Below, piece by piece: positions 1-64,000 of a stretch of DNA of 64,000 bases. The stretch comes from Crossiella sp. CA-258035 (GTDB taxonomy: Bacteria > Actinomycetota > Actinomycetes > Mycobacteriales > Pseudonocardiaceae). The stretch is from NCBI RefSeq assembly GCF_030064675.1, contig NZ_CP116413.1, positions 7,841,501 to 7,905,500 of the forward strand, read 5' to 3'. How positions within the stretch are numbered: the stretch's first letter is position 1; each line of letters begins with the position of its first letter. A program made the position numbers and the translations under genes. The notes under the pieces are model-generated. The model saw only the letters and a program-made list of their open reading frames with translations. It made no database searches and was not told where the DNA came from.

Positions 1-2388
1 GCTGACGTGCCGGTGCAGCGCGGCGTCCAGCTGGCCTGCGTCGACCTCGGGCAGGCCGCGCAGCGCGGCGAGCGCGCAGACCAGCCCGGCCCGGCCGGTG
101 AACAGCCCGCTGTGCACGGTGAACTCGGCTTCCAGCGCCCTGCGCACCGAGGGCAGCGCGCCGAGGAACACCGGGTCCGGCCGCCGCCGCAGCAGCTCGG
201 CCATGGCGATGGCGATCCCCGCGGTGCCCGCGGCCAGGTAGGGCAGCAGCTTGCGGCCCGCGCGCACGTGCAGCGCGCCGGCGGCGGTCAGCTCGGCGTG
301 CTGGAGGTCCCGGTGCAGTGCGGTGCCCGCCGCGTCCAGCAGCCGGTCCGGGCCACCCTCGGCGTGCGCGTGGCTGAGGAACAGCGCCGCGCCCGCGCCG
401 CCGCGGCTGAGCCCGGGCAGTCCGAACGGGACCGCCTCCACCCCGGCGAGCACCCGGCCCGCCACCCGGTCGGCGAGGTCGAGACCCCATTCGGTGAGCC
501 AGCTCCGGCCGACCGTGCGCCCCAGGTGCAGCAGGGTCAGCCCGATGCCGGAGAGACCCTCGTACAGGTCGGCGCCCGCGCAGGCCTCGGTGCTCGCGGC
601 GGCCCGCTCGATGAGCTCCAGCGCGGTCCCGGTGTGCCCGAACTCGGCCAGCACCAGCGCGATGCCGTGCCGTCCGGCGAACAGGCCGGGCCGGCCCGCG
701 CCGCGCCGGATCAGCGCGCGCAGCAGCCAGTCCTCGAACTCGGGGAAGCGCCCGCAACCGCTGGTGTGCAAGGCGTGCAGCACCCCAGCCGCGCCGTGCG
801 CCAGGCCGAGCCCGTCCTCGGCGAATTGGGCGATGTCGCCGGGGAAGAGCCGGTCGCTGCGCTGCGGGGTGGCCGAGGCCAGGATCGCCGCGGTGATCTG
901 CTCGCGCAGCCGGTCCAGGTCGGCCGGTCCGGTCGGGAACATCGGCGGCACCGCCTCCGCGTCCGCCACCGGCGGCGGCACCGAGCCCGCGCAGAGCCGG
1001 TCGAGGATGGGCCGCACGTACTCCGGCGGCACCGGGAACCGGGCCAGCACCGCCGCGCACAGCGAGCGGACCTTGCCGGGCGCCAAGGCGCACAACGAGT
1101 TCAGCGGCAGGAACAGCGCGAGCCGGAGCGCGGCCAGCGCGTAGTGGTCCACGTCGAAGCCGCCGACGCCGGGCGGCGCGGTGTAGCCGGGCGCGCCCAG
1201 CGGCGGCCGGGTCGCCGCGCCCACCGGTGCGGCCAGCTCGAAGTCCAGCAGGGTGACCCGGCCGTCCGGGCCGACCATCACGTTGTTCGGGTGCAGGTCG
1301 CCGAAGACCACGCCGCGCTCGTGCAGCGCGGCCATCGCGGCGGTGACCTTCTCCACGACCTCCAGCGCCCACCGGGTGTACCCGGCCACCTCGGCCTCGT
1401 CCGCGGCCGCCCCGGCCAGCGGGTAGCGGCGGACCAGCTCGGTGGCCAGCGGCACGCCCTCGACGTGGCTGAGCGCGAGGAACTCGTGCTCCCAGCAGCG
1501 GAACCGGCCCAGCACCTCGGGCACGCCGGGCGCGCCGGCCAGCAGGGTGAGCATGTCGTGCTCGTTGGCCAGCCGGTGCACCGCGTCGTGGCCGTCGGTG
1601 TCCAGCCCGGCGTGCGGACGGGCCTCCTTGAGCACCACGGTGCGCCCGGTCTCGGGCTCCTCGGCCAGGTAGACCCCGCCCGCGTTGGAGAAGTGCAGCG
1701 GGCGCAGCACCCGGTAGGGCAGCGCGGCCCTGGCCCGGCGGCGGGCCAGGTGCGGTCGCAGCACCTCCGGGATGGCCACCCAGTCCGGCGGGCTGAACCG
1801 GGGGCCGCGCTCATCCGGCACCAGGTTGCCCTCGGGGTCGGCCAGCGCCGGCACCAGCTCGCCGCGCGCGGACTGGCAGTACCGCTCGGTGAAGGCGCCG
1901 TAGCGCACGTAGAGCGGGCCCTCGCCGAAGCGCAGGTCGTTGAGGATGTACGGGCCGGGCCGCCCGGCCAGCCGGGGGCCGAGCCTGCGCAGCTGGCGGG
2001 TCAGCTGGGTCTCGTCGGCCGGGTAGAGCGTGATGAACTTGCCGCTGGAGCCACGGGCGGCGTACTTGGCGTTGTGCGCGAGCACCGCGGCCCTGCTGTC
2101 CAGGAACTTGAACGGCACCCGGTGCAGCAGGCAGTCCTCGGCCACCGCCGCCAGCACCTCGGCCGCGCCGTCCGGGGTCGCGGATACGTGGATCTTCCAG
2201 CCCTGCTCGGGCGTAGCCACGCCCCTGGGGTGCAGCATCACCCAGGACTCCCGCCTGCTGCGCCGCCACTGCGGCGGCAGCGGCGCGCTGACCAGCGGGT
2301 ACCGCTCGACCGCGGCGGTGCGGTGGGCCGGCGAGTCGTAGAAGTAGCGGTCGACGAAACAATACTTCTCATATTCGACTTCAATCAT
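1..2388 (-). CDS. lanKC: Class III lanthipeptide synthetase (LanKC-type), C-terminus cut by window edge
   Basis: Three-part enzyme that would phosphorylate Ser/Thr of a precursor peptide, eliminate phosphate and cyclise Cys onto the dehydro residues. 796 codons are visible and stay open to base 1. Residues 1-200 are the lyase-like N-terminus. The kinase domain has a VVLKEA lysine near residue 254, a GDLHPNN catalytic loop near 364 and a DFE metal-binding motif near 382. From about 480 onward is a LanC-like barrel (GLAHGAAG, LAAGTAG and HSGLFTGRAGL turns). The Cys and Cys-His zinc ligands of LanC/LanL are absent, which points to class III (LanKC) rather than class IV. The ATG at 2388 follows GGGGAGGTG. 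The leader and promoter are AT-rich. A cognate precursor was not seen upstream; it may lie off the left edge. The neighbouring two-component pair may control it. Confidence 0.88.
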   Translation of the reverse strand, partial: MIEVEYEKYCFVDRYFYDSPAHRTAAVERYPLVSAPLPPQWRRSRRESWVMLHPRGVATPEQGWKIHVSATPDGAAEVLAAVAEDCLLHRVPFKFLDSRAAVLAHNAKYAARGSSGKFITLYPADETQLTRQLRRLGPRLAGRPGPYILNDLRFGEGPLYVRYGAFTERYCQSARGELVPALADPEGNLVPDERGPRFSPPDWVAIPEVLRPHLARRRARAALPYRVLRPLHFSNAGGVYLAEEPETGRTVVLKEARPHAGLDTDGHDAVHRLANEHDMLTLLAGAPGVPEVLGRFRCWEHEFLALSHVEGVPLATELVRRYPLAGAAADEAEVAGYTRWALEVVEKVTAAMAALHERGVVFGDLHPNNVMVGPDGRVTLLDFELAAPVGAATRPPLGAPGYTAPPGVGGFDVDHYALAALRLALFLPLNSLCALAPGKVRSLCAAVLARFPVPPEYVRPILDRLCAGSVPPPVADAEAVPPMFPTGPADLDRLREQITAAILASATPQRSDRLFPGDIAQFAEDGLGLAHGAAGVLHALHTSGCGRFPEFEDWLLRALIRRGAGRPGLFAGRHGIALVLAEFGHTGTALELIERAAASTEACAGADLYEGLSGIGLTLLHLGRTVGRSWLTEWGLDLADRVAGRVLAGVEAVPFGLPGLSRGGAGAALFLSHAHAEGGPDRLLDAAGTALHRDLQHAELTAAGALHVRAGRKLLPYLAAGTAGIAIAMAELLRRRPDPVFLGALPSVRRALEAEFTVHSGLFTGRAGLVCALAALRGLPEVDAGQLDAALHRHVS

Positions 2389-2440
2389 GCCGGCACACCT
2401 CCCCAGTTATTCCTGGTTTTTCCCCTCGATCCAGAAATAA

Positions 2441-2468
2441 ACCCTACCCCGCCGCAAATGTTTCTCAA
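2441..2468 (-). promoter_or_regulatory. Candidate sigma70-type promoter for lanKC
   Basis: On the minus strand TTGAGA (2468-2463) and TAGGGT (2446-2441) are separated by 16 bp, inside an unusually AT-rich stretch ending about 50 bases before the lanKC ATG. The position and hexamers fit a vegetative actinobacterial promoter, but this is prediction by eye. Confidence 0.4.
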
Positions 2469-2549
2469 TAGGCCACGCGGTCTACCTTTTTCGCCACGAA
2501 AGTCGCGCACTCGTTCTGGCGTGCAACTTTAGTCGCGCGCAATCCGTTG

Positions 2550-3227
2550 CTACTCGGGGGAAATCGAGACCAGCCCGGTCCGGTATGCGAAGATGGCCAG
2601 CTGAACACGATTGTCCAGGTCCAGCTTGGCCAGCACCCTGGTCACCCTGCTCTTGACCGAGGACTCGGTGGTGTCCAGCTTTTCCGCAATCGCGGCATTG
2701 GACCAGCCGGTGGCCACCAACTTGACCACATCGATCTCCCGCTCACCAAGCAGGTCAATTCCCTTGGCGACTGCCGGATCGGGTTGCACCATCCGGTGCA
2801 CGGTGTGCTCGATCAGGCGCAGGGTCACCGCGGGCGAGAGCATCGCATCGCCCCGGGAGACCACCCGGACCGCGTGCGCCAGCTCATCCGGCGAGGTGTC
2901 CTTGCGCAGGAACCCGCTCGCCCCGGCGGCCAGCGCGGAGTAGACGTGGAAGTCGGAGTCGAAGGTGGTCAGCATCAGCACCCTGGGCCGGGGCGCGGGC
3001 CCGGTCCACTCGCCGAGCAGCCGCCGGGTGGCCGCGATACCGTCCAGCTCGGGCATCCGCACGTCCATCAGCACCACGTCGGGGCACAGCTCGGCCGCCC
3101 TGGCCAGCGCCGCGCCGCCGGTGGCCGCCTCACCCACCACTTCCAGGTCCTCACGCAGCGAGAGCAGGGTGGACAGCCCCGCCCTGACCACCGCGTCGTC
3201 GTCGACGAGCAGCAGGCGAATGGTCAC
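2550..3227 (-). CDS. NarL/LuxR-family response regulator
   Basis: 225-residue two-domain regulator. The receiver domain (about 1-120) has the acidic triad DDD at 9-11, the phosphoacceptor Asp55 in VLMDVRM, and the conserved Lys in FLRKDTS. The C-terminal LuxR helix-turn-helix (about 155-220) carries LLGEREIDVVKLVATG and the recognition region SSVKSRVTRVL. The GTG start at 3227 overlaps the stop of the upstream kinase gene by 4 nt (GTGA), so the two are translationally coupled. It lies just upstream of lanKC in the same direction, so it is a candidate regulator of that locus; this is inferred from position only. Confidence 0.93.
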   Translation of the reverse strand: MTIRLLLVDDDAVVRAGLSTLLSLREDLEVVGEAATGGAALARAAELCPDVVLMDVRMPELDGIAATRRLLGEWTGPAPRPRVLMLTTFDSDFHVYSALAAGASGFLRKDTSPDELAHAVRVVSRGDAMLSPAVTLRLIEHTVHRMVQPDPAVAKGIDLLGEREIDVVKLVATGWSNAAIAEKLDTTESSVKSRVTRVLAKLDLDNRVQLAIFAYRTGLVSISPE

Positions 3228-4420
3228 GAGGCGCTCCGCAGCGGGATCCGCGCGTCCACCACGTAGCCGCCGTCCGGCGCGGCCGCCGAGCTCAGCTCGC
3301 CGCCCAGCCTGGCCACCCTGGCCTGCATGCTGAGCAGGCCGAGCCCGCTGCCCGGCACCGAGGGCAGCCGGGCCGCCCTGGGCGGCTCGTTGACCACCCG
3401 CAGCCGCAGCGCGTCCGCCTCGGCGTCCACGCCCACCTCGATGCTCACCCTGGTCGGCGAGGCGTGCTTGACCACGTTGGTCAACGCCTCCTGGAGCACC
3501 AGGAAGCCCTCCGCGCCGACCTCGCGGCTCATCGAGCGGGGCAGCTCGGCCACCGAGAACTCCACGTCGTTGCCCGCGTTGCGCACCGCGGAGGCCAGCC
3601 GGGTCACCCCCTCCGGCCCGCAGTCGGCCCCCTCCGGCGCGTCCGCGATCCCGCGCAGCAGGTTCTGCAGCCGGACCATCTCGGTCATCGCCTGCCTGCT
3701 GGACTCGCGGATCTGGTTGGCCGCGAGCACCGCCTGCGGGTCCCGCCTGGCCAGCAGCTCCTCGAAGACGTGCGTCTGCACCGACAGCGCGCTGAGGTGG
3801 TTGCCCACCACGTCGTGCAGGTCCAGCGCGATCCGCTCGCGTTCGGCGCCCACCGCCGAGCGCACCTCGCGGGTGCGCCGCTCGCGCTGCCGGTGCACGC
3901 TGCGGCGCAGCGAGCCCACGTGCGCGGCGAAGCGGTGCTGATGGCTGCCGATCAGGTAGGCCAGGCCCACCGCCAGCGCCGCCACCAGCCAGTCCGCCAG
4001 CTGGATCTGCGCGGTGTACATCAGGCTGACCACGACCGCGTGCGCGCCGCCCCAGCCGGCCACCACCCAGGCCACCCACGGCCGGTGCCGCCGGGCGCCG
4101 TAGCGGCCCAGCGCGTGCGCGGCGACGAACAGCGGGATCACCCCGGTCGCCTCCGGCGCGCCGATCGCCGCCCTGGCCAGCACCATCGCGCCCACGATCA
4201 GGAAGACCACCACCGGCCTGCGCCTGCGCAGCAGCAGCGGCAGGGTCACCCCGTAGGCCGCCAGCGCGCCGGCAGCCAGCCGCCAGGGCTGCGCGGGCAC
4301 CAGGAACAGCGCGAGCAGGTCCAGCGCCCCGAGCACTCCGACCAGGAGCACGTCAGGGGCGCTGCGTTTCGCGCCGCCCGCCCACACCGACAGCCGCCTC
4401 CCACTAGACGCCCGTGTCAC
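3224..4420 (-). CDS. NarL-type sensor histidine kinase
   Basis: 398-residue membrane kinase partnering the response regulator with which it overlaps. The N-terminal half holds four to six hydrophobic segments. Then comes a HisKA_3 dimerisation helix with RIALDLHDVVGNHL (phospho-His about residue 195) and a HATPase domain with the N-box QEALTNVVKHA and G-box GSGLGLLSM. The sensor part has no recognisable extracellular domain, so it probably senses within the membrane. I chose GTG 4420 because codons upstream of it (ATG at 4495 or 4459) lose the usual G/C third positions. The true start could still be one of those. Confidence 0.9.
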   Translation of the reverse strand: MTRASSGRRLSVWAGGAKRSAPDVLLVGVLGALDLLALFLVPAQPWRLAAGALAAYGVTLPLLLRRRRPVVVFLIVGAMVLARAAIGAPEATGVIPLFVAAHALGRYGARRHRPWVAWVVAGWGGAHAVVVSLMYTAQIQLADWLVAALAVGLAYLIGSHQHRFAAHVGSLRRSVHRQRERRTREVRSAVGAERERIALDLHDVVGNHLSALSVQTHVFEELLARRDPQAVLAANQIRESSRQAMTEMVRLQNLLRGIADAPEGADCGPEGVTRLASAVRNAGNDVEFSVAELPRSMSREVGAEGFLVLQEALTNVVKHASPTRVSIEVGVDAEADALRLRVVNEPPRAARLPSVPGSGLGLLSMQARVARLGGELSSAAAPDGGYVVDARIPLRSAS

Positions 4421-4727
4421 CGTTCCGCCCACCACTCCCAGTAGGTAAATACCTGGCATGCGTGCCGCGCAACCAGCTGAAACAGAAGCCGTCACCTGGA
4501 CGGCCCAATGCGTTTCCGGTCTCCGCGACTACCCATGCCGCCTTTCGGTCAGGGCTGATCAGCCCATTGGACTACTGCACACGCTGCCAACCGATCCAGC
4601 GTCAGCTACTGACTCCCGGGCAGCGCTGTTGGCGATCGGCTAACTCGGCGGATTTTTCGACTCCCAAAAAGCATCGTTCTTGGGCAACAGCGCGAACGGG
4701 TCACAATCGGGGCGTCCGTTCGGCGAC
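4421..4727. other. Intergenic region between the kinase gene and the rho terminator
   Basis: About 300 bases with lower GC than the surroundings and no credible gene on either strand. It must hold the promoter of the kinase/response-regulator operon, which is transcribed leftward. I could not single out a convincing promoter by eye. Confidence 0.5.
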
Positions 4728-4769
4728 AAAAAAGCGGGCGCTCCCGGCCATGGCCGAAAGCGCCCGCTT
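4728..4769 (-). terminator. Intrinsic terminator of rho
   Basis: An 11-bp stem AAGCGGGCGCT (4732-4742) pairs with AGCGCCCGCTT (4759-4769). On the minus strand the hairpin is followed by a run of T, starting 15 bases after the rho stop codon. A classic Rho-independent terminator ending the rho transcript. Confidence 0.9.
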
Positions 4770-4784
4770 ACTTACTGACGAGTA

Positions 4785-6833
4785 TCAGTCGTCGTTCGTT
4801 CCCGGGGCGTTCTTGGAGACCGTCATCAGGAACTCGATGTTCGTGCGGGTCTTGCGCAGACGGTCCAGCAGCAGGTCGATGGCCTGCTGGTCGTCCAGCG
4901 CCGCCAGCACCCGGCGGAGCTTGATGGTGACCGCCAGCTCGTCAGGGGAGAGCAGCAGCTCTTCCTTGCGCGTGCCGGAGGCGTCCACGTCGACCGCCGG
5001 GAAGGTCCGCTTGTCGGCGATCTTGCGGTCCAGCTTGAGCTCGGCGTTGCCGGTGCCCTTGAACTCCTCGAAGATGACCGTGTCCATGGTGGACCCGGTC
5101 TCCACCAGCGCGGTGGCGAAGATGGTCAGCGAACCGCCACCCTCGATGTTGCGCGCGGCGCCGAGGAAGCGCTTGGGCGGGTACAGCGCGGTGGAGTCGA
5201 CACCACCGGACAGGATGCGGCCCGATGCCGGGGCGGCCAGGTTGTAGGCGCGGCCCAGACGGGTGATCGAGTCCAGCAGCACGACCACGTCGTGACCCAT
5301 CTCCACCAGGCGCTTGGCGCGCTCGATGGAGAGTTCGGCCACAGTGGTGTGGTCGCCCGGCGGCCGGTCGAAGGTCGAGGCGATGACCTCGCCCTTCACC
5401 GAACGCTGCATGTCGGTGACCTCCTCAGGCCGCTCGTCCACGAGCACGACCATGAGGTGGCATTCCGGGTTGTTCGTGGTGATCGCGTTGGCGATCGCCT
5501 GCAGCACCGAGGTCTTGCCCGCCTTGGGCGGGGAGACGATCAGCGCGCGCTGCCCCTTGCCGATCGGCATCACCAGGTCGATGACGCGCGTGGTGAGGAT
5601 GTGCGGCTCGGTTTCCAGCCGCAGTCGCTCGTTCGGGTACAGCGGGGTCAGCTTGGTGAACTCCGGACGGCCGCGGACCGCGTCCGGCTCCAGGCCGTTG
5701 ATGGAGTCCACCCGCACCAGCGGGTTGAACTTCTGCCGCTGCTGCTCCCCGTCCCGGGGCTGGCGCACCGCGCCGGTGATCGCGTCGCCACGGCGCAGGC
5801 CGTAGCGGCGGACCAGCGACAGCGAGACGTAGACGTCGTTGGGCCCGGCCAGGTAACCGGAGGTGCGGACGAACGCGTAGTTGTCCAGCACGTCCAGGAT
5901 GCCCGCGACCGGCAGCAGCACGTCGTCCTCGCGGACCTCCGTGTCACCGCCGCCACCGCCCCGGCCGCCGCGCTCCCCGCGGTCGCCCCGGTCGTTGCCG
6001 CCGCCGTCGCCATCCCGGCCACGGTTGCGCCTGCGGTCCCGGAAACGGCGTCCCCGCCGCCCCCTGCCGTCCTCGTCCTCGTCGTCCTCCACACCCTGCG
6101 GCTGACCCTGGGACGCGGCGCGCTCGCCCCGGTCCCCACGGTCACCACGATCGTTGCGGTCGTTGCGGTTGCGGTTGCGGTCGTTCCGGTTGCCCCGGTC
6201 GCCCCGCTCCCCGCGCTCGCCCCGCTCGCCGCGTTCCTGCCGCTCACCGCGCTCTTGACGCGGTTGCTGCTCGGCCGGCCGCTCCCGCTGCTCGCTGGCA
6301 GCGGCGGCGGGCTGCTCCGCCTGCTCGACGGGCTTGTCGGCCTGGACCTGCTCGGGAGCGCGCTCGCGGGTGTTCCGCTGCTCGCCCTCCGGGCTCCCGG
6401 CCGGACGGGTGGCCGCCCGACGGCGGCGGTTGCGCCGGGCGTTGTCGCCCCCGGCGTCGCCCTCACCAGCCGCGTTGTCCGCGGCGGCAGGGGAGGCGGC
6501 GGGCGCCGGTGGGGCGCTCTCCACCGCGGCGGCCTTCGGCGCCGGGGTGCTCTCGGCACCCAGCGCCAGCTGGCCGGTCTCGGCCTTGGCCGGCTTGGCA
6601 GCCTCGGCGCGTGGCGCCGAACCGCCGCCTTGCCGCTCCTTGATGGCAGCGATCAGATCGCCCTTGCGCATCCCACTGGTGTTGCCGATGCCCAGCTCAC
6701 CAGCGAGCTGACGCAGCTCGGCGAGCACCATCCCGGAAAGGCCGCCACGACGTCGAGTCGCCGTGCCATTGGCCGAAGGGCTGGCAGCGGTCGTCTCGAC
6801 CGCGTCGCCGCCCAGTAGTTCGGTTTCGCTCAC
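4785..6833 (-). CDS. rho: Transcription termination factor Rho, with long disordered insert
   Basis: Hexameric RNA-dependent ATPase that ends untranslated transcripts. 682 residues against about 420 in E. coli. The excess is an actinobacterial-type N-terminal insert at about 60-290, rich in Ala/Pro and then in RGER/NDRNR repeats. The Rho_N SAP-like helix is at 30-60 (LRQLAGELGI), the RNA-binding OB fold follows the insert, and the ATPase domain has a P-loop PPKAGKTSVL and Walker B/Q-loop region with VVLLDSITRLGRAYN. The GTG start at 6833 follows AGGAAGGAC. It closes the hom-thrC-thrB-rho order, here with foreign genes inserted before thrB. Confidence 0.97.
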   Translation of the reverse strand: MSETELLGGDAVETTAASPSANGTATRRRGGLSGMVLAELRQLAGELGIGNTSGMRKGDLIAAIKERQGGGSAPRAEAAKPAKAETGQLALGAESTPAPKAAAVESAPPAPAASPAAADNAAGEGDAGGDNARRNRRRRAATRPAGSPEGEQRNTRERAPEQVQADKPVEQAEQPAAAASEQRERPAEQQPRQERGERQERGERGERGERGDRGNRNDRNRNRNDRNDRGDRGDRGERAASQGQPQGVEDDEDEDGRGRRGRRFRDRRRNRGRDGDGGGNDRGDRGERGGRGGGGGDTEVREDDVLLPVAGILDVLDNYAFVRTSGYLAGPNDVYVSLSLVRRYGLRRGDAITGAVRQPRDGEQQRQKFNPLVRVDSINGLEPDAVRGRPEFTKLTPLYPNERLRLETEPHILTTRVIDLVMPIGKGQRALIVSPPKAGKTSVLQAIANAITTNNPECHLMVVLVDERPEEVTDMQRSVKGEVIASTFDRPPGDHTTVAELSIERAKRLVEMGHDVVVLLDSITRLGRAYNLAAPASGRILSGGVDSTALYPPKRFLGAARNIEGGGSLTIFATALVETGSTMDTVIFEEFKGTGNAELKLDRKIADKRTFPAVDVDASGTRKEELLLSPDELAVTIKLRRVLAALDDQQAIDLLLDRLRKTRTNIEFLMTVSKNAPGTNDD

Positions 6834-7152
6834 GAATGTCCTTCCTGACCGGTCCCCGCCTCCTACGTGGACCAGCGGACTTGCCGCCCGACGGAACGCG
6901 GGACAGCAGGTCGTCCAGTACCGGTGAGAAGACTCGGCACGGGACTGTCAATCACCGCCTCGGTGTACCCGTCAGCGTGGATTCCGCCCTGGACGGATCG
7001 GAACCTACTTCAACGGGGATGCGACCCGGGAACGAGGCCCGGGAACGGCACCGGCGACCGTGCGCGCGGTGACTGATTGCCTCTGAGGGTAGACCCCGGG
7101 TCAGCACGGTGCAACAACCGGGTCGGTCGTGGCGTGGCGGGAAGGGCCTTGG
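6834..7152 (-). promoter_or_regulatory. rho 5' leader and thrB-rho intergenic region
   Basis: About 320 bases without a credible gene. With the predicted promoter at 7086-7114 the rho mRNA would carry an untranslated leader of roughly 245 nt. Long leaders are known on rho genes that are autoregulated by Rho-dependent attenuation; whether that applies here is inference. Confidence 0.5.
7086..7114 (-). promoter_or_regulatory. Predicted vegetative promoter of rho
   Basis: On the minus strand a -35 TTGCAC (7114-7109) and -10 TACCCT (7091-7086) are separated by exactly 17 bp, between the thrB stop and the rho start. Fits the HrdB/SigA consensus well; start of transcription expected near 7079. Confidence 0.55.
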
Positions 7153-8076
7153 CTACCTCGGCTTTGCTCCCTCAGACGGGTTGGCCGGGCCCCCGATCGG
7201 TTCCACCACCACCCCGCCCTGGTCGACCGGCAGGGCCATCGGGGTGAACCCGGACAGCTCTGCCTCGTCGGGCAGGTGACCACCACGGGGGAAGGCGATC
7301 ACGGTGGGTCCCGCCCCGGAGACCATGGCCGGCACCCCGCTGGCCCGCAACGAGTCCACCAGCGCCATGGTCGCCGGGAAGGCGGGTCGGCGGTACTCCT
7401 GGTGCAGCCGGTCCGCGGTGCCGGGCAGCAGCAGCCAGGGATCGGTGGTCAGCGCGTAGACGGCCAGCGCCGAGCGCCCCGCCGCGAAGGCCGCGTCCCG
7501 CAGCGGCACCAGCTCCGGCAACAACCCGCGTGTGGTCTTCGTCTCGGACCGGGTTTCCGGCACCAGCACCACCGGCGAGAGCTCCTCGTGCGGCTCCAGC
7601 CGGATGGCCTGGTACTGGTCACCGTCCTGCCAGGCGATCACGATCCCGCCGTAGACACTGGCCGCGGCGTTGTCCGCATGCCCCTCGAACTCCGCGGCCA
7701 GCTGCAACACCCCGTCATCCAGCTCCCGGTCCGCCAACGCGAACCCAGCAGCCACCCCGGCCACCGCCGCCGCCGCGGAGGACCCCAGCCCCCGAGCGTG
7801 CGGAATCCGGTTCCGGCACACCAGCTCCAGCCCTGCCCCGCTCACCCCGCACCGCTCCAGCGCGGCCAGCGCCGCCCGCACAACCAGATGCCGCCCATCA
7901 GCGGGAACCGAGTCAGCACCCTGGCCCTCGACCCGCACCCGGACCTCACCGGCCGGGGCGACCCGCACCTCCACCTCGTCGTAGAGCGCGAGCGCGAGAC
8001 CAAGGGAGTCGAACCCCGACCCGAGGTTCGCCGTCGACGCGGGCACCGTGACCCGCACACCAGTTCCGATCCGCAC
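7153..8076 (-). CDS. thrB: Homoserine kinase
   Basis: 307 residues. Phosphorylates homoserine to O-phosphohomoserine for threonine synthesis. GHMP-kinase fold: N-terminal [18 protein letters not shown] substrate loop, the ATP-binding motif [13 protein letters not shown] at about residue 95-107, and the C-terminal [10 protein letters not shown] motif. Normally it directly follows thrC; here about 6.7 kb of ESX-like and membrane genes separate them, and the nearest upstream gene is a membrane protein ending 22 bases away. Confidence 0.96.
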
Positions 8077-8098
8077 CCGCCCACCCTAGATAAGGTGC

Positions 8099-8650
8099 TC
8101 AGGGCCCTGGCCACCCACCACGACTCCGTGCCTGGTCCGAGTCCCGTTCGAGCTTCCGGACCACAGAACGCGGCAGGTCTCCGAAAATACATCCCACGAT
8201 GAGTCCGGGAACTTGGAACAGGGGCGAAGCCGCTGACTCGGGAACGCCGTTGATCAGGGGATAGACCATGAAGATGAGGGCGAACACGACCGCCACAACC
8301 AGAATGAGGAGGCTGCCGATGTTCGCGGTCCGCCGCCAACCAGGCAGCGCCCACCCGTCGATGTGGTCGCCGCTGACCACGGCCCTGACCCGGAACAGGA
8401 ATGCCGCGGTCCAGCCAAAGCCGAGCGCGCTCAGCGGAAGCTGGACGACCAGCACCTGGTAGAAGCCGAAGCTGCTCCGGTTCACCGACAGCAGGATCAG
8501 CAGCGCTAGACCGGCGAAGAACACCGCCGCGACCAAGAAGACAACGGCGGTCCTGGTCAGCCCCTTTCGCGACCGGGCCGCGCCAGGGACGGCCACCCAG
8601 CGCCACGCCCCGGCAGGGACGCTACCGGGGTTCCCAGTCACTCCTGTCAC
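8099..8650 (-). CDS. Four-helix membrane protein of unknown function (ESX-like block)
   Basis: About 183 residues with four hydrophobic segments (around TAVVFLVAAVFFAGLALLIL, FYQVLVVQLPLSALG, GSLLILVVAVVFALIF and VPGLIVGCIFG) and a charged C-terminal tail. No family recognised. It overlaps the end of the WXG-like gene, so it is probably co-transcribed and co-translated with it. The start is uncertain: GTG 8650 (AAGGAC upstream) or GTG 8641. It could anchor or quality-control the secreted partner, but nothing in the sequence shows this. Confidence 0.7.
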   Translation of the reverse strand: MTGVTGNPGSVPAGAWRWVAVPGAARSRKGLTRTAVVFLVAAVFFAGLALLILLSVNRSSFGFYQVLVVQLPLSALGFGWTAAFLFRVRAVVSGDHIDGWALPGWRRTANIGSLLILVVAVVFALIFMVYPLINGVPESAASPLFQVPGLIVGCIFGDLPRSVVRKLERDSDQARSRGGWPGP

Positions 8651-9401
8651 CGTCCTTGTTGCTCGCGTCGGTGAGGTGTTCCGCCGTCGCCGAGGGCCAC
8701 CGGCCGCCAGGAAGAGCACGTTCCGTGGTGACCTGTTGCAGCAGTTTCACCTGCTGGGCGCGCGCTGTGTTCGCCGCCGTCGTCAACGAGTTGAGCGCCA
8801 CTCCCGCCAATGTCGTGTACGCCGTCAACGCGCCGAGTGCGAACTTGATCCCGGCGGGTGCCGTGACCACACCACCGACCGCAACTGCGGCTATGGCCAA
8901 GGCACCGGCCACGGACGCGACGCCGATCGCGAGAGCATTCCAATACGCTTCGATCGCACCCGCAAGATCACTCAGTGTGGTGTGGATCGTGGTGGCAATG
9001 GTTTTGAGCGCCACCAACGCCTCACCTTGCACAGTGACCACATCTCCGTATGCCTCAGCTGCCTTGCCGGTCCACCTGTTGTCGGTGGTCAGCGATTCTT
9101 TGCGCAGGCGACCGGACAGTTCGCTCGCCATCGCGCCGACCTGAGTGGTCCACGCCTCACCCACTGCCCGCAGCGCCGACGGACTTCCTGGCACCTCGTA
9201 ACAGCGCTCCAGGTCCGCCATCGACTTCTCGATCTCCTGGCCAAGCCAACCCTGACTCGCCGCGAACCGTTGCAGCTGGTACGTGGGGTTCGCGGCTTGA
9301 GCGAACTCGAACGCGACCCTGATCATCTCGGCGGAGCCCAGGACCTCCTGCTTGGCTTCCCTGATCGTGTTCAGGGTCGCCTCGTTGTCTCTGTGAATCA
9401 T
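8622..9401 (-). CDS. WXG100-like secreted protein with C-terminal hydrophobic hairpin
   Basis: About 259 residues. The N-terminal 150 residues are helical and contain NRWTGKAAEAYGDV, a WXG-type turn (WTG) between helices as in WXG100/ESX substrates. A hydrophobic stretch rich in Ala/Gly/Val follows (two segments, around ALAIGVASVAGALAIAAVAV and FALGALTAYTTLAG), then a polar tail. The layout resembles the larger type VII substrates of actinobacteria that carry membrane-active segments. I favour ATG 9401, just after the stop of the upstream gene; an earlier ATG at 9458 would overlap it. No ESX secretion machinery is in the window. Confidence 0.72.
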   Translation of the reverse strand: MIHRDNEATLNTIREAKQEVLGSAEMIRVAFEFAQAANPTYQLQRFAASQGWLGQEIEKSMADLERCYEVPGSPSALRAVGEAWTTQVGAMASELSGRLRKESLTTDNRWTGKAAEAYGDVVTVQGEALVALKTIATTIHTTLSDLAGAIEAYWNALAIGVASVAGALAIAAVAVGGVVTAPAGIKFALGALTAYTTLAGVALNSLTTAANTARAQQVKLLQQVTTERALPGGRWPSATAEHLTDASNKDGDRSDWEPR

Positions 9402-9405
9402 GTCC

Positions 9406-9717
9406 TCAACCGCCCGCCCGCCGGAGACCGTGCGCACCCTCAGCGTCCTCACGCTCATAGGTCTCCGCGCTCATGCGCAGCGCCATGCCGACCTTGTCGA
9501 ACTCGGCCGCCGCGGACTCCAGCAACGACTCCAGGGCTTGCCGGACCTGCTCGTAGGTCGGCCCGATGATGTGGTCGAGCAGCATCGAGAACTGCTCTTC
9601 GTTCAGCATCAGGTTCTTGACCAGGGAGTGAGCTTGGCCGACTTCTCGCGCCGCGCTGCTCCACTCACCCGCATCCGCCCTCATCGCCTCGACTGACGCG
9701 CGAACCTTGTCGTCCAT
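9406..9717 (-). CDS. EspC/WXG100-like type VII secretion substrate
   Basis: 103-residue, mostly helical protein with a C-terminal YEREDA, matching the YxxxD/E export signal of type VII secretion substrates. Small helical hairpin proteins of this size (EspC/WXG100 type) are exported as dimers with a partner, and the next gene encodes a larger WXG-like protein that could be that partner. The ATG at 9717 is preceded by GGGAGGG. Family placement rests on size, helical pattern and the YxxxD signal. Confidence 0.72.
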   Translation of the reverse strand: MDDKVRASVEAMRADAGEWSSAAREVGQAHSLVKNLMLNEEQFSMLLDHIIGPTYEQVRQALESLLESAAAEFDKVGMALRMSAETYEREDAEGAHGLRRAGG

Positions 9718-9759
9718 ATCAGAACTCCCTCCCCGTCTTCATGGCCGTCCGACGGACCG

Positions 9760-10458
9760 CTAACCAGGCATCCCGGCGAGCCGAAGCAGCGCTTGCGGGT
9801 CCCTGGCCAATCGCAGCACTTGGGCGACGCTCCCCGGCGGGCTCAGGTTGGCGACCCCACCCGCGGCAGCGGCCTGCTGCGCGGCTCGCAAAGCTCGGCC
9901 CAACTCCACGCCGATCTCGGTGTGGCGAGCGAACTCCGCCCACCTCAGATCGACTGTGACCTCGGCGAACTGACCGTTCCGCATGGTCGCGACAACCCTG
10001 TCGTCGGGGGCGGCGCCGACGAAGACCGCGTCCGCCGCTTCCGCCAACTGCCGCTTGAACGCGGCGAAGTCCGCCGACCAGGCGGCGAGCACGGCCCTGA
10101 GCTCATCCCTGCTCCCTGGCGAGGAGGTCGTCGCCGCGCTTTGGGCGGCAAGCCGGTCGATCGAGACCTCCGGCAAGGCATCGTCGGTCGATTCGGTGAA
10201 CCGTGTTGCCAGCAGGTCATTCGCCACGCTCAGCACTGCCGCGCCCAGAAGCCGGCTGGTCACCTGAGCACGCCAGGTAGGTGCCAGTTCGACCGCTTGA
10301 ACCAACCCGTGATCGTCTAGCACCAGCCGGACCGCAGACGGATCCTCAGGTGCTGAAGTACCAGGATGTTCCGCTGCGGCGATCTTCGGCTTCGGCCGTT
10401 CTTCCTCGTCCCAGTCCTCGGTGAACTTGCTCAACCAGTTATCGCCGGACGGCGACAT
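9760..10458 (-). CDS. YbaB/EbfC-family-like protein
   Basis: 232 residues. Residues about 110-200 resemble the YbaB/EbfC nucleoid-associated fold: a long helix, then VVATMRNGQFAEVTVDLRWAE as the central beta hairpin, then a second helix rich in Ala and Gln. The N-terminal 90 residues are acidic and unassigned. YbaB-like proteins are often found beside ESX-like substrate genes in Pseudonocardiaceae, so this is probably part of that module rather than the housekeeping YbaB. A structured leader with a duplicated hairpin precedes the ATG. Confidence 0.65.
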   Translation of the reverse strand: MSPSGDNWLSKFTEDWDEEERPKPKIAAAEHPGTSAPEDPSAVRLVLDDHGLVQAVELAPTWRAQVTSRLLGAAVLSVANDLLATRFTESTDDALPEVSIDRLAAQSAATTSSPGSRDELRAVLAAWSADFAAFKRQLAEAADAVFVGAAPDDRVVATMRNGQFAEVTVDLRWAEFARHTEIGVELGRALRAAQQAAAAGGVANLSPPGSVAQVLRLARDPQALLRLAGMPG

Positions 10459-10473
10459 GCACTCCCCCTGCGG

Positions 10474-10503
10474 TCCGGACCGACGCCTCCCCCAGGTCGG
10501 TCC
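10474..10503 (-). repeat. Duplicated hairpin leader, copy 1
   Basis: 30-bp element shared with 11128-11157, differing at one position. It starts 16 bases upstream of the YbaB-like ATG. A 7-bp stem (GGACCGA with TCGGTCC) closes a loop that on the minus strand reads as a GGGGGAGG purine run, like a ribosome binding site. Confidence 0.6.
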
Positions 10504-10592
10504 TCAGCGGAGCCTAGGTGATCAGCACTCGGCCCAGCGCCCGAACCGGCGAACTCCGCTCGATCAGCGGATGAGGGGCAGACGGACCCTGT

Positions 10593-11117
10593 TCACGACA
10601 GCCAGCCGTGCTCGGTGCGCACCCGCTCGGCCTGCTCCACACGTCTGAGGAGTGAGGCCGCGAACAGGTATGGCATGGGCAGGCACATCACGGCCACCCC
10701 GCTCATGCTCACCTGGGCTGTCACCGCTGAGCCCGCCATCCCTGCCCTGGCATGCTCGAGCGCCAACAGCCCGATGACCACACCGGACAGGGACAGCACG
10801 ACCGTGGCACCGGCGAACCAGGCGTACAGCGTCCGGAGTCGGCCGAGCAATGGCAGGTTCACCTGGTCGGCCCTGATCGCCTGCCGCAGCAACAGCAGGA
10901 GCAGTCCAGCCGCCAGCAACAGGCTCACCAGGAACACCGCTTGCGCCGTGATGAACCGCGCGGGCCAGGAACCTTCCGGGTACTCGATGGGGCCCACTGT
11001 GACGCCCACGAACCACACCAAAAGGGTCGGCAGACACAGGAAGATCGCCATGCCGAGCGCCGAACCCCTGGTCCGGTTGGCGCCCAGCAGAACCGCCATT
11101 CCGTCGGTGTCACGCAT
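10593..11117 (-). CDS. Four-helix membrane protein of unknown function (ESX-like block)
   Basis: 174 residues with four hydrophobic segments (ALGMAIFLCLPTLLVWFVG, FLVSLLLAAGLLLLLL, FAGATVVLSLSGVVIGLL and VAVMCLPMPYLFAASL). No family recognised. It is the last gene of the PE/PPE/EspG-like module, as the other small membrane protein is last in the WXG-like module. Its ATG at 11117 is preceded by a G-rich stretch and by the second copy of the hairpin leader. Confidence 0.7.
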   Translation of the reverse strand: MRDTDGMAVLLGANRTRGSALGMAIFLCLPTLLVWFVGVTVGPIEYPEGSWPARFITAQAVFLVSLLLAAGLLLLLLRQAIRADQVNLPLLGRLRTLYAWFAGATVVLSLSGVVIGLLALEHARAGMAGSAVTAQVSMSGVAVMCLPMPYLFAASLLRRVEQAERVRTEHGWLS

Positions 11118-11127
11118 CCCCCCGCGC

Positions 11128-11157
11128 TCCGGACCGACGCCTCCCCCAGCTCGGTCC
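11128..11157 (-). repeat. Duplicated hairpin leader, copy 2
   Basis: Second copy of the 30-bp element, 11 bases upstream of the membrane-protein ATG at 11117. Here the stem extends to 9 bp (CCGGACCGA with TCGGTCCGG, 11129-11159). The loop again carries the GGGGGAGG-like run on the minus strand. Confidence 0.6.
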
Positions 11158-11175
11158 GGACCCCAGGCCAGGGGA

Positions 11176-11961
11176 TCAGCGGTCCACGACCTCGGCCAGC
11201 AGGCTGTCGAGTTGTTCGGCGACCTTGCGGTTGTCCACGCCGAAGAAGTTGATCCAGCCGTTGCGTTCCCGGCTGCCGATGCGGCCTGCCTGGATGTCGA
11301 AGACGTTGAGCACGCTGCTCGCGCGCAGGCTGCGGCCGTACTGGTCGCGGGCGGTGGCGCCGAACTGGGCGTACAGGGTGCGGTCGGCGTCGCCTATCTC
11401 CCACAGGAGCTGGGCGTCTTCCTGGCGGACGCCGCGGCTGGTGAGGATCTGGACGAAGACCTTGCCCTGGTCGGCGGCCTGGCTGACCGCGGACTCCAGC
11501 ACGTCGGCGGCGACGGTGACCGAGCCGACGCGGCCCGGTGGGGGCTGGGGCAGCAGGCCGGCGGCCGCGGGGGCCAGGCCGGTGCTGCGGACCCAGCCGA
11601 AGCGGTACCGGTCGCCGTCGTGCACGGCCAGCACGCCGGTGTCGCCGACGGCCGAGCAGAGCGCCTTGACCTCGGGCAGGATCTGCTCGCCCACCCGCCA
11701 GGAGAACCGGATGTCGATGGACCGGTTGGGGCGGGCCAGCAGGATCAGCAGGTCCTCCAGCTCCACGTCCAACCGGCCGTCCTCGGCGCGGCCGCGCTGT
11801 TCCAGGGACGACCAGGCGAGGCGGCGGAAGTGCGCGCGTTCCTCGTCGGTGACGCCGTGGGACAGCGTGTTCAGCTCGGTGGGCTTGTCGCCCAGTCGCA
11901 GGTGCTCCCAGAGGACCTCGAACTCCAGTGCGTTCAGTTCGAGGTCGAGTGAAACGGTCAC
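11176..11961 (-). CDS. EspG-family ESX secretion-associated chaperone
   Basis: 261 residues. Resembles the EspG family, cytosolic chaperones that bind the tip of PPE proteins and keep PE/PPE pairs export-competent. Family features visible: N-terminal LELNALEFEVLWEHLRLG, a central sheet around SIDIRFSWRVG, and a C-terminal GSRERNGWINFFGVDN near residue 235. Its GTG at 11961 overlaps the stop of the PPE-like gene by 4 nt. The order PE-like, PPE-like, EspG matches mycobacterial ESX loci and supports the call. Confidence 0.82.
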   Translation of the reverse strand: MTVSLDLELNALEFEVLWEHLRLGDKPTELNTLSHGVTDEERAHFRRLAWSSLEQRGRAEDGRLDVELEDLLILLARPNRSIDIRFSWRVGEQILPEVKALCSAVGDTGVLAVHDGDRYRFGWVRSTGLAPAAAGLLPQPPPGRVGSVTVAADVLESAVSQAADQGKVFVQILTSRGVRQEDAQLLWEIGDADRTLYAQFGATARDQYGRSLRASSVLNVFDIQAGRIGSRERNGWINFFGVDNRKVAEQLDSLLAEVVDR

Positions 11962-13193
11962 AGGCCCGGACGCTCACCGATCACCGGCGGCGCGACCAGC
12001 GTGCCCTCGCCGAAGATGTCGTCGGTCTCGATGAGGTAGTCAGGACGCTTGTGCTCCTTGTCCTCCTCGCCGTTGGCTCGCGCGCCACCGCCCATGGGAC
12101 CGCCGCCCATGCCGGGCGCGCCACCACGGCCACCGGGACCAAAACCGCTGCCGGGACCGCCTGGGCCACCCGAGCCGATGCCGCCCATGCCGCCGGGGCC
12201 GAAGCCGGGGCGCATGCCGGCGGAGCCGCTGCCGGAGCCGGGGCCGAAGCCGCCGGGCATGCCGCCGACCGGGACCGGGCCGAAGGTCGAGCCGCCACCA
12301 CCGGGGCCGGGGGTCGGCACCGGATTGTTCATCGGCAGCGGCTGGTTGACCACCGGGGACGGGATGACCCGGTTCGGGTCGACCTGGTCGTTGGGCAGGT
12401 TGCGGTGCCAGTCATCGTTGCGGGTGTTGTCGATCGGGTCCCGGTCGTCGGGGATGCCGTCGCCGTCCTTGTCACCGGGGCGGTTGTTGTCCCGGTTGGT
12501 GTTCCGGTCGTCGACCGGGTCCCGGTCGTCCGGGATGCCGTCGCCGTCCCGGTCGCCGACCAGCACACCGCGCCGGGTCGGGTCGGAGTTGTCGAAGTTG
12601 CCGCCGCGCCGGGTCGGGGTGGCCACCGGGTTGCCGACCTCGGACTTGCCGCCGCCGGAGGCGCCGACGCCGACGTCGATCGGGTCGGGCGCGACGAAGG
12701 TGGGCAGGTTCGAGGTGGAGGAGAGCACCGTGGTCTCGTAGCCGCGCATGGTCTCGCGGGCCTTGCGCTCGGCGTTGTCCTTGTCCTGCTGTTCCTGCTG
12801 CTTGTCGGTCATCCCGCCGGTGAGCGAGGCCCAGCCGCGGGAGATGAAGTTGTCACTGGAGGTGACCTGCTTGGCGGGCTCGATCTTCTTCTGCGTGTCG
12901 ACGAAGGTGTTCGTGCTGGTCGACGAGGTGGTCCGCATCAGGTCGGCCATGCTGGAAGCCTCGGTGGCCCACTGGTGCGCGGGCGAGACGCGCTCCTGCA
13001 TCTGGTCGAAGGACTTGCCCTGCATGACGCCGGTGGCGCCCTCGAAGGCCTTCTTCACGTTCTCGCCGATCCGGCCCAGCCGCTCGGCCTGCTTCTCCCA
13101 GAGCAGATCACGACTGCTCAGGGCATAGTGCCCACGGCCTTCGTTGATCATCTTGTGGATCTGCTCGTGGCTGTACGCGTCCCAGTTGGTCAT
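11958..13193 (-). CDS. PPE-like protein with two calcium-binding-type DxDxDG repeats
   Basis: 411 residues. Residues 1-170 are helical and PPE/WXG-like. A Ser/Thr linker follows, then two repeats, DRDGDGIPDDRDP and DKDGDGIPDDRDP (about 215-255), which have the spacing of thrombospondin type-3 calcium-binding loops. After a Pro/Gly-rich, very low-complexity region (about 270-375) comes an acidic end with DDIFGEG. No signal peptide is visible, as expected for a type VII substrate. It is flanked by a PE-like gene (28 bases upstream) and by the overlapping EspG-like gene. The repeats are also visible at DNA level (around 12425-12465 and 12515-12555). Confidence 0.75.
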   Translation of the reverse strand: MTNWDAYSHEQIHKMINEGRGHYALSSRDLLWEKQAERLGRIGENVKKAFEGATGVMQGKSFDQMQERVSPAHQWATEASSMADLMRTTSSTSTNTFVDTQKKIEPAKQVTSSDNFISRGWASLTGGMTDKQQEQQDKDNAERKARETMRGYETTVLSSTSNLPTFVAPDPIDVGVGASGGGKSEVGNPVATPTRRGGNFDNSDPTRRGVLVGDRDGDGIPDDRDPVDDRNTNRDNNRPGDKDGDGIPDDRDPIDNTRNDDWHRNLPNDQVDPNRVIPSPVVNQPLPMNNPVPTPGPGGGGSTFGPVPVGGMPGGFGPGSGSGSAGMRPGFGPGGMGGIGSGGPGGPGSGFGPGGRGGAPGMGGGPMGGGARANGEEDKEHKRPDYLIETDDIFGEGTLVAPPVIGERPGL

Positions 13194-13221
13194 GTCCTCA
13201 CCCCAGTTGTGCCCGTGCGGC

Positions 13222-13536
13222 TCAGGCCCGCTTCATGGAGGAGCGGTTGGCCTGCTCCTGACGCTCGTAGTCCGCGAGGCCGCTCTTCAAGTTGGTGATC
13301 ATCGCCTGGATGGAGGCGATCAACTTGTCGGCGGCGGCCACGAGCCCGGTGGGGCCGGTGGCGGGCAGGTCGAGACGCTTGGCCAGCTCGATGCTCGCGG
13401 GATCGTTGGCGGGCGCCTCCTGGATGCCGATCGCCGCGGTGTACTCCCGCAGGTCCTTGGCCTCTTCCAGCTCGGCTTCCAGCTTCGCGATCAGCCCCGG
13501 CACCTCGGCCGGCTTGATCATCACTCGATCCGCCAT
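13222..13536 (-). CDS. PE/EspC-like small ESX substrate
   Basis: 104 residues, two amphipathic helices separated by an Ala/Pro/Asp loop, ending in YERQEQ. The YxxxE motif matches the type VII secretion signal found just after the second helix of PE and EspC proteins. It is first in the PE-PPE-EspG-like module, so it would be the obligate partner of the next gene product. ATG at 13536; a GGAGG-type site lies 8 bases upstream. Confidence 0.75.
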   Translation of the reverse strand: MADRVMIKPAEVPGLIAKLEAELEEAKDLREYTAAIGIQEAPANDPASIELAKRLDLPATGPTGLVAAADKLIASIQAMITNLKSGLADYERQEQANRSSMKRA

Positions 13537-13653
13537 GGGTTCCCTCCAGCAACGTCCTCCCAGACGGGACCTAGGATGTCACAACCCATGACGGCGGTTC
13601 CGTGCTTTGTCCACAGGTGAGCCAGCTCACATGACATTCGCAAATATGGCGGA

Positions 13654-14262
13654 TCAAGTCTTCGCCGGGAGCTTCTCGATCACCGCGCTGAGCACCTTCT
13701 CGGCGAACCCGCAGGCGTCCGGGGTGACCGCGGGCATGGTCTTGTACGAGGTGAAGTAGGAGCGCAGCGTCTCGGTGTCCGAGATCGCCGTGAAGACCAT
13801 GCAGCCGCGCTGGTCAGCGCCGTCCAGGGAGCGCACGGACGGGTAGCCGGCGACCTTGCCGACCTCCAGGCCGGACCCCGCCTTGGGGGCCTCCGCGCCG
13901 AACTTCTTCAGCAGGGTGTCCCGGTAGAGCTCCACCCGCACCTCGGCGCGGCTGTTGGAGTGGTTGCTCCAGGCGCAACTGGCCGCCGCGGGCTTGGGCT
14001 TGTCCGGCAGGCCGAGGCCGCTGAGCTGGGCCGCGGGCAGGATCTCGCAGGGCGCGGTGCGGAAGGTGCCCTCCACCGTCTTGGGCTGGGTGGTGACCTT
14101 CGTCCAGTCCCCCGAGGCCGCGGAAGAGGAGGAGGCCGGGGAGGTCGGGGCCGGGGGCTGCGTCGGGGCGGGCGACTCGCCCCCACAGGCGGTGAGGAGC
14201 ACCGCGGCCGACACCAGCACGGACCCGAGCAACCAACGTTGTGCCGTCACGGCAGCGAGCAT
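13654..14262 (-). CDS. DUF3558-family lipoprotein
   Basis: About 202 residues. Lipoprotein signal peptide with lipobox LTAC, then a Ser/Pro/Thr linker and a globular domain containing PCEIL, CAWSN and a paired C-terminal Cys (GCMVFTA and ACGFAEK), typical of DUF3558. Function unknown; expected at the outer face of the membrane. Paralogous to the next gene upstream (14271-14816). ATG 14262 lacks a good ribosome site and GTG 14250 is possible. Confidence 0.8.
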   Translation of the reverse strand: MLAAVTAQRWLLGSVLVSAAVLLTACGGESPAPTQPPAPTSPASSSSAASGDWTKVTTQPKTVEGTFRTAPCEILPAAQLSGLGLPDKPKPAAASCAWSNHSNSRAEVRVELYRDTLLKKFGAEAPKAGSGLEVGKVAGYPSVRSLDGADQRGCMVFTAISDTETLRSYFTSYKTMPAVTPDACGFAEKVLSAVIEKLPAKT

Positions 14263-14270
14263 ACGGAGGA

Positions 14271-14816
14271 TCAGCTGCCCGCGGGCAGCTTCCCGATGAC
14301 TGCCTCGGCCACCCGCTGGGCCCGCCCGCAGGCGTCCGGGACGGCCTTCGGCGCGCTGAAGGCCACGTGCAGCGCCTCGGTGGCCGACACCCCGATCCGG
14401 AACTCGCAGCCGCGCCCGTCGCCGCCCTCCTGGGCTCGCACCGCCGGATAGCCAGCGACCTTGACCACGGACACGCCCGCCGAGTCCGGCTCGCGGTCGT
14501 AGCGCTGGGCCAGGGACAGCGGATCCAGCTCGACCAGGACCGCGGTGCCGCCGTCCTGGTCCCGCCAGGTGCACCCGGCCGGGTCCGCCTGCGCGCTCGC
14601 GGTCGGGGGCGAGGGCAGGCCGAGGTCGCGGCGCTCGGCCTCGGTCAGCGTCTCGCACGGGCTGACCCGGAAGTCCTTGTTCACCGACTTCGGGCTGCTG
14701 ACCCTGGTCCACTCCTTGACCGCCGTGCTGGTCTCCGGTCCCGGCTGCGCGGCGGTGCAGGCGGCGGTCAGGCCGGTCCCCAGCACCGCCAGCAGCGCCC
14801 AGCGGCGGCGGGACAT
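14271..14816 (-). CDS. DUF3558-family lipoprotein, tandem paralog
   Basis: 181 residues with lipobox LTAAC at about residue 17-21. It shares with its downstream neighbour the pattern PCETL (Cys near 54), a GCTW motif, KVAGYPAVR and a final DACGRAQ. Tandem duplication of an extracytoplasmic lipoprotein, located between thrC (13 bases away) and the ESX-like block. DUF3558 lipoproteins are common near ESX-like genes in this family of bacteria. No specific role can be read from the sequence. Confidence 0.8.
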   Translation of the reverse strand: MSRRRWALLAVLGTGLTAACTAAQPGPETSTAVKEWTRVSSPKSVNKDFRVSPCETLTEAERRDLGLPSPPTASAQADPAGCTWRDQDGGTAVLVELDPLSLAQRYDREPDSAGVSVVKVAGYPAVRAQEGGDGRGCEFRIGVSATEALHVAFSAPKAVPDACGRAQRVAEAVIGKLPAGS

Positions 14817-14829
14817 CGGGAGCGCCCGC

Positions 14830-15915
14830 TCAGCTGAGCTCGAGCGCGGCGGCCACCGCGCCGGGGTCCACCGGCAGCGGCTCGACCTCGGTCATGCCGA
14901 GCAGGGCGGTGTCCGGGTCCTTGAGGCCGTGGCCGGTGACCGTGCACACCACCAGCGAGCCCTTGGGCAGCCGGCCGTCCTCGGCGGTGGCCAGCAGGCC
15001 CGCGACACTGGAGGCGGAGGCCGGTTCCACGAACACGCCCTCGCGGGCGGCCAGCAGCTTGTAGGCGGCCAGGATGTGCTCGTCGGAGAGGGCGTGGAAC
15101 AGGCCATTGGACTCGTCCTTCGCCTCGACCGCGCCGGTCCAGGAGGCCGGGCTGCCGATCCGGATGGCGGTGGCGATGGTCTCCGGGTTGGACACCGGGT
15201 GGCCCAGCACCAGCGGGGCCGCGCCCTCGGCCTGGAAGCCGAACATGCGCGGGGTCGAGGCCACCACGCCGTCCGCGGCGTACTCGCGGTAGCCCTTCCA
15301 GTAGCCGGTGATGTTGCCCGCGTTGCCCACCGGCAGGCAGTGGATGTCCGGGGCCCGGCCGAGCACGTCGCAGACCTCGAACGCGGCCGACTTCTGGCCC
15401 TCGATGCGCACCAGGTTCACCGAGTTGACCAGGTAGACCGGGTGCGCGGAGGCGGTCTTGCGGGCCAGCTCCAGGCAGTCGTCGAAGTTGCCGTCGACCT
15501 GCAGGATGCGCGCGCCGTAGGCCACCGCCTGGGCCAGCTTGCCCAGCGCGATCTTGCCGCGCGGCACCAGCACCGCGCTGGTCAGCCCGGCGCGGGCGGC
15601 GTAGGCGGCGGCCGAGGCCGAGGTGTTGCCGGTGGAGGCGCAGATGACCGCCTTGCTGCCCTCGGCCTTGGCGTAGGTCATGGCCACGGTCATGCCGCGG
15701 TCCTTGAACGAGCCGGTCGGGTTGACGCCCTCGATCTTGAGGAAGACCTGGCAGCCGGTCAGCTCGGACAGGTGCGCCGCGGGCAGCAGCGGGGTGCCGC
15801 CCTCGTGCAGGGTGATGATCTCCGCGCCCGCCGGCACCGCGATCCGGTCCCGGTAGGCGTTGATGATCCCGGGCCAGCCCGGACGCGTCGACGCCTCAGC
15901 AGCAAGCGTGCTCAC
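14830..15915 (-). CDS. thrC: Threonine synthase
   Basis: 361 residues. PLP enzyme converting O-phosphohomoserine to threonine. The PLP lysine is in [11 protein letters not shown] (about residue 66), with the phosphate-binding [12 protein letters not shown] near 200. The short form fits the actinobacterial class, which lacks the plant-type SAM-binding extension. GTG at 15915 overlaps the hom stop by 4 nt (GTGA). thrB is displaced about 6.7 kb downstream. Confidence 0.97.
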
Positions 15916-17216
15916 AGTTGCTCACCCTCCACCCGCATCACGGCGGCCACCTCACGGACGATGGGCAGCCCGGCGATCTTCTCCACGGTGGAGCGCAGCG
16001 CCTCGTCCGGCGCCATGTGCGTGACCACGACCAGGTTGGCCGAGCCCTCACGGCCCTCCTGGCGGACCGCGGCGATGCTCACGCCGTGCTCGGCGAACAT
16101 CGCGGCCACCTGGGTCAGCACGCCCGGCTGGTCCTCGACCTCCAGGCTGATGTGGTACGCGGTGAGCGTCTCGCCCATCGGCCGCACCGGCAGCTGGGCG
16201 TAGGCGGACTCGCGCGGGCCCCGGCCGCCGAGCACCTTGTTGCGGGCCACCGCGACCAGGTCGCCGAGCACCGCGCTGGCGGTGGGCGCGCCACCGGCGC
16301 CAGGGCCGTAGAACATCAGCTGACCGGCCGCCGCCGCCTCCACGTACACCGCGTTGAACGCGCCGTTCACGCTGGCCAGCTGGTGGGTGCGCGGGATCAT
16401 CGCCGGGTGCACGCGCACCGAGACGCTCTCCGCGCCGTCCTCGCCGACCACCCGCTCGCAGATGGCCAGCAGCTTGACCGTGCGGCCGAGCAGCCGGGCC
16501 GCGGCGATGTCGGAGGCGGTGACCGAGGCGATGCCCTCGCGGTACACGTCGGAGGCGGTGACCCTGGTGTGGAAGGACAGCGAGGCCAGGATGGCGGCCT
16601 TGGCCGCGGCGTCGAAGCCGTCCACGTCCGCGGTCGGGTCGGCCTCGGCGTAGCCCAGCCGGGAGGCCTCCTCCAGCGTCTCGCCGTAGCCCGCGCCGGT
16701 GGCGTCCATCGCGGAGAGGATGTAGTTGGTGGTGCCGTTGACGATGCCCATCACCCTGGTGATCTGGTCACCGGCCAGCGACTCGCGCAGCGGGCGCAGC
16801 AGCGGGATGGCCCCGGCCACCGCGGCCTCGAAGTACAGGTCGGCGCCGGAGGCGTCCGCGGCGGCGTAGAGCTCCGCGCCGTGCTCGGCCAGCAGCGCCT
16901 TGTTCGCGGTGACCACCGACTTGCCGTTGGTCAGCGCCGTGCCGAGCAGCCCGCGCACCGGGTCGATGCCGCCGATGACCTCGACGATCACGTCGGCGTC
17001 CCCGTTGACCAGGGCGGCGGCGTCGGTGGTCAGCAGCTCGGCTGGCACGTCGGTGTGCTTGTGCGGGCGGCGGACCGCGATGCCGGTCAGCTCGACCGGG
17101 GCGCCGATGCGCGCGGTGAGGTCCTCGGCCTGCTCGCGGAGCAGCCGCACCACCTCGGTGCCGACGGTCCCGCATCCGAGCAGCGCGACTTTGATCGGCT
17201 CTCCGCTGTTGGTCAC
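15912..17216 (-). CDS. hom: Homoserine dehydrogenase
   Basis: 434 residues. Reduces aspartate semialdehyde to homoserine. N-terminal dinucleotide-binding [15 protein letters not shown], catalytic-domain motif [35 protein letters not shown], and a C-terminal ACT domain (about 350-434) for threonine feedback. Overlaps lysA by 4 nt on one side and thrC by 4 nt on the other, so lysA-hom-thrC behaves as a tight operon. Confidence 0.97.
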
Positions 17217-18631
17217 AGCACCTCCAGGCGCAGCAGGTCGTCCTCGGTCTCCCGGCGCAGCACCAGCCGGTGCTCGCCGTCGCGCACGGCGACCACGGCC
17301 GGCCGGGGCAGCCGGTTGTAGCTGCTGGCCATCACGTAGCAGTAGGCCCCGGTCGCGGCCACCGCGACCAGGTCGCCCGGGGCGATGTCCTCGGGCAGCC
17401 AGCAGTCTCGCACCACCACGTCACCGGACTCGCAGTGCTTTCCCACCAGCCGGGACAGCACCGCCTCGGCCTCGACCCCCCGGGAGACCAGGCGGCAATC
17501 GTAGACCGCGTCGTAGAGCGCGGTGCGGATGTTGTCGCTCATGCCGCCGTCCACGCTGACGTAGCGGCGGACGGACCCACCGGTCACCGTGACGTCCTTG
17601 ATGGTGCCCACCTCGTAGAGGGTCACCGTGCCCGGCCCGACGATGGCCCGGCCCGGCTCCACCGCGACCTTGGGCGTGGGCAGCCCGGCCAGCTCGCACT
17701 CCCGGGCCACGATCGCGCGCAGCTGGTCGGCCAGCTTGGCCGGCGGCGGCGGGTCGTCCTCGGCGGTGTAGGCGATGCCGAGGCCGCCACCGAGGTCCAC
17801 AGTGGACAGTGCGGCCAGCGCGTCCGCGCCGTGCTCCTTGTGCAGCTCGGCCAGCAGCCCGATCACCCGGTGCGCGGCGATCTCGAAGCCGTCCGCCTCG
17901 AAGATCTGCGAGCCGATGTGGCTGTGCAGGCCGACCAGGCGCAGGCCGTCGGCGGCCAGCACCCGGCGGGCCGCCTCGGCGGCGTCCCCGGAGGCGAGCG
18001 AGAAGCCGAACTTCTGGTCCTCGTGCGCGGTGGCGATGAACTCGTGCGTGTGCGCCTCGACACCCACGGTGATCCGGATCAGCACGGACTGGACGATCCC
18101 GGCCTCGCGGGCGACCTGGTCCAGCCGGGCGATCTCGTGGAAGGAGTCCACCACCACGGTGCCCACCCGGCCCTGCACAGCGGCGCGCAGCTCGGCAACG
18201 GACTTGTTGTTGCCGTGGAAGGTGATCCGCTCGCTGGGGAAGTCCGCGCGCTGGGCCACGGCCAGCTCGCCGCCACTGCAGATGTCCAGGCTCAGCCCCT
18301 CCTGGGCCACCCAGCGGGCGATCTCCACGGAGAGGAAGGCCTTGGACGCGTAGTGCACCAGCGTCGGGTCGCCGAAGGCCTCGGCGTGCTCGGCGCAGCG
18401 CGCGCGGAAGTCCGCCTCGTCCATCACGAACAGCGGCGTGCCGTAGGTCTCGGCCAGCTCGCGCAGGTCGGCGCCGGCCACCCGCACGGCGCCGTCCGGC
18501 CCCCGTCTGGCGTTCCTCGGCCACACGGACTCCGGCAGCTCGCCGAGCGCGTCGGCGGTGGACGGCCGGGGTCCGGCCGTCGCGGGAACAATGACGTCAG
18601 CGTGCCGAGGACCGGCGGGGTGTGCCCTCAC
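17213..18631 (-). CDS. lysA: Diaminopimelate decarboxylase
   Basis: 472 residues. Last step of lysine synthesis. Fold-III PLP enzyme: PLP lysine in VHYASKAF (about residue 92), GSQIF glycine-loop region, [10 protein letters not shown] phosphate-binding motif, and catalytic CESGDVV at about 405. The GTG at 18631 has no clear ribosome site. The gene may be expressed from the argS side or as a leaderless transcript; 54 bases separate it from argS. Confidence 0.96.
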
Positions 18632-18685
18632 GGTCGTTAATCCTCACACACCGCCCGCGCGGCCGTCCGGCGGCATAGACCCTGG

Positions 18686-20356
18686 TCACATCCGCTCGGG
18701 CGCGCTCACGCCCAGCAGGCCCAGCCCGTTGGCCAGCACCTGGCGGGTGGCCGCGCAGAGCAGCAGGCGCGCGGTGGTCAGCGCGGTCGGCTCCTCATCG
18801 CCCTGCGGCAGCACCCGGCAGTTGTCGTAGAACTTGTGGTAGGCGCTGGCCAGCTCCTCCAGGTAGCGGGCCACCCGGTGCGGTTCGCGCAGCTCGGCGG
18901 CGGAGGCGAGCACCTTCGGGAAGTCGCCGATGGTGCGGATCAGCTTGCCTTCCTTCTCGTGCGCGAGCAGCCCGAGCAGCTCGGAGGTGATCTCGGCCGC
19001 GGCGGGCACGGTGATGCCCAGGTCCGCGGCGTTGCGCGCGAGCGAGGACAGCCGGGCGTGCGCGTACTGGACGTAGAACACCGGGTTCTCGTTGGTGGTC
19101 TTGGTCCACAGGTCCAGGTCGATGTCCAGGGTGGAGTCCACCGAGGAGCGGATCAGCGCGTACCTGGCCGAGTCCACGCCGATCGCCTCGACCAGGTCGT
19201 CCAGGGTGATCACGTTGCCCGCGCGCTTGGCCATCCGGACCGGCACGCCGTCCTTGACCAGGTTGACCATCTGGCCGATCAGCACCTCGACGCAGTTCGG
19301 GTCGTCGCCGAAGGCGGCCGCGGCGGCCCGCAGCCTGCCGATGTAGCCGTGGTGGTCCGCGCCGAGCATGTAGATCAGCCGGTCGAAGCCGCGGGTGCGC
19401 TTGTTCCGGAAGTAGGCGATGTCCGCGGCGATGTAGGCGGCCTCGCCGTTGCCCTTCATGACGACGCGGTCCTTGTCGTCGCCGTAGTCGGTGGAGCGCA
19501 GCCACCAGGCCCCGGCCTCCTTGTACAGGTGGCCGGAGTTCTTGAGCACCTCCAGCGCGGTCTGCACCTCGCCGGAGCTGTGCAGCGACTTCTCGCTGAA
19601 GTAGACGTCGAACTCGGTGCGGAACTGGCGCAGGCTCTGCCGGATCGACTCCAGCATCAGCTCCACGCCCAGCTCGCGGAACCTGGCGTCCCGCTGCTCG
19701 TCATCCAGCGAGAGCACGTCCGGCTCCTGCTTGACGATCTTGGCCGCCACGTCGGTAATCCAGTCGCCCGCGTAGCCGTCCTCGGGCACCGGCTCGCCCT
19801 TGGCCACCGCGACCAGGGACTTGGTCAGCCTGCCGATCTGGGCGCCGGCGTCGTTGATGTAGAACTCGCGGGTGATCTCGCCGCCACCGGCCGCGAGCAC
19901 CCGGCCGAGCGCGTCGCCGACCGCGGCCCAGCGGGCGTGACCCAGGTGCATCGGGCCGGTCGGGTTGGCCGAGACGAACTCCAGGTTGATCTTCTGCCCG
20001 GTCAGCGCCGAACCACGGCCGAACGCCTCGCCCGCGGTCAGCACCTCCTTGACCAGCTGGCCCTGCGCGTCCGCGGCCAGCCGCAGGTTCACGAAGCCGG
20101 GTCCGGCGATCTCGGCGGCGGTGATGCCGTCCTGGGTGGCCAGCGCCTTGGCCAGCTCCTCGGCCAGCTCGCGCGGGACCAGGCCGAGCTTCTTGCCGAT
20201 CTGCAGCGCGAGGTTGGTGGCGTAGTCGCCGTGCTCGGGGTTTCTGGGTCGCTCCACCGTGACCGCCGCGGGCAGCACCGCGGTGTCCAGCCCGCGCGCG
20301 GTGAGCACGTCATGGGCGACGGAACGGACCAGGTCAGCCAAGGCAGCAGGAGTCAC
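18686..20356 (-). CDS. argS: Arginyl-tRNA synthetase
   Basis: 556 residues from GTG 20356, the usual size for the family. Class I synthetase: HIGH-type motif in [14 protein letters not shown] (about residue 128), N-terminal additional domain [14 protein letters not shown], and a KMSKS-position loop [13 protein letters not shown] (about 350). The C-terminal DALR-type anticodon-binding helical domain is intact, ending LGVSAPERM. In-frame codons continue upstream to 20479, but that part is poorly coding; GTG 20356 gives the conserved start. Confidence 0.96.
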
Positions 20357-20544
20357 GGCTCGTAGTCTATGGCGGCCTCGATACCCGTTCGACCTTGTAT
20401 CCAACTGTATGAGGTTTCGGAAGTAATGCTGGGTAGCCGGCCTTGCGCCGGAAGCTTCCCCCAAAGAGCTGACTCGCACCTGACAGCCGATCCTTACACT
20501 GACGCGCGGTAACCCGTACGGCGTGAGACAGGGGCCGGGCAGAC

Positions 20545-21393
20545 ATGGTCAGCGGTAAGAGCAGCAAGAACGCGCGGGCGTCAGCCCCGCGCGTGCCGAT
20601 CGCGATGAAGAAGCCCAAGCCTTGGGGCACGATCGCCGCCGTGCTCGCGGTGCTGGTCTTCGCGGGTGGCGTGTTCGGCTACGCCTACGTGCAGAACGCC
20701 GACCGGGCGGAGAAGCAGGCCGCGCTGGCCGAGTTCACGCCCTCGGAGTCCAACCAGGACCCCACGGAGAAGATCCAGGGCGTGCTCAAGCAGAAGTACG
20801 AGGCGGGCAAGCACGTGCCGGCCACGCAGCGGGTGGCCTACGACCACTACCCGCCCATCGGCGGGCCGCACGACGAGGTGTGGGCGACCTGCACCGGCGT
20901 GGTGTACCCGAACCCGGTGCGCAACGAGAACATGGTGCACTCCATGGAGCACGGCGCGGTCTGGATCGCCTACAACCCGGACCAGGTCAAGGGCGGCGAC
21001 CTGGACAAGCTGAAGCAGCGCGCGCAGGGCCAGCAGTTCACCATGATGTCGCCGTACCCCGGCCTGGACAAGCCGATCTCGTTGCAGGGCTGGGGCCGTC
21101 AGCTCAAGCTGGACAGCGCCGACGACCAGCGGATCGACCAGTTCATCTCCGCGGTGCGCCGCAACCAGTACATCTACCCGGAGATCGGCGCCACCTGCGC
21201 CACCAACGCCTTCGACCCGGACAACGCGCCGCCGTTCGTGGCGGAGAAGCCGGGCAAGGACGCGGTGCCGATGGACGGTGGCACCAAGGCCCCTGACGAG
21301 CAGACCGGCGGCCAGCCGGGTCAGCCCGGCCAGCCCGGCCAGCCCAGCGGCCAGAACCCGCCGAGCAGCCAGAACCCGCCGCCCGGTGGCTGA
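20545..21393 (+). CDS. DUF3105 membrane-anchored protein
   Basis: 282 residues. Basic N-terminus, one membrane anchor (about 29-50), then a DUF3105 domain with the motif set [32 protein letters not shown] and PYPGLDKP. The Cys, His and Met pattern suggests metal or heme-type ligands, but the family's role is unknown. The C-terminus has GQP repeats. It overlaps the following DUF305 gene by 8 nt, a pairing common in actinobacteria. It is divergent from argS across 188 bases that must contain both promoters; no tRNA was found there. Confidence 0.85.
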
Positions 21394-22129
21394 GTCCGAC
21401 CCCCGGATCGTGGACGAGACGGACCCGGAGGAGACCGAGCAGGTCACCGGCCGGGCTCCGTCCCGCGCGATGCGGATCCTGGTGGCCACCGCCGCGGTGC
21501 TGGCGATCCTGATGCTCGGCGCGGCGGGCGGCCTGCTGATCAACCTGCCCAAGCCCGCCGCGGAGAGCTCCACACCGCCGCTGGACGGGCCGGACACCGG
21601 CTTCGCCCAGGACATGTCCGTGCACCACCTGCAGGCGGTGGAGATGGCCGCGATGGTGCCCGACCGCAGCGAGGACCGGCTGGTCCGCGAGCTGGCCTTC
21701 GACATCCAGAGCACCCAGCTGGAGCAGGTCGGCCGGATGAAGGGCTGGCTGGCGCTGTGGGGGCATCCCGAGCAGTCGCCGACCGGCAAGTACATGGAGT
21801 GGATGAAGGACGCCCCGCCCGGGCACGGGCACGCGCCGGTGCAGCCCGGCCAGTCCGTCGGCACCTACACGATGCCGGGCATGGCCAACCAGGAGGAGAT
21901 GTCCAAGCTGCGCAAGCTCAAGGGCGTGGAGTTCGAGGTGTACTTCCTCCAGCTCATGCGGCGGCACCACATCGGCGGCGCGGAGATGGCCAACTACGGC
22001 CGCAAGAACGCCCGGCTCGCGGTGGTGCGCAACCTGGCGGAGAACATCCTCAAGGCCCAGCACTCCGAGCTGGACGTGCTGGACCGCCGACTCGTCGAGC
22101 GCAACGCGGAGCCCCTGCCGCCGAACTGA
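21386..22129 (+). CDS. DUF305 membrane-anchored protein
   Basis: 247 residues. One transmembrane anchor (about 28-50), then two DUF305 half-repeats with MSVHHLQAVEMAAM and MRRHHIGGAEMANY. The paired HH-x(n)-EMA motifs are the hallmark of this ferritin-like four-helix family, linked in some bacteria to copper handling. GTG 21386 is inside the end of the DUF3105 gene. A second DUF305 gene is at 55126-55692. Confidence 0.88.
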   Translation: MAESDPRIVDETDPEETEQVTGRAPSRAMRILVATAAVLAILMLGAAGGLLINLPKPAAESSTPPLDGPDTGFAQDMSVHHLQAVEMAAMVPDRSEDRLVRELAFDIQSTQLEQVGRMKGWLALWGHPEQSPTGKYMEWMKDAPPGHGHAPVQPGQSVGTYTMPGMANQEEMSKLRKLKGVEFEVYFLQLMRRHHIGGAEMANYGRKNARLAVVRNLAENILKAQHSELDVLDRRLVERNAEPLPPN

Positions 22130-22159
22130 GCGAGTCACCCGAGCGGCGACCTGCGCGCG

Positions 22160-22186
22160 TTACCGGTCGGTAGTACCGTCGGGTAA
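22160..22186. promoter_or_regulatory. Candidate TetR/FadR-type operator upstream of the acyl-CoA dehydrogenase gene
   Basis: 27-bp imperfect palindrome: TTACCGGTCGGTA, central G, TACCGTCGGGTAA. 11 of the 13 half-site positions match, and the outer ends TTACC/GGTAA are perfect. It sits 21 bases before the start of the dehydrogenase. This is the form of operator used by TetR-family fatty-acid regulators in actinobacteria; the regulator is not in the window. Confidence 0.5.
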
Positions 22187-22207
22187 TCCGATGGCAGGGG
22201 GTCAGCG

Positions 22208-24121
22208 ATGACCGCAGTGGATCCAGCCCGCACGACCGAGCGCGAGGCCCGTCAGGTAGCGGAGCAGGCGCGCGAGACGCAGTGGCGCAAACCCAGCTTC
22301 GGCAAGGAGCTGTTCCTCGGGCGACTACGCCTGGAACTGATCCACCCGCATCCGCGGGGTGACGAGGTGACCCGTCGCCGCGGCGAGGAGTTCCTGGCCC
22401 GGTTGCGGGAGTTCTGCGAGAACGAGATCGACGGCGCGCGGATCGAGCGCGAGGCCACGATCCCGGACGAGGTCTTCGACGGCCTGCGCCGCATCGGCGC
22501 GCTGGGCATGAAGATCGACCCGGAGTACGGCGGCCTCGGGCTGTCCCAGGTGTACTACAACAAGGCGCTGATGCTCGTCGGGTCGGTCAGCCCGGCCATC
22601 GGCGCACTGCTCTCCGCGCACCAGTCCATCGGGGTGCCGCAGCCGCTCAAGCAGTTCGGCACGCCGGAGCAGAAGCAGAAGTACCTGCCGCGCTGTGCCA
22701 GCACCGACATCAGCGCCTTCCTGCTCACCGAGCCGGACGTGGGCAGCGACCCGGCCCGGCTGGGCACCACCGCGGTGCCCACCGAGGATGGGCACTACCT
22801 GCTCGACGGCGTGAAGCTGTGGACCACCAACGGTGTGGTGGCCGACCTGCTGGTGGTGATGGCCAGGGTGCCCAAGTCCGAGGGTCACCGTGGCGGGATC
22901 ACCGCGTTCGTGGTGGAGGGCAACGCCGAGGGCGTCACGGTGGAGAACCGCAACGCGTTCATGGGCCTGCGCGGGCTGGAGAACGGCGTGACCCGGTTCC
23001 ACCAGGTCAAGGTGCCCGCGGAGAACCGGATCGGCGAGGAGGGGCAGGGCCTCAAGATCGCGCTGACCACGCTGAACACCGGCAGGCTCTCGCTGCCCGC
23101 GATGTGCGCCGGCTCGGCCAAGTGGTGCCTGAAGATCGCCCGCGAGTGGTCGGCGGAGCGGGTGCAGTGGGGCCGTCCGGTCGGCGAGCACGAGGCGGTC
23201 TCCAGCAAGATCGCCTTCATCGCGGCCACCGCGTTCGCGCTGGAGGCGGTGCTGGACCTGTCCAGCGAGATGGCCGACGAGGAGCGCAACGACATCCGGA
23301 TCGAGGCCGCGCTGGCCAAGCTGTACGGCTCGGAGATGGCCTGGCTGGTCGCCGACGAGCTGGTGCAGATCCGCGGCGGCCGGGGTTATGAGACCGCCGA
23401 GTCGCTGGCCGCCCGCGGCGAGCGCGGCATCCCGGCCGAGCAGATCCTGCGCGACCTGCGGATCAACCGGATCTTCGAGGGCTCCACCGAGATCATGCAC
23501 CTGCTGATCGCGCGCGAGGCGGTGGACGCGCACCTGTCGGTGGCCGGCGACATCATCGACCCGGAGGCCGACACCGGCCGCAAGGTCAAGGCGGCGGCGC
23601 GGGCCGGGGCGTTCTACGCGAAGTGGCTGCCCACGCTGGCCGTCGGCAAGGGCCAGCTGCCCAGCAGCTTCACCGAGTTCGGCCCGCTGGCCGGGCACCT
23701 GCGGTTCGTGGAGCGGGCCAGCCGCAAGCTGGCCAGGCAGACCTTCTACGCGATGTCCCGCTGGCAGGGGAAGATGGAGCGCAAGCAGGCGTTCCTGGGC
23801 CGGATCGTGGACATCGGCGCGGAGCTGTTCGCCATCAGCGCCACCTGCGTGCGCGCCCAGTGGCTGGACACCCCGGCCGCCCGCGACCTGGCGGAGGCCT
23901 TCTGCCGCCAGGCCAGGGTGCGGGTGGAGGAGCTGTTCACCCGGCTGTGGACCAACACCGACGACACCGACTCCCAGCTGGCCCGCCAGGTGATGGCGGG
24001 CGAGCACACCTGGGTGGAGGAGGGCATCCTCGACCCGTCCCTGCCCGGGGCCTGGATCGCCGAAGCCACCCCGGGTCCGTCCCGCGCCGACAACGTGCAC
24101 CGCCACCCAGGCCAGACCTGA
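22208..24121 (+). CDS. Acyl-CoA dehydrogenase (long FadE type)
   Basis: 637 residues. FAD enzyme introducing the alpha-beta double bond in acyl-CoA. N-terminal helical domain to about 150, beta domain with LLTEPDVGSDPARLGTTA, substrate loop, then the C-terminal helical domain with QIRGGRGYETAESL and the catalytic-type region FEGSTEIMHLLIAREA. An additional about 180-residue C-terminal helical extension makes it longer than the usual 380-residue enzymes and similar to the larger mycobacterial FadE proteins. ATG 22208 follows GGCAGGGGG. A palindrome upstream suggests fatty-acid-responsive control. Confidence 0.92.
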   Translation: MTAVDPARTTEREARQVAEQARETQWRKPSFGKELFLGRLRLELIHPHPRGDEVTRRRGEEFLARLREFCENEIDGARIEREATIPDEVFDGLRRIGALGMKIDPEYGGLGLSQVYYNKALMLVGSVSPAIGALLSAHQSIGVPQPLKQFGTPEQKQKYLPRCASTDISAFLLTEPDVGSDPARLGTTAVPTEDGHYLLDGVKLWTTNGVVADLLVVMARVPKSEGHRGGITAFVVEGNAEGVTVENRNAFMGLRGLENGVTRFHQVKVPAENRIGEEGQGLKIALTTLNTGRLSLPAMCAGSAKWCLKIAREWSAERVQWGRPVGEHEAVSSKIAFIAATAFALEAVLDLSSEMADEERNDIRIEAALAKLYGSEMAWLVADELVQIRGGRGYETAESLAARGERGIPAEQILRDLRINRIFEGSTEIMHLLIAREAVDAHLSVAGDIIDPEADTGRKVKAAARAGAFYAKWLPTLAVGKGQLPSSFTEFGPLAGHLRFVERASRKLARQTFYAMSRWQGKMERKQAFLGRIVDIGAELFAISATCVRAQWLDTPAARDLAEAFCRQARVRVEELFTRLWTNTDDTDSQLARQVMAGEHTWVEEGILDPSLPGAWIAEATPGPSRADNVHRHPGQT

Positions 24122-24127
24122 CCCCAG

Positions 24128-24260
24128 CCCGCGTGTTGGCCGATCTCGTACCCCGTGTTGGCCGTTGTTGTACGCAGTGTTGGCCGAATCTGTACCCGTG
24201 TTGGCCAACACCGGGTACGAGATCGGCCAACACTGCGTACGAGATCGGCCAACACGCGGG
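24128..24260. repeat. Inverted array of 19-bp units, locus A
   Basis: Three plus-strand units GTGTTGGCCGATCTCGTAC or close variants begin at 24133, 24155 and 24177 (22-bp period). A half unit at 24198 runs into its own inverse (GTGTTGGCCAACAC). Two inverted units begin at 24215 and 24237, again 22 bp apart. The outermost units form a perfect 24-bp inverted repeat (24128-24151 with 24237-24260). The same consensus and period recur at 42402-42543. Located just after the acyl-CoA dehydrogenase stop and 50 bases before the peroxiredoxin gene. Confidence 0.85.
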
Positions 24261-24310
24261 GCGGCTGGGCGTGTGCGCGGGTGTCGGGGTGATCCTCTAG
24301 CGTCGCGGTC

Positions 24311-24778
24311 ATGACCGAACGCCTTTCCCCCGGCGACCCCGCGCCCGGGTTCACCCTGCCCGACGCCGACGGCAAGCCCGTCTCGCTGGCGGACTTCCGC
24401 GGGCAGCACGTGATCGTCTACTTCTACCCGGCCGCGGGCACCCCCGGGTGCAGCAAGCAGGCCTGCGACTTCCGGGACAGCCTGGCCGAGCTCAACGGCG
24501 CGGGCTACACCGTGCTGGGCATCTCCCCGGACAGGCCGGCCAAGCTGGCCAAGGTCCGCGAGGAGCAGGAGCTGACCTTCCCGCTGCTGTCGGACCCGGA
24601 GCGCGCGGTGCTCACCGCCTGGGGCGCCTTCGGCGAGAAGATGATGTACGGCAAGACCGTCACCGGGGTGATCCGCTCCACCTTCGTGGTGGACCCCGAC
24701 GGCAAGATCGCCACCGCGCAGTACAACGTGCGCGCCACCGGGCACGTGGCCAAGCTGCGCAGGGACCTCGGCGTCTGA
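24311..24778 (+). CDS. bcp: Thiol peroxidase / peroxiredoxin, Bcp-PrxQ type
   Basis: 155 residues. Thioredoxin-dependent reduction of hydroperoxides. Peroxidatic Cys in GTPGCSKQAC at about residue 46, with the resolving-type Cys five residues on (PrxQ pattern), preceded by VIVYFYPAAG. Arg in TGVIRSTFVVD. ATG at 24311. Upstream lies the inverted repeat array, which may affect its transcription. Confidence 0.95.
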   Translation: MTERLSPGDPAPGFTLPDADGKPVSLADFRGQHVIVYFYPAAGTPGCSKQACDFRDSLAELNGAGYTVLGISPDRPAKLAKVREEQELTFPLLSDPERAVLTAWGAFGEKMMYGKTVTGVIRSTFVVDPDGKIATAQYNVRATGHVAKLRRDLGV

Positions 24779-24902
24779 GCGGAAACTGAAGATTTCCCCT
24801 GCGGTGCAACCGGATCCGACCGGCCGCGCCTACGCCGAACCGACCGGGAAAGTTGCCTGATCACCAGGCCAACTTGGTTGCGGGGCTTCGCGTAAACGGG
24901 TC

Positions 24903-25823
24903 GTGAAGAACTCCGTGGGGGCGATGGCCAGCGTGTTCGTGGTGTGCGCTGCCGGTCTGCTGTCGATCCATCTGCTCGGTGAGGCCGGTCCGTCCGGGCC
25001 GCCGGAGGCGACCAACCAGGCGAACGTGACCACGGTGGCACTGCCGCCCAGCAACGCGCCCGGCCAGGATCCGACCGAGGTGGTGAAGCCGGGCCCGCCG
25101 ACCAAACCCAAGCAGGACAAGGTTTCCGGCACCGAGCTGAGCAACGCGGTGACCAGGGCGGTGCGCGCGGGCGGCAGCGCGACCGGGGTCGGCCTGGTGG
25201 TGCTGGAGGTCGACGGCTGGCGGGAGCTGGCCAGCGCGGAGGCCGACCGGCAGTTCCGCTCGGCCTCGCTGGTGAAGCTGCTGATCGCGGTGGACGCGTT
25301 GCAGTCCGGCGCGTCCACCGCCACCGACCTGCGCACCATGCTCTCGGCCAGCCACGACGGCATCGCCAGCGAGCTGTGGGTGCGGCTGGGCGGCAACACC
25401 ATGGTGCAGCGCCAGGCCAGGCGGATGGGCCTGAACCGGACCCTGCCGCCGCTGGACCCGATGCACTGGGGCGACACCAAGGTCAGCGCGCGCGATGTGG
25501 CCAAGATGTACCGGCACATCCTGACCGAGCTGCCCAAGGCGCACCGCGAGCTGATCATGGGCGCGCTGACCGCCGCGCCGCGGATCGCCGCGGACCGGTT
25601 CGACCAGCACTTCGGCATCCCGTACGGGCTGCCCGAGGTGCAGTGGGCGGTCAAACAGGGCTGGGCGACCGGCCGCGCGGGCACGGACCTGCACACCAGC
25701 GGGGTGCTGGCCGGGGGCACCAGGGTGGTGGTGCTGCTGAGCACGCACTCCCCCGGCACCAGCTACGCCCGCGCCGCCAAGTCGCTCACCACGGGCGTTG
25801 GCGAGCTGGGCGGACTGTTCTAG
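24903..25823 (+). CDS. Secreted beta-lactamase-fold serine hydrolase-like protein
   Basis: 306 residues, with an N-terminal signal anchor (7-27) and a Pro/Thr/Lys linker to about 80. The rest looks like a class A beta-lactamase/DD-peptidase fold. SASLVKL supplies the nucleophile SxxK motif (about residue 122-125). The second motif reads SHD rather than SDN (about 148) and the third reads KQGW rather than KTG (about 257). It lacks a typical omega-loop Glu signature, so a true beta-lactamase is unlikely; a cell-wall role is possible. GTG 24903. Its stop overlaps the stop of rdgB by a few bases, convergent. Confidence 0.75.
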   Translation: MKNSVGAMASVFVVCAAGLLSIHLLGEAGPSGPPEATNQANVTTVALPPSNAPGQDPTEVVKPGPPTKPKQDKVSGTELSNAVTRAVRAGGSATGVGLVVLEVDGWRELASAEADRQFRSASLVKLLIAVDALQSGASTATDLRTMLSASHDGIASELWVRLGGNTMVQRQARRMGLNRTLPPLDPMHWGDTKVSARDVAKMYRHILTELPKAHRELIMGALTAAPRIAADRFDQHFGIPYGLPEVQWAVKQGWATGRAGTDLHTSGVLAGGTRVVVLLSTHSPGTSYARAAKSLTTGVGELGGLF

Positions 25824-26428
25824 CGCTGCCCGGCCAGCGCGCGCAGGTGCGGCAGCAGCAGGCGAAGGGCGCGGCCGCGGTGGGAGTCCGCGTCCTTCTC
25901 CGCGGGCGTCATCTCCGCCGAGGTCCTGGTCTCGCCCTCGGGCACGAAGATCGGGTCGTAGCCGAAGCCGTTGGCGCCGCGCATCGCGCGCAGCAGCGTG
26001 CCCCGCCACTCCCCGCGCACCACCACCGGCTCCGCGCCGGGCACGGCGAGCGCGACCACGGCCACGAACGCGGCGCCGCGGCGCTCGTCCGGCACGTCGC
26101 CGAGCTGGCCGAGCAGCAGCTCCAGGTTGCCGAGGTCGTCGCCGTGCTTGCCGGACCAGCGGGCGGAGAGCACGCCGGGCATGCCGTTGAGCGCGTCCAC
26201 CGCGATGCCCGAGTCGTCGGCGATCGAGGGCAGGCCGGTCGCGGCGGCCGCGTCCACGGCCTTGGCGATCGCGTTCTCCTCGAAGGTGGCCCCGGTCTCG
26301 GGGGCCTCCGGGAACTCGGGCACCTCGTCCAGGCCGAGGACCTCGATGCCGTCGAGCCGCTCGGCCGCCACGATCCGCCGCAGCTCGCCCAGCTTCTTGG
26401 CGTTGCGGCTGGCCAGCAGGACCCTCAT
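25820..26428 (-). CDS. rdgB: XTP/dITP diphosphatase (RdgB/HAM1)
   Basis: 202 residues. House-cleaning hydrolase of non-canonical purine nucleotides. N-terminal [16 protein letters not shown] phosphate-binding motif, [23 protein letters not shown] and [11 protein letters not shown] all fit the family. ATG 26428 overlaps the rph stop by 4 nt (ATGA), giving the usual rph-rdgB pair. Confidence 0.95.
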
Positions 26429-27183
26429 GCCTTCTTGCCCTCGGGCAGCGTGCCGGGGTAGGGCAGCGCGAGCGCCTCGGCCTGCAGGCGGCACAGGTCG
26501 GCCACCCCGGCCAGGGCCAGGTCGAGCATCTTGTCCAGGGTGGAGCGGGCGAAGGTGGCGCCCTCGCCGGTGCCCTGCACCTCGACCAGGGTGCCCGCGT
26601 CGGTGGCCACCACGTTCATGTCCACCTCGGCCCGCGAGTCCTCCTCGTATGGCAGGTCCAGCCGCACCCGGCCGTCCACCACGCCCACGCTGACCGCGGC
26701 GATCTGGCAGGACAGCGGCTTGGGGTCGGCGAGCTTGCCCGCCGCGCCGAGCCAGGTGACCGCGTCGGCCAGCGCCACGTAGGCGCCGGTGATCGCCGCG
26801 GTGCGGGTGCCGCCGTCGGCCTGGATGACATCGCAGTCGATCACGATGGTGTTCTCGCCCAGCGCGGAGAGGTCGATGCAGGTGCGCAGCGACCGGCCGA
26901 TCAGGCGGCTGATCTCGTGCGTGCGCCCGCCGACCCGGCCCTTGATGGACTCCCGGTCACTGCGGCTGTGCGTGGCCGAGGGCAGCATGGCGTACTCGGC
27001 GGTCACCCAGCCCAGCCCGGAGCCGGAGCGCCACCGGGGCACCCCCTCGGACACACTGGCCGCGCACAGCACGCGGGTCTTGCCGAACTCCACCAGCACC
27101 GAGCCGGCGGGCCAGTCCTGGTAGCCCCTGGTGATCTTGATGTCCCGCAGGGCCTCGTCGCTTCTGCCATCGATGCGCACCAC
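26425..27183 (-). CDS. rph: Ribonuclease PH
   Basis: 252 residues. Phosphorolytic 3' trimming of tRNA. RNase PH core with [21 protein letters not shown] near residue 20-40, [24 protein letters not shown], and [18 protein letters not shown] near 115-135. GTG 27183. Coupled with rdgB by a 4-nt overlap. Confidence 0.96.
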
Positions 27184-27241
27184 GCGGCTAGCCTAGTCAC
27201 CTCGTTGAACCGCTCCTGAGCGGCCGTCGTATGGAGTGGAC

Positions 27242-27727
27242 ATGGACCTGACGACCGTCGACGGCTTGCCGCTGCACCCGCTGATCGTGCACGCCGTGGT
27301 GGTCCTGCTGCCGCTGGCCGCGCTGTGCGCCCTGCTGATCGCGCTCCGCCCGGCCTGGCGGCGGCGCTTCGGCTGGCCGGTGCTCGCGCTGACCGTGGCC
27401 GGGGTGGCCGCGGTGCCGGTCGCGCAGGTGTCCGGTGAGCAGTTGCAGGGCGCGCTGGGGGTGGCCAACCCGTTGATCCAGCGGCACGCGGACCTCGGCG
27501 GGGAGCTGCTGCCGTACGCGCTGGCCTTCGGCGTGCTCGTGGTCGCCTTCCTGCTGGCGGGCCGGAAGGCGGACCAGGAGACGCCCGGCGGCCCAGCGAA
27601 CTGGCGGCGGGTGGCGGTGGTGGCCGCTGTGCTGGTCGCCGTGGCCGGGGTGGCCAGCACGGTGCAGGTGGTGCGGATCGGGCACAGCGGCTCCACCGCG
27701 GTGTGGAACGGGGTTGGTGGCCGGTAG
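27242..27727 (+). CDS. DUF2231-family membrane protein
   Basis: 161 residues with four hydrophobic segments. GLPLHPLIVHAVVVLLPLAALC near the N-terminus and RIGHSGSTAVW at the C-terminus are the two conserved motifs of DUF2231; the His residues are thought to be cofactor ligands, though the role is not established. I chose ATG 27242 because GGAG lies 5 bases before it (a GTG at 27236 is in frame). It is on the opposite strand to its neighbours and splits rph from the MBL hydrolase gene. Confidence 0.85.
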   Translation: MDLTTVDGLPLHPLIVHAVVVLLPLAALCALLIALRPAWRRRFGWPVLALTVAGVAAVPVAQVSGEQLQGALGVANPLIQRHADLGGELLPYALAFGVLVVAFLLAGRKADQETPGGPANWRRVAVVAAVLVAVAGVASTVQVVRIGHSGSTAVWNGVGGR

Positions 27728-27734
27728 CGCCGGG

Positions 27735-28514
27735 TCAGCAGCCGACGGTGTAGGAGGCGCCGGGGAAGGCCAGGTCGACCGGGCCGGTGAAGGCGGTGGC
27801 GGCCTCCTCGGCCATCTGCTCCCGGTTCGCCCACGGCGGCACGTGCGTGACCACCAGCCTGCGCACCCCGGCCACCGCCGCCAACTGCCCGGCCTCCAGT
27901 CCGGACAGGTGCAGGTCGGGTGGGTGCGCCTCGGGCTCGTGCGGCCAGCAGGCCTCGGCCAGCAGCAGGTCCGCGGAGTCGGCCAGCTTGCGCAGCGCCT
28001 CGCAGGGGCCGGAGTCGCCGGTGTAGGCCAGTGTCCTGCTGCCCGCGGTGAGCCGGAAACCGAAGGCCTCACAGGGATGCGCGACCTGTTCGGTGGTCAG
28101 CTCGAACGGTCCGATGTGGACGGTGCCGGGAGTGAGCCGGTGGAACTCGTAGACATCGCTGAGGTCGGTCTCGGCCCGTTCGGCGGCACTCGGCGCGTAG
28201 GCCGCGGCCAGCCGGGTGGCCGCCTCGCTGGGCGCGTACACCGGCAGCCGCCGGGCCCTGGTGTCGTAGGGCGGAGCCGGGTGGTACCGGCGGAGCACGG
28301 TCAGCGCGGCGAAATCCGCGCAGTGGTCCGGATGCAGGTGGGAGAGCACCAGCGCGTCCACCCCGAACGGGTCGCCATGCCGCTGGAGCGCCCCCAGCAC
28401 CCCATTGCCGAGATCGAGGAGCACACGGAACCCGTCGGACTCCACCAGGTAACCGGAAGCCGGCGAGTCAGCGCTGGGCAGGCTGCCGGAACAGCCGAGA
28501 ACGGTCAGTAGCAC
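27735..28514 (-). CDS. MBL-fold metallo-hydrolase (Rv1339-like)
   Basis: 259 residues. Metallo-beta-lactamase fold with the dinuclear metal motif SHLHPDH at about residue 59, a later metal Asp in LAYTGDSGPC (about 165) and HLSGLEAGQLAA. The position between murI and rph matches M. tuberculosis Rv1339, which has been reported to act on cyclic nucleotides; transfer of that activity is inference. It begins 5 bases after the murI stop. Confidence 0.9.
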   Translation of the reverse strand: MLLTVLGCSGSLPSADSPASGYLVESDGFRVLLDLGNGVLGALQRHGDPFGVDALVLSHLHPDHCADFAALTVLRRYHPAPPYDTRARRLPVYAPSEAATRLAAAYAPSAAERAETDLSDVYEFHRLTPGTVHIGPFELTTEQVAHPCEAFGFRLTAGSRTLAYTGDSGPCEALRKLADSADLLLAEACWPHEPEAHPPDLHLSGLEAGQLAAVAGVRRLVVTHVPPWANREQMAEEAATAFTGPVDLAFPGASYTVGC

Positions 28515-28518
28515 CGGA

Positions 28519-29340
28519 TCAGCCTGGCATGGCAGACGATCTCGGAACAGCGCCCGTCATGACGGTACCCAGCTGCGGGCCGAGGAAGCGGCGGGCCAGT
28601 TTCGCGAACGGTTCGGCCGGGCCGGTGGCGGTGAAGGAATGGGCCAGTTCGGGACTGTCCGGATCACGCAGCAGGTCCGCCTCGGTGAGCACCTTGACCA
28701 CGTCCTTGGCGGTCTCCTCCGCGCTGGAGACCAGGGTCACCGCATCGCCCATGGCCAGCTGGATCACGCCGGTGAGGAGTGGGTAGTGCGTGCAGCCCAG
28801 CACCACGGTGTCGACTTCGGCCCGCTGCAACGGTTCCAGGTAGGACTGGGCCAGGCCGAGCACCTGGCGGCCGGAGGTGATGCCGCGTTCCACGAAGTCC
28901 ACGAACCGGGGGCAGGCCACGCTGGTCACGGTGAGGTCGGGCGCGGCGGCGAAGGCGTCCTCGTAGGCCCTGGAGGTGATGGTCGCCTTGGTGCCGATCA
29001 CGCCGATCCGGCCGGTGCGCGTGGTGGCCACCGCGCGGCGCACCGCGGGCCGCAGCACCTCCACCACCGGGATGTCGTAGCGCTCCCGCGCGTCGTGCAG
29101 GCAGGCCGCCGTCGCCGTGTTGCACGCGATGACCAGCAGCTTCACCCCGCTCTCCACCAGCGAGTCGGTGATGGCCAGCGAGTGGCGGCGCACCTCGGCG
29201 ATGGACAGCGGGCCGTAGGGCCCGTTGCCGGTGTCGCCGACGTAGCGCAGCCGCTCGGCCGGTAGCTGGTCCAGCATCGCGCGGGCCACGGTCAGCCCGC
29301 CGACGCCGGAGTCGAAGATGCCGATCGGCGCGGTGCTCAC
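28519..29340 (-). CDS. murI: Glutamate racemase
   Basis: 273 residues. Makes D-glutamate for peptidoglycan. Substrate loop [13 protein letters not shown] at the N-terminus, first catalytic Cys in VIACNTATA (about residue 77), second in [11 protein letters not shown] (about 188). GTG 29340. Located between the rhomboid and MBL genes, as in mycobacteria. Confidence 0.97.
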
Positions 29341-29347
29341 GCCTCGA

Positions 29348-30010
29348 TCATGCCCCGAGGTTGCTCCCGGCGGGACGGCGGCTCGCCTTGCCGGTCAACC
29401 AGCCCGCGACCACCCCGGCCACCGCGCCGAAGAGGTGGCCCTGCCAGGACACGCCAGGGGTGCCGGGCAGCACGCCCCAGAGCAGGTAGCCGTAGAAGAA
29501 GAACAGGACCACGGCGAGCAGGATCGGTCCGGCGCGGCGCGCGAAGATGCCGCGCACCAGCAGGAAGGTCAGCCAGCCGAAGATCAGGCCGGAGGCGCCG
29601 AGGTGGATCGAGCCGGACTCCCCGGTGAGCCAGGTGCCCAGCCCGCCCACGATCCAGATGGTCGCGGTGACCGCGACGAACTGGCGCAGGCCGCCGGCGA
29701 AGCTGAGGAAGCCGAGCACCAGCAGCGGCACCGTGTTCGCGGCCAGGTGGTCCCAGCCCAGGTGCAGCAGCGGGGCCCACAGCACGCCGTCCAGCCCGGT
29801 CCACTCGCGCGGCTCGATGCCGCCGAGGTCCAGCGCGTGCCCGGCGAACGCGTCCACCAGCTCCAGCAGGTACAGCAGTGCGGCGAAGCCGAGGATGACG
29901 AGGGCGGCCTGCTTCGGCCGCGCCGGGAAGATCCGGCCCGAGTCGTCGCGCGGTGACGTTGGCACTGGTAGCGGCTGCACGAGATCGAGGCTACTGACCT
30001 TTCGCGGCAC
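29348..30010 (-). CDS. Rhomboid-family intramembrane serine protease
   Basis: 220 residues, six hydrophobic segments. The catalytic Ser is in [10 protein letters not shown] (GxSx, about residue 140) and the catalytic His in [11 protein letters not shown] (about 197); an HLAANT motif lies in the second helix region. Located beside murI as in mycobacteria (Rv1337). The GTG at 30010 sits inside the end of the HxlR gene; a later GTG at 29980 is possible. Confidence 0.9.
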
Positions 30011-30506
30011 TCACCTCGGGGTTGTCCCTGAGTTCGAGCGCGGCGGCGTGCAGCGGGCTCGGGTCGCGCGGCGGGCGGCGGCGCGGATCCGCGCCCGGAC
30101 CGGCCACCGCGAGCACCTCGCCGGGCGCGGGTTCCACGCGGCAGTGCGCGCAGCGGGCGTGCACGTGCACCGGGCCGCCGCAGTCCTGGTGCTCGTAGAG
30201 GACCGGCGGGCCCTGCGGTGCGGCCCAGCGGTCACCCCACTCGGTCAGCGCGATCAGCACTGTGGCCAGTTCGCGGCCCTTCTCGGTGAGCAGGTACTCC
30301 CGGCCCGCGCGCCGCTCCATCAGCCCGTCCGCGACGAACCCGTCCAGCCGCTTGGCCAGGATGTTCGGCGCCACCCCGAGCCTGCGCTCGAAGTCGGAGA
30401 ACCGGGTCATGTCCGCGAAGACCGCGTTGCGGATGATCAGCAGGCTCCACCGCTCGCCGATCAGCTCCAGCGCGCGGGCCGCTGAGCAGTTCTCACGTTC
30501 ATACAT
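29991..30506 (-). CDS. HxlR-family winged-helix regulator
   Basis: 171 residues. N-terminal HxlR domain: MYERENCSAARALELIGERWSLLIIR with Cys7 at the position used as a redox or electrophile sensor in several HxlR members, then FSDFERRLGVAPNILAKRL as the recognition helix and a wing with REYLLTEKG. The C-terminal 60 residues contain three Cys (QDCGG and RCAHC) that could bind metal. Divergent from a DUF899 gene, with two matching palindromes between them. ATG 30506 chosen; GTG 30518 is also possible. Confidence 0.9.
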   Translation of the reverse strand: MYERENCSAARALELIGERWSLLIIRNAVFADMTRFSDFERRLGVAPNILAKRLDGFVADGLMERRAGREYLLTEKGRELATVLIALTEWGDRWAAPQGPPVLYEHQDCGGPVHVHARCAHCRVEPAPGEVLAVAGPGADPRRRPPRDPSPLHAAALELRDNPEVSAAKGQ

Positions 30507-30538
30507 CCGACCGAGCACGGTTCGATGATCCGGTTTCG

Positions 30539-30587
30539 ACTTGTGTGATGCAAGTTGCCGCCCTACGGTTACTTGCATCAAGCAAGT
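30539..30587. promoter_or_regulatory. Double operator, ACTTG-N7-CAAGT, between HxlR and DUF899 genes
   Basis: Two 17-bp sites with the same arms: ACTTG-TGTGATG-CAAGT (30539-30555) and ACTTG-CATCAAG-CAAGT (30571-30587). They are 32 bp centre to centre, about three helical turns. Together they also form a 10-bp inverted repeat, TGATGCAAGT/ACTTGCATCA. They sit in the divergent promoter region, 33 bases from the regulator start and 21 bases from the target start. Likely the HxlR binding sites. Confidence 0.7.
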
Positions 30588-30607
30588 CAACGACTCGGGA
30601 GGACGTC

Positions 30608-31348
30608 GTGAACCGACCGCAGGTAGTGAGCAGGGATGAGTGGCTGGCCGCCCGCAAGGAGCTGCTGGTCAAGGAGAAGGAGCTGTTCAGGGCGCTGGAC
30701 GGGCTCAACGCCGACCGGCGGCGGCTGCCGATGACCAGGGTGGACAAGGACTACCGCTTCACCGGCCCGGACGGCGAGGTCGCGCTGCTGGACCTGTTCG
30801 ACGGCCGCGGCCAGCTGGTGTTGCAGCACTTCATGTTCGACCCGTCCTGGGACACCGGCTGCCGGAGCTGCACCGCGATGGCCGACGACCTCAGCGACGG
30901 CGCCCGCGCGCACCTGGCCAGCCGCGACACCGCCTTCGCCGCGGTCTCCCGCGCGCCGTACCCGAAGCTGGCCGCCTACAAGCAGACCAGGGGCTGGACG
31001 TTCCCCTGGTACTCCTCGCACGGCAGCGACTTCAACTACGACTTCGACGTCTCGCTGGACCCCGCGACCGGCCCCAACCGCTACAACTTCCGCTCCGGCG
31101 AGGAGCTGACCGCGGCCGGGCAGGGCTGGCTGATCGACTACGTCGGCGAGCAGCCGGGGGTCAGCGCCTTCCTGCGCGAGGGCGAGGAGGTCTTCCACAC
31201 CTACGCCACCTACGGCCGCGGCGTGGAGGTGATGATGCACGCCTACCGGCTGCTGGACATCACCGCGCGCGGCCGGCACGAGGACTGGGAGGAGCCGAAG
31301 GGCCGGGTCGCCGCCCCGCGCGAGTCCGACCCCGGCTTCACCAGCTAG
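30608..31348 (+). CDS. DUF899 thioredoxin-like protein
   Basis: 246 residues. DUF899 proteins have a thioredoxin-like fold. Here the CxxC is in DTGCRSCTAMADDL at about residue 92-95, followed by FAAVSRAP and TRGWTFPWYSSHGSDFNYDF, typical family blocks. GTG 30608 follows GGGAGG. Divergent from the HxlR regulator and probably controlled by it. The reaction is not known. Confidence 0.88.
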   Translation: MNRPQVVSRDEWLAARKELLVKEKELFRALDGLNADRRRLPMTRVDKDYRFTGPDGEVALLDLFDGRGQLVLQHFMFDPSWDTGCRSCTAMADDLSDGARAHLASRDTAFAAVSRAPYPKLAAYKQTRGWTFPWYSSHGSDFNYDFDVSLDPATGPNRYNFRSGEELTAAGQGWLIDYVGEQPGVSAFLREGEEVFHTYATYGRGVEVMMHAYRLLDITARGRHEDWEEPKGRVAAPRESDPGFTS

Positions 31349-31370
31349 GCAGGCCGATAGGCTGCCGCCC

Positions 31371-32237
31371 ATGGCTGATCGACACCCCGAGATCGCGGTG
31401 GCCGCCCCCGCCGAGCTGGGCGAGGGCCCCACCTGGGACGCCGCCAGCGAAACCCTGCTGTGGGTGGACATTCTGGGCAAGCGGGTGCACCGCTACAACC
31501 CGCGCACCGGGACCAACGAGTCGCTGGCGGTGCCGCAGCACGTCGGGGCGGCCAAGCCGAGGGCCAACGGCGGGCTGGTGCTGAACCTGGCCGAGGGCAT
31601 CGCGCTGCTGGACGCCGACGGGGTCGGCCGGAACTGGCTGGTCTACTGGGCCCGCGAGGGCGTGCGCGGCAACGACGCGGCGGTGGACCCGATGGGGCGG
31701 CTGTGGGCTGGCACCATGCGCTATGACACCGCCACCGGCGGCGGCTGGCTGGCCAAGGTGGCGGGCGACGGCGCGGCCAAGGTGGTGCTGGACGCGGTGA
31801 CCATCAGCAACGGCCTGGGCTGGAGCCCGGACGGACGGCTGATGTACTACGTGGACACCCCGACCGGCCGCCTGGACGTCTTCGACTACGACCGGGACGC
31901 CGGGGAGATCAGCAACCGGCGCACGGTGGCCGAGGTGGACCGGGGCTCGCCGGACGGGTTGTGCGTGGACGCGCAGGGCTGTGTCTGGGTCGCGCTGTGG
32001 GAGGGCTGGGCGGTGCGCCGCTACACCCCGGACGGCCGGCTGGACGCGGAGTACGAGATGCCGGTGGCCAACCCGACCGCGCCCTGCTTCGGCGGGCCGA
32101 GGTTCGAGGACCTGTACGTGACCTCGGCGAGCACCGGGTTGTCACCGGAGCAGCTGGCCGAGCAGCCGCATGCGGGCGCGCTGTTCGTGTTGCCCGGGGT
32201 GGGCTCGGGGCTGCCCAGCACAGCCTTCGCTGGCTGA
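31371..32237 (+). CDS. SMP-30/gluconolactonase-family protein
   Basis: 288 residues. Six-bladed beta-propeller lactonase family. Metal ligands fit: Glu in AELGEGPTWD (about residue 16), Asn in TISNGLGWSPDG (about 145), Asp in GSPDGLCVDAQG (about 193). Substrates of close homologues are sugar lactones. It starts 22 bases after the DUF899 gene, so it may share its HxlR-controlled promoter. ATG 31371. Confidence 0.92.
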   Translation: MADRHPEIAVAAPAELGEGPTWDAASETLLWVDILGKRVHRYNPRTGTNESLAVPQHVGAAKPRANGGLVLNLAEGIALLDADGVGRNWLVYWAREGVRGNDAAVDPMGRLWAGTMRYDTATGGGWLAKVAGDGAAKVVLDAVTISNGLGWSPDGRLMYYVDTPTGRLDVFDYDRDAGEISNRRTVAEVDRGSPDGLCVDAQGCVWVALWEGWAVRRYTPDGRLDAEYEMPVANPTAPCFGGPRFEDLYVTSASTGLSPEQLAEQPHAGALFVLPGVGSGLPSTAFAG

Positions 32238-32250
32238 GCAGCCCGCCGGA

Positions 32251-33466
<1,216 letters not shown>

Positions 33467-33531
33467 TGCTGACACTCCTTCAGTCCACTGTGGACACAAA
33501 AACCGGGGAACGGGGACGCGGGCGAACGCCC

Positions 33532-33996
33532 TCAGCGCGAGTCCGGCACGTCGTCCGCGCCGGTGTTGGCGAACATGTAGGACTCGACGACCTCGACGGG
33601 CTCCTCGGTCACCACCCCGTCCACGATCCGGTACGAGCGCAGCTCGTGCACCTCGGGATCACGGGTGGAGACCAGCACGTAGTGCGCGTTCGGCTCCGAA
33701 GCGAAGGAGATGTCCGTGCGCGAGGGATAGGCCTCGGTCGCGGTGTGCGAGTGGTAGATGACCACCGGCTCCTCGTCCGCGGCGTCCATCGCCCGCCAGA
33801 CCCGCAGCTGCTCACCGGAGTCGAACCGGTAGAACGTGGGCGAGCGCTCGGCGTTGACCATCTCGATGAAGCGTTCCGGCCGGTCGGACCCGGCGGGGCC
33901 GGCGATCACCCCGCACGCCTCGTCCGGGTGGTCCCGGCGGGCGTGGCCGACCATCGCGTCCACGAGGTCACGTCGAATCACCAGCACGCCGACCAT
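33532..33996 (-). CDS. mec: CysO-cysteine peptidase, JAMM family
   Basis: 154 residues. Zinc metalloprotease with the JAMM motif HSHTATEAYPSRTD (H-x-H-x7-S-x2-D) and the upstream Glu in DEACGVIAG. Releases cysteine from CysO-Cys. First gene of mec-cysO-cysM, 65 bases before cysO. Confidence 0.95.
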   Translation of the reverse strand: MVGVLVIRRDLVDAMVGHARRDHPDEACGVIAGPAGSDRPERFIEMVNAERSPTFYRFDSGEQLRVWRAMDAADEEPVVIYHSHTATEAYPSRTDISFASEPNAHYVLVSTRDPEVHELRSYRIVDGVVTEEPVEVVESYMFANTGADDVPDSR

Positions 33997-34021
33997 CCTA
34001 AATGACCGTGGGAACCCCTTC

Positions 34022-35071
34022 TCAGGATTTGGGAGAGGGTCCAGAACCCGGGAGCGCGGAGGGGAACAGCTCCCGGAAAGCGGGCAGGCCGGGGATGCCG
34101 GTGGCCGCCAGCACCGCGTGCGTGATGGCCCTGGACACCACGTCCGCGGCGAACGTGCACAGCTCGTCCAGCCGCCCCGCCCGGCCGATCTCGCCGAAGA
34201 CCCCGTCCGCGGCCGGCAGCTCCCGCTTGGCCGTGGACAGGGCGAAGAAGGTGTCGCCGTCGAACATCGAGTGCGCCGGGCGGACCGCGCGGGCCAGGCC
34301 GTCGTGCGCGACCACGGCCAGGCGGTGGCACTCGGCCTTGCTCAGGGTGGCGTCGGTGGCGATCACGCCGATGGTGGTGTTGAGCCTGCTGGCCGGGAAC
34401 TCGCGGCTGACCTGGTCCAGTTCGCGCTGGTCAGGGGCTTGCAGCCGGAACTCCTCCGGCAGGCCGAGGTGGGCGGCCCAGGGCAGGCCGGTGGGGGCCA
34501 GGGGGTCGCCGTGCGGGTTGGCCGCGACCAGTGCGCCCAGGGTGGTGCCGTCGGGCAGGACCGCGCTGGCGGTGCCCAGGCCGCCCTTGAGCCAGCCGGC
34601 CTGCGCGCCCGCTCCCGCGCCGACGGTGCCCTGGGCGACCGGGCCGTCGGTGGCCGCGGCGCAGGCCAGCGCGCCGAACCCGGCGTCCGGGCGGTTGCCC
34701 CAGGCGTTGTGCCACAGGTCGAACAGCACCGCGGCCGGCACGATCGGCACCACCTGGTGCGGGTCCGGGCCGACGGAGACGCCCTGGTGCCGCTCGTCCA
34801 GCCAGCGCATCACGCCGTCCGCGGCGGCCAGGCCGAAGGCGCTGCCGCCGGTGAGCACCACCGCGTTGACCCGTTGCACCAGGTGCGTGGGGTCCAGCAG
34901 GTCGGTCTCGCGGGTGCCGGGGCCGCCGCCGCGCACGTCGACCGCGCCCACCGCGCCGTCCGGGGCCAGCACCACCGTGGTCCCGGTGGCCCAGCCCTCG
35001 TCCAGGCGGTGGTGCTGCCCGACCAGCAGGCCGGGCACGTCGGTGAGCGCGTTGAGCGGTCCCGGGATCAT
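34022..35071 (-). CDS. P1-family (DmpA/S58-like) peptidase, Rv1333-like
   Basis: 349 residues. Family of Ntn-type aminopeptidases matured by self-cleavage. Conserved blocks: LTDVPGLLVGQHH, VRGGGPGTRETDLL, LTGGSAFGLAAADGV, and NTTIGVIATDATLSKAE around 237-252, the expected cleavage and active-site region. The nucleophile at the usual position is Thr, not Ser. ATG 35071 overlaps the DUF2017 stop by 4 nt. Confidence 0.88.
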   Translation of the reverse strand: MIPGPLNALTDVPGLLVGQHHRLDEGWATGTTVVLAPDGAVGAVDVRGGGPGTRETDLLDPTHLVQRVNAVVLTGGSAFGLAAADGVMRWLDERHQGVSVGPDPHQVVPIVPAAVLFDLWHNAWGNRPDAGFGALACAAATDGPVAQGTVGAGAGAQAGWLKGGLGTASAVLPDGTTLGALVAANPHGDPLAPTGLPWAAHLGLPEEFRLQAPDQRELDQVSREFPASRLNTTIGVIATDATLSKAECHRLAVVAHDGLARAVRPAHSMFDGDTFFALSTAKRELPAADGVFGEIGRAGRLDELCTFAADVVSRAITHAVLAATGIPGLPAFRELFPSALPGSGPSPKS

Positions 35072-35646
35072 TCCTCGTCGTCGCCGGAGAGGGTGGCGAT
35101 CAGCGTGTCCTGCACCCAGGTCAGCCACTGGTAGACGCCCATGTGCGCGGACCGGGTGTCATCGGCGTCCAGCGGTTCTTCCTGGTTCTCGTCGTCGCTG
35201 ATGTCCAGCGCGGTGCCCAGGGCCAGCCGGACGTCGTTGATCGCGGACAGCCAGGCCTCGGCCTGCTCCTCGCTCAGCGCGGCCACCCCGCCCTCGCGCG
35301 GGCAGGTGGTCAGCACCACCTCGGCCACCCCGACCTTGGCCTCCACCAGCTGCGGCTCGTAGATCGAGCGCAGCGCGGCGGCCGAGTCGGCGTCGGCGGG
35401 CAGCAGGTCGCCGTCCTCGTCGCCGCGGTGGAAGTCGGGCAGCAGGCGGGCCATGATCCGGTTGTCCGGCGGGGTGGACGGGCCGGTGCGGATGCCGGTG
35501 ATCAGGGCCAGCTCGTCCTGCGGCGCCTCGTCAGCGCGCTCGTCGAGCATCTCCTTGATCTGGCCGACCATGCCGCGCAGCACCGCGGCCTCCTGCTGGG
35601 TCAGCTCGGCGACGAGTTGGCCGCCGTCGCGGCGCCAGCCGATCAC
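35068..35646 (-). CDS. DUF2017 protein (Rv1332-like)
   Basis: 192 residues, acidic, helical. [20 protein letters not shown] at the N-terminus and [15 protein letters not shown] at the C-terminus are the family blocks. Function unknown; always beside clpS in actinobacteria, so a link to ClpS/Clp proteolysis is plausible. GTG 35646 overlaps clpS (GTGA). Confidence 0.88.
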
Positions 35647-35942
35647 GTGTCACGCTGCATGGTCGCCCACAGCCCGGCGGCATGCAGTTTCGCCACGTCG
35701 GCCTCGCACTTCTCCTTGTCCCCTGAGGACACGATCGCCTTCCCCTTGTGATGCACGTCGAGCATCAGCTTGGTCGCCTTGTCGCGACTGAAACCGAACA
35801 GCTTCTGGAAGACATAGGTCACATAGGACATCAGGTTCACCGGGTCGTTCCAGACCACGGTCATCCAGGGCCGGTCAGCGGCGACTGATTCGTCGCTGGT
35901 GGGCTCGACCTCTGTCCTCTCCAGCTCCAGGGGCGTGGACAT
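35643..35942 (-). CDS. clpS: ATP-dependent Clp protease adaptor ClpS
   Basis: 99 residues. Delivers N-degron substrates to Clp. Core [21 protein letters not shown] (binding-pocket loop) and [12 protein letters not shown] are intact, with a disordered N-terminal tail of about 25 residues. ATG 35942. Divergent from pncB, with only 79 bases between the two starts. Confidence 0.95.
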
Positions 35943-36021
35943 GACTCCATGGTGTCATGAGCCACTGGAACGGCGCAGCGAAGGAGCCCCGTTCGGGGAG
36001 GACGCGGACTACGGTGATCAC

Positions 36022-37323
36022 ATGACGGCCGCAGATCGTGCGGAGAGCACCGCGTTGCTCACCGACCACTACGAACTCACCATGCTCGCGGGTGCGCTGC
36101 GTGACGGCACCGCCGACCGCGACTGTGTGTTCGAGCTCTTCGCCAGGCGACTGCCCAACGGGCGGCGATATGGCGTGGTCGCGGGGATCGGGCGGCTGCT
36201 CGACGCGATCGAGAAGTTCCGCTTCCAGGATGCCGAGATCGAGCGCCTGCGGGCCTCCGGCGTGGTGGACGAGGACACCCTGGGCTGGCTGGCCGACTAC
36301 CGGTTCAGCGGCGACATCGTCGGCTACGCCGAGGGCGAGCTGTACTTCCCCGGCTCCCCTGTGCTCACTGTCACATCCAGCTTCGGCGAGGGCGTGCTGC
36401 TGGAGACGCTGGCGCTGTCCATCCTCAACCACGACTGCGCGGTGGCCTCGGCCGCGGCGCGGATGGTGTCGGCGGCCAACGGGCGCGGGCTGATCGAGAT
36501 GGGCACCCGGCGCACGCACGAGGAGGCCGCGGTGGCCGCCGCCCGGTGCGCCTTCCTGGCCGGGTTCACCGCCACCTCCAACCTGGAGGCGGGCCGCCGC
36601 TACGGCATCCCGACCGCGGGCACCTGCGCGCACGCCTTCACCCTGCTGCACGACTCCGAAGAGGACGCCTTCCGCGCCCAGGTGGCCGCGCTCGGGGTGA
36701 ACACCACGCTGCTGGTGGACACCTACGACATCACCAAGGGCATCAAGACCGCGGTCGAGGTGGCCGGCAGCGAGTTGGGCGCGGTGCGCATCGACTCCGG
36801 CGACCTGGGCGTGCTGGCCAGGCAGGCCCGGACGCAGCTGGACGAGCTGGGCGCGCCGGCCACCCGGATCGTGGTCTCCGGCGACCTGGACGAGTACGCG
36901 ATCGCGGCGCTGCGGGCCGAGCCGGTGGACGCGTACGGGGTGGGCACCTCGCTGGTCACCGGCTCCGGCGCGCCGACCGCGGGCATGGTCTACAAGCTGG
37001 TCGAGGTCGAGGGCCGGCCGGTGGCCAAGCGCAGCTCGCACAAGGAGTCCAGGGGCGGGCGCAAGGCGGCGCTGCGGCGGCACAAGCCGACCGGCACCGC
37101 GACCGAGGAGGTCATCTACCGCTTGGCCGGCGAGCAGCCGGAGCGCCAGGACGGCGATGTCGAGCTGCAGATCCCCCTGGTGCGCGCTGGACAGCGGGTC
37201 GAGGGCCTGCCCACCCTGGAACAGGGCCGGGAACGGCTGCGCCAGGCGCTGGTCAGCGTGCCGTGGGAGGGCCTGGCGCTGTCCCAGGGCGAGCCCGCGA
37301 TCCCCACCGTGTTCCTGCCGTAG
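36022..37323 (+). CDS. pncB: Nicotinate phosphoribosyltransferase
   Basis: 433 residues. Makes nicotinate mononucleotide for NAD salvage. Blocks: LLTDHYELTMLAGAL, FELFARRLPNGRRYGV, EMGTRRTHEEAAVAAARCAFLAG, and IDSGDLGVLARQ with the PRPP site. ATG 36022 gives the conserved start; in-frame upstream codons overlap the clpS promoter. Followed 11 bases later by pncA. In mycobacteria the same gene adjoins dinG and clpS. Confidence 0.96.
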   Translation: MTAADRAESTALLTDHYELTMLAGALRDGTADRDCVFELFARRLPNGRRYGVVAGIGRLLDAIEKFRFQDAEIERLRASGVVDEDTLGWLADYRFSGDIVGYAEGELYFPGSPVLTVTSSFGEGVLLETLALSILNHDCAVASAAARMVSAANGRGLIEMGTRRTHEEAAVAAARCAFLAGFTATSNLEAGRRYGIPTAGTCAHAFTLLHDSEEDAFRAQVAALGVNTTLLVDTYDITKGIKTAVEVAGSELGAVRIDSGDLGVLARQARTQLDELGAPATRIVVSGDLDEYAIAALRAEPVDAYGVGTSLVTGSGAPTAGMVYKLVEVEGRPVAKRSSHKESRGGRKAALRRHKPTGTATEEVIYRLAGEQPERQDGDVELQIPLVRAGQRVEGLPTLEQGRERLRQALVSVPWEGLALSQGEPAIPTVFLP

Positions 37324-37334
37324 GAGGTCCCGAC

Positions 37335-37913
37335 ATGGCCAACGCGCTGATCATCGTGGACGTGCAGAACGACTTCTGCGAAGGCGGTTCGCTCGCGGTG
37401 GCCGGTGGCGCCGCGGTGGCCGCGGCGATCTCCCGGCACGTGCGCGAGCAGGACTACGACTTCGTGGTGGCCACCAGGGACTACCACGTGGACCCCGGCC
37501 CGCACTTCAGCCAGACGCCGGACTACGTGGACTCCTGGCCGGTGCACTGCGTGGCCGGCACCGCGGGCGCGTCCTTCCACCCGGAGCTGGACATCACGCC
37601 GGTGCGGGCGGTGTTCTCCAAGGGCGCCTACGCCGCGGCCTACTCCGGCTTCGAGGGCGCGGGGGCCGAGGGCGAGTCGCTGGCCGACTGGCTGCGCGAG
37701 CGAGCGGTGGACCGGGTGGATGTGGTGGGCATCGCCACCGACCACTGCGTGCGGGCCACCGCGCTGGATGCCAGGGCGGCCGGACTGGAGACCACCGTGC
37801 TGCTGGGGCTGACCGCGGGGGTGGCCCGGCCGACGGTGGACATCGCGCTCAGCCAGCTGCGCGCGGCCGGGGTCGAGCTGACCGGCGAACCTGCTGTGGC
37901 ACAAGGGTTGTGA
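37335..37913 (+). CDS. pncA: Nicotinamidase / pyrazinamidase
   Basis: 192 residues. Isochorismatase-fold amidase giving nicotinate, which PncB then uses. Catalytic Asp9 in IIVDVQNDF, metal-site YHVDPGPHF (about 50-58), Lys in FSKGAYAAAYSGF (about 96), Cys in ATDHCVRATALDA (about 137). ATG 37335 follows AGGAGG. Forms a two-gene NAD-salvage operon with pncB. Confidence 0.95.
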   Translation: MANALIIVDVQNDFCEGGSLAVAGGAAVAAAISRHVREQDYDFVVATRDYHVDPGPHFSQTPDYVDSWPVHCVAGTAGASFHPELDITPVRAVFSKGAYAAAYSGFEGAGAEGESLADWLRERAVDRVDVVGIATDHCVRATALDARAAGLETTVLLGLTAGVARPTVDIALSQLRAAGVELTGEPAVAQGL

Positions 37914-37915
37914 GT

Positions 37916-37951
37916 GGAGTGCCGCCCCGCTCCCACCCGGGGCGGCACTCC
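37916..37951. terminator. Perfect hairpin between convergent genes
   Basis: A 14-bp perfect stem (GGAGTGCCGCCCCG with CGGGGCGGCACTCC) with an 8-base loop starts 3 bases after the pncA stop. No T run on either strand. It lies between convergent genes, so it probably ends or shields transcripts from both sides. Confidence 0.7.
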
Positions 37952-37967
37952 AGGCCCGGGCCCCTGC

Positions 37968-38648
37968 CTACCGGGGCGGCGAGGTCGGCGCGCAGGCGGT
38001 GGCGCCCACGGTGATCGTGCCGCCGACCGCGCCGTAGCCGTCGTCCGGGTCGAGCGTGATGTGCATCGCGGTCAGCGCGATCGCGCCCTGGTCCGACTCC
38101 ACCTTGTTCACCACGATCTTGGCCACCGGCGGCATGCCGGTCTTGCCGGGCACCATGGTCACGTGGTTCTGCGGGACCGGGCTGGGCAGCGTGAACCCGC
38201 TGTAGCCGTTGAGCTTCCACCCGGCGCTGGTGCCCTGCTCGGTGGACTTGCAGGTGGCCTCGAAGCTCTTGACCCTGATCAGCCGCCTGCCGTACTCGGC
38301 CTTGTTGAACAGGTTCAGCTCGAAGTCGCTGCCCGCGACCTTGATGTCGGCGTTGCCCGCCGCGTCCTGGTTGCAGGTGGTGGTGCCCGAGCCGAACCGC
38401 ACGCCCGGGTAGCTCACGCCCGGCGTGCTGGCCGAGGCCTGCTCGCCGAGCCGGCACGGGATGATCGGGCCGGAGCTGGACGTGCTGGCGCCCGTCACGG
38501 TGACCGAGCCGAGCTCGGCGACACCCGGGTCACCAAGATCCGCGTACGCGGGCGTGAGGCCCGCACTCATGACCGCGGCGACCGCCGCGCCGACGATACC
38601 GATCCGGACACCAGCTCGCCGCAGTCCGGACGCACGATTCGCGTGCAT
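37968..38648 (-). CDS. Secreted protein of unknown family
   Basis: 226 residues. Twin-arginine-free Sec signal peptide (RRAGVRIGIVGAAVAAVMSAGLTPAYA, cleavage after AYA near residue 37), then a beta-rich domain with two Cys pairs (IPCRLG, TTTCNQD, ATCKST, ATACAPT). No family recognised; composition resembles exported beta-sandwich proteins. ATG 38648 follows AAGGGG. No clear partner nearby. Confidence 0.7.
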   Translation of the reverse strand: MHANRASGLRRAGVRIGIVGAAVAAVMSAGLTPAYADLGDPGVAELGSVTVTGASTSSSGPIIPCRLGEQASASTPGVSYPGVRFGSGTTTCNQDAAGNADIKVAGSDFELNLFNKAEYGRRLIRVKSFEATCKSTEQGTSAGWKLNGYSGFTLPSPVPQNHVTMVPGKTGMPPVAKIVVNKVESDQGAIALTAMHITLDPDDGYGAVGGTITVGATACAPTSPPR

Positions 38649-38854
38649 GCCGTCACCCCTTCCTTCTGACCCTGTGAGCCCGGGTGGCCGGGTGTCGGCC
38701 ACCTGGGTCGCGCCCACGGTTCATTCATCGACAGCGCGTGGCTGATCGGTAGCCACATCGGACGCCGCCACCCGTTCGGGAAGGTCAAATAACCCAACCA
38801 GGGAGTAACGTCCGATGTGGACACTCAGCGTTGCCGATGCCGCAGGTCAGCGGG

Positions 38855-39121
38855 TTACGCGCTGGCCTTGACCGGAATCGGGGCAACCGCCTCCCGCGAG
38901 CGGCGGCAGCCCAGCACCACGTATCCCCTGACCACCCTCGGCGTCGGCTCCACGCACCCGCTGAGCACGACCTGGCAGCCGATCGAGGGGAACCCGGCGG
39001 TGCGGGCCAGCCAGAGCGCGTTCTGCCGCGCCCTGGCAAGCGCTTCCCGGCGGTTCTCGCCGAAGCCGGTGCCCACGAAGGCCGCCACCAGGGCGGCGAC
39101 CCGGCGCGTCCGGGTCCTCAC
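38855..39121 (-). CDS. Small Cys-containing protein, diverged paralog of its neighbour
   Basis: 88 residues from GTG 39121, overlapping the upstream gene by 4 nt (GTGA). A short hydrophobic N-terminus (RVAALVAAFVGTGFG) is followed by AGFPSIGCQVVLSGC and GYVVLGC. The pattern AGF-x4-C-x-V ... GY-x(4-7)-C matches the upstream gene product, so the two look like a tandem duplication. No family recognised. If exported, its signal is weak. Confidence 0.55.
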   Translation of the reverse strand: MRTRTRRVAALVAAFVGTGFGENRREALARARQNALWLARTAGFPSIGCQVVLSGCVEPTPRVVRGYVVLGCRRSREAVAPIPVKASA

Positions 39122-39387
39122 GCGCAGCGCACCGTCTGCGAGCTGGCGTACCCGCCCAGGGCGTGCCGCCAGGTGTGGCCGGAGACCCGCACGCACCGCT
39201 CCCGGCTGAACCCGGCCTGCTCCGCCTGGGCGAAGGCCAGCCGCTCCGCGGTCAGCGCGGCGATCGCGGAGTTGCCGCTCCGGGCGCTGCCGGTGAAGTA
39301 CTGCTCCGCCACGGCCGCCTGCGCCTGTCCCCCGGCGAGCAGCGCGGTCCCGGCCAGCGCCAGCGCACACAGCGTTTTTTTCAGCAT
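39118..39387 (-). CDS. Small secreted Cys-containing protein
   Basis: 89 residues. Clear Sec signal peptide (MLKKTLCALALAGTALLAG, cleavage after AQA near residue 24). Mature part has AGFSRERCVRV and a C-terminal GYASSQTVRC, so one disulfide is likely. ATG 39387 follows GGGGGAG. Co-transcribed with the next small gene. Divergent from an XRE regulator and the ImmA-like gene. Family unknown. Confidence 0.7.
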   Translation of the reverse strand: MLKKTLCALALAGTALLAGGQAQAAVAEQYFTGSARSGNSAIAALTAERLAFAQAEQAGFSRERCVRVSGHTWRHALGGYASSQTVRCA

Positions 39388-39457
39388 CCGCTCCCCCTTG
39401 CTCATTCATCTCAGCTAACGTGCTGGCCACAAGCTAGCTTGATGACAATCTGGCTGT

Positions 39458-39500
39458 CAACTGAAGTGAATAGAACCCCTCCATCCATCCACTTCAGCTG
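39458..39500. promoter_or_regulatory. Inverted repeat between small secreted gene and XRE gene
   Basis: CAACTGAAGTG (39458-39468) and CACTTCAGCTG (39490-39500) are inverted with one mismatch in 11 and are separated by 21 bases. The 8-bp cores CTGAAGTG/CACTTCAG are perfect. It lies in the AT-rich divergent region 33 bases before the XRE start; candidate autoregulatory operator. Confidence 0.5.
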
Positions 39501-39532
39501 ATGCCAGGCCGAACTCCCACCAAGAGGCGCCC

Positions 39533-39982
39533 ATGAGCGACGCGCAGGACAGCCGGCCGGAAACCGGCTCGCTCGCCGAGCGGATCGACCACCTGTTCCA
39601 GGTCATCCGCCGACCCAACGGCGAGCAGCACAGCAACGAGGAGGTGGCCAAGGCCTGCCGGGAGAGCACCGGCGAGACCTTCTCCGCGACCTACCTGTGG
39701 CAGCTGCGCACCGGCCGCAGGGACAACCCGACCAAGCGCCACCTGGAAGCCCTGGCCGGGTTCTTCCAGGTGCCGCCTGCCTACTTCTTCGACGACGAGC
39801 AGGGGAAGGTGATCGCCAGGGAACTGGAGCTACTAGGCGCCTTGCGCAACACCGCGGTGCGGGATGTGGCACTGCGCGCGGTGAACCTGTCCGAGGAGGG
39901 CCTTGGCACGGTCACCGACATCATCGATGCTATTGCCCGCAGAGAAGCGCAACGGGGCGGCGGCGGCGAGAGCACTCGCTGA
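39533..39982 (+). CDS. XRE-family helix-turn-helix regulator
   Basis: 149 residues. N-terminal helix-turn-helix region (about 15-85) with NEEVAKACRESTGETFSATYL and LRTGRRDNPTKRHLEALAGFF, then a PAYFFDD motif and a helical C-terminal part. ATG 39533. Followed 16 bases later by the ImmA-like gene and the membrane gene, an arrangement frequent in actinobacteria. Confidence 0.9.
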   Translation: MSDAQDSRPETGSLAERIDHLFQVIRRPNGEQHSNEEVAKACRESTGETFSATYLWQLRTGRRDNPTKRHLEALAGFFQVPPAYFFDDEQGKVIARELELLGALRNTAVRDVALRAVNLSEEGLGTVTDIIDAIARREAQRGGGGESTR

Positions 39983-39998
39983 CGCCGAGGGGAGAGAC

Positions 39999-40505
39999 GT
40001 GCGGCACTCGCGAAAGGCGCTGTGGCGGCGCTGCGCCCAGATCGTGTCCACTGTGGACATTCCACGGCCGTTCAGCGTGCCGGCGCTGGTCGCCGCGCTG
40101 GCGGCCAGGCGGGGCAGGCCGATCGAGCTGATCCCGCTGGCGGCCCGGCCGGACACCCCGTGCGGGGTGCTGGCCGCGACCGACCGGGCGGACTACGTGT
40201 TCTACGCGGCCGACACCAGTCCGCTGCACCAGGAGCACATCCTGTTGCACGAGCTGGGACACCTGCTGTGCGGGCACGCCGGCTCCGGCGAGCTGCACGA
40301 GACGGTGGCGCGGGTGCTGATGCCGAACCTGCCGGTGGAGCTGGTGCGCCGGGTGCTCGGCCGCACCGGCTACGCGCAGCAGCAGGAGCAGGAGGCCGAG
40401 CTGGTCGCCTCGATGGTCATGCACCAGGCCAGGCGCGAGCAGGGGCCCGCGCCGGTCAGCGGTGGCCTGGCGCGGCTGCGCTCGGCCTTCGGGCCGGGCG
40501 CCTGA
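39999..40505 (+). CDS. ImmA/IrrE-like zinc metalloprotein
   Basis: 168 residues. HELGHLLCGH (about residue 80-89) is the HExxH zinc motif of ImmA/IrrE proteases, which cleave XRE-type repressors. A following Glu in QEQEAELVASMVM fits the third-ligand position. GTG 39999 follows GGGGAGAG. Adjacent XRE regulator is the obvious candidate partner. Cleavage is inferred, not shown. Confidence 0.85.
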   Translation: MRHSRKALWRRCAQIVSTVDIPRPFSVPALVAALAARRGRPIELIPLAARPDTPCGVLAATDRADYVFYAADTSPLHQEHILLHELGHLLCGHAGSGELHETVARVLMPNLPVELVRRVLGRTGYAQQQEQEAELVASMVMHQARREQGPAPVSGGLARLRSAFGPGA

Positions 40506-40506
40506 G

Positions 40507-41685
40507 GTGGTCAGCTACCTCAGCGCGGGGCTGCTGGTGCTGATCAGCGCGGGCAAGCTGCTGGCCAGCAGGGGCGGCCCGCCCAGCCCCGGCATGCGCT
40601 ACCTGATCGGCTTCTTCCTCAGCCTGGCCGCCAGCCTGGCCATCTCGGCCGATCCGACCACGCCGCTGATCCTGGCGGTCGAGCCGTTCCCGCTGACCGG
40701 GCGGCTGGTCACCAACATGCTCCAGCTGCTGGCGGCGCACTTCCTGGTGCGACTGGCCCGCTCCACCCAGACCCCGCAGCCGCGCACCCGGTGGTGGCCG
40801 CTGCTGCTGTGCTGGGCGGTGATGACCGGGCTGATGATCCACCTGACCGGGAAGCTGCCGGAGTACCAGGCCCGCGGCGGCACCGAGCTCGCCTGGTACC
40901 CGAGCATCGCCGGGTACCAGGCGGTGCTGGTCGGCTACGGGGTCGGCTGCCTGGTGCTGTTCACCAGGGTGATCTTCCGGCACGCCCGGCAGTGCCCGAG
41001 GGGCTCCTTCCGCACCGGGCTGTTCGTGATCGCGCTGGCCGGGGCGACCACGGTGGCCTGGGGCTTGCTGGCCGGGCTGCCCTCGGTGTGGCTGGTGCTG
41101 ACCGGCTCCGGCCTGGAGTTGTTCATGCCGGTGGCCAGGGGCCTCGGCCTGGCGGTGGCACTGCTGTGGGTGAGCGGCGCGGTGCTGACCACCTGGCACG
41201 GACTGATCGAGCGGCCGCGCCGGTGGCTGGCCGCCTACCGCGGCTACCGCGCGGTGACGCCGCTGTGGACGGCGCTGGTCACGGCGCTGCCGCGGATCTC
41301 GCTGACCAGGCTGACCGCGTGGCCGCACCGGGTGGAGTTCGCGCTGTACCGGCGGCTGATCGAGATCAGGGACGGGTTCCTGGCGCTGCGCGGGCAGGTG
41401 CCGCCGGAGGTGGCGGGCTGGGTGGCGGAGTCGGCGCGGCGGCACGGGGTGGCCGAGGCGCCCGCGGTGCTCGCGGCGGCCGGGCTGGCCGCGGCGCTGG
41501 CGGTGCGGGAGACCGGGCACAGCTGGCCGCAGCCGCCGGTGGCCGCGGCCGGGTCGGTGGCCAGCATCGAGGCGGAGACGGCCTGGCTGACCGAGGTGTC
41601 GGCCGCGTTCTCCGGCTCGCCGGTTGTAGCCGATGTCCGAGCGCAAGCCGGAGCGACCTACGTCACAGCGCCACAAGTCGCCTGA
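40507..41685 (+). CDS. Seven-helix membrane protein, MAB_1171c-like
   Basis: 392 residues. Seven hydrophobic segments to about residue 230 (first at VVSYLSAGLLVLISAGKLLA, last ARGLGLAVALLWVSGAVLTTW), then a cytoplasmic helical domain of about 150 residues with FALYRRLIEIRDGFLALR. This layout fits a family often called MAB_1171c putative transporters, which commonly follow XRE and ImmA-like genes. GTG 40507 starts one base after the upstream stop. Substrate unknown. Confidence 0.75.
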   Translation: MVSYLSAGLLVLISAGKLLASRGGPPSPGMRYLIGFFLSLAASLAISADPTTPLILAVEPFPLTGRLVTNMLQLLAAHFLVRLARSTQTPQPRTRWWPLLLCWAVMTGLMIHLTGKLPEYQARGGTELAWYPSIAGYQAVLVGYGVGCLVLFTRVIFRHARQCPRGSFRTGLFVIALAGATTVAWGLLAGLPSVWLVLTGSGLELFMPVARGLGLAVALLWVSGAVLTTWHGLIERPRRWLAAYRGYRAVTPLWTALVTALPRISLTRLTAWPHRVEFALYRRLIEIRDGFLALRGQVPPEVAGWVAESARRHGVAEAPAVLAAAGLAAALAVRETGHSWPQPPVAAAGSVASIEAETAWLTEVSAAFSGSPVVADVRAQAGATYVTAPQVA

Positions 41686-41708
41686 AAATTGTAGGTACTC
41701 GACAATTT
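41686..41708. promoter_or_regulatory. AT-rich palindrome upstream of bioY
   Basis: AAATTGT, 9 bases, ACAATTT: a perfect 7-bp inverted repeat starting immediately after the preceding stop codon and 65 bases before bioY. It stands out in this GC-rich DNA. Candidate operator for a biotin-responsive or other repressor; not the classical BioQ consensus as far as I recall. Confidence 0.45.
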
Positions 41709-41772
41709 CGCGCCGGGGCACGCCGGGTTAGGGTCGGCGGGCAAGAGATCCCACGTCTCCTGGAGGTCACGG

Positions 41773-42345
41773 GTGTCCGTGCTCACCGTCTCCCCGCCGC
41801 GCCGGGTCCTGGCCGACCTGGTGCCCGGCGCACTGGTCCGCGACATCGCGCTGGTCCTCGGCGGCGCCGCGCTGACCGGCCTGGCCGCCCAGATCGCGGT
41901 GCCCATTCCGGGCAGCCCGGTGCCGGTGACCGCCCAGACCTTCGCCGCCCTGCTGGTCGGCGCCACCCTGGGCTGGCAGCGCGGCGGGCTGTCCATGCTG
42001 GTCTACCTGCTCGCCGGACTGGCAGGCGTGCCGTGGCACACCAGCGCGGGCTCGGCCACCATCGGCTACATCGTCGGCTTCGTGCTGGCCGGCGCCCTGG
42101 TCGGCGCGCTCGCCCAGCGCGGCGGCGACCGCACCCCGCTGCGCACCGCGGGCACCATGCTGCTGGGCAACGCGGTGATCTACGCCGTCGGCGTGCCCTG
42201 GCTGATGATCGCCGCCGACTTCACCGCCACCGAAGCCCTGGTCAAGGGCCTGCTGCCGTTCCTGGTCGGCGACCTGATCAAGACCGCGCTGGCCGCGGGC
42301 GTGCTGCCCGCCGCCTGGGCCCTGGTGGGCAAGCGCGACTCCTGA
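41773..42345 (+). CDS. bioY: Biotin transporter substrate-binding component BioY
   Basis: 190 residues, six hydrophobic segments. S component of an ECF biotin transporter. Family blocks: AQIAVPIPGSPVPVTAQTFAALLVGATLG (about 40-70) and LLGNAVIYAVGVPWL. No EcfA/T genes follow, so it would use a shared energy module or work alone. GTG 41773 follows GGAGG. Ends in a strong terminator. Confidence 0.93.
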   Translation: MSVLTVSPPRRVLADLVPGALVRDIALVLGGAALTGLAAQIAVPIPGSPVPVTAQTFAALLVGATLGWQRGGLSMLVYLLAGLAGVPWHTSAGSATIGYIVGFVLAGALVGALAQRGGDRTPLRTAGTMLLGNAVIYAVGVPWLMIAADFTATEALVKGLLPFLVGDLIKTALAAGVLPAAWALVGKRDS

Positions 42346-42361
42346 CCTCCGCCCGGAGCAG

Positions 42362-42395
42362 AAGGCCCCCGGTCACCACCCGGGGGCCTTTGCTT
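42362..42395 (+). terminator. Intrinsic terminator of bioY
   Basis: 11-bp stem AAGGCCCCCGG (42362-42372) pairs with CCGGGGGCCTT (42380-42390), 7-base loop, followed by TTTGCTT-like U-rich sequence. 17 bases after the bioY stop. Confidence 0.88.
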
Positions 42396-42401
42396 CGCCG
42401 A

Positions 42402-42543
42402 GTGTTGGCCGTTGTCGTACCAAGTGTTGGCCGATCTCGTACGGGGTGTTGGCCCGGTGCGGCATCCGGGATGGCGTCCGGCGACCGCCTGGCCCTCCCG
42501 GCGTACGACAACGGCCAACACTCGGTACGAGATCGGCCAACAC
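42402..42543. repeat. Inverted array of 19-bp units, locus B
   Basis: Plus-strand units begin at 42402 and 42424, with a half unit at 42446 (22-bp period). Inverted units begin at 42503 and 42525, again 22 bp apart. The central spacer of about 48 bp is unrelated to locus A. Consensus GTGTTGGCCGATCTCGTAC, with GTTGTCGTAC variants. It begins just after the bioY terminator and ends 5 bases before the stop of the convergent GH3 gene. Confidence 0.85.
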
Positions 42544-42548
42544 TCGGG

Positions 42549-45011
42549 TTAGTGGACGGTGACCACCGCGGTCAGCGGCAGGTCGCGGCTGCTGCGGCCG
42601 ATCTCGGCCAGGTAGCTGCCGTGTTCGGGCAGCCAGTCCCGGCGCTGCTCGTCGTAGACGCAGAACGCCCTGGGCGCCAACGGGATCTCCACCTCCACCG
42701 TCTCCCCCGGTTCCGCGTCCACCACCGCGAACCCGGCCAGCACCCGGGGTGGGCGCTGGTAGCGGCTGGCGTGGCGGCCCAGGTAGACCTGCACCACCTC
42801 GCGGCCGGGGCGGGTGCCGGTGTTGGTCAGGGTGACCCGGACCGGGATGGGCTGGCCCGCGTGCAGGGTGGCGGCGGAGACGCCGGTCGGGGACTCCGCG
42901 CTGCGGTAGTCCCAGGTGGTGTAGCCCAGGCCGTGGCCGAAGCAGAAGGCCGGGTCCAGGCGGTGCTGGTCGTAGGCGCGGTAGCCGATCAGGATGCCCT
43001 CGTCGTAGCGGAGCACGCCGTCGGCGGGGGTGGTGTCCAGCACGGGGGCCTGTTCGGCGGTGCGCGGGAAGGTGGTGGGCAGGCGGCCGCCGGGTTCGGC
43101 GCGGCCGTAGAGCACGTCGGCGAGCGCGTGGCCCGCTTCCTGGCCGGGGAACCAGGCGTAGAGCACCGCGGCGACCTCCTCGGCCCAGGGCATCAGCACG
43201 GGTGAGCCGGCGTTGACCACGACCACGGTGCGCGGGTTGGCCGCGGCCACCCTTCGGACCAGCTCGTCCTGGCCGGGTGGCAGGGCCAGGGTGGTGCGGT
43301 CGTGGGACTCGCTCTCCAGGTCGGCGTTGGTGCCGACCACGACCACCGCGACCTCGGCCGCCTCGGCCTGCCGGACCGCCTCAGCCAGCTCCTCCTCCGC
43401 GTCCCGGCCGGGCGCGCGATGCGTGATGCCGCAACGCAGGTAGCCGTGTTTGGCGGCGATCGGGCGGTGCTCCACCACCAGCTCCACCGGAGTGTCCACA
43501 TCGGACAGAACAACGGTGCCGAGCTGCTCGGTGATGTTGTCGAAGCTGTCCACCAGGCTGTGCCAGCCGGAGGTGACCGGTTCGATGACCCGCTGCCCGT
43601 GCACGGTCAGGCTGGTCGGTCCGAGCCCGGTGACGCCGAAGGTGTGCGTGCCCGCGACCCTGGGCCGGTAGCTGGTGCGCATGACCACCCGCAGGTCGTC
43701 CCGGCGCCACTGCTCCTCGGGCAGGCCGAGCCAGGCCAGCCGGGCGGTCGCCCGGTGCTCGCTGCCCAGCAGGCCGCCGTCGGCGTCGCGGTACTCGACC
43801 TGGAAGCCCGGTTCGCCGGTCACCGGGTCCACGCAGTCGGCCAGGTCGATCAGCGGCTGCCGCCCGCCCGGCCGGACGCCCTCGGTGGCGGGCAGGCCGA
43901 GACCGGCGGCGAAGCTGACCTCGCGGCGCGGGGACAGGTCGGCGCTGCCGCCGCCTCTGGTGGCGGTGTTCGCGGCGTTCGGGCCGATCAGCGCGATCCG
44001 GGTGTCCGGGGCCAGCGGGAGCAGGTTCTCGTTGCGCAGCAACACCATGCCGCGGGCGGCGGCCTCGCGCAGCAGCTCGGTCTGGGCGGGCGAGCCGACC
44101 GGGTACGCGGCTTCCGGCTCGGGCGCGGGGAAGCCGTCCAGCACGCCGGTCGCCGCGGCCAGCCGGAGCAGGCGCAGCACCTTGTCGTCGATCTCGACCT
44201 CGGGCACCTCGCCCGCGCGCACCGCCGCCTCCAGCTTCTCGCCCCACGGGCCGTCCGGGCCCGGCATGACCAGGTCGAGCCCGCCGTTGGCGCTGGGCGC
44301 GGTGCTGCGCGCGGCGGTCCAGTCGGACACGATCGGTCCGGTGAAGCCCCACTCCTCCTTGAGCACGCCGACCTGGAGCCCCCGGTGCTCGGTCATGGTG
44401 CTGCCGCGCACCGCGTTGTAGGCGGCCATCACCACCTCGACCCCGCCCGCGCGCACCAGCGTCTCGAACGGGGCCAGGTACAGCTCGCGCAGCGCGCGTT
44501 CGGCGACCTCCACGCTGAGGGTGAAGCGCTGGTCCTCGGAGTCGTTGGCCACGAAGTGCTTGGCGCAGGCCGCCACCCCGCCCTGCTGCACCCCGCGCAC
44601 GTAGGCCAGGCCGATCTCGGCGGTGAGCAGCGGGTCCTCGGCGAAGCACTCGAAGTGGCGGCCGCCGAGCGGGCTGCGGTGCAGGTTGATGGTGGGCGCG
44701 AGCAGCACCTGCGCGCCCTTGGCCCTGGTCTCCGCAGCCAGCAGCAGGCCGATCCGGCGCACCAGCTCGCGGTCCCAGCTGGCGGCCAGCGCGGTCGGGT
44801 TCGGCGTGTGCGCGGAGGGGTCGCGCTCGTCGAAGTGGCTGCCGCGGGCCCCGGCCGGTCCGTCGGTCATCACCAGGCGGCGCAGGCCGATCGCGGGCTC
44901 GGCGGGCAGCGCCCAGGCGTCGGCCCCGGTGAGCAGGCGGATCTTGGCCGGTAGGTCGAGTGCGCCGAGCAGGTCCCGCAACCGTGCCTCGAACTCCTCG
45001 GCGCTGCTCAT
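42549..45011 (-). CDS. Glycoside hydrolase family 3 beta-glucosidase with PA14-type insert
   Basis: 820 residues. GH3 N-terminal barrel with RLVMTDGPAGAR, KHFVANDSED and the nucleophile Asp in GPIVSDWTAARS (about residue 230). The second GH3 domain is interrupted by an insert of about 140 residues resembling PA14 (about 405-545), followed by a C-terminal fibronectin-like domain. No signal peptide, so intracellular. ATG 45011 follows GGAGGAG. Divergent from dinG. Substrate probably a beta-glucoside. Confidence 0.92.
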   Translation of the reverse strand: MSSAEEFEARLRDLLGALDLPAKIRLLTGADAWALPAEPAIGLRRLVMTDGPAGARGSHFDERDPSAHTPNPTALAASWDRELVRRIGLLLAAETRAKGAQVLLAPTINLHRSPLGGRHFECFAEDPLLTAEIGLAYVRGVQQGGVAACAKHFVANDSEDQRFTLSVEVAERALRELYLAPFETLVRAGGVEVVMAAYNAVRGSTMTEHRGLQVGVLKEEWGFTGPIVSDWTAARSTAPSANGGLDLVMPGPDGPWGEKLEAAVRAGEVPEVEIDDKVLRLLRLAAATGVLDGFPAPEPEAAYPVGSPAQTELLREAAARGMVLLRNENLLPLAPDTRIALIGPNAANTATRGGGSADLSPRREVSFAAGLGLPATEGVRPGGRQPLIDLADCVDPVTGEPGFQVEYRDADGGLLGSEHRATARLAWLGLPEEQWRRDDLRVVMRTSYRPRVAGTHTFGVTGLGPTSLTVHGQRVIEPVTSGWHSLVDSFDNITEQLGTVVLSDVDTPVELVVEHRPIAAKHGYLRCGITHRAPGRDAEEELAEAVRQAEAAEVAVVVVGTNADLESESHDRTTLALPPGQDELVRRVAAANPRTVVVVNAGSPVLMPWAEEVAAVLYAWFPGQEAGHALADVLYGRAEPGGRLPTTFPRTAEQAPVLDTTPADGVLRYDEGILIGYRAYDQHRLDPAFCFGHGLGYTTWDYRSAESPTGVSAATLHAGQPIPVRVTLTNTGTRPGREVVQVYLGRHASRYQRPPRVLAGFAVVDAEPGETVEVEIPLAPRAFCVYDEQRRDWLPEHGSYLAEIGRSSRDLPLTAVVTVH

Positions 45012-45102
45012 CCAGGCTCCTCCAGACATCGTTGTACTGGCTGCGACACCACCGTATCGCCGGAGGACAAGCTTGTCGGCGGCTCGCGGTAGCGTTGCCC
45101 GC

Positions 45103-47181
45103 GTGCCCGAAGCCCTCACCCTCCAGCAGAACCTGACGAAGGTCCCGGACGTCCGCACGCTGCTGGCCGCGGCGGTGGGCGGGGTGGGCGGCACCGAACG
45201 CCCCGGTCAGGTGGACATGGCCGAGGCGGTGGCCAAGGCGATCCGCACCGGCGAGCACCTGGCCGTGCAGGCCGGCACCGGCACCGGCAAGTCGCTGGCC
45301 TACCTGGTGCCCTCGGTGCACCACGCGGTCACCGAGTCGGCCACCGTGGTGATCTCCACCGCGACCATCGCGTTGCAGCGGCAGCTGGTGGACCGGGACC
45401 TGCCGCGGCTGGCCAAGACGCTGAAGCCGTTGCTGGGCCGCACACCCACCTTCGCCATCCTCAAGGGCCGCCGGAACTACCTGTGCATGCAGCGGGTGCA
45501 CACCGGCGCGCCGGATGAGCCGGAGGAGCAGGCGCTGTTCGACCCGTTCCAGGTCTCGGCCATGGGCAGGCACGTCAAACGGCTGCACGAGTGGTCATCG
45601 GAGACCGAGACCGGCGACCGGGACGAGCTGGTGCCCGGCGTGCCGGACCAGGCGTGGCGGCAGGTCTCGGTGACCGCGAAGGAGTGCGTCGGCGCGGCCA
45701 AGTGCCCGATCGGCCAGGACTGCTTCGCCGAGCGGGCGCGGGCCGAGGCCGGGCGGGCGGACGTGGTGGTGACCAACCACGCGCTGCTGGCCATCGACGC
45801 GCTGGAGGGCTACAAGGTCCTGCCCGAGCACGACGTGGTGGTGGTGGACGAGGCGCACGACCTGGTGGACCGGGTCACCTCGGTGGCCACCCAGGAGCTG
45901 ACCAGCACCGCGATCGCGGTGGCCGCGCGGCGCTGCGGCAGGCTGGTGGAGCAGGACATCGCGGACCGGCTGCTGGAGGCCGCGGACAACCTGGCGCTGA
46001 CCCTGCAGGAGCTGGAGCCGGGCAGGCTGGACCAGCTGCCGCAGGTGCTGGCCGGGGCGCTGGCCGCGGTGCGCAACGCCGCGCACGCCTGCATCAGCGC
46101 GCTCGGGCCGGAGCGCAAGGAGGACATCGAGGGCACCGCGGCGCGCAAGCTGGCGCTGTCCATGCTGGACGAGGTGCACGACACCGCGGTCCGGCTGCTG
46201 GCCGCCTTCGAGGCCGAGCCGGAGAAGCGGCACGACGTGGTCTGGCTGGCCGGGGACTTCGGCGACTTCAACCGCACCCCCTCGCTGCGGGTGGCCCCGC
46301 TGGGCGTGGGCGGCCTGCTCCGCGAGCGCCTGTTCGCGCAGAAGACGGTGATCCTGACCTCGGCCACCCTGGCCCTCGGCGGCAGCTTCGACACCCTGGC
46401 CCGCCAGTGGGGCCTGGCAGGCGCGGGCAAGGCGGCGGGCGACCCGGACGCCGCGGCCGACCGCAAGTCCGGCGGCACCGCCACCGACAAGGCTCCACCG
46501 TCCACTTCGGACAGTCCAGAGTGGACCGGCATGGACGTCGGCTCACCCTTCGAGCACCGCTCCAGCGGCATCCTCTACGTGGCGGGCCACCTGCCCTCCC
46601 CCGGCCGCGACGGCCTGGCCGAGGCCTACCTGGACGAGCTGACCGGCCTGGTGCAGGCCGCCGGTGGCCGCACCCTCGGCCTGTTCTCCTCGATGCGCGC
46701 GGCCAAACAGGCCACCGAGGCCCTGCGCGAGCGGGTGGAGTTCCCGATCCTGTGCCAGGGCGAGGACGCCACCAGCCAGCTGGTCACCAAGTTCGCCGAG
46801 GACGTGCGCACCTGCCTGTTCGGCACCCTGTCGCTGTGGCAGGGCGTGGACGTGCCGGGCCCGTCGCTGCAACTGGTGGTGATGGACCGGATCCCGTTCC
46901 CGCGCCCGGACGACCCACTGGCCTCGGCCCGGCAGCGCGCGGTGCAGGCCCGCGGCGGCAACGGTTTCCTCACCGTGGCGGGCACCCACGCGGCGCTGCT
47001 GCTGGCGCAGGGCGCGGGCAGGCTGTTGCGCGCCAACGACGACAAGGGCGTGATCGCGGTGCTGGACTCCCGGCTGGTGACCGCGCGCTACGGCGGGTTC
47101 CTGCGCGCCTCGCTGCCGCCGTTCTGGATGACCACCGACCCGGACGTGGTGAAGGCCGCCCTCAAGCGCATCGACACCTGA
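45103..47181 (+). CDS. dinG: DinG-family ATP-dependent DNA helicase
   Basis: 692 residues. XPD-like superfamily 2 helicase. Walker A AGTGTGKSLAYLVPS near residue 60, Fe-S cluster-type Cys in NYLCMQ, KECVGAAKCPIGQDC (four Cys about 127-210), DEAH in VVVDEAHDLVD near 250, motif VI-like QGAGRLLR near 645. Long acidic and Ala-rich insert around 450-480. GTG 45103. In mycobacteria dinG adjoins pncB; here it is displaced about 8 kb. Confidence 0.93.
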   Translation: MPEALTLQQNLTKVPDVRTLLAAAVGGVGGTERPGQVDMAEAVAKAIRTGEHLAVQAGTGTGKSLAYLVPSVHHAVTESATVVISTATIALQRQLVDRDLPRLAKTLKPLLGRTPTFAILKGRRNYLCMQRVHTGAPDEPEEQALFDPFQVSAMGRHVKRLHEWSSETETGDRDELVPGVPDQAWRQVSVTAKECVGAAKCPIGQDCFAERARAEAGRADVVVTNHALLAIDALEGYKVLPEHDVVVVDEAHDLVDRVTSVATQELTSTAIAVAARRCGRLVEQDIADRLLEAADNLALTLQELEPGRLDQLPQVLAGALAAVRNAAHACISALGPERKEDIEGTAARKLALSMLDEVHDTAVRLLAAFEAEPEKRHDVVWLAGDFGDFNRTPSLRVAPLGVGGLLRERLFAQKTVILTSATLALGGSFDTLARQWGLAGAGKAAGDPDAAADRKSGGTATDKAPPSTSDSPEWTGMDVGSPFEHRSSGILYVAGHLPSPGRDGLAEAYLDELTGLVQAAGGRTLGLFSSMRAAKQATEALRERVEFPILCQGEDATSQLVTKFAEDVRTCLFGTLSLWQGVDVPGPSLQLVVMDRIPFPRPDDPLASARQRAVQARGGNGFLTVAGTHAALLLAQGAGRLLRANDDKGVIAVLDSRLVTARYGGFLRASLPPFWMTTDPDVVKAALKRIDT

Positions 47182-47203
47182 GAGCGGCCCCCGGAGACGG
47201 AGG

Positions 47204-47698
47204 TCAGACCTTGACCTTGAGCGAGACGCTGGCGCCGCGGCTCAGGTCGTCGAAGGCGCGCTTGCGGTCCACGCCGATGTACCAGGTCTGCTGGCCCTCG
47301 AAGGTGCCGCCGTGCACGATCTCCTTGACCGCGCCCTCGCCCGGGATGCGCTTGGGGCCGCGGTAGGTGTCCTGGGTCCAGTTGTAGCAGGAGACGACCA
47401 GGCGGATGAAGGCGTTGCCCTTGACCGCGATCGGGTCGCCGCTGCCGTCCTGGGCGGGCTTCTCCCCGGCAGGCAGGTACTTGGCGCTCTTCTCCGAGAC
47501 GGTGCCGGAGTAGGTGAACACGACGCCGATGCCGCCGCTGTCGGCCGAGGTGAGGACCTTCTTGAGCACCACCGGCGTGCAGGCGGCCGCCGAGGTCGCC
47601 GCGGACGCCATCGGCGCGGTCACGCCACCCAGGGCGACCAGGACCGCACCAGCCACGGCGATCCGGCGGAAACCGTTGCGGGAGAACACCTTCGACAT
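47204..47698 (-). CDS. Secreted AMIN-like domain protein
   Basis: 164 residues. Signal peptide ending around MASAA (residue 35), then a beta-rich domain with GIGVVFTYSG, FIRLVVSCYNW and a C-terminal EIVHGGTFEGQQTWYIGVD, the blocks of the actinobacterial AMIN-like domain. Role unknown, probably cell-surface binding. ATG 47698 follows GAGAGGAA. Divergent from the NUDIX gene. Confidence 0.7.
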   Translation of the reverse strand: MSKVFSRNGFRRIAVAGAVLVALGGVTAPMASAATSAAACTPVVLKKVLTSADSGGIGVVFTYSGTVSEKSAKYLPAGEKPAQDGSGDPIAVKGNAFIRLVVSCYNWTQDTYRGPKRIPGEGAVKEIVHGGTFEGQQTWYIGVDRKRAFDDLSRGASVSLKVKV

Positions 47699-47828
47699 CG
47701 AGTTCCTCTCATACCAGCGGGCGGCCATCCGGACCGCCCGTCACCTGGCAACTAAATCAGAAGATCGACCGAAAATTCTCCACCTCACAGAGATAGTGAG
47801 CGAGAACTCTTCGGGTTATCGTCATCAC

Positions 47829-48326
47829 ATGGGGGATACACCGCACCGCGTCCGGGTCAGCGCGCGAATCCTGCTGCTGGACGAAGATGACCGGATCCTG
47901 TTGTTCCACAACCGATATGGCCCCGCCAACGAGCGGAACTGCTGGTCGACGCCGGGCGGCGGGGTCAACGAGGGCGAGCCGCTGGCGGTGGCCGCGGCCA
48001 GGGAGCTCCGCGAGGAGACCGGGCTGGTGGTCAGCCCGGAGCAGGTCGGGCCGGTGGTGGCGACCACCTCCGGGATGTGGACCTTCAGCCGGACGCCGAC
48101 CTTCGCCACCGAGTACTACTTCCAGCTGCGGGTGCCCGCCTTCACCGTGGACATCACCGCCCAGGAGGAAGGCGAGCTCTCGCACCTGCTCGGGCACCGC
48201 TGGTGGCCGGTCGGCGAACTGGAGTCGATCACGGAACAGGTGGCCCCGATCGGACTGGCCGACCTGTTGCGCACGCTCAAGGCGGGACCGCCCGCGGAGC
48301 CGATCACGTTGGCCTGGTTCGGCTGA
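47829..48326 (+). CDS. NUDIX hydrolase
   Basis: 165 residues. Complete Nudix box GGGVNEGEPLAVAAARELREETGL at about 42-65 (long motif reported in parts here: GGGVNEGEPL then ARELREETGL). N-terminal RILLLDEDDRILLF strand. Substrate not predictable. ATG 47829. Single gene with its own promoter region. Confidence 0.93.
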   Translation: MGDTPHRVRVSARILLLDEDDRILLFHNRYGPANERNCWSTPGGGVNEGEPLAVAAARELREETGLVVSPEQVGPVVATTSGMWTFSRTPTFATEYYFQLRVPAFTVDITAQEEGELSHLLGHRWWPVGELESITEQVAPIGLADLLRTLKAGPPAEPITLAWFG

Positions 48327-48343
48327 GGTCATCCCCAGTTGGG

Positions 48344-48379
48344 ATGCCAACTAGCATGCCAACTAGTATGTTGACTCAT
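48344..48379 (+). promoter_or_regulatory. Three tandem 12-mers before the broken AlbA_2 gene
   Basis: ATGCCAACTAGC (48344-48355), ATGCCAACTAGT (48356-48367) and ATGTTGACTCAT (48368-48379) follow each other without gap. A preceding AGTTGG (48337-48342) forms an inverted repeat with the first CCAACT. Located 23 bases before the GTG start of the AlbA_2 remnant; looks like an autoregulatory site or core promoter. Confidence 0.5.
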
Positions 48380-48401
48380 CAGTGAGCATGCTGGAGGGGT
48401 C

Positions 48402-49962
48402 GTGCTGGACGAGGAGCTTGCCGAGATCGTGGAGAACCTCCGCGTTCTCGGCAGCGACGTCGCCGCGGTCGAAGCCAAGAAGGCGGCAGGCGGCCTGCCG
48501 AAGTCAGTGCGTGAGACGCTCGGTCCCCGAGGTCCCGGAACTCGCTCTGGGGAGCAAGCCCTGCTTCTACCGTGGTGCCGGGATGAACCAGGGCAGCTAT
48601 CTGCGGCTCGGTGACGGTGACTACCGGATGACCAGTTACGAGGTTCAGCTCCTGCTCGCGAACCGGGGCCAGCCGCGTCATGACGAGGAACCTGTTCCGA
48701 ACACCAGCCTGGCGGACTTCGACCCCGCGCTCGTCGCCGAACTCGTCTCCCGGCTCCGCACTCGCAGGCCGTATGCCTACGGCGAACTGGATGACCTTGC
48801 GGTGCTGCGGCGGGTCCGGGCACTTGTTCCCGACGGTAGCGGCGCGGATGTCGCTTCCCTCGGCGGACTGCTCGCGCTGGGAACTTTCCCGCAGGAGCAC
48901 TTCCCACAGCTCATGATCACCTTTGTGCACTACCCCACTGTCGACGGAGCCGACCCCGACACCGGTGCGCGCTTCGTCGACAACGTGGTGGCGGAAGGGC
49001 CGATTCCGGTGATGGTGCGCGACACGTTGCTGGCACTGCGGAAGAACATGGCGCGCAGGTCCGTCGTCCGCGGCGCGGGGCGCGCGGACGACTGGGAGTA
49101 TCCGGAGGCCGCCCTGCGGGAGGCGGTGGTCAACGCCCTGGTGCATCGTGATCTCTCCAGCGAGTCACGCGGTACCCAGGTGCAGGTGGAGATGTACCCG
49201 GACCGTCTGGTCATGCGCAGTCCCGGCGGCCTGTTCGGGCCGGTGACCGAGGAGCGGCTCGGCGAAGAGGGCGTCTCCTCCGCCAGGAACGCCGCCCTGC
49301 TACGGATTCTCGAGGACGTGCCGTTGCCCGGCAGCAGCAGGGCGATTTGCGAGAACCGCGGCTCCGGCATCCGCACGATGCTCGCCGCACTCCGGTCCGC
49401 GCACCTGAGCGCGCCCGAGTTCAGGAACCGGGTGAGCAGCTTCCGGGTGACCTTCCCGAACCACACGTTGCTCAGCACCGACGTGATCGACTGGATCAAC
49501 TCACTCGGCGAGCGCGGCCTCTCCCCGAGCCAGTGCGTCGGCCTGGCGATCCTGCGCGACGGAGGCTTGCTCGACAACCAGACGTACCGGCAGGCGACCC
49601 GCGTCGACTCGCGGGTGGCGACACAAGAGCTGAGCGACCTGATCGCGCGCGAACTCGTTGAGCAGGTCGGCACTCGCCGGTGGACCCGATACCGGCTGGC
49701 CCGCGGGCTCATCAGGACCCGCGTCGCGGGTGAGACGCCGAAGGGCCGGGCTGATCGGCGGGCGGACATCCTGGACGCGCTGGCCGACGGCGAGCTCTCC
49801 CGTACGGAGCTGGCCGCGGCGACCGGGCTGACGGACAAGACCGTGACCAGGTGGCTGGGCATCCTGCGCAAGGAAGGTCTGGTGGAGGCCACGGAAGAAC
49901 AGGTGCGGAGCCCGGCGGTGCGCTATCGCCGTACCGGCAAGGTCGCCTTCGACCAGAGCTGA
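48402..49962 (+). pseudogene. AlbA_2/HATPase-type transcriptional regulator, broken by internal deletion and frame change
   Basis: The first 40 codons from GTG 48402 encode the start of an AlbA_2 domain (LRVLGSDVAAVEAKKAAGG, SVRETL). The reading frame then jumps by one base near 48513. The rest runs to 49962 in the new frame: KPCFYRGAGMNQGSYLRLGDGDYRMT, a HATPase-like EAALREAVVNALVHRDLS, and a C-terminal winged helix (LADGELSRTELAAATGLT). In intact relatives about 60-70 residues separate SVRETL from the PCFYRG block, so a deletion plus frameshift is the simplest reading. A shortened protein from ATG 48583 cannot be excluded. Confidence 0.7.
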
Positions 49963-49996
49963 GCGTGTCGCCCGTGCGGGACGTGAGAATGACCCC

Positions 49997-50578
49997 GTGC
50001 CGATCCTGGTCGAACCCGCCCTGCCCGCCGGTCACCTGCGCGCCCGCACCCAGCCCCGCCTCGCCGTCGACGAGGAGCTGACCCTGCGGCCCTGGCGACC
50101 GGAAGACGCCGAGGTGGTGCGGGAAGCCTTCGGCTGCCCGGACATCCAGCGCTGGCACGTGCGCAGGCTGGACAGCGCCGAGGAAGCTCGGGACTGGATC
50201 GCCGGCTGGCAGACGCGCTGGCGGGAGGAGCGGGATGCCAGCTGGGCTGTGGTCGGGGTGGACGACCGGCCGGTGGGGCAGACCGGGTTGCGGAGCGTGG
50301 ACCTGGTGGAGGGCACGGCCGAGCTGTCCTACTGGGTGCTGCCGTCGGCGCGGGGGCGCGGGGTGGCGGCGCGGATGGCTCGGCGGGTGGTGCGGTGGAG
50401 CTTCGAGGAGCTGGGGCTGCACCGGCTGTACCTGCGGCACTCAACGGAGAACGTGGCCTCCTGCCGGGTGGCGGAGCGGGCCGGGTTCGCCGAGGAGGGG
50501 GTGCTGCGCAGCTCGGTCCGGCATGCCGACGGGTGGCACGACATGCACCTGCACGCGTTGGTCAGTGCGGCCAGCTGA
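49997..50578 (+). CDS. GNAT N-acetyltransferase (RimJ/RimL-like)
   Basis: 193 residues. GNAT fold with LRPWRPEDAEVVREAFG, VGQTGLRSVDL, acetyl-CoA motif LPSARGRGVAARMARRVV (about 115-132), and NVASCRVAERAGFAEEGVLR. Resembles ribosomal-protein or small-molecule acetyltransferases. GTG 49997. Convergent with, and overlapping by 17 bases, the PTH2-like gene. Confidence 0.9.
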   Translation: MPILVEPALPAGHLRARTQPRLAVDEELTLRPWRPEDAEVVREAFGCPDIQRWHVRRLDSAEEARDWIAGWQTRWREERDASWAVVGVDDRPVGQTGLRSVDLVEGTAELSYWVLPSARGRGVAARMARRVVRWSFEELGLHRLYLRHSTENVASCRVAERAGFAEEGVLRSSVRHADGWHDMHLHALVSAAS

Positions 50579-51350
50579 ACAGCACCGTGACCGTGCCGGG
50601 GGCGACCTCGGTGAAGCCCGCGTCGCGGACCGCGGCCACCCGGCGTTCCCGCCAGGCCAGCGCCGGGTCGGGGCCGGGTAGCAGCTCAGCCCAGTCGGCG
50701 GGGGTGGCGGTGCGGACGGCGCAGGCGTAGTCCTGCTCGGACCAGCGGGCCAGGTCCTCGGGCGGGAGCAGGGCGGCGCCGATCATGGTGGCGTGGCCGA
50801 CCTGGGCGGCGGCCTTGCCGACGGTCATCTCGATCTTGGGGTTGAGCCACAGCACGGGGCGGTCGCCGGGGGGTGGGCCGGGGTTGTCCTCGGGGAGCTC
50901 GCTGCCGGAGATCTGCAGGCGGGACAGGACCCGGGGTGACTCGGCGACCAGGCCGGGGACCAGTGCGCGGACCTCGGCGCCGTCGTGGGTGACCGTGATG
51001 CCGGGGAGGTCCTGGATGGCGTCCCAGTGCGCGCCGCGGGCGCGGCGGGAGACCTTGCGGATGCGGCCGTCGACCCAGGCGCGGACCTCGTCGTGCCACT
51101 CGCCTTCGGGCTGGGCCTCTGGGGCCAGGCAGACGGCCAGGGCGGCAGTGGCGGCGGCTTCCAGCAGGGCCGTGCGCGGGGCGGGGTCCTGGCGTTCGAT
51201 GCGCAGGACTATCGGCATGGCGCGGACGGTGGCCGGGTCCTCGTCGGTGGTGTCTCCCGAAGACCTGCTCGCAGGGTCGAGCATGGACGCTGTGGACTGG
51301 GCGGGGAGGCCGAGCCAGGTGGCGTAGCGGGCGGCCAGGGGTTCGAGCAT
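50562..51350 (-). CDS. PTH2-like peptidyl-tRNA hydrolase domain protein
   Basis: 262 residues. The C-terminal half contains the PTH2 signature region, LNPKIEMTVGKAAAQVGHATM (Lys and Gly/His positions around 178-190; quoted motif is KAAAQVGHATM), followed by DYACAVRTATPADWAEL. The N-terminal 150 residues are an unassigned extension. Bacterial PTH is normally Pth1-type, so the substrate may differ. ATG 51350 begins one base after the serB stop, suggesting co-transcription. Confidence 0.75.
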   Translation of the reverse strand: MLEPLAARYATWLGLPAQSTASMLDPASRSSGDTTDEDPATVRAMPIVLRIERQDPAPRTALLEAAATAALAVCLAPEAQPEGEWHDEVRAWVDGRIRKVSRRARGAHWDAIQDLPGITVTHDGAEVRALVPGLVAESPRVLSRLQISGSELPEDNPGPPPGDRPVLWLNPKIEMTVGKAAAQVGHATMIGAALLPPEDLARWSEQDYACAVRTATPADWAELLPGPDPALAWRERRVAAVRDAGFTEVAPGTVTVLFSWPH

Positions 51351-51351
51351 G

Positions 51352-52731
<1,380 letters not shown>

Positions 52732-52736
52732 TCAGC

Positions 52737-54518
52737 TCACTTGGACTTGGGATCCTCGTCGTGCTGCTCCGGCGACTGCGTGGAGTTGGCGGCCACCTCC
52801 GACGGCGCGGCCGGCGCGTCCAGCACGGCGGTCTTGTGCTTGCCGCCCACGTGCGCCTCGGCCCGGATCCGCTCCACCATGTGCGGGTAGTGCAGCTCGA
52901 AGGCCGGCCGCTCGGAACGGATCCGCGGCAGCTCGGTGAAGTTGTGCCGCGGCGGCGGGCAGGAGGTCGCCCACTCCAGCGAGTTGCCGTAGCCCCACGG
53001 GTCGTCGACCTTGACGACCTCGCCGTAGCGGTAGCTCTTGAACACGTTCCAGATGAACGGCAGCGTGGACGCGCCGAGCAGGTACGCGCCGATCGTGGAG
53101 ATCGAGTTGAGCGTGGTGAAGCCGTCGCTGGGCAGGTAGTCGGCGTAGCGGCGCGGCATGCCCTCGTTGCCCAGCCAGTGCTGGACCAGGAAGGTGAGGT
53201 GGAAACCGATGAAGGTCGTCCAGAAGTGCAGCTTGCCGAGCTTCTCGTCCAGCAGGCGCCCGGTCATCTTCGGGAACCAGAAGTAGATCCCGGCGAAGGT
53301 GGCGAAGGCGATGGTGCCGTAGAGCACGTAGTGGAAGTGCGCCACCACGAAGTAGGTGTCCGACACGTGGAAGTCGATCGCCGGGGCGGCGAGCAGCACA
53401 CCGGTGAGGCCACCGAAGAGGAAGGTGATGATGAACCCGACCGAGAACAGCATCGGCGTCTCGAAGGTCAGCTGACCCCGCCACATGGTGCCGATCCAGT
53501 TGAAGAACTTGATGCCGGTCGGGACCGCGATCAGGAACGTGGTGAAGGCGAAGAACGGCAGCAGCACCGCACCGGTGGCGTACATGTGGTGCGCCCACAC
53601 CGTCACCGACAGCGCGGCGATGGTGATGGTCGCCCAGATCAGCGCCTTGTAGCCGAAGATCGGCTTGCGGCTGAACACCGGGAAGATCTCCGAGACGATG
53701 CCGAAGAACGGCAGCGCGACGATGTAGACCTCCGGGTGCCCGAAGAACCAGAACAGGTGCTGCCAGAGGATCACGCCGCCGTTGGCCGGGTCGAACACGT
53801 GCGCGCCGAGGTGCCGGTCGGCCATCAGGCCGAGCAGCGCGGCGGTCAGGATCGGGAAGGCCATCAGCACCAGCAGGCTGGTGATCAGGATGTTCCAGGT
53901 GAACACCGGCATCCGCCACATGGTCATCCCGGGCGCGCGCAGGCACAGCACCGTGGTGATCATGTTCACGCCGCCGAGGATGGTGCCCAGACCGGAGACC
54001 ACCAGGCCGGAGATCCACAGGTCGGCGCCGATGCCGGGCGAGTGGATGGCGTTGGACAGCGGGGTGTAGGCGAACCAGCCGAAGTCGGCCGCGCCGCCAG
54101 GGGTGATGAAGCCCGCCATCACGGTGAGGCCGCCGAAGAGGTACAGCCAGTACGAGAAGGCGTTCAGCCTCGGGAACGCCACATCCGGCGAGCCGATCTG
54201 CAGCGGCAGGATGTAGTTCGCGAAGCCGAAGACGATCGGCGTCGCGTACAGCAGCAGCATGATCGTGCCGTGCATGGTGAACATCTGGTTGTACTGCTCT
54301 TGGGAGAGCAGCTGCATGCCCGGCAGGGCGAGTTCGGTGCGGATCAGCAGAGCCATCACGCCGCCGACCATGAAGAAGGCGATCGAGGTGACGAGGTACA
54401 GAATGCCGATCTGCTTGTGGTCCGTGGTGCGGAGCATCCGCAGCAGGAACGAACCCTTGACCGTCTGACGCGTCGGGAACGGACGCGTGGCGATCGGCTG
54501 AGGGGCTACGGCCGTCAC
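52737..54518 (-). CDS. ctaD: Cytochrome c oxidase subunit I
   Basis: 593 residues, twelve transmembrane helices. Heme and copper ligands in [33 protein letters not shown] and [13 protein letters not shown]-terminal acidic tail. GTG 54518 follows GCAGGAGG. The other aa3 subunits are elsewhere, as usual in actinobacteria. Confidence 0.97.
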
Positions 54519-54671
54519 GGTGCCTCCTGCACTGGCCTGTTGACCTGGTAATCACCTGCACTTGCTGGTTGCGGGCATGCGTAGGCAGACCGCGCATGGG
54601 AATCGTAGACCGCGAGCCGCGAGCGGGCGCGCTTGGGCTGGCAGGTCGGGGTGTGACGTTAGGCTGGGCAG

Positions 54672-55070
54672 GTGACCACAGCGCTCCGACCACGCCCGAT
54701 GCGGGTGCTGGGGCTCGCGCTGCTGGTGTTCACGATCAGTTTCAGCGTGCTGGCCATGCACCAGGTCACCCATCCGGGCGAGGGCAAGCAGGCCGCGGTG
54801 GCCGCCGCCGGACACCACGGCGAGCACCACGCCGGATCCCACGGCGACCCGGGCTCCGCGCCCGGCGGGCACGACTCCACGCTGCTGCACCTGTGCCTCG
54901 GCCTGATCGTCACCGCGATCGGCCTGCTCGCCCTGCACCTGCTGGGCTGGCTGCGCCGGGACCCGGCGGCCGCGCTGACCGGGCTGCGCGCCCACCTGGT
55001 GCGGACCATCCCGCGCGGGCCGCCGGTCAAGCTCTTCGACCTCGACACCCTCTGCGTGCTGCGCCGCTGA
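54672..55070 (+). CDS. His-rich membrane protein (DUF6153-like)
   Basis: 132 residues. One N-terminal hydrophobic segment (about 11-28), a His-rich loop (AAGHHGEHHAGSHGDPG, about 46-62), a second segment with LLHLCLGLIVTAIGLLALHLLG. Composition and position before a DUF305 gene fit the DUF6153 group. The His cluster suggests metal (copper) contact. GTG 54672. Confidence 0.65.
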   Translation: MTTALRPRPMRVLGLALLVFTISFSVLAMHQVTHPGEGKQAAVAAAGHHGEHHAGSHGDPGSAPGGHDSTLLHLCLGLIVTAIGLLALHLLGWLRRDPAAALTGLRAHLVRTIPRGPPVKLFDLDTLCVLRR

Positions 55071-55125
55071 CGAGACCGGGTTTCCCCGTCTCAGTCATAT
55101 TCGTCAGCACTAGAGGAGCTTTGTC

Positions 55126-55692
55126 ATGCGCAAGAACAAGCTGGTCCTGGCCGGTCTCGGCGTGCTCGCCGCGGTCGCGCTGACCGCCTGCGGGGGCGGC
55201 GAGCCCGCCGGGCACGGCCACACCTCGGCCACCGCCTCGGCCGCGCACAACGCGGCCGACGTCACCTTCGCCCAGGGCATGGTCCCGCACCACCAGCAGG
55301 CGCTGGAGATGAGCAAGCTGGCCCCCGGCCGCACCGAGAACGCCAGGGTGCTGGAGCTGGCCAAGCGGATCCAGGACGGGCAGCAGCCGGAGATCGACAA
55401 GATGACCGGCTGGCTGAAGTCGTGGAACGCCCCGGTCAAGAGCGAGCACGAGGGCCACGGCGCGCACGGGATGATGTCCGCCGAGCAGATGAACGAGCTG
55501 CTCGGGGCGCGCAAGGAGGACTTCGACCGGCGCTGGCTGACCATGATGGTCGAGCACCACCGGGGCGCGGTGGAGATGGCCAGGACCGAGCTGGCGCAGG
55601 GTCAGTCGGCCGAGGCCAAGCAGCTGGCGCAGGAGGTCGTCGCCGCGCAGGAGAAGGAGATCGCGGAGATGACCGGCCTGCTCAAGGGCTGA
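55126..55692 (+). CDS. DUF305 lipoprotein
   Basis: 188 residues. Lipobox LTACGGGE at about 20, then a DUF305 domain with MVPHHQQALEMSKL and MMVEHHRGAVEMARTEL. Likely copper-related by family. ATG 55126 follows AGAGGAGC. Second DUF305 gene in the window, here with a DUF6153-like partner. Its end overlaps the convergent signal peptidase gene by 11 bases. Confidence 0.93.
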   Translation: MRKNKLVLAGLGVLAAVALTACGGGEPAGHGHTSATASAAHNAADVTFAQGMVPHHQQALEMSKLAPGRTENARVLELAKRIQDGQQPEIDKMTGWLKSWNAPVKSEHEGHGAHGMMSAEQMNELLGARKEDFDRRWLTMMVEHHRGAVEMARTELAQGQSAEAKQLAQEVVAAQEKEIAEMTGLLKG

Positions 55693-56473
55693 GCGAACGC
55701 TGCCGTCGTCGGCGCCGCCAGGCCAGCGCGCCGACGACGGTCAGCCACAGCAGCGCGGCCGACGCCAGGGCCACCCCGGAGACGATGGCCCAGAACGCGT
55801 ACCGGTAGCCGTGGTCGGTCTCGGCCGCCCCGGCCAGCCCGGCGTCGGTGAACGCGCTGCTCGGCGAGACCTGCCGGACGCCGTCGCGGAAGACCGCGAC
55901 CACCACCGCCTTGATCGCATCGCGCGGCACGGTGCCCTTGAACTCGGTGTCCAGGAAGGCCCGCGAGTCGCGGGAGTTGCCGCGGTAGTCGCCGAGCACC
56001 AGCATCCGGTCCTGCGGCACCCGCACGGAGAACCGCGGCGGCTGGTACGGGCCGCCGGTGGCCGGGTCGTCGGTGCGCAGGTAGGGCTCGGTGATGGCGC
56101 GGCCGTTGACCTCCAGCCTGCCCTGGGCGTCGCAGCAGGTCACCGTGTCACCGCCGATGCCGACCACCCGCTTGACCAGCTGCTCGCCGCGTTCGGCCCC
56201 CGGCCAGCCCGCGCGGCCCGCGTCGAAGAGCACCACGTCGCCGCGCTGCACGGACGCGCCGCCGCCGGTGACCGGCCTGGTGATCGACTTGGTGCCCTGG
56301 GCCAGGGTGTTCTCCATCGCGGAGGTCTCCACCCGGAACGGCTCGTAGCGGTTGGCCAGCACGCCGACGCCGACGAAGGCCACCACCAGTCCCAGCGCCA
56401 CCGTCACCACCGGCACCAGCCAGGCGATCCGGCGGGTGCGGGCCGGCGCCGCCTCGTCCTCGGTGAGCGTCAT
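55682..56473 (-). CDS. lepB: Type I signal peptidase
   Basis: 263 residues. N-terminal anchor (about 16-42), catalytic Ser in ETSAMENTL (about 53), Lys in QLVKRVVGIGGDTV (about 100), box E-type GDYRGNSRDSR, and an additional C-terminal transmembrane helix (about 225-250). The nucleophile context SAM replaces SMxP of the canonical enzyme. Next to two LAxTG surface-protein genes. Confidence 0.92.
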   Translation of the reverse strand: MTLTEDEAAPARTRRIAWLVPVVTVALGLVVAFVGVGVLANRYEPFRVETSAMENTLAQGTKSITRPVTGGGASVQRGDVVLFDAGRAGWPGAERGEQLVKRVVGIGGDTVTCCDAQGRLEVNGRAITEPYLRTDDPATGGPYQPPRFSVRVPQDRMLVLGDYRGNSRDSRAFLDTEFKGTVPRDAIKAVVVAVFRDGVRQVSPSSAFTDAGLAGAAETDHGYRYAFWAIVSGVALASAALLWLTVVGALAWRRRRRQRSLSP

Positions 56474-56492
56474 CCTGGTCCCCTTCCCGGCC

Positions 56493-57206
56493 TCAGCCGC
56501 GGCGACGGAGCAGGCGCGGCACGACCAGCGCCGCCGCGCCGAGCAGGATCAGCCCGGCCGCCAGCGGGATCAGCCAGCCGCCGTCGAAGCCGGTGGTGGC
56601 CAGGCCGGGGCCGGTGCTGCTGGTGACCACGGGCGGCGGGGTCGTGCTGGTGACCGGGGGCTGGCTCGTGGTCGACGAGGTGGTGGCGCCGGTCGGACGC
56701 GTGGTCGGCGTGGTGGTGCTCGTGGTCGTCTTCGTGGTCGTCGTGGTGGTGGTCGTCTTCGTGGTCGTGGTGGTCTGCGTGGTTGTCGTCGTGGTCTTGC
56801 TCCCGCAGGCGAACCAGTTGGTGGTCAGCGCGGGCTTCTGCGGCTGCGACGGCGACTCCAGTGGCGCGTGCAACCGTTCCCACGGCAGTCCGGTGAACGC
56901 GGACGCCGGATAGATGTTGTATCCGGGCCTGCCCTGGACCACGACCCCCGTGAGGGTGACACCGGGGTCCTTCGCGGTGACGGTGAGGTACCGGGGGTCC
57001 TTCGTCACGGTGACCTCGACCACCTCGCCCGCCAGCCCGACCGCCGCGCAGCCTGCGGCCACCCCGGCGACCGGGGTGGCCCGCTCGTCGCCGGACCAGG
57101 GGATCTGCGGGTCGGCCCCCACGCTGCCGGCCGCCCCGAGCCAGGTGGTGAGGACCACCGCGGCCAGGGCGAGGGCACGGCGGAAGACGGGTGCGGGGGC
57201 GTGCAT
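56493..57206 (-). CDS. Surface protein with Thr-rich stalk and LATTG sorting signal
   Basis: 237 residues. Signal peptide to about residue 32, globular part of about 90 residues with NWFACGSK, a Thr/Lys-rich stalk (about 138-195), then a sorting signal LATTGFDGG, hydrophobic helix and RRRG tail. LAxTG fits class E sortases. The paralog is at 57330-58022. ATG 57206 follows GGAG. Confidence 0.8.
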   Translation of the reverse strand: MHAPAPVFRRALALAAVVLTTWLGAAGSVGADPQIPWSGDERATPVAGVAAGCAAVGLAGEVVEVTVTKDPRYLTVTAKDPGVTLTGVVVQGRPGYNIYPASAFTGLPWERLHAPLESPSQPQKPALTTNWFACGSKTTTTTTQTTTTTKTTTTTTTTKTTTSTTTPTTRPTGATTSSTTSQPPVTSTTPPPVVTSSTGPGLATTGFDGGWLIPLAAGLILLGAAALVVPRLLRRRG

Positions 57207-57329
57207 CAGCGGGGGCTCCTGCTCAAGATGGGGAGGCTTGCATCCAACAGTCACATCGCCGCTGGCACAGCCCCCGCTACTGGCTCGTTAGCCGTTCGTT
57301 GTGTGCACGCCGTCGCGTCCCGGCCCGAT

Positions 57330-58022
57330 TCAGCGACCGGTCCGCGGCCGCCGCTTGGCCAGCGCCAGCGCCACGCCACCGGCCAGCAGCAGCACCGCGC
57401 CGAGCCCGAGCAGCCAGCCGTTGTCAAAGCCGGTGCTGGCCAGCTCGTCGTCGTGGGCCACCGGCACCGGGACCGGAGTGCTGGTGGGCGCGGTGGTGCG
57501 CGGCGTGGTGGCGAGGGTGGTGGTGGTCGTGCCGCGGCTGGTGGTGGAGGTGGTGGCACCGCCGGTGGTCGTGGTGGCGGTGCTGCTCTTGGTGGCCTTG
57601 GTGGTGCTCTTGGTGGTGGTCTGCCCGGTGCCGCAGGCGAACCAGTGGCTGATGTCGGGGACGTTGCCCTTCTGGCCGACCAGCGGGGAGTGCAGGCCGG
57701 GCCAGGGCAGCAGGCCGAGCGCGCCCGGCAGGTACACGTTGTGGTTGTCGCCGCCCTTGACCACGATGCCGGTCACCGTCACGCCGAGCGGGACCGCGGT
57801 GACGGTGAGGTGGCTGCCGCCGCTGATGTTCAGCGTCAGCTGGCCGCTGATCAGCTGACCGGGCAGGCCGGCCTGGGCGCAGGTGGTCGCGTTGCCGGGG
57901 TGCGCGGTGGCCCTCGGGTCGCCGGCGGAGGTGGCGGTCGGCTGGGCGGCGGCGGGGCCCGCCAGCCCGAGGCAGAGCAGCAGCGTCAGGGCGAGCAGAC
58001 GCGAGGGGGAGGGAAGACGCAT
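57330..58022 (-). CDS. Surface protein with Thr/Ser-rich stalk and LASTG sorting signal
   Basis: 230 residues. Signal peptide to about residue 26, globular part with HWFACGTG (as in the paralog), Thr/Ser-rich stalk (about 118-180), LASTGFDNG signal, hydrophobic helix and KRRPRTGR tail. Tandem paralog of 56493-57206. ATG 58022 follows GGAGCAG. Confidence 0.8.
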   Translation of the reverse strand: MRLPSPSRLLALTLLLCLGLAGPAAAQPTATSAGDPRATAHPGNATTCAQAGLPGQLISGQLTLNISGGSHLTVTAVPLGVTVTGIVVKGGDNHNVYLPGALGLLPWPGLHSPLVGQKGNVPDISHWFACGTGQTTTKSTTKATKSSTATTTTGGATTSTTSRGTTTTTLATTPRTTAPTSTPVPVPVAHDDELASTGFDNGWLLGLGAVLLLAGGVALALAKRRPRTGR

Positions 58023-58141
58023 GGCCACTGCTCCAGGTACGGGTCGGATCGGGGGCCTGATCCTGCGCCCCGCACCAGGCGTTCTGACCCGGTTGACCAC
58101 CAGCTCTTGGCCAGGTCGTGGCCGTTTCGTGGCAAATCCGG

Positions 58142-59173
58142 TCAGCGGACCTCTGCCAGCGAACGGACCGCGCCCGCGCCCAGGTACAGCGTGTAGTCGG
58201 CGATGGCGACCGGGAACTTCTGCCGCTCGGTGTCCTTGGGCGGCGGGTAGTCCTCGCTCTGGCTGAGCAGGGTGAGCGTGGCCGGGTCCAGGATGAGCTG
58301 CCGCCGCGAGCCGGGCGAGCTCTCGAAGGCCAGCGCGCGGCCGGGCCTGCCCAGCCGGTCGGTCGCCTCGGTCTCGGCGACCTCGGCGGCGCGCTGGGCC
58401 ACGGTCCAGGCGGCGGCCCGCTGCTCCCGGCTGGCGCCGGTGGCCAGCAGCAGGTCAACGGCCAGGTGCAGCCGTTCCCAGCGGCTCGGCTCGAACTGGA
58501 GGCCCTTGCGGTGACCATGCCGGGACAGCTCGTCGAACTGCCCGCTCAGCTCGTCCGGGTTCGCGGCCAGCTCGGTGACCGGGCGGCCGCCGACGGTGTT
58601 GCCCGGCAGCAGGTTCAGCGTCTGGTGGCTCAGGCCGGTCTCGTCGGCGTCGGGGTGGCGGCCGAGGCCGGGCAGGGTGCGGTCCTCGGGGGTCAGGCGC
58701 AGGCCGAGGCCCTTGCCGGTGTTGTCGGCCAGCCAGCTCGCGCACAGTCCGCGCTGGTCGGCGGGGGCGCAGTCGAGGACCTGGTGCGGTTCGAGCTTGG
58801 CCCGGACCGTGCGCGGGTCGCTCAGCTCGGCCCACAGCTCGCCGGTGCCGCGGATCTCCGCGGTGATGTCCACGTACCGGTTGTCCAGCAGCCTGGTGCT
58901 GACGTACCGGGTGCCGGTGATGACCTTGCGGTAGCCGATGTGGCCGGGCGCGGGCGCGTGCTGCGCCGGAGTGTCCGGAATGGACGGTTCGAGCAGGCTG
59001 GGCACGGTGGCCGCGGCGCCCAGGCCGAGCACGGTGACCGCGGCCACCGCGAGCCAGGCGAACCTGGACCGCCTCGCGGGTCCACTGTGGACGGACTCTT
59101 CCTCGGCCACCCGCAGCAGGCCGTCCAGCATCCGCTGCTCCAGCGGGCTGAGCGGCTCCTGCTCCCGGCTCAT
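58142..59173 (-). CDS. CU044_5270-family anti-sigma-like membrane protein
   Basis: 343 residues. Short cytoplasmic N-terminus (SPLEQRMLDGLLRVAEEE), one membrane helix (FAWLAVAAVTVLGLGAAAT), extracellular domain of about 280 residues. This family commonly follows ECF-like sigma factors; here ATG 59173 overlaps the sigma gene by 4 nt. No zinc-finger anti-sigma motif is present, so the control mode is unclear. Confidence 0.8.
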   Translation of the reverse strand: MSREQEPLSPLEQRMLDGLLRVAEEESVHSGPARRSRFAWLAVAAVTVLGLGAAATVPSLLEPSIPDTPAQHAPAPGHIGYRKVITGTRYVSTRLLDNRYVDITAEIRGTGELWAELSDPRTVRAKLEPHQVLDCAPADQRGLCASWLADNTGKGLGLRLTPEDRTLPGLGRHPDADETGLSHQTLNLLPGNTVGGRPVTELAANPDELSGQFDELSRHGHRKGLQFEPSRWERLHLAVDLLLATGASREQRAAAWTVAQRAAEVAETEATDRLGRPGRALAFESSPGSRRQLILDPATLTLLSQSEDYPPPKDTERQKFPVAIADYTLYLGAGAVRSLAEVR

Positions 59174-59742
59174 GGCGCGCACACCAGCGCGGCCACCGGC
59201 TCCGGCAGGGCGGCGCGCAGCTTGCGGCGGGCCCGGCTCAGCCGCATCCGGGCCGCGGCCGGGGCGATGCCGAGCACCGCGCCCGCCTCGGCCGGGGTCA
59301 GCCCGTCCAGCGCGACCAGCAGGAACAGCTCGCGTTCGGCCGGAGCGAGGGTGTCGATCGCGGCGTGCAGCAGTTCGGCGCTGCGCGCGGCGTCGATCCG
59401 CCCGGCCAGCTCGGCGTGGTCCTCGGGGATCAGCTCGCGGCGGCCGTAGACCCGCCGCAGCGCGCGGGCCTCCCGGCTCCTGGACCGGCCGTGCGCGGCG
59501 AGCAGGGTGGCCGCGATGCCGAACAGCCAGGCCCTCGGCGTGCCCCTGGCCGGGTCGTAGCGGTGGGCGGTGCGGATGACCTCCAGGAACACCGCGGCCA
59601 CCAGGTCCGCGGCGTCGTTCGGGTCGCCGAGCCTGCGCCCGGCGTAGCCGAGCAGGGCACGCACGTGCCGACGGTACAGCTCGGCCAGCGCGTCCCGGTC
59701 CGCGCCGATGCGCGGCACCAGGTCCTCGTCGTCGGCCGTCAC
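59170..59742 (-). CDS. ECF-type sigma factor
   Basis: 190 residues. Sigma region 2 with ALAELYRRHVRALLGYAGRRL and DAADLVAAVFLEVIR, and region 4 with LAPAERELFLLVALDGLTPAEAGAVLGI. Coupled to the CU044_5270 gene. The start is uncertain: GTG 59742 lacks a ribosome site and ATG 59790 is in frame. Confidence 0.88.
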   Translation of the reverse strand: MTADDEDLVPRIGADRDALAELYRRHVRALLGYAGRRLGDPNDAADLVAAVFLEVIRTAHRYDPARGTPRAWLFGIAATLLAAHGRSRSREARALRRVYGRRELIPEDHAELAGRIDAARSAELLHAAIDTLAPAERELFLLVALDGLTPAEAGAVLGIAPAAARMRLSRARRKLRAALPEPVAALVCAP

Positions 59743-59828
59743 GACCGGAATACGCCGAACCGGCCCGGGTGGTTGCGCTCTCCCGGGCATCGGCCAAGCA
59801 CTGGGTGAGCGAACCTCTGGGGAAAGGC

Positions 59829-60563
59829 GTGGGGACTGTGGGCGTGCGTGGGCGGCACCTGATCGGGGCGTTGCTGGCGGCGGCGGTCGGCGGGACGGGC
59901 GTGGCGGCCTGCACCGTGCTGACCCCGCCGGGTGTGCGGGCGCAGGTGGTCACCGTGCGAGCGCAGGCCGCGCCGGTGCCGGTGGCCGAGGTCAAGCCGG
60001 AACCGCCCTCGGTGCGGCAGGCGCAGCAGGTGCTGCACGAGCACGGCTACCAGGTGCGCGCGGTGACCGGCGAGCTGGACAGCGAGACCAGGCACGCGCT
60101 GATCGCCTTCCAGAAGGTGCACGGCCTGGCGCGGACCGGGCAGGTGGACGAGGCCACCGCGGCCGCGCTGCGCAACCCGGTGCGGCCGGTGGCCCAGGCT
60201 CGCAGGGGGTTCCGGGTGGAGGTGGACCTGGCCAGGCAGGTCACCTACTTCCTGGACGAGGCGGGCCAGGTGGCGCGGATCTACGACTCCTCGACCGGCC
60301 GCGACCAGCCCGGCAAGCACACCCCAACGGGCGAGTTCACCGTCACCCGGCAGATCGACGGCTGGCGCTACGCCAGGCTCGGCCCGATGTGGCGGCCCTC
60401 CTACATCGGCCAGGGCGGCAGCGACCAGGGCATCGCCTTCCACGGCGGCGAACCGGTGGAGAACTGGCCGGCCAGCAACGGGTGCATCCGGCTGACCGAC
60501 CCGAGCGTGAACGAGACGTTCGCGTTGCTGCGACCGGGAACCAAGGTGCTCGTGCATCCGTGA
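59829..60563 (+). CDS. L,D-transpeptidase (YkuD) with peptidoglycan-binding domain
   Basis: 244 residues. N-terminal hydrophobic segment with a Cys (VAACTVL), PG_binding_1 domain (about 60-120) with VRAVTGELDSETRHALIAF, and a YkuD domain with HGGEPV and catalytic SNGCIRLTD (about 217). Cross-links peptidoglycan by 3-3 bonds. GTG 59829 follows GGGGAAAGG; other GTGs are in frame. Confidence 0.88.
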   Translation: MGTVGVRGRHLIGALLAAAVGGTGVAACTVLTPPGVRAQVVTVRAQAAPVPVAEVKPEPPSVRQAQQVLHEHGYQVRAVTGELDSETRHALIAFQKVHGLARTGQVDEATAAALRNPVRPVAQARRGFRVEVDLARQVTYFLDEAGQVARIYDSSTGRDQPGKHTPTGEFTVTRQIDGWRYARLGPMWRPSYIGQGGSDQGIAFHGGEPVENWPASNGCIRLTDPSVNETFALLRPGTKVLVHP

Positions 60564-60677
60564 GTTCAGCCACGACAGGGTGGCCAACCGTGCGGTTGTT
60601 CACTTTTCCTGGGTATGGTGTCCGTTTGGCGTTGGCCTGTCCGGCGTTGAGACACCTACTCCCCGGAAGGGCCGGAG

Positions 60678-63600
60678 TTGACCGCAGTCGACGAGTCCTT
60701 GCTCACCACTCCCACGATTCCCTTGGCGCCAGCGGTTTTCCGCGCGGGCGCCACCCCGGCTGAGCGAACTCTGCTCGACATCCTGGCAGCCACCGCACGA
60801 CGCTTCCCCACCGCCCCCGCGGTGGACGACGGCAGCACCGTGCTGACCTACCGCGCCCTGCTCGGCGAGGTCGAGTCGGTGCGCGAACGCCTTGCCGCGC
60901 ACGGCATCGGCCGCGGCGACCGGGTCGGCATCCGGATTCCTTCGGGCACCAACGAGCTGTACGTCGGCATCCTGGGCGTGCTGGCCGCGGGCGCGGCCTA
61001 CGTGCCGGTGGACGCGGAGGATCCGGACGAACGGGCCGAACTGGTCTTCGGCGAGGCCGCGGTGTGCGCGGTGCTGGGCGCGGACGGCGAGCTGACGGCG
61101 CACGCCACGCCGGGCGGTTCGGTGGGTTCGCCGACCCTGGACGACGACGCGTGGATCATCTTCACCTCCGGTTCCACCGGCAAGCCCAAGGGTGTCGCGG
61201 TCAGCCACCGCAGCGCGGCCGCGTTCGTGGACGCCGAGGCCGGGCTGTTCCTGGTGGACGAGCCGATCGGGCCCGGCGACCGGGTGCTGGCCGGGTTGTC
61301 GGTGGCCTTCGACGCCTCCTGCGAGGAGATGTGGCTGGCCTGGCGGCACGGGGCCTGCCTGGTCGCCGCGCCGCGCTCGCTGGTGCGCACCGGCATGGAC
61401 CTGGGGCCGTGGCTGGTGCGGCAGGAGATCACTGTGGTCTCCACCGTGCCCACGCTGGCCGCGCTGTGGCCAGCCGAGTGCCTCGACGACGTGCGGCTGC
61501 TCATCTTCGGCGGCGAGGCCTGCCCGCCGGAGCTGGCCGAGCGGGTCGCGGTGGAGGGCCGGGAGGTCTGGAACACCTACGGGCCGACCGAGGCCACCGT
61601 GGTCGCCTGCGCCGCGCCGCTGACCGGCACCCCGCCGGTGCGGATCGGCCTGCCGCTGGACGGCTGGGAGCTGGCCGTGGTGGACGCCGCGGGCCAGGTG
61701 GTCGCGATGGGCGAGACCGGCGAGCTGGTGATCGGCGGCGTCGGGCTGGCCAGGTACCTGGACCCGGTCAAGGACGCGGAGAAGTACGCGCCGCTGCCCG
61801 CGCTGGGCTGGGACCGCGCCTACCGCAGCGGCGACCTGGTGCAGGCCGAGCCGGAGGGACTGCTGTTCCTCGGGCGGGCCGACGAGCAGGTGAAGCTGGG
61901 CGGGCGGCGGATCGAGCTGGGCGAGGTGGACGCGGCCCTGCAAGCCCTGCCGGGAGTCGCCGGTGCCGCCGCGGCGGTGCGCTCGACCAAGGGCGGCAAC
62001 CAGATCCTGGTCGGCTACCTCGCGCTTTCGTCCACTGTGGACACTTTCGACAAGGCCGCCGCGCTGGACCGGTTGCGGGCCGCGCTGCCCTCGGCGCTGG
62101 TGCCGCTGCTGGCCGTGGTGGACACCCTGCCCACCCGCACCTCCGGCAAGGTCGACCGCAACGCGCTGCCCTGGCCGCTGAGCACCGAGGAGCTGCCCGG
62201 CGACGCGCCGCAGCTCTCCGGCACGCAGGCCTGGCTGGCCGAGCAGTGGACCGAGATCCTCGGCCTGCCGCCGGGGTCCGCGGACGCCGACTTCTTCGCC
62301 AGCGGCGGCGGCAGCCTGGCCGCCGCGCAGCTGATCTCGCTGGTCCGCCGGACCTACCCGGGCTCCTCGGTGAGCGACCTGTACGCGCACTCCACCCTGG
62401 CCGCGCTGGCCGCGCGGCTGGACGAGCTGGGCGCGGCCGAGGCCACCGTGCGCGAGGTCGCGCCCACCCCGCGCCGGGCCGCGCTGGTGCAGCTGCTGGC
62501 GCTGCTGCCGATGCTGACCCTGGTCGGGCTGCGCTGGATCGTCGCGCTGGCCGCGCTGAACAACGTGCTCAACCTCTTCGGCTCCTTCACCTGGGCCCCC
62601 ACCATCTCCTGGTGGTGGGTCGGCGCGGGCGCGGCGCTGCTGTTCAGCCCGCCCGGCCGGATCGCCATCGCCGCCGGTGGCGCGCGGATCCTGTTGCGCG
62701 GCCTGCGTCCGGGCAGCTACCCGCGCGGCGGCAGCGTGCACCTGCGGCTGTGGGCGGCCGAGCGGCTGGCCGTGCTCAGCGGCGCGGCCAAGCTCTCCGG
62801 CGGCTGGATCTCCAGCTACGCCAAGGCCCTCGGCGCGCGGATCGGTCCGGACGTGGACCTGCACGCCGCTCCCCCGGTGACCGGGATGCTCAAGCTGGGC
62901 AAGGGTTGCGCGATCGAGCCCGAGGTCGACCTGGCCGGACACTGGCTGGACGGCGACGTGGTGCACGTGGGCCGGATCCGGATCGGCGCGGGCGCGGTGG
63001 TCGGCTCGCGCAGCACGGTCTTCCCCGGCGCGCGGATCGGCAAGCGGGCCGAGATCGCGGCCGGTTCGGTGGTGCGCGGTTCCGTTCCGGCGGGCCAGGT
63101 CTGGTCCGGCGTGCCCGCCGCGCGGATCAGCAAGACCAGCAGCAAGCGGCTGAACAAGACCGCGCCGCGCAGCCGGTTCTGGTCCTTCCTCTACGGCATC
63201 AGCTCGCTCGGCCTGGACCTGCTGCCGGTGCTGGCCGCGCTGCCCGCGATCGCGCTGCTGGGCTGGTTCGTCGCCGGCGACAGCACGCTGACCGGGGCGG
63301 TGGGCAGCGCGCTGCTGGCCGCGCCACTGGCCGCGATCGCCTACCTGGCCACGACCGCGCTGTTCGTGCTCGCCGGGGTGCGGCTGTTCAGCATCGGCCT
63401 GCGCGCCGGGTACCACCCGCTGCACGGGCGGATCGCCTGGCAGGCGTGGACCGTGGAGCGGCTGATGAACCACTCCAGGGCGGCGCTGTTCCCGTTGTAC
63501 GCCAGTCTGTTCACCCCGGTCTGGCTGCGCCTGCTGGGCATGAAGGTGGGCCGCCGGGTGGAGGCATCCACCGTGCTCGCGCTGCCCTCGCTGACCACGG

Positions 63601-64000
63601 TGGCCGACGGCGCGTTCCTGGCCGACGACACCATGGTCGGCAGCTACGAGCTGGGCGGCGGCTGGCTGCGCATCGACGAGGTGCGCATCGGCAAGCGCGC
63701 CTTCCTGGGCAACTCCGGCATGACCGCGCCCGGCCGCTCGGTGCCCAACCGCGGCCTGGTCGGCGTGCTCTCCGCCGCGCCCAAGCGGGCCAAGGCGGGC
63801 AGCTCCTACCTGGGCATGCCGCCGATCAAGCTGCCGCGCAACACCGAGAAGAGCGACGAGGGCCGCACCTTCGCCCCGCCGCGCCGTCTGGTGCTGGCGC
63901 GGGGCCTGGTCGAGCTGTGCCGGGTGATTCCGGTGATGTGCACGGTCGCGCTGGCCGTGCTGACCCTGGCCGCCTTCGAGGTCATCGCCGCGCAGGCCGG
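60678..64000 (+). CDS. Membrane NRPS-like polymer synthetase (Pls/poly-epsilon-lysine synthetase type), C-terminus beyond window
   Basis: 1107 codons are visible from TTG 60678 (AAGG nearby). Adenylation domain about 30-500: FTSGSTGKPKG (A3), FDASCEEMW (A4), NTYGPTEATV (A5), YRSGDL (A7), TSGKVDR (A10). A carrier domain follows with Ser in SGGGSLAAAQ near 545. Then transmembrane helices (about 600-660), a left-handed beta-helix-like soluble part (about 715-815), more helices (about 835-920), a second hexapeptide-type part (about 960-1060) and a last helix. This is the architecture of Streptomyces albulus Pls, which joins L-lysine through epsilon-amines. The by-eye specificity code is DAESIGTVVK. 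Confidence 0.85.
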   Translation, partial: MTAVDESLLTTPTIPLAPAVFRAGATPAERTLLDILAATARRFPTAPAVDDGSTVLTYRALLGEVESVRERLAAHGIGRGDRVGIRIPSGTNELYVGILGVLAAGAAYVPVDAEDPDERAELVFGEAAVCAVLGADGELTAHATPGGSVGSPTLDDDAWIIFTSGSTGKPKGVAVSHRSAAAFVDAEAGLFLVDEPIGPGDRVLAGLSVAFDASCEEMWLAWRHGACLVAAPRSLVRTGMDLGPWLVRQEITVVSTVPTLAALWPAECLDDVRLLIFGGEACPPELAERVAVEGREVWNTYGPTEATVVACAAPLTGTPPVRIGLPLDGWELAVVDAAGQVVAMGETGELVIGGVGLARYLDPVKDAEKYAPLPALGWDRAYRSGDLVQAEPEGLLFLGRADEQVKLGGRRIELGEVDAALQALPGVAGAAAAVRSTKGGNQILVGYLALSSTVDTFDKAAALDRLRAALPSALVPLLAVVDTLPTRTSGKVDRNALPWPLSTEELPGDAPQLSGTQAWLAEQWTEILGLPPGSADADFFASGGGSLAAAQLISLVRRTYPGSSVSDLYAHSTLAALAARLDELGAAEATVREVAPTPRRAALVQLLALLPMLTLVGLRWIVALAALNNVLNLFGSFTWAPTISWWWVGAGAALLFSPPGRIAIAAGGARILLRGLRPGSYPRGGSVHLRLWAAERLAVLSGAAKLSGGWISSYAKALGARIGPDVDLHAAPPVTGMLKLGKGCAIEPEVDLAGHWLDGDVVHVGRIRIGAGAVVGSRSTVFPGARIGKRAEIAAGSVVRGSVPAGQVWSGVPAARISKTSSKRLNKTAPRSRFWSFLYGISSLGLDLLPVLAALPAIALLGWFVAGDSTLTGAVGSALLAAPLAAIAYLATTALFVLAGVRLFSIGLRAGYHPLHGRIAWQAWTVERLMNHSRAALFPLYASLFTPVWLRLLGMKVGRRVEASTVLALPSLTTVADGAFLADDTMVGSYELGGGWLRIDEVRIGKRAFLGNSGMTAPGRSVPNRGLVGVLSAAPKRAKAGSSYLGMPPIKLPRNTEKSDEGRTFAPPRRLVLARGLVELCRVIPVMCTVALAVLTLAAFEVIAAQA

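Follow-up and report, generated by a model that had tools for sequence, protein, structure and literature searches.

A gene that opens at position 60678 of the window, the 64,000-nucleotide stretch analysed here (7841501-7905500 of a genome assembled as a single contig of 9.17 Mb), very probably encodes an epsilon-poly-L-lysine (epsilon-PL) synthetase, being a member of the Pls/PosA family with the domain order and specificity code of Pls and overlapping a peptidase gene of the kind that accompanies this code in sampled relatives. Formation of the polymer by the enzyme itself would be expected from these features.

The open reading frame begins in the ORF list with a TTG on the forward strand, a start chosen by the ORF tool from which the true start codon may differ, and meets no stop by 63998, the window covering residues 1-1107. 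Sequence immediately beyond the window in the same genome supplies the downstream part that the preliminary description had wanted and completes the gene, with a product of 1299 amino acids in which Pfam recognises an AMP-binding domain (2.2e-60), a carrier domain (5.6e-11), and hexapeptide repeats. Residues 604-1288 score 765.9 bits (3.7e-230) against the NCBIfam C-terminal domain model TIGR02353, “Pls/PosA family non-ribosomal peptide synthetase”, for which the curated cut-off is 423.1. The whole adopts the layout of Pls, in which six membrane helices and three tandem C domains (C1 to C3) come after the adenylation and carrier domains, and condensation and thioesterase domains are both absent. 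The preliminary description had already proposed a Pls-like synthetase of this kind and had named a downstream condensation or thioesterase domain as one finding that would speak against it; since neither Pfam nor NCBIfam matches such a domain anywhere in the completed protein, the proposal survives its own test.

Crossiella sp. SN42 provides the closest named ortholog (L021), which is 98% identical. An AlphaFold2 model of the last 714 residues of L021, computed from a 25-row alignment, has a mean pLDDT of 82.3 and a pTM of 0.85, and displays three pairs of long helices, corresponding to six membrane helices, together with three runs of short beta-helix strands. The order given in the preliminary description (adenylation, carrier, helices, beta-helix parts) is therefore retained, while its count of two beta-helix parts has to be raised to three because the third falls beyond the window. 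The best PDB matches returned by Foldseek for the model were hexapeptide-repeat acetyltransferases, each spanning one part only, with TM-scores normalised by query length of 0.08-0.17 among the matches listed. A profile built from 25 C-terminal domains retrieved no solved sequence at 1e-6. The positions of all features are collected in Table 1.

Table 1. Features of the pls-like gene and its immediate neighbours, in window-scale positions; residue numbers refer to the completed 1299-residue protein.
Feature	Position	Strand	Basis
L,D-transpeptidase gene (YkuD + peptidoglycan-binding domain)	59769..60563	+	Pfam
Hairpin resembling a terminator, with T-rich tail, in the gap between the L,D-transpeptidase and pls genes	60578..60601	+	Consensus match only
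pls-like gene	60678..64000, running on to 64577 (contig 7902178-7906077)	+	ORF, TIGR02353
Adenylation core, residues 37-359	60786..61754	+	PF00501; 7WEW match spans residues 17-502
Ten specificity residues (DAESIGTVVK)	61311..62150	+	10/10 same as 7WEW
Carrier domain, residues 519-581	62232..62420	+	PF00550
Ser546, expected phosphopantetheine site	62313-62315	+	Invariant across family alignment
Membrane helix pair 1, residues 599-631 and 645-672	62472..62693	+	L021 model; hydropathy peak 606-624
C1, predicted first beta-helix part, residues ~738-816	62889..63125	+	Hexapep 767-801 (Pfam); L021 model
Membrane helix pair 2, residues 833-865 and 871-905	63174..63392	+	Hydropathy, L021 model
C2, predicted second beta-helix part, residues ~973-1028	63594..63761	+	L021 model
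Membrane pair 3, first helix, residues 1083-1107	63924..63998	+	Hydropathy, L021 model
Membrane pair 3, partner helix, residues 1116-1138	Beyond window	+	Hydropathy, L021 model
C3, predicted third beta-helix part, residues ~1210-1285, with invariant Q1225, H1227, D1231	Beyond window	+	Family alignment, L021 model
M1 peptidase gene	64574-65863 (contig 7906074-7907363), beyond window	+	Pfam

Among 177,635 distinct PDB sequences, the top match (1.7e-201) was 7WEW, the adenylation domain of an “Epsilon-poly-L-lysine synthase” which we take to be Pls of Streptomyces albulus. The two domains are 68% identical, and all ten residues of the specificity code (D212, A213, E216, S255, I276, G278, T300, V308, V309, and K491) are the same, bearing out the ten residues read by eye in the preliminary description, which had also advised an alignment of the domain with Pls. 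The spacing of the code was checked against the published pocket residues of PosA rather than PheA, namely D217, M218, E221, H260, N280, T304, V312, and S313 (PMC10522769), and fits with one 1-residue shift. According to the same source, lysine-activating members carry Ala where PosA has Met218 and the PDAP synthetase has Phe; position 2 here is Ala213, not Met or Phe. The code alone would still accommodate ornithine, because PosA, whose code is related to the lysine type, favours ornithine (PMC10522769). Lysine is nevertheless inferred to be the substrate of the adenylation domain.

The poly-lysine hydrolase gene, the search for which had been suggested in the preliminary description, has a candidate immediately downstream, where the GTG start of an M1 peptidase gene sits inside the stop of pls (GTGA) with an overlap of 4 bp. 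The encoded protein of 429 amino acids matches PF01433 and PF17900 (Peptidase_M1 and Peptidase_M1_N), contains the zinc motif HELAHQ...E, and is 49% identical to the peptidase found at the same position beside L191, a pls locus from the Streptomyces search. In S. albulus, pldII encodes the major epsilon-PL-degrading enzyme and is translationally coupled to the adjacent pls (PMC9223678), and a gene context of pls and peptidase is reported to set Pls apart from three other isopeptide synthetases (PMC8117764). An adjacent pldII-like gene being present here too, its translation is probably coupled to that of pls, and by analogy the peptidase may act on epsilon-PL as PldII does. Counting against the analogy, no signal peptide was seen by eye in the peptidase and its hydropathy peak is weak, while PldII is reported to be located outside the membrane (PMC9223678).

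The association between peptidase and code was followed across 60 related genomes, from which every family match above the cut-off and three just below it yielded 51 loci with flanks, or 53 with the two loci of the genome itself; a peptidase was scored if it lay no more than 400 bases away on the same strand. The lysine code DAES[IV]GTVVK was read in 31 of the 53 and another code in the remaining 22, one of these being unreadable and one incomplete. An M1 neighbour accompanied 27 of the 31 lysine-coded loci and 0 of the 22 others. Among the four exceptions, L143 runs into the end of its contig and has a partial peptidase match, and L166, L167, and L180 are without a peptidase. Several of the other-coded loci adjoin a class III aminotransferase gene instead, and two loci (L168 and L170) have weak M1 matches away from the synthetase. 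The lysine code followed by a peptidase gene recurred in all of the best 80 named loci, which had been picked by similarity and by peptide patterns covering part of the code region, and 15 of 17 chosen Streptomyces loci also possess the peptidase. Eleven Corynebacterium-type loci, 47-51% identical to L191 and not among the rows of the tree described below, all carry the lysine code, with a peptidase detected in only one; at the tblastn threshold applied (1e-10), a diverged peptidase in these loci would escape detection. The link between peptidase and lysine code is therefore strong around the window gene's place in the tree but weak beyond it.

A tree built quickly from 94 rows, comprising 52 of the 53 loci from the relatives and the genome itself, 17 Streptomyces loci, and 25 of the 80 named loci, united all lysine-coded members in one clade (73 rows, support 100), with the other codes outside on separate branches; the long-branch warnings issued all fell outside the lysine clade. 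The window gene thus groups with known Pls and not with members of other codes, where known Pls is represented by loci whose adenylation domains are up to 93% identical to 7WEW rather than by a deposited full-length Pls. Those 7WEW-like loci, all from the Streptomyces search, form a clade of 12 rows (100) within the lysine clade, and sister to it stands the clade of the window gene (58 rows, 100), in which no named, experimentally tested member was placed and which spans Pseudonocardiaceae, Nocardiaceae, Micromonosporaceae, Kribbella, Streptosporangium, Kitasatospora, and Streptomyces. Both types of clade are represented together in five Streptomyces genomes from which two copies were fetched (G305, G317, G388, G424, and G452).

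Members of the Pls/PosA family above the cut-off are common, occurring in 35 of the 60 relatives, in 128 of 298 genomes sampled from the order, and in 182 of 242 genomes of a genus that is presumably Corynebacterium, with one (C. glutamicum) among 14 control genomes. Of 392 Streptomyces genomes, 167 matched the 7WEW domain at E <= 1e-150, and the best of the 392 reached 93% identity. Two other family samples were also scanned, with the family being present in 5 genomes of one and missing from 2 of the other. Clusters for epsilon-PL have previously been listed in genome papers on Amycolatopsis (PMC11004387) and Kitasatospora setae (PMC11117518); a search of the available literature combining Crossiella with “poly-L-lysine synthetase” found no paper. 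The window gene is an ordinary further example of a probable Pls, and its novelty is therefore low, given that the family is common and such clusters have been predicted in print.

Compared with known systems, the window gene shares with Pls (7WEW) the TIGR02353 family as well as the adenylation domain and code described above, and it has the architecture of the full-length 7WEW-like loci, most of which have an M1 peptidase gene alongside. It is 57% identical over its full length to L191, a locus that shares 93% identity with 7WEW in the adenylation domain, yet belongs to a separate and broader clade within the lysine-coded group; where the 7WEW-like loci have a peptidase, its match starts 80-124 bases past pls (the true start may be nearer), in contrast to the 4-bp overlap here. 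Pls of Corynebacterium variabile likewise shares the architecture, has a reported peptidase neighbour, and yields epsilon-PL when expressed in S. coelicolor (PMC8117764). The 57% identity to L191 lies above the 51% reported in that source between the C. variabile enzyme and Streptomyces Pls. PosA, the delta-poly-L-ornithine synthetase (PDB 8G95-8G98), shares the architecture and a pocket Glu at the same position, but differs in its code (D M E H N G T V S K) and in being encoded by a single-gene operon (PMC10522769). The architecture is further shared by poly-diaminobutyrate and poly-diaminopropionate synthetases; the PDAP enzyme has Phe at code position 2 (PMC10522769), and the Phe-coded paralogs in the present sample are without an adjacent M1 gene, several of them having an aminotransferase neighbour.

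Given that enzymes for other diamino acids exist within the family (PMC10522769), and that paralogs in Pseudonocardiaceae carry the codes DFECLSVVTK, DFEYLGTVTK, and DSECYGGVTK, the same architecture could in principle serve a polymer of ornithine, diaminobutyrate, or diaminopropionate, or make use of arginine. Such a substrate is very unlikely for the window gene, whose code agrees throughout with that of 7WEW and has Ala at the position occupied by Met in PosA and by Phe in the PDAP synthetase (PMC10522769); the members with other codes also sit on separate branches, none of the 22 has an adjacent M1 gene, and several lie beside a class III aminotransferase. It is scarcely conceivable that the gene is a fragment of a conventional synthetase, or a carrier-loading enzyme that passes lysine to another assembly line. 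The genome does hold 78 AMP-binding matches overall, but the nearest others are ~42 kb downstream and ~62 kb upstream, TIGR02353 is matched over the full extent of the C-terminal 685 residues, and the condensation and thioesterase domains of an assembly line are not matched in the protein.

Compatible with an epsilon-PL synthetase, and rated at somewhat below an even chance, is the reading that the gene can direct epsilon-PL synthesis but is mainly silent, or provides small amounts for a role in the envelope or under stress and not for use as a secreted antibiotic. Culture of C. variabile itself gave no detectable epsilon-PL (PMC8117764), and the window gene may therefore be silent as well. 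The frequency of Pls-like genes (167 of 392 Streptomyces genomes, 128 of 298 in the order) and the succession of pls and peptidase in all of the best 80 named loci point the same way, although wide distribution alone does not establish a housekeeping role. A second member of the Pls/PosA family with another code is encoded in the same genome, and a cationic polymer of the strain, if any, could therefore stem from either gene.

As an epsilon-PL synthetase, the enzyme would activate L-lysine with ATP in its adenylation domain and load it onto Ser546 of the carrier domain, whereupon the membrane part, with three beta-helices on six helices, would link the lysines by joining the alpha-carboxyl of one to the epsilon-amine of the next, repeatedly, a polymerisation that would require neither a condensation nor a thioesterase domain. 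The M1 peptidase may then cut the polymer and shield the cell, as reported for PldII. In the most speculative step of the scheme, His1227 of C3 could serve as the base activating the epsilon-amine. This residue is the only histidine past residue 510 kept in all rows of a 160-row alignment, together with Q1225 and D1231; the rows comprise 140 lysine-coded sequences and 20 others, with the own protein entered twice, some genomes present in two sets, and L139 and L168 omitted. In a phmmer search with C3 (E 9.9e-5), His1227 aligns with the His of “TATH” in the hexapeptide O-acetyltransferase 3FTT, presumably the catalytic base of that family. A single polymerising active site in C3, with His1227 as the base for attack on the carrier thioester and with C1 and C2 reserved for structural or chain-handling roles, is accordingly suggested tentatively, as a proposal with somewhat less than an even chance. 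No published catalytic histidine for Pls was found in the passages searched; work by Kito et al. from 2013, cited in PMC8949500 as mutating the three tandem domains of Pls, may already contain the idea.

Upstream of pls, the L,D-transpeptidase gene is separated from it by the terminator-like hairpin (two overlapping matches against 0.2 expected from shuffles). One of the 80 named loci and 3 of the 51 loci of relatives have a homolog of this transpeptidase near pls, all four from Crossiella or the same genus, and the other flanking genes tested are conserved there too, in agreement with the earlier opinion that a functional relation is unlikely; the gene was rejected as a part of the system, being a genus-level neighbour only. 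A gene resembling poly-gamma-glutamate hydrolase (PF05908), of which a single copy per genome was found, beside pls, in four members of the genus (G000-G003), was similarly rejected. It is read as genus synteny because the surrounding genes are equally conserved, with its sigma factor and glyoxalase-like neighbours retained in 5 of 5 loci compared and the two-component genes in the four loci whose stretch reaches them, and because 79 of the 80 named loci, several of which have short flanks, showed neither it nor the transpeptidase in the vicinity of pls.

Epsilon-polylysine is a natural and commercially used food preservative. The present gene adds a well-supported pls from a little-studied genus (Crossiella or close kin), and in the sampled relatives the pairing of synthetase and peptidase goes with the lysine code. 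The C3 histidine, if its proposed part is true, would offer a test by one mutation of how isopeptide bonds are made without a condensation domain.

The M1 peptidase gene, which lies directly downstream of the epsilon-poly-L-lysine synthetase-like gene pls in the strain, was absent next to the lysine-coded synthetases L166, L167, L180, L202, and L204. In the 94-row tree, the lysine clade has a broad and a 7WEW-like half; L166, L167, and L180 were placed as basal branches in the former and L204 as a basal branch in the latter, with L202 nested inside this 7WEW-like half. A different adenylation specificity code, DSECYGGVTK, was read in the paralogs L181, L182, and L183 (genomes G010, G019, and G021), all from the same family as the strain. 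This code matches that published for a Bdellovibrionales homologue, which is reported to have a modest activity with arginine (PMC10522769).

Downstream of pls-M1, outside the window, lies a PF05908 gene whose product carries a Tat-like signal as judged by eye, and is a candidate exported isopeptide hydrolase. Four genomes from the genus each yielded this gene as a sole copy, always on the downstream side of pls-M1, and its place there is probably a matter of synteny.

Features within and beyond the window (L013, own-genome stretch continuing past the window; L019, own-genome second-paralog locus; L165, locus from a same-genus genome)
Feature	Position	Strand	Remarks
Poly-gamma-glutamate hydrolase family protein (PF05908)	L013:9636-10439 (window-scale 66136-66939)		Outside window
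Signal peptidase-like frame	window 55682-56473	-	Next to the Thr-tract frames; translation, by eye
Secreted-looking protein, long Thr tracts, hydrophobic C-terminal anchor	window 56493-57254	-	Translation, by eye
Secreted-looking protein, long Thr tracts, hydrophobic C-terminal anchor	window 57330-58100	-	Translation, by eye
Shortened adenylation domain	L019:7139-8011		290 aa; upstream of aminotransferase
Second Pls/PosA-family synthetase	G000:C1:7241390-7245424 (L019:9390-13424)		Same genome as pls; 728.8 bits (TIGR02353)
Copy of shortened adenylation domain	L165:10345-11145	-	58% identical

The usual ATP-binding loop was judged by eye to be missing from the shortened adenylation domain at L019, raising the question of whether this domain and its L165 copy may represent a retained pseudo-enzyme or a regulator. 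The second synthetase, with a class III aminotransferase gene upstream and a code read as DFECLSVVTK, may belong with the synthetases of poly-diaminobutyrate or poly-diaminopropionate, and the strain may therefore be a maker of two cationic polymers.
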